A DNA stretch of 28,783 bases from a virus: IMG/VR virus record IMGVR_UViG_3300009181_000263, positions 1 to 28,783 of that record; one strand, 5' to 3'. Every line of letters starts with the position of its first letter. Position 1 is the first letter of the stretch. This document shows positions 1-28,783 of the stretch, in pieces. The position numbers were made by a program, and so were the translations under genes. The notes beneath the pieces were generated by a model. That model did not search any database and was not told the DNA's origin. It saw nothing but the letters and a program-made list of their open reading frames with translations.

Positions 1-141
1 TAAAAGCTTTTTTCTAAATTCCTGAGCTGCTTTGCTGGTAAAGAAAATTCTCTGAAACTGTTTACTGCACCAGACTTTATCTCCTATGCAAGTAGCTTCA
101 CGCCAGACCACTTCATAAATTTTGACATAAACTTTTTTCAT
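1..141 (-). CDS. Hypothetical protein, 3' end outside the window
   Basis: An open frame starts at ATG 141-139 and runs off the left edge with no stop, showing 47 residues (MKKVYVKIYEVVWREATC...). The start overlaps the TAA of the upstream gene as TAATG, the same translational-coupling arrangement used elsewhere in this operon, and this is the main reason to accept it. The visible part mixes short beta-like stretches with basic residues near its end (RKK). There is no recognisable domain, signal peptide or membrane segment. It would be the last visible gene of the leftward replication operon. Function unknown. Confidence 0.6.
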   Translation of the reverse strand, partial: MKKVYVKIYEVVWREATCIGDKVWCSKQFQRIFFTSKAAQEFRKKLL

Positions 142-443
142 TATTTCCATTCTCCCGTTCTTGCTCTGTGACTGTAATTTTCAACTTTACCCAGCTCTAA
201 ATCTACAGGATTATCGGCTTTAGTTCCTGCTCTACATAGGTGTTTCATTGCCATCGCTGCCCATAATGCTTTAGATAAAGCGTTCTTAGCCGATGGTTCT
301 GCTTTCAACTCAGCAGCCAGATTGGGCGGCAGTTCTGAAATAAATACATTAAAGTGCGTCGCCAGCATTACCTTTTCAATGTCTGAGCCAGATTCACGAT
401 AATGCTCGGGGACTAATTCTTTTTTCTCTTCATCTTTGTTCAT
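141..443 (-). CDS. Small hypothetical phage protein (weakly DUF3310-like C-terminus)
   Basis: A 100-residue acidic N-terminus/basic C-terminus protein. The start is preceded by AAGGAAA about 8 bases upstream. Residues about 62-100 contain AMKHLCRAGTKADNPVDLE followed by a helical segment with tyrosine and basic residues. This is loosely like the 'H/KY-x-x-RAG-x-K-x-NP' pattern of small phage nucleotide-metabolism-associated domains (DUF3310/pyrophosphohydrolase-like), but the match is too weak to assign. It lies 20 bases downstream of the methyltransferase and is coupled to the next gene by a TAATG overlap. Real gene likely; function not established. Confidence 0.7.
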   Translation of the reverse strand: MNKDEEKKELVPEHYRESGSDIEKVMLATHFNVFISELPPNLAAELKAEPSAKNALSKALWAAMAMKHLCRAGTKADNPVDLELGKVENYSHRARTGEWK

Positions 444-463
444 TGTTTTTTTCCTTTTTCTTA

Positions 464-1099
464 TTAAAACAAACTCTGCTGTGCCAATCTCTGATTAGCT
501 TTTAAATAATACTCTTCAATCATTTCAGTCCCTACGCAGTCAATGCCTCGATCTTGGCACGCCTTTAATGTAGTTGCTGAGCCTGCAAATGGATCGAAGA
601 CTAATTTCGGCTTGCCATACTTCTTAATATAGAGATCAAGACAGAAGCCTATCACAGCTAAAGGCTTCTGCGTCGGATGAAATCTTGGCTCGCTGCCTTC
701 TCTAAGAAAGCCATTCCAGCGATTTTCTATATATCTGCAAGCCATGTCCATATTACTCCAAGCTAGCTCGCAATCTGCATAACCCATGCCGGCATTTAAT
801 TTATTCCAGACTATCCAAGCCGCACTCGGATCTAGCTTGTAATAGTTCCCCCCCCATATAACCGCACGCTTCCCTTTGCTAATGATGGTTTTCATTTCCT
901 CGTCGCTTACGATCTTGTCCCAGTTATAGTTCTGATATACTCTTGTTTTTGCTTTTGAGTTTTTAAATTTTAGGCGATCAGAGTCTTTTGCCATTATCGA
1001 ATCTGCGGCTATACCATAGGGAGGGTCGGTTAAGACCAGATCGACCTCCCCTATTAAATCAATATGATCTTGCCATTTGCCGTGAATTAATTTAATCAT
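464..1099 (-). CDS. Solo beta-class DNA methyltransferase (N4-cytosine/N6-adenine)
   Basis: A 211-residue AdoMet-dependent DNA methyltransferase. The catalytic motif IV DPPY is at residues 25-28. The conserved HPTQKP segment is at 141-146, and the AdoMet-binding FDPFAGSATT is at 168-177. Motif IV before motif I is the beta-class order (PF01555, N6_N4_Mtase). The protein is short, and the span between the motifs (about 30-140) must carry any target recognition. No restriction endonuclease lies beside it, so it is an orphan enzyme. In phages such enzymes usually protect or mark the phage DNA or influence replication timing. The ATG overlaps the upstream TGA (ATGA). The recognition sequence cannot be read from the protein. 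Confidence 0.93.
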   Translation of the reverse strand: MIKLIHGKWQDHIDLIGEVDLVLTDPPYGIAADSIMAKDSDRLKFKNSKAKTRVYQNYNWDKIVSDEEMKTIISKGKRAVIWGGNYYKLDPSAAWIVWNKLNAGMGYADCELAWSNMDMACRYIENRWNGFLREGSEPRFHPTQKPLAVIGFCLDLYIKKYGKPKLVFDPFAGSATTLKACQDRGIDCVGTEMIEEYYLKANQRLAQQSLF

Positions 1100-1329
1100 G
1101 CTTTTATCTCCTGTACTGTGTTCCCGAATATTTTATTCAAGTGAATAACTGCCGCATTTAAGCCCAGAGGGTCTTTCCTGATCTCAGCTAATAGCTCTTT
1201 GCTATAGAAATAGCCAGATTCAAAATATAAGCCCTCTTTAGTGGCTATAAGCCTTTCTCCGTTGCGGTCTAATTCCTTACAGTCCGCACCAAATCTAAGC
1301 TTCAGCTCATCTATATTAAATGGCTTCAC
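1096..1329 (-). CDS. Small hypothetical protein
   Basis: 77 residues (MKPFNIDELKLRFGADCKEL...) with a mixed alpha/beta look and no membrane segment. It overlaps the upstream gene by 14 bases and the methyltransferase start by 4 (ATGA), so it is firmly inside the operon. I recognise no domain. Its fixed place directly before the methyltransferase is the only contextual clue. Confidence 0.72.
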   Translation of the reverse strand: MKPFNIDELKLRFGADCKELDRNGERLIATKEGLYFESGYFYSKELLAEIRKDPLGLNAAVIHLNKIFGNTVQEIKA

Positions 1330-1693
1330 TAATTAACCCCTCTATATATTCAAGTTGAAATTTCTCAACCGCTTTTTCAGCTGATTCTAAAATTATTTTT
1401 TTTGCTTCAGACAAATCCCACAATTCTAGTCCTGATTCATTAATAAGATATTCAAAGTTTTCGACAGGATCATCTGCCTCGTAATCATCCGTCCAAGCAC
1501 CAAGCTTGAAATAATTATCATACCCAACATAAAATTCAATACCAGCCAGTGATATAGACTTTGAAACGTAACCGAGCAGATTTTCTGGGCGTATAAAGAC
1601 TACGTCGCAGCCTTGCTTAAACTCATTAGAATTAAAGCAAAACTCCCAACTCTTTTTATTGAACTCTTTTGTAAATTCTTCTTTAGTTATCAT
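1316..1693 (-). CDS. Hypothetical acidic protein
   Basis: 125 residues, rich in Glu, Asp and aromatic residues (for example NYFKLGAWTDDYEADDPVEN around 80-99), with helical N- and C-terminal ends. There is no recognisable family motif, signal peptide or membrane segment. It overlaps the upstream gene by 11 bases, and the GGAGAG inside that gene's last codons acts as its ribosome binding site. Such acidic early proteins in phages are often host-takeover or DNA-mimic factors, but nothing here proves that. Confidence 0.7.
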   Translation of the reverse strand: MITKEEFTKEFNKKSWEFCFNSNEFKQGCDVVFIRPENLLGYVSKSISLAGIEFYVGYDNYFKLGAWTDDYEADDPVENFEYLINESGLELWDLSEAKKIILESAEKAVEKFQLEYIEGLISEAI

Positions 1694-1985
1694 TCATCTC
1701 TCCTTTCTTTTCCTCAAGAACTAAGCCTTTCAGATAATTCAAGGATTCATCTGAAAGCTTAGAGCAGTTTCGGATATCACCATTGATGACACTTAGATGC
1801 CTATCCGTGACCGCAACCTTGATTATTACTGCTATTTCGGGCGGGATAGCTTTCAAGAGCCTCCCATCATCGCAAACAATAAAGATATCTTCAGCGATGC
1901 CAATAAAAACCTGCCTTGAAAAGCTGGGATGCTTATAAACAGTTAAGCCATCTGGCAGCGTAAGATAATGTATATTTTGATTCAT
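1683..1985 (-). CDS. Hypothetical protein
   Basis: 100 residues with a clear Shine-Dalgarno (AAGGAG, 7 bases before ATG). Residues about 1-60 look like a series of beta strands (YLTLPDGLTVYKHP, VFIGIAEDIFIVCDDGRLL), and the C-terminal third is helical and ends in KKGEMNDN. No family recognised. It overlaps the preceding gene as ATGA and the following gene by 11 bases, which supports co-translation. Confidence 0.7.
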   Translation of the reverse strand: MNQNIHYLTLPDGLTVYKHPSFSRQVFIGIAEDIFIVCDDGRLLKAIPPEIAVIIKVAVTDRHLSVINGDIRNCSKLSDESLNYLKGLVLEEKKGEMNDN

Positions 1986-2617
1986 TTGTTTTCTCCTTTT
2001 CTTGAATTAAAGCCATCTGACTTAATCTTATGCTTGCGGTAATTCCTTTCAGCGGATCTCAAGATTTTCGACAGCGATAAAAAGTTAATTTGATATTTTT
2101 GGAGCAGTGTCTCAGCTGGAATGCCGATCTTCCATTCATCATAAATTTTAATTGATCTCAGAAGCTTAGCCTCATCTATTTTACTTTCAAAATCTTTTCT
2201 TTTGCTGGTGTTAATGGCACCGTAAATAGCCACTTTCCAGACTTGGATTCGTGATCTTGCTATATCTAAAGCCTCGGCGATATAATGCTCGCCAAATCCA
2301 GCCAGTAAAAGCCTTTCAATTTCTGAGCCAGCAGGATCATCTTTTCCTCGCAAGCCTTTATCAATATTAGGCGAAGGTCTAGACTTGGTCGCCTTTGCTT
2401 TTAATGAGAGCTTTAAAAGCTTTGTGAACGGCTCAAATATAGTATTAGTCGGGAACCATATCTTAAGAACGCTTCTCTCATGCGTGCCGAACATCTTAGC
2501 CACGTATTTAGATGATACGCCTGTATCATAATAGCCGCGAATCCCTTTAATGAAGCCAGCTCCGTATTCGTCCTCGATCTCCTCTTCCCATTCACTTAAA
2601 AAAATAAACTCTTCCAT
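1982..2617 (-). CDS. Protein with three HTH-like segments, next to the primase-helicase
   Basis: 211 residues. Three separate segments read like helix-turn-helix units: about 33-55 (VSSKYVAKMFGTHERSVLKIW), 108-128 (FGEHYIAEALDIARSRIQVW) and 166-190 (IPAETLLQKYQINFLSLSKILR). Each is followed by basic residues, and the linkers are lysine-rich (about 71-91 and 193-211). This is inference from pattern: I do not recognise a named family. A DNA-binding role is the likeliest, for example an origin-binding or helicase-loading factor or a transcription regulator. It sits 1 base downstream of the primase-helicase stop and overlaps the next gene by 4 bases. Confidence 0.75.
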   Translation of the reverse strand: MEEFIFLSEWEEEIEDEYGAGFIKGIRGYYDTGVSSKYVAKMFGTHERSVLKIWFPTNTIFEPFTKLLKLSLKAKATKSRPSPNIDKGLRGKDDPAGSEIERLLLAGFGEHYIAEALDIARSRIQVWKVAIYGAINTSKRKDFESKIDEAKLLRSIKIYDEWKIGIPAETLLQKYQINFLSLSKILRSAERNYRKHKIKSDGFNSRKGENK

Positions 2618-2618
2618 A

Positions 2619-5435
2619 TTAACTATCCTGTATCCTCTTATCGGCTATGAAACTATCATTTAGAACTATGGCTCTCTGAGAGCCGCCAAGCGACGTGCTA
2701 AAATGCACTGGATCACTTAGAGACTTTTCAGCAAAGGGTAAACGCTTTAGATAAACTTCCCAGTTATTTTGGGCGGCCGTATATTGAAATATAGAGCTTA
2801 ATGCTGGCGATCTTCTTGCTATATACACCTTGTTAGCTGTTTCCATTGGGTGCGGCTGATATTTAATCCCTTTAGCTGCGAGCGTTTCTTTGATTGGAAG
2901 CATTGAATCGCTTGATAAATCAGCATTTTTAATTCTCTCTAAACATTGACCGACTGTGAGTCTCTCCATGCTTCCATGATCTCTATTGATGAAGACTTCA
3001 TGCTGAAGTAAAACCTGAAGGATATCTAGCTCATCCGATTCGGTTACAGTTTGCTCGTAATCTGTAATATGAAGATCTGTATTAACTATCCACGCTTCAG
3101 CCATTTCGAGATCTAGTTCTCTCTCATACAGCATAGTCCACGCCCCAGCTAATAAGCTGCCATATTGATCCGCTAATCTTCTATGCCCAGAAAGCTTTTC
3201 AATTGCCTGAATCATAACGGCTTTGTTGTAGTTTATTAGCCTAATATTATAGATTGCTCGGGCCAAAAATCTCTGCCCTCTCTCTTCCAGCTTAAGTTCT
3301 GAAATTTTCTTTTTAAGCTCTTTGAAATGGGCCGCCTTAGCTTCTATCTCTGCTTGCGTCTTAGCCTCTTTCGGCTTTAAATTAATATTAGTAATTCTTG
3401 ATCTATCTGCTGCCCCAGATGGAGCAAACGAAATAGACGAAAATAAAAACATTGATTTAATCGTGAATGACACGGCCCGATTATCTTTAGAACCTTTCCC
3501 GACGATAAACGGCGAGTCCGTGGACGAATTTCTCATCAATTCAAAAATCCCATCCATTCGCAGCTTACTGGATGGTGTCTTAGCCTCAGATTCATCGAAG
3601 ATAATCGCAAGATTATCGCCTTGTTGCTGTCTAATAAACGCTTCCGTCGTGCCGCCAAGTATCTTAATGCAAAAATCGCCCAAGATTGGCACCACTACGT
3701 GATTAAGTAACCAAGACTTCCCCGATTGAAACGAGGCGTTCAACCACATATGCGGACGCCAGTTTAATGCTGCACCTACACCTGCAAGTGTAAGCCAGCC
3801 TAGTAATAGGTACGCTTCTGATTCCGATCCGAGATTAAGATCAAGTAAACACTTAAGTAAAAGATCTGCTTCTTTTTCGGTCGCCATCGCTGTAAGGTCT
3901 AATTTTATAGCTGGTGCTGATATGTAAACATAGTTAGAATCAAGGCTTAAATAATCAGTCGTTATGCCATCGACGACCAAGCGATCTCCTAGATTGACTA
4001 TTACCCGATTCTTATCAAAGTACACTCCACGCCTACGAATGCGAGACATATCAAAGTTTCCACGCCTCGCACAGCCTTGAATTATGTCATTCTTAATCGC
4101 TGTTAAATCAAAGCCAGTCGAGCTTCGCTTAGGGAAGACCGCCTGCCAATATTCTAAGGGAGCCATTTGAAGAATAGCCCCATCGGTTAAGCCCTCTCGC
4201 TTAAACCACTTAACGCCCCTGAAGGCTGCTATATAGAAATAAAAGAACTCCCCATCAAAGCCAAGTTCACGATAATGCCCATTGCTTGGCTCTAGATCTG
4301 CTAAATGCTTTTCCGCAAAAATGATAGGTTCTGGTCTAATTATAGGCTCATCTTCGGCTATAGGATAAGCTGTAGCACGGAGCCTCTCATCATCTGGATT
4401 ATAAACTTCCGATCGATTTACTAAAACCTTAAACTGCTGAGCCGTGAGTCCATCATCTATCGCATCGGCTACATCATAGCCATGCCTGCGATCCATGTTC
4501 TTAAAAATGATGGCTCTAAATGGCTTCCCGAGATGTTTAGCTATATCTAGCATTACTTCATAGCCTAATTTCCCTTTGCTGATCTTTGACCTTTGATCTA
4601 GGTCTGGAATAAAAACCAACTCCCTGTCCTGAAGTATGCTCCAGTCGTGAGTTTTCCAAGACTTAGCTCCGCACGTCCAAGTAATTACAGGCTCTTTAAT
4701 TAGGTCGGATAGGCGTTTTTGACACTTTTCTCCCTCGACTATATAAACGACTGCATTATCTGGAGCGGCTTGCAGCGTTTGCAAACCAAATAGAAATTTA
4801 GGCTGCTCAAAACTATGTTCACTCCAGCCGCAGTCGCCATTCTCGAATCTCTGCCACGCCAGCATCGGCGTTATTTTAGTTCCATCTCTAAGCTCAAACC
4901 TGCTAGCTAGTCCGATTACCTTGCCATTGTCATCGTAATATGGCAGAACGTAAACAAATTGACGTTGATAAAACCTGCTCGGGTACTCTGATTTAAGTTT
5001 TTTATTGTAAAAATTTATTTTCTTGTTTTTCTGATCTACCCAGTCAAACGCTTGCTTCGGAGCTGGCGATATAATCTCGCTCGGGACATACTCATTAAAG
5101 CCGCTTCCTGATCCTTTAGCGTGAAGCTCAGGAACTCCCAATATATCAGCTACAAATTTATAAGCTTCTTGCCCTTTCAGATTTGTCATTTTCTCTAGCC
5201 AATGCCAACCAGAGCCAGACTCACATCCGCGGCAGTAAGCCCAGCCTATCTGCCCTTCAAGTGGCTGGGCTTTACAAACGTCTGTAAACTGGAATCGATT
5301 ACCATCAGTAGTCGAGCAGTTAGGACAGACTCCAGATTTGCCGTTTAGATGAATGCTAGAAAAGCCTATCCTCGAAAGAATATCAGCCCATCTGCCTTTA
5401 GCCGCTTCGTTTACTTGCTTATATGAATAAACCAT
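2619..5435 (-). CDS. DNA primase-helicase (zinc ribbon, TOPRIM, P-loop ATPase)
   Basis: A 938-residue replication protein that should prime and unwind phage DNA at the fork. A zinc-binding domain near the N-terminus has C37-x2-C40 and C68-x2-C71, as in phage primase-helicase zinc ribbons. A TOPRIM-like segment follows, with the acidic EGE at 234-236 and PDLD at 277-280. The C-terminal ATPase has a Walker A-like NASFQSGKS at about 566-574 and a Walker B-like LAIIFDE at 609-615. Arginines at 678 and 680 (ADRSR) are arginine-finger candidates. The large middle region (about 340-540) has no motif I can name. The start overlaps the upstream TAA (TAATG). It is the largest gene of the leftward operon and its functional core. 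Confidence 0.9.
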   Translation of the reverse strand: MVYSYKQVNEAAKGRWADILSRIGFSSIHLNGKSGVCPNCSTTDGNRFQFTDVCKAQPLEGQIGWAYCRGCESGSGWHWLEKMTNLKGQEAYKFVADILGVPELHAKGSGSGFNEYVPSEIISPAPKQAFDWVDQKNKKINFYNKKLKSEYPSRFYQRQFVYVLPYYDDNGKVIGLASRFELRDGTKITPMLAWQRFENGDCGWSEHSFEQPKFLFGLQTLQAAPDNAVVYIVEGEKCQKRLSDLIKEPVITWTCGAKSWKTHDWSILQDRELVFIPDLDQRSKISKGKLGYEVMLDIAKHLGKPFRAIIFKNMDRRHGYDVADAIDDGLTAQQFKVLVNRSEVYNPDDERLRATAYPIAEDEPIIRPEPIIFAEKHLADLEPSNGHYRELGFDGEFFYFYIAAFRGVKWFKREGLTDGAILQMAPLEYWQAVFPKRSSTGFDLTAIKNDIIQGCARRGNFDMSRIRRRGVYFDKNRVIVNLGDRLVVDGITTDYLSLDSNYVYISAPAIKLDLTAMATEKEADLLLKCLLDLNLGSESEAYLLLGWLTLAGVGAALNWRPHMWLNASFQSGKSWLLNHVVVPILGDFCIKILGGTTEAFIRQQQGDNLAIIFDESEAKTPSSKLRMDGIFELMRNSSTDSPFIVGKGSKDNRAVSFTIKSMFLFSSISFAPSGAADRSRITNINLKPKEAKTQAEIEAKAAHFKELKKKISELKLEERGQRFLARAIYNIRLINYNKAVMIQAIEKLSGHRRLADQYGSLLAGAWTMLYERELDLEMAEAWIVNTDLHITDYEQTVTESDELDILQVLLQHEVFINRDHGSMERLTVGQCLERIKNADLSSDSMLPIKETLAAKGIKYQPHPMETANKVYIARRSPALSSIFQYTAAQNNWEVYLKRLPFAEKSLSDPVHFSTSLGGSQRAIVLNDSFIADKRIQDS

Positions 5436-5620
5436 TAATCCCTATTCATTGCTCCAAGCAAACTAAGCACTAACTGAATCGTTCCCACTCCTATCGCCAC
5501 CGTCGCATAAGCTATAACGATCACAGATAAAAAAGAAACTGTAATAAGCTTGCTGATTGCTAAGATGATTAATAAGCCCACGAAATAAGCTAATAGTAAG
5601 TGTTTTAAGGTCTCGATCAT
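5435..5620 (-). CDS. Small two-helix membrane protein
   Basis: 61 residues, almost entirely hydrophobic. One membrane helix covers roughly residues 6-24 and a second roughly 28-55, joined by a short SKL turn and ending in NRD. It lies inside the replication operon, overlaps its upstream neighbour as ATGA and the primase-helicase start as TAATG. A holin role is possible by size but the location is wrong for lysis. Membrane anchoring of replication, or superinfection exclusion, would fit the context better. None of these is shown by the sequence. Confidence 0.7.
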   Translation of the reverse strand: MIETLKHLLLAYFVGLLIILAISKLITVSFLSVIVIAYATVAIGVGTIQLVLSLLGAMNRD

Positions 5621-5808
5621 TCCTGATCCTCCAGCTCTAGTTCTAGAACTAGCTCCTCATGTTCCCATACTGCACCTACCAACATATAGCCTTGAACGTT
5701 AAAACCTAATGCTTCAAGTGCTTCATTAGCTTCTTTATAGTCAAGCTTGATCTTTTTTCCAAATGGCTTTTTACAAGCTATTTTTTCACCGATTTTTTTA
5801 GTTGTCAT
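5617..5808 (-). CDS. Small hypothetical protein
   Basis: 63 residues with a strongly basic first half (KKIGEKIACKKPFGKKIK) and a strongly acidic end (EHEELVLELELEDQE). No motif recognised. The start lies within the last codons of the VRR-NUC gene (11-base overlap) and the stop overlaps the membrane-protein start, so it is embedded in the operon. Confidence 0.68.
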   Translation of the reverse strand: MTTKKIGEKIACKKPFGKKIKLDYKEANEALEALGFNVQGYMLVGAVWEHEELVLELELEDQE

Positions 5809-6229
5809 TTTGTCCTCCGTTTTTTGTTTCTAATGCGGACTCGGCTTCAGTTACCGCCTTGACCACAGAACCCACTCCACCAGCTTGATTTACTTGCTGT
5901 ATGAAAGCCCTTTGCTTTTCGCTTGGCTTGCCTCGCTCGGTCTTGACCTCAAGGGCCACAAACTGAGCGATTTTCTTGCCTACCATCTCAGGCGTGATCT
6001 CGATCGAACGCCAGCCGATTAGATCACTAGAACCTTCTGATAATCCATACTTGATAGTTCTCGGCGATCTCAAGCAAATAAAATCTTTAGAAAATCGTCC
6101 AGTGCCGCCACTTGGGGAGCGAATCTCACCTTGATAAGCCTGTCCTGTACTATTCTTAAATAGCCTCACTGAGCCTTTAGAGCAATCTCTTCTAATAGAA
6201 TTAACTATATTTGTTTCTTCGTTTCGCAT
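5798..6229 (-). CDS. VRR-NUC domain nuclease
   Basis: 143 residues, the typical size of stand-alone phage VRR-NUC proteins (PF08774, PD-(D/E)XK superfamily). Visible elements are RLFKNSTGQAYQGE early on, GSSDLIGW with candidate metal ligand D69, then LEVKT with E94 and K96. GKPSEKQRAFIQQV with Q106, and AGGVGSVV, complete the pattern. Family members cut structured DNA such as junctions or flaps. It is encoded two genes after an SF2 helicase, a pairing common in phages and suggestive of processing replication or recombination intermediates. Its first 29 bases overlap the end of the upstream gene out of frame, and its Shine-Dalgarno is weak (AGAGAAA). Confidence 0.92.
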   Translation of the reverse strand: MRNEETNIVNSIRRDCSKGSVRLFKNSTGQAYQGEIRSPSGGTGRFSKDFICLRSPRTIKYGLSEGSSDLIGWRSIEITPEMVGKKIAQFVALEVKTERGKPSEKQRAFIQQVNQAGGVGSVVKAVTEAESALETKNGGQNDN

Positions 6230-6404
6230 GTTTTTCTCTAGCCTTTTTTAAAATCTCATCTCTGTGTTTCCAGTAATACTTCTCGTGAATCGGGGTGTAG
6301 CTGCTAACTCCGTCTTCTCTTATCTTGGGCGGACTCGGCGTTTCTTGCTTCATCCTTTGCATCTTTGCCTTCATTCTATCCCAGTTCTGAATTATATCTC
6401 TCAT
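6201..6404 (-). CDS. Small basic hypothetical protein
   Basis: 67 residues, very rich in Lys and Arg. The C-terminal half (YYWKHRDEILKKAREKHAKR) is a highly charged helix resembling the short Y-x-x-x-x-R-D/E-x-I basic repeats seen in small phage HNH-adjacent or DNA-associated proteins, but without catalytic residues. The start overlaps the helicase stop as ATGA, and the 3' end overlaps the VRR-NUC gene by 29 bases. Nucleic-acid binding is an inference from charge only. Confidence 0.65.
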   Translation of the reverse strand: MRDIIQNWDRMKAKMQRMKQETPSPPKIREDGVSSYTPIHEKYYWKHRDEILKKAREKHAKRRNKYS

Positions 6405-7873
6405 AAAAATACCTCCATTTTCGCATCTAGAACCTTGTCATAAAACAGCTTAGCCAGTCCCAGTTGCAAGCCATGTATTCGCAGCTGAGTTTTAACCTCC
6501 ATCATCGAAGAACATCTCATAAAATCGTTTTTATACAGCCTGAAAGCCTCATCAGGAGTTAGCTTCTTAGTTTGTTCGATCAATTCAGAATTAACTGCCT
6601 CAAATTCAATGTCGATCATGGCTGGATTAACGCCACTAAAATCCTTGATCTGCTCCTGATTGCGTCCTGTCTTTTCGTCTTTATGGTCATGTCCGCATTC
6701 TGGGCATACAGTTTTACCACGCTCAAGGGCCGCAAAACACTTATCGCATTCATAGACATTAACGTCCCTCAGTCGATCTTCGCCGTAGAACATTGAACGC
6801 CAGTCATCGTTCGTTATCCACCTCATATCGCCGTGAACCGCAAAGTTTCTTGCGTGATCTATGATTATGGCTTTCTCTTTGCCCTCTTGATATCTGATTC
6901 CCCTGCCCTTCTGCTGACAGTAAAGGCTTAGTGATTGAGTGAAGCGTGCTAACTGAACCACTCTGCAAGATGGCACATCGAAGCCTTCGCTTATCGTATT
7001 GCAGGAGGTCAAGACTTGGAGCCTATTCTGTTCATAGTCTTTAATTATCGAACGCCTCTGCGACTGGTTCATTGTGCCGTCGATATGAGCCGTTTTAATT
7101 CCAGCCTCTAAATACTTCTGCTGAAAAAACTGACTCTGATTGATATTTCTAGCAAATACTAAGCCTCTATCGTTACCAGCGTGCTTTTTAAACAGGTTAA
7201 TCATGTCGCCAATAATCGCACCGCCACTCACTGCTTCTTCTAGCGTGTCAAATTTATGTTCCTTTAATGCCTTCTGAGCTGCTTGATCTACTATCGGATT
7301 TCTTGGTCTTAGTATAGTGTAATCGCTGAGCCTCTTTGCTGCGATTAAGTCGCCCACTGATGGCCCGAAAATAATCTTCTGAAAACACTTAAAGCCGTCG
7401 ATCTCAGCTCCAAGTCCTAGCCCGTCCGTCCTTACTGGTGTTGCTGTGAAGCCTATGAAATAGGCATCTGGGAAAATTCTAGCCATCAATTCAGTATAGG
7501 TGCGGCTTCTCACGTGATGACACTCGTCAATAATGAAAAATTGAAAGCTCATAGCTGGATCTGAAGTTCTCAATATTAAGGTCTGCACCGTAGTTAGCCA
7601 GTTAGCGACCGCTTCTGAATAGTGATTATGTCCGTGAAGCCTGCCGAACTGTAAACCTATTGAGCGATAAGCCTGAATACTCTGATCTAGAAGAACCTTG
7701 CTAGGAAGTAAGAAGCAGGTCTTATATCTGTTTTCGAGTCTTCTTACAAACTCGCGAATCATTATCGTTTTGCCTGATCCAGTAGGGGACACGCAGCAGA
7801 TTCTTTTGAAGCCTTGACCTATAACGGCTTGCAGCTCTTCTAGCATTTTTGACTGATAGTCGTACAGACTCAT
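6401..7873 (-). CDS. SF2 (DEAD/DEAH-type) helicase with C-terminal zinc ribbon
   Basis: 490-residue ATP-dependent helicase or translocase. Motif I SPTGSGKT is at 29-36, motif II DECH at 116-119 and motif III TATP at 143-146. Motif V-like SEGFDVPSC lies at 295-303 and motif VI QQKGRGIR at 320-327. After the two RecA-like domains a zinc ribbon follows, C376-x2-C379 and C390-x2-C393 (CPECGHDH). The architecture matches phage and RadD-like repair helicases. It is the first gene of the leftward operon. The start ATG sits in ATTAAACATG with no Shine-Dalgarno upstream, in the divergent control region, so transcription and translation may begin close together. The rest of the operon follows with overlaps. 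Confidence 0.93.
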   Translation of the reverse strand: MSLYDYQSKMLEELQAVIGQGFKRICCVSPTGSGKTIMIREFVRRLENRYKTCFLLPSKVLLDQSIQAYRSIGLQFGRLHGHNHYSEAVANWLTTVQTLILRTSDPAMSFQFFIIDECHHVRSRTYTELMARIFPDAYFIGFTATPVRTDGLGLGAEIDGFKCFQKIIFGPSVGDLIAAKRLSDYTILRPRNPIVDQAAQKALKEHKFDTLEEAVSGGAIIGDMINLFKKHAGNDRGLVFARNINQSQFFQQKYLEAGIKTAHIDGTMNQSQRRSIIKDYEQNRLQVLTSCNTISEGFDVPSCRVVQLARFTQSLSLYCQQKGRGIRYQEGKEKAIIIDHARNFAVHGDMRWITNDDWRSMFYGEDRLRDVNVYECDKCFAALERGKTVCPECGHDHKDEKTGRNQEQIKDFSGVNPAMIDIEFEAVNSELIEQTKKLTPDEAFRLYKNDFMRCSSMMEVKTQLRIHGLQLGLAKLFYDKVLDAKMEVFL

Positions 7874-7945
7874 GTTTAATCTAGTTTACCCGAGCTTTAC
7901 GTTTTTAAATTTGTTAAATTTATTTAATTTACGCATTTTGTTTTC
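7874..7945. promoter_or_regulatory. Divergent control region between helicase and RecE-like operons
   Basis: An AT-rich stretch from which two operons diverge. For the rightward gene a candidate -35 TTGTTA (7911-7916), 17-base spacer and poor -10 CATTTT (7934-7939) would start RNA at 7946, the first base of an ATG. For the leftward gene only weak matches exist (TTAAAA 7903-7908, ACTAGA 7880-7885 read on the minus strand). Neither first gene has a Shine-Dalgarno. A promoter pair must be here by layout; the hexamers are inference. Confidence 0.6.
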
Positions 7946-7966
7946 ATGTTAATTTTATTAAACATG
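7945..7966. repeat. Inverted repeat over the start of the RecE-like gene (possible operator)
   Basis: CATGTT at 7945-7950 and AACATG at 7961-7966 form a perfect 6-bp inverted repeat with a 10-base A/T centre. A third copy of the motif, CATGTTTAAT at 7871-7880, covers the helicase start, and its inverse ATTAAACATG is at 7957-7966. Both in-frame ATG candidates of the RecE-like gene (7946 and 7964) lie in the arms. A repressor site that controls both operons is plausible but unproven. Confidence 0.5.
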
Positions 7967-9145
7967 GACGAAATTAAATCTATATCAGATACAGAATACT
8001 TTGCTCATGCGGCTTTAAACGCATCAAAGTTAAAAAAATACATTAATAGCCCAGCTCGGGCCATTTACGACGAATTTAAAGGCTCTAAGGCTACATTACT
8101 AGGCAGTCTTGTTCACTGTTTAGTTTTCGAAGCAGATCAAGTTATTAAAAGATACGTGGCTGAGCCTAAAAAAGTTCTGCCCGAAATGCTAACTTTGCCA
8201 GAGCATGTAGTAATACAGAAGCCACTAGAAGAAGTGCTTCTGATAGAAGGAACGGTAATAGTTCCTAGCGAATTTATCACGACTAGCGGCACCGTAGCCG
8301 TTAAAAAACAAGCTCAATATCAGAGCTGGTGCGATACTTACCCGAACGCCATTTTTGTTCATTCAGAGAAGGAAGCTCTAGATCTGCTAATAGAGAGAGC
8401 TAGAGCCATCGGAGCGACTATTATCGGTAATTACAAACACCTTGTTAATGCTTGGGAGTATGAGCAAGCCGTTAAGGGAATCGCTATCCTTGACAGACCT
8501 AGCTATGCTAAAGCTTTATGGATTTTTAGATCAGTTAAAAAGCATAAAAATGCTAGAAAACTGTTATGGCACAAAGCTGGGAAGCCTGAACTGGCTTTCT
8601 TCGCTCAGGTTCCCGAGTTTAATAATGAGCTTTGCAAGGGGAAGCTTGATTATTATATTTCGACTAAAACCAATCAAGGAGAGGAGATCAACATGATCCT
8701 CGACTTAAAAACACTTGGACGCGATTCTCATATGAAATTAGAGCTAATGTCCGCCAACACCAGAGAAGCCACAGAGAATAAGCTCAGACTGGTTTTCGAG
8801 GATCTTGGCTATGATATGAGCTTAGCGTTCTACAATTTGCTGCATAAAGCGATGAAAGGCTCACCAGCTACGCATTTCATAATAATAGCGGTGCAAACGG
8901 ACAAGTATCCTTATGAAGTTTTTGAAATTAGGATTGATCCAGACTGGATCAGGCTTGGAGAGTTTAAAGTTATAAAACTTCACAAGCTTTATAAAAAGTG
9001 TTTAGAGACTGGTTTTTATCCTAAGATCGATCAACTCCAATGGAACGAAGATCTGGGCGACTGGGAGTTTATCAAAGATGGAATTAGCTTTTTAATTAAG
9101 CCGACTGAGAGAGCTATCAAAAAAATGGAGAACTTAAGATCATGA
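7946..9145 (+). CDS. RecE-like PDDEXK exonuclease
   Basis: 399 residues from ATG 7946 (393 from ATG 7964, which has the same ATTAAACATG context as the helicase start and may be the true one). The N-terminal part (residues 25-62: LNASKLKKYINSPARAIYDE, then LGSLVHCLVFE) matches the phage exodeoxyribonuclease VIII/RecE-like PDDEXK family (PF12684, DUF3799). The active site is GKLDYYI with D235, followed by ILDLKT with D253 and K255, and a Y-x-x-x-x-A-F-Y helix near 283-295. These enzymes chew one strand of a DNA duplex to leave single strands for annealing. The RecT-like partner lies four genes downstream in the same operon. No Shine-Dalgarno is visible at either start. Confidence 0.9.
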   Translation: MLILLNMDEIKSISDTEYFAHAALNASKLKKYINSPARAIYDEFKGSKATLLGSLVHCLVFEADQVIKRYVAEPKKVLPEMLTLPEHVVIQKPLEEVLLIEGTVIVPSEFITTSGTVAVKKQAQYQSWCDTYPNAIFVHSEKEALDLLIERARAIGATIIGNYKHLVNAWEYEQAVKGIAILDRPSYAKALWIFRSVKKHKNARKLLWHKAGKPELAFFAQVPEFNNELCKGKLDYYISTKTNQGEEINMILDLKTLGRDSHMKLELMSANTREATENKLRLVFEDLGYDMSLAFYNLLHKAMKGSPATHFIIIAVQTDKYPYEVFEIRIDPDWIRLGEFKVIKLHKLYKKCLETGFYPKIDQLQWNEDLGDWEFIKDGISFLIKPTERAIKKMENLRS

Positions 9146-9399
9146 GCGAAATGCCTGAATATTTTGAACGATTAAAAAATCTGATTTCTACTGAATTTAA
9201 AATAGATAAGTGGGTGCTGGATAAAGAATTAACATATTTTTTTTATAAAGAAGGCATCAAGTCAAGGGCAGATGAACTTGGTTCATTAATAGACGAAGCT
9301 AATGATATTTGCGAAGCTTTATCGGACAGCTTATCATCTATCGAAAACGCCACCAGCCGAATGAAAAGATTTCTAAAAACAAAAGGAGAAAACAAATAA
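9142..9399 (+). CDS. Small hypothetical protein between RecE-like and RecT-like genes
   Basis: 85 residues, helical and charged (ISTEFKIDKWVLDKELTYFF, then DELGSLIDEANDICEALSDS), ending in a basic KRFLKTKGENK. The start overlaps the exonuclease stop (ATGA) and has GGAG about 12 bases upstream. No family recognised. Position suggests an accessory recombination factor. Confidence 0.72.
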   Translation: MSEMPEYFERLKNLISTEFKIDKWVLDKELTYFFYKEGIKSRADELGSLIDEANDICEALSDSLSSIENATSRMKRFLKTKGENK

Positions 9400-9693
9400 A
9401 TGACAATACGCACGACCGAAATGAATAAAGAGAATGGCTATAAGGGCCAAATCGCTAGATTAAAGAATGAAAATCAAAAGCTAAAATCTGATCTAGAAAA
9501 GCTAGGACTTGAAATGCTGCCAGATGCAATCAATGAAAGCGAGGCACAGTCTTCCATCAGAAGCCTTAAAAGGTTCATGGAGAGGCTGATAGCACCGATC
9601 AATAAAGAAGAAGTGAAAATCAAGAATCCCGAGCTTGCAGCGTTTATTAATCAAACTCTTGCGGCTATTGATTTTGCGGGGGAGGTCGCTTAA
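9400..9693 (+). CDS. Hypothetical coiled-coil protein
   Basis: 97 residues with a good AGGAG Shine-Dalgarno. Residues about 14-40 (GQIARLKNENQKLKSDLEKL) have a leucine heptad typical of a short coiled coil; the remainder is helical (SSIRSLKRFMERLIAP). It starts immediately after the previous stop and its own TAA overlaps the next ATG. Possible oligomeric accessory protein of the recombination operon; no family recognised. Confidence 0.7.
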   Translation: MTIRTTEMNKENGYKGQIARLKNENQKLKSDLEKLGLEMLPDAINESEAQSSIRSLKRFMERLIAPINKEEVKIKNPELAAFINQTLAAIDFAGEVA

Positions 9694-9965
9694 TGCCAGC
9701 GATAGACAACGCTATTGCTAGCTTTAAAGCGGCCTTAACCGAAACATTAGCAGACGCTGTTACAGTGGGAGACGTAGTAGAAAAGATCGGGGAATCTCAT
9801 TTAGAGCTAATTGAAATTGCAGCAAAGCTGGCAGCTCTATCTAGGGGACAGCCATTCGAAGAAGTTAATTCAATAGAGTTATGTTTCGGAAGCGGCGTAC
9901 ATATGTTCGAATTAAAAGTTAAAAAAATACAAAAGGAAAATACAAACAATGAATCAAAATTATAA
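9693..9965 (+). CDS. Small hypothetical protein before the RecT-like gene
   Basis: 90 residues with a strong GGGGGAGG Shine-Dalgarno. The N-terminal two thirds are helical and acidic (AIASFKAALTETLADAVTVG), followed by a short strand region (SIELCFGSGVHMFELKVKKI). Its last 17 bases overlap the RecT-like gene. No known domain is seen. Confidence 0.7.
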   Translation: MPAIDNAIASFKAALTETLADAVTVGDVVEKIGESHLELIEIAAKLAALSRGQPFEEVNSIELCFGSGVHMFELKVKKIQKENTNNESKL

Positions 9966-10812
9966 CCAGCCTAAAGGCACAGCCCTCGCTAAACCAGCCC
10001 AGAAGGCGACTTTAGCTAAAAATTTCTTTGCTGAAAATACCAACGAGAGCGAAATCCTGCAAACTCACTTTCAAGCATTTGCGGATGATGCAAGATCGCT
10101 TAATATACAAGTCACGCTGCCGCAGTTAGTTTCGCGAGTTCGCACCATCGTAAATAATGACGGCTCAGAAGAAACAACTATTGAAGCAGCAGTCGAAGCT
10201 GCAAAGCTAAGCCTAATCAGAGGCGTAGAAGCGAACGAGGTCTGCATAATCAGCAATAAACCAGCTTTGACTAAGCCCGCATTACTTAAGCTTGCTAACA
10301 GAGCTTTCCAGCAAAGCGGAGCAGCGATCTCTTACGAGATTCAATTCTATGGAGCTTCTGGCGAACCAACGACCGATAAAAACGTAATAGATTCGGCGAG
10401 TTGCACTATTAGTGCAAAGGTCGGCACAAAGGCCACAGGTATATTCAGCGGCTTTGCTGGAGAAATTCTTGAATATAAAGGAATGAAAGCTTTTTGGGAT
10501 AGATATAAAGGACGCAACACTCACGATAAAAGAGGCGTATTGACGGACATGGCTCTAAGATCTGCGATCAGAACCTATTTTCCTGAAGTCTTAGCTAACT
10601 CTCAATTTGCCGATGAGCTTGAGCTTCATGAAGCGATTGAAGCTCAAGTTTCAAAGCCAGTGCCAGCTATAGCTTCATCAGCTGATTTATTACTGGATGA
10701 AGATGAGCCAGCAGCGGCGATCGAGGAAGTCGAAATATCTGAACCTGAAGAGCCTGAAGCAGAGCAAACTGCTGAAGATGATGAGAAAATAGACTTCGAA
10801 GGAGTAATTTAA
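9949..10812 (+). CDS. RecT-like single-strand annealing protein with acidic tail
   Basis: 287 residues. The core (about 35-235) has the features of a RecT-type annealing protein: an early helix with a VEAAKLSLIRGVEANE stretch (about 82-97, comparable to the AAxLGLxPG region of RecT), a central beta region and the conserved late segment YKGMKAFWDRYKG ... LTDMALRSAIRTYFPE (about 176-213). The last 45 residues are strongly acidic and end in DDEKIDFEGVI, recalling the acidic-plus-hydrophobic tip of SSB proteins. Family role: anneal complementary single strands made by the partner exonuclease. It shares the operon with the RecE-like gene. Subfamily assignment is moderate because the core is divergent. 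Confidence 0.75.
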   Translation: MNQNYNQPKGTALAKPAQKATLAKNFFAENTNESEILQTHFQAFADDARSLNIQVTLPQLVSRVRTIVNNDGSEETTIEAAVEAAKLSLIRGVEANEVCIISNKPALTKPALLKLANRAFQQSGAAISYEIQFYGASGEPTTDKNVIDSASCTISAKVGTKATGIFSGFAGEILEYKGMKAFWDRYKGRNTHDKRGVLTDMALRSAIRTYFPEVLANSQFADELELHEAIEAQVSKPVPAIASSADLLLDEDEPAAAIEEVEISEPEEPEAEQTAEDDEKIDFEGVI

Positions 10813-11004
10813 ATGACTGGAGACGCTGAAAAAAGCTTCCTAACAGTAAAAGAAGCGGCATATCGACTAGACGTGCCGCCTTCCACTGTTTACGGCTGGA
10901 TCAGAAAAAATAATTTTCCTGATCTAAAGTTTAAAAAGATTGGCGGTAAATTAATCATAGCTAAGCCAGACGTGGATAAGGTTATAAATAAACTTAAGGA
11001 ATAG
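10813..11004 (+). CDS. Excisionase/MerR-like helix-turn-helix protein
   Basis: 63 residues, a single small winged-helix DNA-binding domain (PF12728, HTH_17 type). FLTVKEAAYRLDVPPSTVYGWI (10-31) is the helix-turn-helix and the KKIGGKLIIAKPDVDKVI part forms the wing and last helix. Such proteins act as excisionases or transcription switches. A strong AGGAG lies about 10 bases before the ATG. It follows the RecT-like stop directly and is two bases before the metalloprotease gene. No integrase is in the window, so an excision role cannot be supported; regulation of this operon is equally possible. Confidence 0.88.
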   Translation: MTGDAEKSFLTVKEAAYRLDVPPSTVYGWIRKNNFPDLKFKKIGGKLIIAKPDVDKVINKLKE

Positions 11005-11006
11005 CA

Positions 11007-11945
11007 ATGGCCAATAAACAACCTTATCTTACTGGTAAATACGCTAGAACTCTAGCCAGCACTATAGTTCTAGATTCCAGATATCCACTGGATCTAAGAA
11101 ACTCGATTAAGACATTCCTGAGCCAATATAAGAACTATGAATATATCGAAATAGATCTTACAGAGATCCCAGAACTTGGCAACGCAACGATTCAGAATGG
11201 CATAGGATTCTTTCAGCTTGCTAGCTCACTAGGCGACCGTCCTATAGCTGGATATACATACTTTATCGGCGTAGGACAGCAAGACGCTTCAGATCCACAG
11301 ACGACACTATATCCAGCCTTCGTAGCTGTTCAGCCAGCCATCGATAAAGTCATCATTCACGAATGGGGACATGGCATAGGACTAGGACACGAGGATAACG
11401 CCTATCGCTGGATCAATTTTAAAAGAATATGGCGAAGTGAACAGTCCTATTTTTATGGAAATATCTCAGGCGGCGGCTTCATGGCTTACGGCGGTAAAGA
11501 GTTTAATCCATCAGATGATTTCGCCATCAAAAAATTATTAAATCCTTCCTTTCCTGCTGCCACTGTATCGGGACAGATCAAGATCGGCACTGAGTTTCTT
11601 AAAGGTGCTAATTTGATTTTTATAGACGTTGAAAAGAAATTTAATTCAACGCCAAAACCACTACCAATAAGACACGCCGCGATAATAGACATGCTTGGAG
11701 CTGCCGATGGCAGCTTTAAAATTCACGTACCTAAAGGTAAATACTGGATCATGCTTGTGCCGATAGACAACTATAGTCGTCCGACTCACGGTACTTGGTC
11801 TTTAGCCGATTCTCAGATCAAGGATTTGACTGAGCCGCTTTTTTTAACCAAAAACTTAAAGTTCTTCAGAGAAGAAGAACGCAAGGGAATTATAGAGCTT
11901 GCTGCTGGAGATAATTTAATTATAAATCCGCAGGTGCGAATTTGA
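11007..11945 (+). CDS. Metzincin-type zinc metalloprotease with carboxypeptidase-regulatory-like domain
   Basis: 312 residues. The zinc motif HEWGHGIGLGH (118-128) fits HExxHxxGxxH exactly, with ligands H118, H122 and H128 and base E119. A likely Met-turn follows at GGFMAYGG (M159), so this is a metzincin-like fold. Residues about 185-262 (VSGQIKIGTEFLKGANLIF ... DGSFKIHVPKGKYWIMLVP) read like a carboxypeptidase regulatory-like beta-sandwich. No signal peptide or membrane helix is visible, so the product would act in the cytoplasm, be packaged, or be freed at lysis. It is in the recombination operon, 2 bases after the HTH gene, with AAGGAAT as ribosome binding site. Its substrate is unknown. 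It could be a host- or regulator-cleaving factor, a cargo gene, or a prohead-type protease, though the last is unlikely by family. Confidence 0.85.
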   Translation: MANKQPYLTGKYARTLASTIVLDSRYPLDLRNSIKTFLSQYKNYEYIEIDLTEIPELGNATIQNGIGFFQLASSLGDRPIAGYTYFIGVGQQDASDPQTTLYPAFVAVQPAIDKVIIHEWGHGIGLGHEDNAYRWINFKRIWRSEQSYFYGNISGGGFMAYGGKEFNPSDDFAIKKLLNPSFPAATVSGQIKIGTEFLKGANLIFIDVEKKFNSTPKPLPIRHAAIIDMLGAADGSFKIHVPKGKYWIMLVPIDNYSRPTHGTWSLADSQIKDLTEPLFLTKNLKFFREEERKGIIELAAGDNLIINPQVRI

Positions 11946-12166
11946 ATAATGAGTTAAATTTTCAAAAGCAAAGAATTAATCGCGAGTGGTGTGATTTCTT
12001 GCTAAATGCAAACATTCACCGATCCTTCTCAAAGCTAGAGCATCCATCTTTGAGAAGGATGCGTAAGGATATAATTTTTCAAAACATTATAAAAAACGAC
12101 ACCGAACCAGCAAGCCCAAGCCTTGACAGGATTTACACCATCGGCGACCAGCAAGCACCTGAATAG
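11942..12166 (+). CDS. Doubtful small ORF at the convergent end
   Basis: 74 codons beginning with TTG 11942, overlapping the protease stop by 4 bases. There is no good Shine-Dalgarno. Its last 132 bases lie opposite the DUF1353 gene, and the perfect hairpin at 12022-12060 falls in its middle. Residues are basic and helical at first (NFQKQRINREWCDFLL). Only the first 30 residues or so are free of overlap with a better gene. It may be real but the evidence is thin. Confidence 0.3.
   Translation: MNNELNFQKQRINREWCDFLLNANIHRSFSKLEHPSLRRMRKDIIFQNIIKNDTEPASPSLDRIYTIGDQQAPE
12022..12060. terminator. Hairpin at the convergent operon boundary
   Basis: Perfect 13-bp stem: ATCCTTCTCAAAG (12022-12034) pairs with CTTTGAGAAGGAT (12048-12060), with a 13-base loop. 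On the minus strand the loop holds the TAG stop of the DUF1353 gene (12037-12035). It lies where the rightward recombination operon meets the leftward late operon, so a two-way terminator or RNA-end protector is plausible. No U-tract follows on either strand, so classical intrinsic termination is uncertain. Confidence 0.6.
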
Positions 12167-12463
12167 TCCATGAGTGAACAGCTGATTAGCTTTCTTTTTG
12201 CAGCACAGATAATCATGCACCAGAGCCGCTCGCAACGTGTTTCCCTCGAATGGCTCACCGATTAAAGGCTGCACCAGTGAAGGGATGCTCATTCCATCAG
12301 AGATATAATCCATTGGAACCTTAACGAAGTGAGGCTTAGCGAAGTGCCTCATATTAAGGTATAGATTTTTCTTCAGTGCAACGCGAAGCTTATTATCCGA
12401 AAAAAAGAAATAGCAATAATCTTGAGCATTGAATTTTCTTAATCGTTTCGATAATTGGATCAT
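12035..12463 (-). CDS. DUF1353 phage protein
   Basis: 142 residues. VPMDYISDGMSIPSLVQPL (49-67), EGNTLRAALVHDYL (73-86) and a late segment with LLVADGVNPVKAWACWFGV (105-123) match DUF1353 (PF07087), a small phage protein usually found near the baseplate, fibre and lysis genes. Its biochemical role is not known. It is the last gene of the leftward late operon, directly after the probable fibre gene, and its stop codon is in the loop of the terminator-like hairpin. No lysozyme or holin gene is recognisable beside it in this window. Confidence 0.88.
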   Translation of the reverse strand: MIQLSKRLRKFNAQDYCYFFFSDNKLRVALKKNLYLNMRHFAKPHFVKVPMDYISDGMSIPSLVQPLIGEPFEGNTLRAALVHDYLCCKKKANQLFTHGLFRCLLVADGVNPVKAWACWFGVVFYNVLKNYILTHPSQRWML

Positions 12464-12464
12464 T

Positions 12465-13124
12465 TTATGATTCGACTGGTCTGCGGTAAACTCTGAAAAC
12501 AGAGAATGCGTCTAAAGATATGGACTCATTGTTATTATTGAGTTCTAGCGAAATCGTGGCAGGGCTTGCGTTTTTGGCTATATTAGGGAACTTAAAAACG
12601 CCAAACACTGGCAGAACTGACGTAAGAACACCACTTCCAGTATTTAGTCCTAAGCCATAAGGGAACGCAAGCCCAGTCGTCACGCTGATCGCTGAACATT
12701 TCCAGCGAATCTGCGGATAACTTGAGCCTCCAACATTTCGCTGAGATGTAATTTTTAATTCCATTTCGACAAAATAGTCGAAATTTCCACTGTCACTGCT
12801 CCCATCTGTGACAGTAAAAGCCGTGACAGCCTGATAACCAGTAGCACCCGAAGGCGTAAAAGCAGTGTTGTCTTTTATTGCAACTCCGATAAACTTACGC
12901 CCACCATTATTAATTAAATTATTGATCGCTGTTAATAACTGGGTTTTATTTGTCCCCGTATTGTCGCAGACTCCGCCGCCCCCCTCCACTAAGTTCACCA
13001 GCTCTTCTATGCTATTAACATTCAGGTGCAGAGCTTCGATCTTAGTACCATTGCTCACGCCTGTGATCTTATCTACAAACTTGCCGCCTGAATTATTTAA
13101 ATTCGATATATTCTTAATTACCAT
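12465..13124 (-). CDS. Probable fibre or virion appendage protein
   Basis: 219 residues, rich in Asn, Gly, Ser and Thr, with mostly beta-strand character after an N-terminal part containing a GGGG run (52-55). No cysteine cluster or enzyme motif is seen. It lies downstream of the gp48-like baseplate gene and the coiled-coil protein, where Mu-like phages encode their tail fibres, and it is larger than the assembly chaperones found there. The start overlaps the preceding gene by 11 bases. Fibre role is inferred from composition and place only. Confidence 0.65.
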   Translation of the reverse strand: MVIKNISNLNNSGGKFVDKITGVSNGTKIEALHLNVNSIEELVNLVEGGGGVCDNTGTNKTQLLTAINNLINNGGRKFIGVAIKDNTAFTPSGATGYQAVTAFTVTDGSSDSGNFDYFVEMELKITSQRNVGGSSYPQIRWKCSAISVTTGLAFPYGLGLNTGSGVLTSVLPVFGVFKFPNIAKNASPATISLELNNNNESISLDAFSVFRVYRRPVES

Positions 13125-13506
13125 TCGAGTTCACCTCATCATTAATTCTAGATATCTCTTCCTGATTGAGTTTAATTTGCTGTTTTTTTTCTTGCTTGAG
13201 TGTAATTAAATCACCCACTAGCGTTTCTGGCGTTTCTCCTTCAATCTTTTCAATCTCAGATTTTAACTTTTCAAACTCATCGAATTTCGCATAAAATTCA
13301 GTGGTGTAGTTCTCGCGAGAAACGATCTCGTCCATTTCTGCCTTAATTGCAGCTAGCTCGTTAAGTTTATCTTCAAGCTTAAATTCAGAAAGAGCCTCAA
13401 GCCTCTCATCAAGCTCTTCTATATCCCTTGCGAGGCTTCTATTCTCAGCTTCTAGCGAATCTATTATAGCTAAGTCTTTTTCTAATTTTTCGTTTTCGTC
13501 GTTCAT
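13114..13506 (-). CDS. Coiled-coil protein in the tail-fibre region
   Basis: 130 residues, almost wholly charged helix with heptad leucines and isoleucines (EKDLAIIDSLEAENRSLARD at 9-28, then further heptads through about residue 120) and no membrane segment. Good Shine-Dalgarno (AAGGAG). Located between the gp48-like gene and the probable fibre. It could be a fibre shaft component, an assembly helper or a scaffold, and I cannot distinguish these. Confidence 0.7.
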   Translation of the reverse strand: MNDENEKLEKDLAIIDSLEAENRSLARDIEELDERLEALSEFKLEDKLNELAAIKAEMDEIVSRENYTTEFYAKFDEFEKLKSEIEKIEGETPETLVGDLITLKQEKKQQIKLNQEEISRINDEVNSNGN

Positions 13507-13515
13507 ATTTTCTCC

Positions 13516-14115
13516 TTATATTAAATCGAAATCCAATAAAACCCAAGCAGGCACCATCCTGTTAAGCAAACAAAAAAAACCAAACGGCAGCGTTGATGTA
13601 TATAACAGGCTCTCGCCGCATTCAGCTTCGCCGCACTCAGCTGTTAATGAGCCATAAGGGACTAACTGAGTAGTTAAGCTAGTCTCGCCGCATTCGGCTT
13701 CGCCGCACTCGGCGTAAGTTACAGCCTCATAATCTAAAAGCCGCAAACCTAAATGCCATGCCGCTTTACGAGTTAAAAGAACCGTACCAACATCAAATAA
13801 ATTAGCGATTTCTTGGATAAGCTCTTGCTTGAAAGGTTTTTTTGCTGTAAATAAAGCTAAAACCTCTGCCCTTGCGGCTTCAATAGTATTAGGCTCGCCA
13901 CAACGGGGAAGGAAAAAATCTTCTTGCCACAAATCAAGGCTATTAGTGGTGTTTATCGGATCAGAATCTTCTCCGACTCTCAAGGCGTAATCCTCAAGCT
14001 CACTTAAAACCGCAGCTATCGATTCATAAAGCTTAGCTGTATTACTGTCTTTATCAGCCTCCCAAATTGGCCCTCGTTCAAGCAGGGATATAAATGAATC
14101 TAATAACTTTGCCAC
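13516..14115 (-). CDS. Baseplate protein, Mu gp48/YmfQ-like (DUF2313)
   Basis: 199 residues matching the Mu gp48-like wedge or fibre-connector family (PF10076). LLERGPIW (11-18) and the following helical region that splits the protein into halves fit, and the C-terminus ends with LLNRMVPAWVLLDFDL as in the family's P-A-x-x-x-x-x-F ending. The family's 'AG-x-x-x-AGD-x-L' type element appears here as AECGEAECGE and is present twice (about residues 134-143 and 158-167), with the DNA repeat at 13611-13639 and 13683-13711. It overlaps the gp47-like gene by 16 bases, in the Mu order. Confidence 0.85.
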   Translation of the reverse strand: MAKLLDSFISLLERGPIWEADKDSNTAKLYESIAAVLSELEDYALRVGEDSDPINTTNSLDLWQEDFFLPRCGEPNTIEAARAEVLALFTAKKPFKQELIQEIANLFDVGTVLLTRKAAWHLGLRLLDYEAVTYAECGEAECGETSLTTQLVPYGSLTAECGEAECGESLLYTSTLPFGFFCLLNRMVPAWVLLDFDLI

Positions 14116-15203
14116 GTTATACTCCCGACTGTTGCTAGCTTATTATTCGGCACTACGATTGATTCACCAGTTAGAGGCGTGCCAGCATTCGCTATTTGAA
14201 TCAGCTGGTGCTTAGTTTCGCCAGCTGAAATACTTATAGCTTCTCTAATTTGCGAAACAGGCATAGCGTAAGGATAAGCCGTTAAGCTTGGGCTTGAATT
14301 TAACATGAAATATTCACGCAGTCCAGCTTCTATAGCTTGCTGTATAGCTAAACTATTAGGATCTATTTTAATTATGAAATCTAAATAGTAACTTACAGGA
14401 TCTAAGTAATTAACTACAACGCCAGCTTCAATCCTTGCGGCGACCGCGACTTGAGCAGCTCCAAGCTTTCCAGTTTCAGGGCTTATCTCCGCAGGATCTT
14501 GAGCTACATAAGATATAGTGATCTCGCCGTTCGCTGGCTGGCGTGGAAATACAAAAGCTCTGACGTCGCCCAACTCTTCGGTTATCCATCTTTGAATATC
14601 TGTTACAGAGCCAGTTCCAAAACTATTAGACACCGAATCACGCATCCGATATCTCCAAGACTCTAGATCTTCCAAGTCTCTGCCGCCAATAAGACCACCG
14701 ACTGCGACTGTTGCCGATTCATCTACGCCAGCGATATCAGTCTCCAGAAACAGCTCAGCCGTCGCCGCAGTATTATAATCAACGCCTACATTCTCGGCGA
14801 TTACTGCTATAGTAGCCGTTCCAGTAGAGATGACTCCTGAAGATGTAGTCTTAAAACGCAATCCAGTATTAGAGACTACAAAAGTATCAGCCGCTATAGT
14901 AGAACCATTCGTTCCAGTAAAAGTCACTGAGCCAGAAGCAAACGCTGCCTGCACTCGATCGACCTTATAGGTCGGTAAATGTCTTTCATAAAGAGCTTCT
15001 TCTGAAGCTGAAAATATCCATCTATCTAAATAGGTTCGCTGAACGTATAAGACAATCAGATTCAGCATTTCCGCGATAGCTGAGAAAAAAGGATAAATGA
15101 ACGACTGCTGATATTTAGCAGTAAATGACGAGCCTGTAAGGGATCTAAATGTATTAATACCTAAATCCCTAAATGTTTCTTTACTTGGTTTTTCGATTGG
15201 CAT
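14100..15203 (-). CDS. Baseplate J-like protein (Mu gp47-like)
   Basis: 367 residues of the baseplate J/gp47 family (PF04865), the wedge component that surrounds the central hub of contractile tails. Typical features are the helical N-terminus with YVQRTYLDRWIFSASEEALY (about 53-72), the beta-rich middle with TFTGTNGSTIAADTFVVS, and the GGRDLEDLESWRYRMRDSV segment (about 173-191) with its following GSVTDIQRWI. Length is normal for the family. It follows the gp46-like gene with no gap and overlaps the gp48-like gene. All sit in the same order as in phage Mu. Confidence 0.93.
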   Translation of the reverse strand: MPIEKPSKETFRDLGINTFRSLTGSSFTAKYQQSFIYPFFSAIAEMLNLIVLYVQRTYLDRWIFSASEEALYERHLPTYKVDRVQAAFASGSVTFTGTNGSTIAADTFVVSNTGLRFKTTSSGVISTGTATIAVIAENVGVDYNTAATAELFLETDIAGVDESATVAVGGLIGGRDLEDLESWRYRMRDSVSNSFGTGSVTDIQRWITEELGDVRAFVFPRQPANGEITISYVAQDPAEISPETGKLGAAQVAVAARIEAGVVVNYLDPVSYYLDFIIKIDPNSLAIQQAIEAGLREYFMLNSSPSLTAYPYAMPVSQIREAISISAGETKHQLIQIANAGTPLTGESIVVPNNKLATVGSITWQSY

Positions 15204-15647
15204 CTAAATAAATTGAACCTCCAGCTCGTTCCCGTATGGGTTTATTTTAATATTATCGCCAGTTGCCTCATCCCACAAGCTTTTAAAGCGATTATCTGCC
15301 GACTTGAAAATCTTAATTGTAAGCTTAGCCTTATCATCAGAGGCATCATAAGCCTGAACTTCTACATCGGAAGCGATGCCTTCATTAATCATCCACTCTA
15401 AAGCCTCTTCTGCTGATAGTTTCATTTCAGCTAAAGTTTCTTGCGTTTTTGGCTGGTTTTTATAAGCCCAAAGACTTGAACCCATGTCAAGCCCAGTCCT
15501 AGAGCCTGCATTATTTCTAGTCTGCCCTTCGACTTCTTTATTCGTAAGCAAACTAACAAGAACCATAGAAGCAAGTCCACTTCCTGTAAGGAACTTTTCA
15601 AAGTCAAAATTTAAATTCTGATCGTATTTTTTAAGCAGATCGCTCAT
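15204..15647 (-). CDS. Mu gp46-like baseplate wedge protein
   Basis: 147 residues. DMGSSLWAYKNQPKTQETLAE (about 54-74) followed by AEEALEWMINEGIASDVEV (78-96) matches the Mu gp46 family (PF07409), where a 'GS-x-LW' and 'AL-x-W-L/M' pair is conserved. The protein resembles gp25/W-type wedge subunits that start sheath assembly. It overlaps the M15-like gene by 4 bases (ATGA) and directly precedes the gp47-like gene, in canonical order. Confidence 0.87.
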   Translation of the reverse strand: MSDLLKKYDQNLNFDFEKFLTGSGLASMVLVSLLTNKEVEGQTRNNAGSRTGLDMGSSLWAYKNQPKTQETLAEMKLSAEEALEWMINEGIASDVEVQAYDASDDKAKLTIKIFKSADNRFKSLWDEATGDNIKINPYGNELEVQFI

Positions 15648-16111
15648 ACAGTGAAGTCCTCATCTGGAACGCCATCACCGACGTGATTAAAGCCCAATCT
15701 TCTATGTAAATAAGTTTCCCCTTGAACAAAATCGGAGAAGAAGCTGTGCAGCTCTTCCTTCGTCATATCTGGGCTAGTGAAGTCATTTGCTGAAATAATC
15801 CTATCAAATAAACCTTGAAGAACAGTTCTCCATATATGCAGCGAGTTAGGCGAAGCACCGTCAATCGTTGCATTATATTCTCTAGAACGCCACCCAGATG
15901 TAATTTTCAGGCGGACACGCCTTCCAGTCCTCATTACTAGATAATCTGAAAAGGCTTGAGCATAGCCCATGCGATAGCAGCCGATTAATAAGATCCCAAG
16001 AGAAACGTCCACCACTCTGTGAATGATCTCTCCCAGTGTAAAGTTGCCAGAACGCAATCTTAGAGCTAATTCCGTGATATTAGGCGGCAGCTTAAAGGAA
16101 AAAATATCCAT
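15644..16111 (-). CDS. M15-like (D-Ala-D-Ala carboxypeptidase/endolysin-like) protein, active site altered
   Basis: 155 residues. KITSGWRSREYNATIDGASPN (69-89) with SLH (90-92) is the signature of phage M15A peptidases (PF08291), which cleave peptidoglycan peptides. In the family the zinc motif is S-x-H-x6-D; here H92 is present but position 99 is Gln and no Asp stands seven residues after the His. The C-terminal HRRLGFNHVGDG (136-147) could supply the last His. It may be inactive, or use another ligand such as D103. It is inserted between gp45- and gp46-like genes, where Mu has no gene. It is preceded by a 28-base gap and a TATAAT with no Shine-Dalgarno. Confidence 0.65.
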   Translation of the reverse strand: MDIFSFKLPPNITELALRLRSGNFTLGEIIHRVVDVSLGILLIGCYRMGYAQAFSDYLVMRTGRRVRLKITSGWRSREYNATIDGASPNSLHIWRTVLQGLFDRIISANDFTSPDMTKEELHSFFSDFVQGETYLHRRLGFNHVGDGVPDEDFTV

Positions 16112-16123
16112 AAGGTCATTATA
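16112..16123 (-). promoter_or_regulatory. Candidate leaderless promoter for the M15-like gene
   Basis: On the minus strand a perfect TATAAT (16123-16118) is followed by six bases and then the ATG at 16111, so RNA would begin at the start codon. No Shine-Dalgarno is present. The -35 region (around 16141-16146, GAGTTA) is weak. The 28-base intergenic gap is among the longest in this otherwise overlapping operon. Confidence 0.45.
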
Positions 16124-16139
16124 CTAGCTTTGTATTGTT

Positions 16140-16589
16140 TTAACTCATTGCAGGGGAAGGCGTCGGGCCACCTCCATGAGTGTGTCCATTGTACTGGCTT
16201 CTCATCTCAGCCATAGAGCCATTAGCATCCGAAACATTGCCCGTCACTGTTAAATTCCCCTGAATGGCAACATTGCCAGCAATTGCAATCGAGCCATCTT
16301 GCTTTAGTGTTATAGAATTGCCATAGACGGTGTAAAGCTCTAATTCACCTTCAAGAAGCGTGCCTCGCTCAAAGAACTTAGTAAAAACGCCTAAAAAAAT
16401 AAGATCATTCGCTTGACCATTCGGAGCTAGAACTAAGCCTCTAGTCTCTAATGGAATATTAGACCTAACTCCGTAAGGTTCGATCTTAGAAACGCCGCTC
16501 CGTGCCACGCCTTCGAGCGAGATCTGCAACTGATCTATCTTTTGCTTAAGAACGGTACAAAACTCTATTAATCTTGCTGAAACACTCAT
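16140..16589 (-). CDS. Baseplate spike, Mu gp45/P2 gpV-like
   Basis: 149 residues, the tail spike that pierces the outer membrane. An OB-fold-like first part (about 1-85) carries the EPYGVRSNIPLETRGLVLAP segment; a repetitive beta-helix shaft follows (ITLKQDGSIAIAGNVAIQGN and NLTVTGNVS, 93-120). The tip has GHTHGGG, with H136 and H138 as the metal-binding H-x-H pair known from P2 and phi92 spikes. The length fits short Mu-type spikes. It lies directly after the gp44-like hub gene, overlapping it by 4 bases. Confidence 0.9.
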   Translation of the reverse strand: MSVSARLIEFCTVLKQKIDQLQISLEGVARSGVSKIEPYGVRSNIPLETRGLVLAPNGQANDLIFLGVFTKFFERGTLLEGELELYTVYGNSITLKQDGSIAIAGNVAIQGNLTVTGNVSDANGSMAEMRSQYNGHTHGGGPTPSPAMS

Positions 16590-17629
16590 GGGTTTATGAT
16601 CTTAAGACTGCCTGCCTTTGAAGCTTTTCCTGTTTTTTTTGTTTTTGGTTTTTTAGCGATTTCTGGTTTTGCTAAAAACTCGTTCGGCTCAGATAAAGCT
16701 AATTCTATAGAGTGTCCTTGACCCTCTGCATAATTAAGCTTAACCGACTTAACCATGTAAACGCCGCTCAGATCAGGAGAATCAGGATAATTTAAATTTA
16801 CTTGCTTATTAATATCAACGATCTGATTTTCAAAAATCCACGAAGCCGCAGGTATAGCCACCTTAAGAGATGCAGATCTCGCTGCTCTTACAGCTACTTC
16901 AAAATTAGCTATCGCTTGAAGCTCTGCCAGCGTGGATTTCTTTTGCGATTTGATAACTAAAGGCGAGTATCCTATCGCATTAGGATCTTTAGCGACCGCT
17001 CGCTGAAAGCTTTTTTCTGTTTCTGAAATAACTTGTATCTCTGAAAATACGTCCTGCATTTCTCTTGAATATTCTATGCTCTCAACGTTCTTCCCAAGAT
17101 CAAGCTTAAAACTACTGCCCGATAGATTTCTATCTATAATAGCGATATCGCCGCTAGGAGTGTCTATCATCAATAGCCCATTATCCTTAATAAGTTTATC
17201 TAAGGCGTCGAATACCGTCTCCGTGCTATCTATAGAGAATTTTGCAATCTGCGGATTCTTGGATATACTTGAAACCTTTATGCCAAATGGCTTCAATAAC
17301 GCTTCTACAATAGAACTTAATTTTGCTTTATTAAAAGTCTTCACGCCAAGATGCATGCATCTTGCAAGATTGAAGGTTTTACTTCTGAACTGGAACTGTA
17401 TCTGAGTTTCATCCGCTTGGACTCTGTTATCTGCGAAGCACGAACCCGTGAAGACTAGCCTGTTCTCGTGATATAGCTGAACCTGACCGCTTAGATCAAT
17501 AGATGAGCCAGCAGCTAAGATCATCTCCACGTCAACGACACTTACTAATTCGTCTATGGATCTGGTTAGCGAAACATTTCTTAGCTTATTGTATTCGCCG
17601 CCAGAAGATGATCTTAATAAAAAACTCAT
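16586..17629 (-). CDS. Baseplate hub, Mu gp44-like (gp27/late-control-D type)
   Basis: 347 residues, similar in order and composition to Mu gp44 (P), the hub ring that carries the spike. The opening beta region VSLTRSIDELVSVVDVEM (24-41), the FRSKTFNLARCMHLGVKTF stretch (about 81-99) and the late ESIEYSREMQDVFSEIQVI segment agree with the family. The C-terminus is a basic linker (AKPEIAKKPKTKKTGKASK) that may contact the spike or the tape measure. It overlaps both neighbours by 4 bases, and neighbour identities support the call. Confidence 0.85.
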   Translation of the reverse strand: MSFLLRSSSGGEYNKLRNVSLTRSIDELVSVVDVEMILAAGSSIDLSGQVQLYHENRLVFTGSCFADNRVQADETQIQFQFRSKTFNLARCMHLGVKTFNKAKLSSIVEALLKPFGIKVSSISKNPQIAKFSIDSTETVFDALDKLIKDNGLLMIDTPSGDIAIIDRNLSGSSFKLDLGKNVESIEYSREMQDVFSEIQVISETEKSFQRAVAKDPNAIGYSPLVIKSQKKSTLAELQAIANFEVAVRAARSASLKVAIPAASWIFENQIVDINKQVNLNYPDSPDLSGVYMVKSVKLNYAEGQGHSIELALSEPNEFLAKPEIAKKPKTKKTGKASKAGSLKIINP

Positions 17630-18834
17630 ACAAGCACCTGAATTACTTCCTTCTCTATCCTCATGGGATTGGTTATAGAATTGCGTTTTACGACCGACTC
17701 GAAATCATCTTTAGTAATATTATTGCTATATAGTACATCTACTATATTCTTATTTTTAACATTTTCAATTAAACCCAAATTCGGTAAATCCTCGGCTACT
17801 AAAGGGATATGAAATGAAACCTTGTTTATAAAATCGCTGATAATCAAACTCGGTTCATATTCCAGTCCTTGATCTGGCTCCTGCATTTCAGAAACGGTTT
17901 TAATTACATCGTCCTTAAATAAAATCGCTTCTTCGTATGACTCAAATGTAATGTCTGGGATTGAATCACTGATCTCGGCGACTATTAATATCTTAATAGC
18001 AGTATCGACTGCTATTACATTCTGATTATGATTAGCACCGTCTTTAGTATTAGTATTTATTTTTTTAGGCTTTTTTAAAATTGCTGGCTTAAGCTCAGAG
18101 ACATAGACTTTTTCATTTGTCGAAATTTGAGACATATAACTAAACGTCGTAGTCAAGGAGCTAAAAATACTGGACGCAGTATTAACACTTGGAACGCTTG
18201 AGAGGACGCCATTCAATAAAGTTAAGTTATTAGAATAGGCTGTATTTCCAGTGCCTGCGACCAAATTCTCAACAAACCTAGCACTAGACAGCATGCCATT
18301 TAAAAAGCCATTAAGCCCAAGAACTGGCTTTCTCGCTCCATCTCTTGCAAACTCTGAAACTCGCTTCAGAACTGTATTTTTTTCTAAAATGCCGCTAGCT
18401 GAAGTTCTTAGCCTCGTACTTAGATTTCCAAAATCCTGAATGGCAGAGCTTCTCGGCTTTTCAAATATAGGCAATCCTGCTTTTAAAAACGAAATTCTAA
18501 ATTTAATAGTGTCTTGATAAGCTTCATCGACCGTGACCGAGCTGTTCTCAACGTGAACCTTAATTCTGCCTGCGTAATATGGATGCTGATAATCGCCCGA
18601 GCCTTTTTGCTCACAGGCTTTTTTAAGTCTTGCCCACTGCTGTTGAGCCGTATTCCCAAGAAGCAAGCCATCTATAGTAAATCTATTTTGAAGGACAGAA
18701 ACTTCCTCAACGGCATAATCATCAGAGCCAGCTATCCGCTTAGTTACTAAGACTCGCCCGATATCCTCATCGCTAAATGAAACGACTTCAAATGGTATGC
18801 CCCTAAAACTAGCGTTGTAACTTTCCCAAGCCAT
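17626..18834 (-). CDS. Mu gp43-like tail protein (DNA circularization N-terminal domain)
   Basis: 402 residues. The first 115 residues (ASFRGIPFEVVSFSDEDIGR, later YAVEEVSVLQNRFTIDGLLL and HPYYAGRIKVHV) match the DNA_circ_N family (PF07157). It is found in Mu gp43 and relatives and serves as a tail/baseplate distribution protein, despite its historic name. The remainder is a longer helical region typical of the family. It sits between tape measure and hub exactly as in Mu, and the start is 5 bases after the tape-measure stop. Confidence 0.87.
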   Translation of the reverse strand: MAWESYNASFRGIPFEVVSFSDEDIGRVLVTKRIAGSDDYAVEEVSVLQNRFTIDGLLLGNTAQQQWARLKKACEQKGSGDYQHPYYAGRIKVHVENSSVTVDEAYQDTIKFRISFLKAGLPIFEKPRSSAIQDFGNLSTRLRTSASGILEKNTVLKRVSEFARDGARKPVLGLNGFLNGMLSSARFVENLVAGTGNTAYSNNLTLLNGVLSSVPSVNTASSIFSSLTTTFSYMSQISTNEKVYVSELKPAILKKPKKINTNTKDGANHNQNVIAVDTAIKILIVAEISDSIPDITFESYEEAILFKDDVIKTVSEMQEPDQGLEYEPSLIISDFINKVSFHIPLVAEDLPNLGLIENVKNKNIVDVLYSNNITKDDFESVVKRNSITNPMRIEKEVIQVLV

Positions 18835-18839
18835 GATAC

Positions 18840-20261
18840 CTAAGAGCTTTGAGCAATCCTCCCAGTCTTAATATTATTTTTGTCGATCTTAAATCCTTGA
18901 GAGGATTTGACTTTAGTTTCATTCGTGCCATTTTTGACATCTACAGTTATGGCTAGATTAGCTTGCTGAGCTGGTGCGGATGGTTTACTTAGTGGCGAAT
19001 TAGTAAACGATTGAGTTCCCGAGAGTATTTCAGGCGGCGTTATTTTTTGCAATTTTGGGACTAAAGCTATAGAACTATTTTGAACGGCTTTAATCATGTC
19101 GGGAAGCTGCTTATCAAAGCCATTAAACTTCGCATCAACAACAAAACTATGTCGCTGAGTGATAAAGTCGATTACCTTACCGATTGGCCCTAGCATATCT
19201 TCTAGAAGCTGGTTTACTGATTTCAAGATCAAAGCCCATGCCTGAGTAGCGGAGCTTAGATCATTAACCTTAACTCGCGAAGTTACTGAAAGCCATGCCG
19301 CATATATCTCCCATATGACTTTAACAATCAATGAAAGTAAATCCCAGATTGGCTTCACGAAGCCGTAAATATCCTTAGCCGCAAACGCCACGCCTTGAGC
19401 CAAGATTAAAGCCAGCTCGTAAATTACTTTTAATGTTGCTTTCAAATTTTCTAAAGTTTCAGGATCTATATTATCAAGTGCTTTTTTTAGATCCCCCATC
19501 GCTAGGATAAAGCTATCAGCTATGTCCTTAACATCGAAGACATCAGCCAAGACACGCCCTAATGAAGCTAAAGCAAGATCAACCGAATCTAAGATATTAG
19601 CCCACTTACCGCCAAGTGTCTTAGAAAGCTCTGCCATTGCATTGTTAAAACTGCCCGTCCTAATCGAATTAATTGCTGCATTGAACAGCTTAAAATCTAC
19701 AGCCCCATCGCTTACGGCTTTGCGGATATCGCCGTAAGATTTACCTGTCATCTCTGCGATTCTCTTGATTACTGGAATGCCTCGATCTTCAAACTTATCA
19801 AGCTCGATCAAAGTAGCTTTATTAGCGTTCTTTATACGCCCGAATGGAGTTACAAGCTCCGCAACATCGACACCAACGCCAGCAGATAAGTCTCCAAGAA
19901 GCGTAAGCTGGGGAATCAGCTCGTCGACTGAGCTTCCGAATGCTAATAACTGAACTGCATTTTCGCTTAAGCCTTTCAAACTAAACGGCGTAGCCGCTGC
20001 AAAATCTGCAAGGGTCTTAGCTAGAGCCTTTCCCTTTTCTGCTGAGCCTAACAAGCCTTTAAACTTAACTTCAAGCGTTTCAAAATCTGCGGCGTTTTTT
20101 AAAGCAGCAACGCCTATCCCAGCTAAAGCCGCACCAATAGCCGCACCAGCCACAGCAGCAACATTTTTTAAATCGCTCAAGCCTTTATTTACGTCCTTAA
20201 ACGCTGGCCCTGTGCGATTTATTGCATCGAATATTATTTTTAATGGGAACGATTCAGCCAT
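18840..20261 (-). CDS. Tail tape measure protein
   Basis: 473 residues setting tail length. Features are an N-terminal Ala/Gly-rich hydrophobic helix (VAAVAGAAIGAALAGIGVAA, about 34-53), a tape-measure-like helical region (TLADFAAATPFSLKGLSENA and ELVTPFGRIKNA), and hydrophobic segments around 275-325. The C-terminal third is polar and disordered-looking. At roughly 1.5 Angstrom per residue a tail of about 70 nm would follow, which is short for a contractile phage; this is an estimate from the known ruler rule. It starts inside the end of the frameshifted chaperone frame. Confidence 0.9.
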   Translation of the reverse strand: MAESFPLKIIFDAINRTGPAFKDVNKGLSDLKNVAAVAGAAIGAALAGIGVAALKNAADFETLEVKFKGLLGSAEKGKALAKTLADFAAATPFSLKGLSENAVQLLAFGSSVDELIPQLTLLGDLSAGVGVDVAELVTPFGRIKNANKATLIELDKFEDRGIPVIKRIAEMTGKSYGDIRKAVSDGAVDFKLFNAAINSIRTGSFNNAMAELSKTLGGKWANILDSVDLALASLGRVLADVFDVKDIADSFILAMGDLKKALDNIDPETLENLKATLKVIYELALILAQGVAFAAKDIYGFVKPIWDLLSLIVKVIWEIYAAWLSVTSRVKVNDLSSATQAWALILKSVNQLLEDMLGPIGKVIDFITQRHSFVVDAKFNGFDKQLPDMIKAVQNSSIALVPKLQKITPPEILSGTQSFTNSPLSKPSAPAQQANLAITVDVKNGTNETKVKSSQGFKIDKNNIKTGRIAQSS

Positions 20262-20783
20262 GATTTTTAGCTCTTATTTTCTCGATCATGTTTTTAACTT
20301 CAAGAAAATATAATGCCTCCTCATCCGTAATCCTTGCTAGATCAAGCTTTACAAGATCCCAAGCCATTAAGCTGAGGTCACTGTAAAATCTCGAAATGCC
20401 GCAAAAAACCCGACTGCTAACAGCTTTCCCACCACTGAAAGAACCTTCAGATTATCCGCCAGTTTTAATTTCTCAATAAATTCAGCACTGGTGCCTGTAA
20501 GCTTTCCAGCGACTACGCACAATGCCAGCCTAGTCGCATAGTTGATTTTAAGAGCGTTTATAAATTCACCAGTAAGATTAATATAGACTTCTTGATTTGC
20601 GTCCGACTCGACCGCTTTAAAGTTAATCTTAGAAAGCTTTTCAAAGTCTAATGCTCTTACGAAATCTAAGATATCGACTTTGCTTAAGTCTTCGCCGAGC
20701 GGCTCTCTTACGTTTAACTCAGTGATTGGCTTATCACTATATATATATTCTTGCGATAGTTTAATTAGTTGATTCAACTTCAA
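20254..20783 (-). CDS. Tail assembly chaperone, -1 frameshift long form (G-T type)
   Basis: Predicted 176-residue product. Reading follows the short chaperone to G119-K120, slips -1 at GGGAAAG (20430-20424), then continues without a stop for 56 codons to TGA 20256-20254. The extension ends in a helical, charged part (MAWDLVKLDLARITDEEALY, then FLEVKNMIEKIRAKNHG) that overlaps the tape-measure start by 8 bases. The heptamer is in the right phase (G GGA AAG) and is identical to lambda's G-GT site. The long form of this family binds the tape measure while the tube assembles. An alternative is independent start of the last 37 codons at ATG 20367-20365, but no Shine-Dalgarno is there. Confidence 0.75.
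20367..20783 (-). CDS. Tail assembly chaperone, short form (G-like)
   Basis: 138 residues in zero frame, ending GFFAAFRDFTVTSA. It has the size and place (between tube and tape measure) of the lambda G and Mu gp41 assembly chaperones. The mostly helical protein begins MKLNQLIKLSQEYIYSDKPI and overlaps the tube gene by 23 bases. It is the product when the ribosome does not slip at codon 120. No sequence family is unambiguous; the assignment rests on synteny and the frameshift signal. Confidence 0.78.
   Translation of the reverse strand: MKLNQLIKLSQEYIYSDKPITELNVREPLGEDLSKVDILDFVRALDFEKLSKINFKAVESDANQEVYINLTGEFINALKINYATRLALCVVAGKLTGTSAEFIEKLKLADNLKVLSVVGKLLAVGFFAAFRDFTVTSA
20424..20430 (-). 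promoter_or_regulatory. Programmed -1 frameshift slippery site GGGAAAG
   Basis: On the minus strand the heptamer reads GGGAAAG with zero-frame codons GGA (from 20429) and AAG. Both tRNAs can re-pair after a one-base backward slip to GGG AAA. It is the same heptamer as in the lambda G-T tail gene and sits 19 codons before the zero-frame stop, with the -1 frame open beyond. The downstream stimulatory structure was not evaluated. Confidence 0.78.
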
Positions 20784-21150
20784 TTTCTCCTACTGATAAG
20801 CTTACATTAGCAATTTCACCAGTGCTTAGATTTTCTCTCGGCAAATCGCCCTTGAGAAAACATTTTAAAGCTCTAACGACTTTAGTCGCCGTTCTTAAAA
20901 CCACCGTAGAGCCGCCCGAAGTCATCTTAGATTTAAACTCATTGATTATATTTAAAGCACTTTGATTCTCAGTTGCTAGAATCGGGAGCGTAAGCTCCCC
21001 ATTCTGCCAGCGGCTTATTGCGACCGTTTTGCGAGTCGCTAGATTCGTTTCTTCAAACCTAATGCCAGCAGGCATATACTCAACGCCCTCGCCGACATCA
21101 AACGGCTTTCCGTTTACTGTTGCCTCGTAAATTATACCTGCGATTTCCAT
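20761..21150 (-). CDS. Tail tube protein (Mu gp40/gpM-like)
   Basis: 129 residues, beta-rich (IRFEETNLATRKTVAISRWQ, then ELTLPILATENQSALNIINE), the size of contractile-tail tube subunits that form the inner channel. It follows the sheath gene after 12 bases and precedes the chaperone, the standard sheath-tube-chaperone-tape order. No family signature is decisive in itself, so synteny carries much of the weight. Confidence 0.8.
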   Translation of the reverse strand: MEIAGIIYEATVNGKPFDVGEGVEYMPAGIRFEETNLATRKTVAISRWQNGELTLPILATENQSALNIINEFKSKMTSGGSTVVLRTATKVVRALKCFLKGDLPRENLSTGEIANVSLSVGEIEVESTN

Positions 21151-21162
21151 AATTAAAACTCC

Positions 21163-22617
21163 TTAAAGAACCAGCTCCAGACCTAGAGCTAAAATATATA
21201 CACTATTAGAATAATTCACTTTAGCTAGTATATCAAACCTATCAGCTGAAGCCCTAGTCACTTGGAGAGTGCTTTTAAACTCTGCTAAGTTTTCAATATA
21301 CGCTCCTTGAGCAAGCTCTAAACCAGCTTGAGACATTGCTGCCTTTAAAATATTAGTGTTTACCAGTGGCACAGATGAATTAGCTGGCTGAGGTAAATCT
21401 TCATCATAACTAACAGCATTTTGAAACTGTTTTAAAGCTTTTTGAAAATACCATACGGCATAACTCTGTCCCAGTAAGAAACTAAAATCATCGAACTTAG
21501 TAGTTTCTTGACCATCCTCAGTCGTAGCCGATGTTCTATAGCGATCAATGAAAACCTGCTCGTTCATTATCTTATCAACGCTGCCGCCATCCGCTAAAAT
21601 ACTTTCTCTCTCAGCTCTTGAATACCTATCTACTGCTGGAGCTGGAAGATCATCAGGAATTAGCTCTTCGCTAGTTCCAAGTGCTGGCTTAATTTGTGCA
21701 GAATAAGCCAAGAACGCCATATCATAAGCCGCTCGTTCGAAATTAGGCATTACTTTGCCGTCGTTTGCTCTCACGGCGATTCTTGGCTGATTTATATTCG
21801 ACATGAATGTCGTAAAATTACCTGCTGTTGATGTCTTCCCGACTATACCTATAGAGTGCTGCATATAAGTAGCAGATGCCCTAGCTGTCAATTCGTTACC
21901 GATAAAATCAATTACTGTTTTCACTGGATCAGTGAATGCAATAAAATTATAATAATCTTCTCCCAAAATATCATTAATGGTCGATAGATCCGCGTTACCA
22001 GTTCCATTCGCGAAAGCTGTTATCGCAGCCGTGATTCCTGCTGGATTTGCTTCCCCTTGAAGGTAGTTTATTCTTACATTAAGTTCGTTACCGTAAATGC
22101 CATTATGTCTAGCCGTGATATTGACCAGAGATGGATCGACTCCATCCACCACTAAAGTGAAATTATTATCAAGAATTTTATTAAACTCGCTAACAATGCG
22201 AGTTGCAAGAACCGCATCTGTATCTCCGCTATTGACAGGAATTGAGCGAAAAGAACCTGCGATAAAAATATTAAGACTGCCAGATGCCGTCGCCGTGCCA
22301 GTTACGTTAATCGCGGCAGTCGCCTTAGCTCCAACTGGCTCAGTTACAGCGATAGCATAGAGAGCTGGAGCTCCTCTCTTGAAAGAAAAATATTTTTTAG
22401 CCATTTTATGAAGAATGGAACCTTCACCAAATAAAGCTTTAGCTTGAGACTCAGAAGCTATTTTTGCTGGAGTGTTTAAGCTTGCCGTTCCAGCATTAAG
22501 CTTGAAGCCAAGTATTAAAGACTTATACGGCTGAAGCCCTGCCTTAAAATTTGCGGTCTCTTTGAAACCTTCTACATAAATATTAGGTATTCTCGTTGTC
22601 GGCAGAATGGTACTCAT
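21163..22617 (-). CDS. Tail sheath protein (Mu gpL-like)
   Basis: 484 residues, the contractile outer tube. The N-terminus (PTTRIPNIYVEGFKETANFK) and early LFGEGSILHKMAKKYFS (about 63-79) are typical of Mu-like sheaths. The C-terminal third (VSYDEDLPQPANSSVPLVNT onward to the extended strand IYLALGLEL-type ending) carries the part that connects neighbours by strand exchange. The presence of a sheath makes this a myovirus-type or contractile tail. A candidate promoter (TTGACA at 22653-22648) stands just upstream. Confidence 0.92.
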   Translation of the reverse strand: MSTILPTTRIPNIYVEGFKETANFKAGLQPYKSLILGFKLNAGTASLNTPAKIASESQAKALFGEGSILHKMAKKYFSFKRGAPALYAIAVTEPVGAKATAAINVTGTATASGSLNIFIAGSFRSIPVNSGDTDAVLATRIVSEFNKILDNNFTLVVDGVDPSLVNITARHNGIYGNELNVRINYLQGEANPAGITAAITAFANGTGNADLSTINDILGEDYYNFIAFTDPVKTVIDFIGNELTARASATYMQHSIGIVGKTSTAGNFTTFMSNINQPRIAVRANDGKVMPNFERAAYDMAFLAYSAQIKPALGTSEELIPDDLPAPAVDRYSRAERESILADGGSVDKIMNEQVFIDRYRTSATTEDGQETTKFDDFSFLLGQSYAVWYFQKALKQFQNAVSYDEDLPQPANSSVPLVNTNILKAAMSQAGLELAQGAYIENLAEFKSTLQVTRASADRFDILAKVNYSNSVYILALGLELVL

Positions 22618-22653
22618 AATCTAAATCTTGATCTCCCCAAGCTGTTATGTCAA
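22618..22653 (-). promoter_or_regulatory. Candidate internal promoter before the sheath gene
   Basis: A perfect TTGACA (22653-22648, minus strand) is followed after 17 bases by a poor -10, CAAGAT (22630-22625), which would place the RNA start one base before the ATG. A GGGGAG lies 15 bases upstream of the ATG, too far to be a convincing ribosome site. Extra transcription would suit a major structural protein, but the -10 is weak. Confidence 0.3.
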
Positions 22654-22655
22654 GG

Positions 22656-24584
22656 TTACTTCTGAGTATTCAGTGCTGCTATAGCTGCTTGATCTGAAGC
22701 CTTTTTCAGTAGCCCTTGAGGATCTTCAAGCTGCACTGCGACCGCATCAGCAAAATCATTTAAGTCAATGTCTAAAGCCGTAGTTTTGAAGTCGTTGATG
22801 TTAGTTACCGCGGTCGCTTGCACTGCCACGATATCCGCCTTAACCGTCTGAACTGCTTGATTGAATGTGCTTCTAGAGCTTACAGCCGCATCGAGATTAT
22901 TTAGTCTTGAATCATTCGTTAAGAGTGGATTAGTCGGTCTTGCTAAGACTGAAGACTCTTTAGCCGTGCCGAAGCTTGTTAGCTGAGCTTGAATGTCGCT
23001 AGCCGAAAGATCATTTAAGGCATCTATATCCGTAATTCTAGCTAAGCCAGCTTGAAGCTCACTTACAGCCGAGGCTCCAACTGCGTCCGCATCTATAGCT
23101 CCAGTCGTGAAATCTCTTACTATTACGCTATCGTTGTTCGGATCAAAATCATTCAGGGCATCTATTTTAGTATTAGCTGTGCCGATTCCTGCGTTATCTG
23201 GAGCCGTATAACTCGCAGAAGCTAATCTGCTAGAGATCGTCGCGTTAAGATTATCCTTAATTCTCTTACCTATTGAATTAGGAATCGAAAAATCAGAATC
23301 AAGCCTGCTCCATACAGCATCAACGATTGCCGTGATCGGCATATTCGAGGCGTCAAATACAATGTTGTCGACCGCATTCGCTATAGCCGCGATGATAGCC
23401 CCGCCATCGGCTTCATTTAGTAATCTGCTTTCAACTGCCTCAGCTATAACTAAAACGGTGTCATTCGCTAATCTTACTAGCTCTGCTTCGTTATCAAACG
23501 TGCTTCTAGAACTTATCGTTGCATCTAAATTATCTAGCTTATTTGCTCTGCCCGTGGTTAGCTTGGAGTTTAGAGAAGTAACTCCTGCATTATCAGGAGC
23601 TGTATAACCAGCTGTAGAAAGCCTAGTAGACACAGCCGCGTCAAGATTAGCTAATCTGGCGTCTGTTGCTAAAACTGGATTAGTCGGTATAGCTCTAGCT
23701 GTACTCTCAGAAGCCCTGCTGGAGATCCGTGTATCAATGTTATTTAAGCGACTATCGGTCGTTAATAATGGATTTACTGGTATTGCATTAACGCTAACCT
23801 GTGTTGATCTGCTGGAGATAGCCGCATCTAAATTATCTAGATTATTCGCTCTGCCAGTGGTTAGCTTAGAGTTCAGAGAAGTAACTCCTGCATTATCTGG
23901 AGCCGTATAGCCAGCCGTGGAGAGCCTGCTAGACACAGCCGCATCTAAATTATCTAGATTATTCGCTCTGCCAGTGGTTAGCTTAGAGTTCAGAGAAGTA
24001 ACTCCTGCATTGTCTGGAGCCGTATAGCCAGCCGTGGAGAGCCTGCTAGACACAGCCGCGTCCAAGTTATTTAGTCTCGCATCTGTTGCTAGAACTGGAT
24101 TAGTCGGTATAGCTCTCGCCGTGCTTTCTGAAGCTCTACTAGAAATCCTTGTATCAATGTTATTTAAGCGACTATCGGTCGTTAATAATGGATTTACAGG
24201 GATCGCCGTAACGCTCGCCTGTGTTGATCTGCTGGAGATAGCCGCATCTAGATTGGTTAATCTGGCATCCGTGTTAAGTAAAATATTGCTTCTAATGTTA
24301 GAGACACTCGTCTGCGAAGATCTGCTGGAGATCGTTTCATCAAGATTATTTATTCGCTCTTTAGATCCATTCCAGTGCAAAGTTCCTGCACCCAAAATCG
24401 TTGATCCATTTTTAATAAAAACAGTATAATCGCCAGCTGCTAATCCGCTAATAGTGCCATAGTAATGACCAGTCGTGCCTCGCTCTGTGAGAGATTGAGA
24501 TGCAAGTATTACAGAGCCGCCGTCGACAACATCATAAGTCAATGTTAAGCCAGATGATCCTAGATAGTTGATTTCGTTTGACAT
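22656..24584 (-). CDS. Modular repeat virion protein (31- and 39-residue repeats)
   Basis: 642 residues. The first 80 form a beta-sandwich-like domain (HYYGTISGLAAGDYTVFIKN, GTLHWNGSKE) common at the base of phage appendage proteins. Residues about 85-350 are repeats in two lengths that end in LDAAxSSR: a 31-residue unit (core RAIPTNPVLATDARLNNLDA) and a 39-residue unit starting LSTAGYTAPDNAGVTSLNSK. Their order is 31, 31+31, 39, 39, 31+31, 39. A single 31-like unit recurs near residue 570. The rest is Asp/Asn/Ala-rich helix. It sits immediately upstream of the sheath gene. A fibre, whisker or neck appendage fits; host-binding is inference. Confidence 0.72.
   Translation of the reverse strand: MSNEINYLGSSGLTLTYDVVDGGSVILASQSLTERGTTGHYYGTISGLAAGDYTVFIKNGSTILGAGTLHWNGSKERINNLDETISSRSSQTSVSNIRSNILLNTDARLTNLDAAISSRSTQASVTAIPVNPLLTTDSRLNNIDTRISSRASESTARAIPTNPVLATDARLNNLDAAVSSRLSTAGYTAPDNAGVTSLNSKLTTGRANNLDNLDAAVSSRLSTAGYTAPDNAGVTSLNSKLTTGRANNLDNLDAAISSRSTQVSVNAIPVNPLLTTDSRLNNIDTRISSRASESTARAIPTNPVLATDARLANLDAAVSTRLSTAGYTAPDNAGVTSLNSKLTTGRANKLDNLDATISSRSTFDNEAELVRLANDTVLVIAEAVESRLLNEADGGAIIAAIANAVDNIVFDASNMPITAIVDAVWSRLDSDFSIPNSIGKRIKDNLNATISSRLASASYTAPDNAGIGTANTKIDALNDFDPNNDSVIVRDFTTGAIDADAVGASAVSELQAGLARITDIDALNDLSASDIQAQLTSFGTAKESSVLARPTNPLLTNDSRLNNLDAAVSSRSTFNQAVQTVKADIVAVQATAVTNINDFKTTALDIDLNDFADAVAVQLEDPQGLLKKASDQAAIAALNTQK
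23518..24240 (-). repeat. Coding repeat array, pattern A-B-B-A-B
   Basis: In transcription order: A (24240-24055, 186 bp), B (24054-23938, 117 bp), B (23937-23821, 117 bp), A (23820-23635, 186 bp), B (23634-23518, 117 bp). The two adjacent B units differ at a single base by eye, while the third differs at many mostly silent positions, which points to a recent tandem duplication. The A units share runs of over 40 identical bases inside otherwise diverged sequence. Confidence 0.9.
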
Positions 24585-25031
24585 TTATAACTCGTAATAG
24601 GTCGCTATCGCGGAACAGATTATATTACTTCCAGATTTATCAAGTCTTAATTTTGCGATTAGCGAGGAAGTGAAACTGATATCTATATCAAAATCTAAAA
24701 GCAGATAATCCTGCTCATAAGTATCGAGCATTCCCATTACCGCTGTTCGACCTAGATTTGCACCACCATTTAAAAATGATTGTTCCGCACCGCCGTTAAG
24801 CGTAAATTTAAAACCGTGAAACGTCAAAGTCGTATCCGACGCAGGAGCTCCCGAGTCTCGCCTGAAAAGCTTAACATTTTTTAAAATCCCACCAGAACCA
24901 AAAGTTTGATTAAATATCGTGAAATCCGCTGTTCCCGATACGGTTATATCTGTAAATACAGCCTTAAGTATTTTATTCTGAGGAGGAAAACTTGCACCAC
25001 CACCACCCGAAGCTAAAGGAAGAATAATCAT
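24585..25031 (-). CDS. Hypothetical beta-rich virion protein
   Basis: 148 residues from ATG 25031, which overlaps the upstream TGA (ATGA) and has GGGGAG 9-14 bases before it. A TTG start 30 bases further upstream would overlap its neighbour more and is less likely. After a GGGGA turn the protein is beta-rich (KAVFTDITVSGTADFTIFNQ, LLLDFDIDISFTSSLIAKL), like a jelly-roll or appendage subunit. Function unknown; context says structural. Confidence 0.7.
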   Translation of the reverse strand: MIILPLASGGGGASFPPQNKILKAVFTDITVSGTADFTIFNQTFGSGGILKNVKLFRRDSGAPASDTTLTFHGFKFTLNGGAEQSFLNGGANLGRTAVMGMLDTYEQDYLLLDFDIDISFTSSLIAKLRLDKSGSNIICSAIATYYEL

Positions 25032-25399
25032 GCGTAATTTAAGCTCCCCTTGATCGCCCAAGCTGCCGCAAGTGTAGTCACTCCGACGTTATTCAAGATC
25101 GTGGCAGATGTTTTTTCTAAATCTGATTTTAAAAATCTATTTACCTTCCAAGCTCCTGCACTTGTCACGCCACCAAAATAATAATAATTTAGATCGCTGG
25201 CATCCTGCTCTAGTCCTATGAACCCAGAATTAAAAAGCTCTTTGATCTGGTCTAGGCTTGTCTTGTAGGATTCAGAGCCGTTTGCTGACTCAATTTCCAA
25301 CATGTAAGTTAAGTCAAGCTCAGTGATTAACGCTAAGTCTTTGATCTCTGCCTGTCCTTGCTCTGCTGCTGGTCTTCCGACTATTCTTAAAGTTACCAT
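25028..25399 (-). CDS. Hypothetical tail-region protein
   Basis: 123 residues. ELDLTYMLEIESANGSESYK (27-46) then ASDLNYYYFGGVTSAGAWKV (67-86) resembles small structural domains in phage appendage proteins that carry a 'D-x-N-Y-x-Y-x-G-x-x-x-x-x-G-x-W-K-V' stretch. The residues after that end in an Ala-rich helix. It overlaps the start of the next gene by 4 bases and begins right after the preceding stop. Function not established. Confidence 0.68.
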   Translation of the reverse strand: MVTLRIVGRPAAEQGQAEIKDLALITELDLTYMLEIESANGSESYKTSLDQIKELFNSGFIGLEQDASDLNYYYFGGVTSAGAWKVNRFLKSDLEKTSATILNNVGVTTLAAAWAIKGSLNYA

Positions 25400-25978
25400 T
25401 TATAAAATCCTTAAATCCTCATCTGTAGTTATTCTTCCGATACTATCAGTATAAGACGATTCTTCTAAGTCTAAATTTATTTCGCTAACAGTGACCGTCG
25501 GTGTATTGGCTGTAAATTTCTTAATCGCTTTGAAAGCATAAACTATTGTAGCCTTGCTAGTGAAACCCTCTGTCTGAGAATCTTGGTCGAATTTAACCGA
25601 CTGAATGTCAAACATCGAGCAAGTTCCATCTAAAACTTTGTTATATTTAGTGCCAGAATCTTTAAATTTGCTTAGCTCTAAAACGCCTAAAACATTCTCC
25701 ACGACTTGATCCATATCATCCGCTAAAGCTTCTAAATTACTAGCCGAACTTAAAATCACCTCAATCGCAATATCGCCAGACACGACATACTCCTGTAAAA
25801 CCTTAGAATACACGTCTAGAGTGCTTTCCAGTGAATAAATCAAAATGCTCTTAGACAGTGAGTCTTTTCCCTTATTCTGAGAATAAAAATTGTTTTTTAA
25901 AATCTCAAAATTAGGGAATAGACCACTATCAACGAGCAATTTAGCTATTTTATTTCTGATATTTTTTAATACTATCAT
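25400..25978 (-). CDS. Hypothetical protein, possible tail terminator/completion protein
   Basis: 192 residues. A central stretch VVSGDIAIEVILSSASNLEA with a following helix (DMDQVVENVLGVLEL) resembles the beta-then-helix pattern of small tail-terminator proteins (Mu gp37/DUF1834-like or gpU-like), and the place upstream of the sheath agrees with that. I do not see a decisive motif, so this is a contextual suggestion only. It overlaps the 533-residue gene by one base and has no gap to the next gene. Confidence 0.5.
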   Translation of the reverse strand: MIVLKNIRNKIAKLLVDSGLFPNFEILKNNFYSQNKGKDSLSKSILIYSLESTLDVYSKVLQEYVVSGDIAIEVILSSASNLEALADDMDQVVENVLGVLELSKFKDSGTKYNKVLDGTCSMFDIQSVKFDQDSQTEGFTSKATIVYAFKAIKKFTANTPTVTVSEINLDLEESSYTDSIGRITTDEDLRIL

Positions 25979-27579
25979 TATAGCGTTACGATCATCTCCT
26001 GAAGCTTAGTCGTCAAGTGAGATTTTAATAAAACGACGTCATACTTATCAGTGCCGTCAATCGCTACGTAAGTCGCAATCCTATTGCCCAGTGCCGCAGT
26101 TCCTGTCTGAATATCATCTGTCGGCGTAAATAATCTGAGTACCCTATTTTGAACATCGAATCTAAACATCTGGTTAATCGCATTTGCCACGTAATTATTA
26201 AGGTAAAAGAATCTGCCTTCATTCGTGCAAGGTGCGTAAGCTCCACTATTTCCAGTCGAGAACGTAACCGATCCATCGTAAACAATAGCACCAGTCCACG
26301 TTCCAGCAATGGCCCCAGCTATATCTAAAACATCAATCGCAGTCGCAGCCCCTCTTATGAAAAATAGATTAGACTGTCTTGCGTTTTTGCCTGAATCTGG
26401 TCTAATACCAAAACTCGGCATCCATAAACCGCCAACCGCATTAACAGCTGGTGCTGCACCAAAGTAAGCAGTACTCCATGCATTCGCTGCGATGTTGTTC
26501 GTTCCGTTATTCACCGTGACATCGTTATAATTATAGGTAAACGTGGTCGTAACGCCCGAGCTTCTGAGCAGGATTAAGTTAGGGAGCTCTATAACGAACT
26601 TAGCGTTTGCAGAAGGTGTCACAGCCCAGTTACTGCCCATCGTGTAGACTGGAGAATTACCGCCAGTGTGAGAAGCAATTATTCCTCTTTGTCCAACGGC
26701 AGTTGGATTTGTCAAATCTTGAACAATCCTAATTTGGAAATTACGGTACTCATTTGCCACGATTCCAGCATCACCACCAGAAGCCTGCCCTGTAATACTG
26801 CCTATCGCTGCTGCTGTAGCTGATAAAGCGTTGCGAACGCTTGTATCATAAGCAAATGAACCTTTAATCATGCCCTCTGAAGGGTTACAGTCAAATGGAA
26901 CATACTGCTCGTCGAGTGCGACCATAGAAGAATCAGTAGTTATTGTTGTTGGAAGATTTGTCGTACCGCCATTCGCTAATGTATTAGTGGCAGCCTCAAA
27001 TGAACGGAACGAGGAAGCTGCCAGTACACCAGCCGAAAGCATAAAAACCCTTCCGACCAATATCTCGTAAAGATCTCCAGAAGCTGGAACGAAACTTAAC
27101 GCACTGTCAAGCTGGAACGTTGGAGTAGTGCCTCCAGTATTTGCGATAATAAATCTTTCTTCGACTTTGCCGCTAGCCTTGCCAATAATTCGCACCTTAT
27201 AAGTGAAATCACCAGTGCCGCCCTTATTTGCAAACATGTTCACTCCGACCGCTGTCATCACAGTAGACGTTGGAATGCTTGTATTTGTCGCTCCTGTCGT
27301 AATAGAGCCTTTCAAGCCTTGACTAGGAGCAAATACAGCTGCCGCACCTGCACCAAACGTGCCGCCAAGTGCAGGGTTCACCACAAGACCAGAAGCCTTA
27401 GTTACAATATTGAATCTATTTAAGACGGATGCCGAAATCAAATCATACACAAATTGATGCCTTGAAACATCATCTCTGAGATCAGAGCAAACGCAACTTC
27501 CTGCGATATGTGCATTAGGTGCAGGAGCCACAGGCACCCAGAACGGTCTATCTATTACTTTCTTGAAATTATTCGGCAT
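25978..27579 (-). CDS. Large virion protein of unknown role
   Basis: 533 residues, rich in Gly, Thr, Asn and Ala with many short strands. N-terminal RPFWVPVAPAPNAHIAGSC and C-terminal MFRFDVQNRVLRLFTPTD are characteristic of a widespread uncharacterised phage structural protein often encoded with a smaller partner, here the 182-residue gene upstream. The middle region repeats a pattern of 'GGTGDFTYKVRIIGKASGKV' and 'RNFQIRIVQDLTNPTAVGQR' strands, which looks like duplicated beta domains. It is placed among appendage genes. It could be a head or tail decoration. No enzyme motif is visible. Confidence 0.7.
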   Translation of the reverse strand: MPNNFKKVIDRPFWVPVAPAPNAHIAGSCVCSDLRDDVSRHQFVYDLISASVLNRFNIVTKASGLVVNPALGGTFGAGAAAVFAPSQGLKGSITTGATNTSIPTSTVMTAVGVNMFANKGGTGDFTYKVRIIGKASGKVEERFIIANTGGTTPTFQLDSALSFVPASGDLYEILVGRVFMLSAGVLAASSFRSFEAATNTLANGGTTNLPTTITTDSSMVALDEQYVPFDCNPSEGMIKGSFAYDTSVRNALSATAAAIGSITGQASGGDAGIVANEYRNFQIRIVQDLTNPTAVGQRGIIASHTGGNSPVYTMGSNWAVTPSANAKFVIELPNLILLRSSGVTTTFTYNYNDVTVNNGTNNIAANAWSTAYFGAAPAVNAVGGLWMPSFGIRPDSGKNARQSNLFFIRGAATAIDVLDIAGAIAGTWTGAIVYDGSVTFSTGNSGAYAPCTNEGRFFYLNNYVANAINQMFRFDVQNRVLRLFTPTDDIQTGTAALGNRIATYVAIDGTDKYDVVLLKSHLTTKLQEMIVTL

Positions 27580-27615
27580 TTCTCTGCTCTCCTTGTTTTT
27601 TTATCTTATTCAAAA

Positions 27616-28164
27616 TCATGTTATTCTCCCTCTCACCAAAACAGCCCAAGCTGCCCTGCGATTAGCATCGACTTGAGCATCAGCCGCATAGCTGCCTATA
27701 TTAGTCTGATTACTTACAGTGCTTACAGTCGTAACGCCAGTCACCGTCGTAATAGTGTTTATTATGCCACTTATAACGCTTATACGCAAAGCGTTTAAGG
27801 TTCTATCTAGCCAATTAGGATATAAAAGAAAATTTAAAATATTTTTCAGCAAAGGAATTAAGGAAGCCTCTAGTATTGAGTTCTGAGAAGATTTAACGGC
27901 TATCGCTTCATCTGAATTATAGACGACCTGAATTAAATCGCTAGGACTGTGACTGGTAGTGTCAACATTTAAAGTTAAAATATTACCGTTTAAGGCAGCA
28001 TATTTAAGGCTCGCACTAGCAGCAGAATACAATAGAACTCCGCGTGTCTGATTAATCACAGCGACTAGCTTTCTTGCATCAAAGTTATCAATATTTAATG
28101 TGATAGTGCCAGCTCCAGCAGCCCCAGTCACGAAATTAACACTTGCTACAATAAAATCTTTCAT
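27616..28164 (-). CDS. Virion protein, partner of the 533-residue protein
   Basis: 182 residues. MKDFIVASVNFVTGAAGAGT then NIDNFDARKLVAVINQTRGV (26-45) resembles a conserved phage structural family of unknown function, often next to the larger protein seen downstream. The second half has a hydrophobic Leu/Ile stretch (LIPLLKNILNFLLYPNWLD) and a Thr/Val-rich ITTVTGVTTVSTVSNQTNIG run. It overlaps the upstream gene by 4 bases. Structural by context; role unknown. Confidence 0.68.
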   Translation of the reverse strand: MKDFIVASVNFVTGAAGAGTITLNIDNFDARKLVAVINQTRGVLLYSAASASLKYAALNGNILTLNVDTTSHSPSDLIQVVYNSDEAIAVKSSQNSILEASLIPLLKNILNFLLYPNWLDRTLNALRISVISGIINTITTVTGVTTVSTVSNQTNIGSYAADAQVDANRRAAWAVLVRGRIT

Positions 28165-28586
28165 CCGAACACCAATGCCTTAATTATAGCGTTACTCTCT
28201 TGCGATGCACTAACTGGCTTATTAATATCTGAAGTATTATCGACGTTCGCCAAGCCAACGCTAGATTTGCTAATGTCAATATCACCAGAACCAAGCAGTG
28301 ATACACCTTCCACGCTTTTTATATTTACACCAGATACTAAAATGTCTTGCTTACTTGAGCCGAGGCTCGTGATCTGTGCTTGCAATTTCCCCAGTGAAAC
28401 TAGAACCGTATCTAATGCTGTTATTGCGGCATTAGTCGCGAGACTTAAGCCGCTAAGCACCGTGGATCTAACTTCTGAAGCGAAACTGGCTAGCTTGTTT
28501 TTTTCGGCATCAGTAAACGCATTAGTATCTGGTTCAGCCTCGTAAGCTGTTTTGATAATCGCTCCTAGCTGGCTTAACTCAACCAT
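28161..28586 (-). CDS. Tail-fibre-like protein
   Basis: 141 residues with two hallmark phage-fibre strings: DTNAFTDAEKNKLASFASE (20-38) and KSSVGLANVDNTSDINKPVS, separated by VSGVNIKSVEGVSLLGSGDI. These pieces recur in tail fibres and head fibres across phages. The whole protein would be a short fibre or fibre adaptor. It overlaps the partial upstream gene by 8 bases and the following gene by 4. Confidence 0.8.
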   Translation of the reverse strand: MVELSQLGAIIKTAYEAEPDTNAFTDAEKNKLASFASEVRSTVLSGLSLATNAAITALDTVLVSLGKLQAQITSLGSSKQDILVSGVNIKSVEGVSLLGSGDIDISKSSVGLANVDNTSDINKPVSASQESNAIIKALVFG

Positions 28587-28783
28587 GTGTTACATACGCT
28601 CCTAAATGCGTGACTAAATTGCCTAAATTTGTAACTGTAGTTACTGGAACCACGTCAAACACTAAGCTAAACCTTACCTCGTTAAAATCTTCATAAAGAA
28701 GCTTATTGAGACGGTAATCTATGCCGCCCCAAGTAAGCAAATCTCCAGAACGTGGTTTGCGAGCTAACTCTGAAGTGAATATA
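28579..28783 (-). CDS. Partial CDS, C-terminus only
   Basis: An open frame enters at the right edge and ends at TGA 28581-28579, overlapping the next ATG by 8 bases (ATGGTTGA). 67 residues are visible, including ELARKPRSGDLLTWGGIDYR and EVRFSLVFDVVPVTTVTNLG, a beta-rich pattern. The 'SGD-x-x-x-W-x-G-x-x-Y' part resembles small head-tail or tail-completion proteins, but too little is present to assign. It is the most upstream late gene in the window. Confidence 0.65.
   Translation of the reverse strand, partial: IFTSELARKPRSGDLLTWGGIDYRLNKLLYEDFNEVRFSLVFDVVPVTTVTNLGNLVTHLGAYVTHG

Follow-up and report, generated by a model that had tools for sequence, protein, structure and literature searches.

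A conserved gene in a RecE-type operon of an uncultured phage encodes a probable metzincin-type metalloprotease

Eukaryotic viruses routinely use proteases against immunity; few phage proteases are known to act on host proteins, and according to a 2025 review immune sensing through viral-protease cleavage is still unknown in phages and bacteria (PMC12409349). In jumbo phages, zincins of the SprT-like and ArdC-like kinds have been proposed to cut host proteins (PMC7824862), and Mtz of Listeria, a metzincin of phage origin, enhances lysis (PMC8235301). The window analyzed here is a 28.8-kb virus record (IMGVR_UViG_3300009181_000263) from a bacterial virus known only from environmental DNA, and it contains a gene for a 312-aa protein that can be compared with both. 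Like the jumbo-phage zincins the product is a candidate phage zinc peptidase, but those proteins belong to other zincin families and no metzincin motif of the M159 type is claimed for them. As with Mtz, a metzincin motif is found in a phage-derived locus beside regulators, whereas Mtz is secreted, paired with a TIMP-like lipoprotein and prophage-borne beside holin-lysin genes. Being small, lacking a propeptide and encoded alongside recombination genes, such a metzincin would be a compact and testable candidate for a host-directed phage protease. The gene is kept in one other viral contig, L002, with 98% identity. The features of the locus, with the evidence for each, are as follows.

7946-9145, plus strand: RecE/exonuclease VIII-type gene, first of the operon (phrog_412, E 7e-36; DUF3799, E 3.7e-14)
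9949-10812, plus strand: 287-aa protein in the RecT position (no match at useful E)
10813-11004, plus strand: 63-aa HTH_17/excisionase-like DNA-binding protein (Pfam, E 1.4e-9; NCBIfam excise, E 1.5e-7)
10996-11000, plus strand: ribosome-binding site AAGGA ahead of the protease ATG (sequence; also in L002)
11007-11945, plus strand: probable metzincin-type metalloprotease gene, ATG start, 312 aa (purifying selection)
11007-11558, plus strand: predicted catalytic domain, residues 1-184 (AlphaFold2 with a 19-row alignment; weak metzincin profile matches)
11358-11390, plus strand: zinc-binding motif HEWGHGIGLGH, residues 118-128 (sequence; chance expectation)
11481-11483, plus strand: candidate Met-turn methionine M159 in SGGGFMAYGG (sequence; conserved in L002)
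11556-11942, plus strand: C-terminal beta domain, about residues 184-312, plausibly carboxypeptidase-regulatory-like (hhalign, shuffles, frame ranking)

The sole HExxH of the predicted proteome is that of HEWGHGIGLGH in the protease ORF. The fit to HExxHxxGxxH noted in the first-pass annotation is far above chance, the expectation being 5.8e-5 in the 9371 aa of the predicted proteome and 8.9e-6 in the protease ORF at its own composition. M159, previously named as the Met-turn residue, is located 31 residues beyond the third His of the motif and is a candidate for that role. Of the changes that separate the gene from its only close homologue, L002, 10 are synonymous and 6 non-synonymous (raw dN/dS 0.17, P 6e-4), and the residues of the motif and the Met region are identical in both. 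The gene is real, conserved and under purifying selection. Its base composition and codon use are like those of the rest of the phage, results indicating that it is not a recent capture. The protein has no propeptide and no cysteine. Simple hydropathy, a crude test, revealed no N-terminal hydrophobic segment (highest 11-residue value in that region 1.08, where the working threshold was 2), in agreement with the earlier statement that a signal peptide is absent.

The weak profile matches of the catalytic part were all to metzincins (Reprolysin_2 to _5 of M12B, M10, M57, M66, a 'Met-zincin' DUF and Astacin of M12A), with no match in the profile libraries reaching its cut-off. The M10 profile PF00413 scored 12.7 to 15 bits, below its cut-off of 24, and the Astacin profile PF01400 scored 10.9 bits (E 0.36), below its cut-off of 22.5. 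No match to M78 (ImmA/IrrE) was obtained even at E 10, whereas metzincin families appear. A profile built from 17 M10-like proteins scored 27.3 bits against the protease; however, 632 of 1000 shuffles that kept the active-site helix scored as high. Membership of the M10 family is not supported, because outside the active-site helix the protease resembles the profile no more than motif-kept shuffles do. The protease has HExxHxxGxxH and, in a low-confidence model, a comparable catalytic fold (Z about 7) in common with the matrixins of family M10, among them karilysin, MMP-9, MMP-11 and MMP-12, but it differs from them in reaching no Pfam M10 match at cut-off and in having no export signal, no cysteine and no MMP-type propeptide with a cysteine switch. 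Like the astacins of family M12A, for example myroilysin, it has a Glu following the third His and a candidate Met-turn resembling MxYG, but it has Gly-Leu where astacins have Gly-Phe in the motif and its Pfam Astacin match is sub-cut-off. Overall, assignment to the metzincin clan MA(M) is good, chiefly because the motif and M159 are present and the weak matches all point the same way, and assignment to any one metzincin family is not good. The metzincin-type active site proposed earlier is upheld by the intact motif and candidate Met; at the level of profiles the metzincin direction held and no family was reached at its cut-off.

Around the motif the protein has diverged strongly from every known metzincin, as might be the case for a non-proteolytic binding protein retaining a metzincin-like shape. 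Such a protein is considered very unlikely, as none of the key residues (three His, catalytic Glu, Gly and candidate Met) is lost, and L002 has them unchanged.

AlphaFold2 run on a two-row alignment produced no usable fold (pLDDT 29.7). With a 19-row metzincin alignment (A5) the model was of low confidence (pLDDT 47.8, pTM 0.46), and residues 141-166, including M159, had pLDDT below 50. Alignment A5 was picked among several subsets by placement of the helix after the Met region, and alignments A3 and A4 were dropped for misplacing it, a choice by which the model leans towards metzincin. The M10 profile test revealed that an alignment of this kind is no evidence of homology outside the motif. 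The order of elements in the model, b1-aA-b2-b3-b4-b5-aB-aC followed by beta strands, is that of metzincins, in a model derived from an alignment that presupposes the fold. Thus, of the metzincin fold predicted in the first-pass annotation the element order was kept, but at low confidence; a fold devoid of the metzincin cleft, which would have spoken against that annotation, was not obtained. Comparison of the model by VIA-align ranked MMP catalytic domains, karilysin and archaemetzincin first with Z about 7, under the caution line of 8 given by the tool. The best recognizable Foldseek matches in the PDB were to astacins such as myroilysin (E about 0.1), and Foldseek also linked the model weakly to tail proteins of phages.

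The C-terminal part had been read as a carboxypeptidase-regulatory beta domain at residues 185-262. Alignment with hhalign joined the phage protease to Planctomycetota proteins combining M10 and CarboxypepD_reg over residues 111-253 (92%). The beta part alone scored 13.9 bits against a Planctomycetota-derived profile, compared with a maximum of 3.2 in 2000 shuffles, and it was first among 3889 frames, yet just 2 bits over a chance frame. No Pfam CarboxypepD_reg match of the beta domain was found. These results moderately support the type of domain, for which a carboxypeptidase-regulatory-like fold is plausible from sequence comparison; the domain probably extends over 184-312 and not over the range given earlier.

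The pattern HEWGHGxGLxH was present at 8 loci in genome_contigs, the useful one being L128 of Planctomycetota. In L128 and its relatives an active-site domain is followed by a regulatory-like beta domain, the order found in the phage protease. L128 has a clear Pfam match to M10 (E 1.4e-13), and its match to CarboxypepD_reg (E 1.4e-5) is under the bit cut-off. It differs from the phage protease in its length of 841 aa and an apparent N-terminal hydrophobic stretch, with about 28% identity in the matched part. Planctomycetota proteins combining M10 and CarboxypepD_reg are of a secreted type, and this nearest domain architecture is consistent with an extracellular cargo protease that would be freed without a signal at host lysis, digesting matrix or envelope proteins or helping lysis in the manner of Listeria Mtz, a real precedent. 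A hydrophobic N-terminus was also present in 61 of the 110 viral metzincins examined. We regard this explanation as unlikely, although less so than the other alternatives to a cytoplasmic protease, on account of the following: no export signal is detected by hydropathy, the gene lies among recombination genes and not beside the GH24-type endolysin of the phage, no lipoprotein partner of the kind paired with secreted Mtz was seen, and the phage-like composition and codon use argue against recent capture.

The operon (7946-11945, plus strand) contains, in order, the RecE-type gene, three small genes with no known role, the 287-aa protein, the HTH gene and the protease gene. The RecE-type and HTH-type genes described earlier upstream of the protease were confirmed by the profile matches listed above. 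The label 'RecT-type' for 9949-10812 was not sustained, as no match at useful E was found in Pfam, PHROGs, NCBIfam, PADLOC or the PDB. Replication genes are on the minus strand to the left of the operon, and the virion genes (sheath, baseplate, hub and tape measure), also on the minus strand, converge on it from the right, in accordance with the transcription away from virion genes previously described. The phage has a contractile tail, and its sheath, hub and baseplate J-like genes are related to those of Mu-type tails. The gene order around the protease recurs in the second contig, the remainder of which encodes the terminase, the portal, a major head protein of the head-and-protease family and the GH24-type endolysin. 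Since the second contig overlaps the window at each end, the two together appear to span the whole map.

This arrangement bears on the possibility that the protease belongs to the virion, either packaged or attached to the tail, and enters the next host or is used on it. The weak matches of the model to tail proteins would fit such a role, as would the location of viral metzincins elsewhere among late genes; nevertheless, in both contigs the gene is on the strand opposite the virion genes and shares its operon with the RecE and HTH genes, and we consider a virion component quite unlikely. The L002 homologue is not late-located, contrary to what would be found if homologues were late-gene virion lysins.

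The HTH gene ends 2 nt before the protease gene, which has its own ribosome-binding site, and is strongly conserved in comparison with L002 (raw dN/dS 0.02). This would fit an explanation of the antirepressor type, in which the protease cleaves a DNA-binding regulator, for instance the neighbouring HTH protein, and so acts in the manner of ImmA without being related to it. Little credence is given to this explanation, as the HTH protein consists of a 63-aa excisionase-like domain and nothing more, the protease has no M78 profile match, and neither an integrase nor a CI-type repressor was recognized among the genes screened.

Several further observations were made. The HTH protein (10813-11004, plus strand) matches the MAD1 helix-turn-helix protein of the methylation-associated defence system (PADLOC, E 2.5e-9), a match that probably comes from the common excisionase-like domain. 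Identity to L002 falls sharply in 9693-10812, adjoining the protease gene, with 44% aa identity for a small gene and 83% nt identity for the 287-aa gene between flanks of 94-98%, which suggests a likely recombination or fast-evolving spot. A 74-aa frame with a TTG start (11942-12166, plus strand) overlaps the protease stop; its codon score is poor and its selection signal weak, and it is probably not a gene. An 18-nt inverted repeat (12022-12060, 89% complementary) is located at the convergent gene ends. It was rejected as a conserved terminator behind the protease gene, the repeat being missing in L002, where the left arm differs. Between baseplate genes, 15644-16111 (minus strand) encodes a Peptidase M15_3-like protein (Pfam, E 1.1e-4, just under cut-off), a candidate tail-associated peptidase as judged from this match. 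A 642-aa fibre-like protein of no clear family (22656-24584, minus strand) contains internal repeats, e.g. NLDAAVSSRLSTAGYTAPDNAGVTSLN. The head protein at 11816-13786 (plus strand) of L127 matches phrog_4523, comprised of combined major head and protease proteins (E 3.2e-57).

The tools detect the motif, the selection, the gene position and the clan-level similarity, whereas protease activity, early timing (from gene position only), a role for the beta domain and a target are inferred. The best-supported reading, a tentative one at somewhat less than an even chance, is an early metzincin-type protease, produced in the cytoplasm, with a host protein or a phage protein as its target; a cytoplasmic protease of this kind was among the suggestions of the first-pass annotation. 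Synthesis would take place in the host cytoplasm at an early stage of infection, from the operon of RecE-type and HTH genes. Residues H118, H122 and H128 would bind zinc, E119 would activate water, and the C-terminal beta domain would most likely hold or select the substrate. Since there is no propeptide and no cysteine switch, the enzyme would be active once folded and metal-loaded, and the early-type operon together with the lack of an export signal, propeptide or cysteine suggests activity in the cytoplasm. During infection it would most likely cut either a specific host protein, serving takeover or counter-defence, or a phage protein. The reading is consistent with the intact motif and candidate Met, the purifying selection, the weak matches to metzincins throughout and the element order of the model, with the distant relative in another uncultured phage described below, with the tight coupling to the HTH gene, with the RecE-type operon opposite the virion genes, found also in the second contig, and with the lack of a hydrophobic N-terminus and of cysteine; by analogy, the jumbo-phage zincins (PMC7824862) may serve as a precedent. 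Against it stand the similarity outside the active-site helix, which equals that of motif-kept shuffles, and the low-confidence fold model with its best Z under the caution line. Most studied metzincins are secreted, and an unexported metzincin would for that reason be unusual, which also counts against a cytoplasmic protease. That the protein represents a phage-specific metzincin family, made at the start of infection to cut a bacterial defence or control protein chosen by the beta domain, is a speculative and rather improbable proposal.

The distribution of the protease was evaluated with peptide patterns, which revealed close relatives only in L002 among viral contigs and none in genome_contigs, phages or plasmids. 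Foldseek identified a more distant relative, A0A6J5MAW5 (BFVD/UniProt), from an uncultured Caudovirales phage (E 7.7e-12, 38% identity over 320 columns). It is of comparable length (336 aa), and its presence in another uncultured phage speaks for a protein established in phages and against a one-off capture. No convincing relative was found among 369 genomes of the class of Thalassolituus, 392 of the phylum of a Planctomycetota genome or 388 of the phylum of an Akkermansiaceae genome, weak negatives from samples. The protease has no PADLOC match, and no description of this protease family was found in the literature. Viral relatives of the 287-aa protein were not found and the helicase has one distant viral relative besides that in the contig of L002; neighbour conservation is consequently comparable in L002 alone.

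The first-pass annotation was wrong in regarding metzincins as unusual in phages, since two scans of viral contigs with metzincin-motif patterns gave at least 120 and at least 599 matches. Judged by these patterns, metzincin motifs are common in viral contigs and the protease of 11007-11945 is itself rare. Matches to HExGHGxGLGH[DE] in viral contigs were unrelated matrixins only, and the likeness to viral metzincins of 260-300 aa (L012 type) is limited to the motif. In each of four viral contigs (L009, L029, L090 and L124) two different metzincin genes lie close to each other, of which one has a long HExGHxxGLGHY domain and the other is shorter and M10-like. Six viral matrixins (L064, L168, L170, L171, L172 and L022) have, by eye, a peptidoglycan-binding-like N-terminal part before the HExGHxxGLGH domain, an architecture that is possibly lysin-like.
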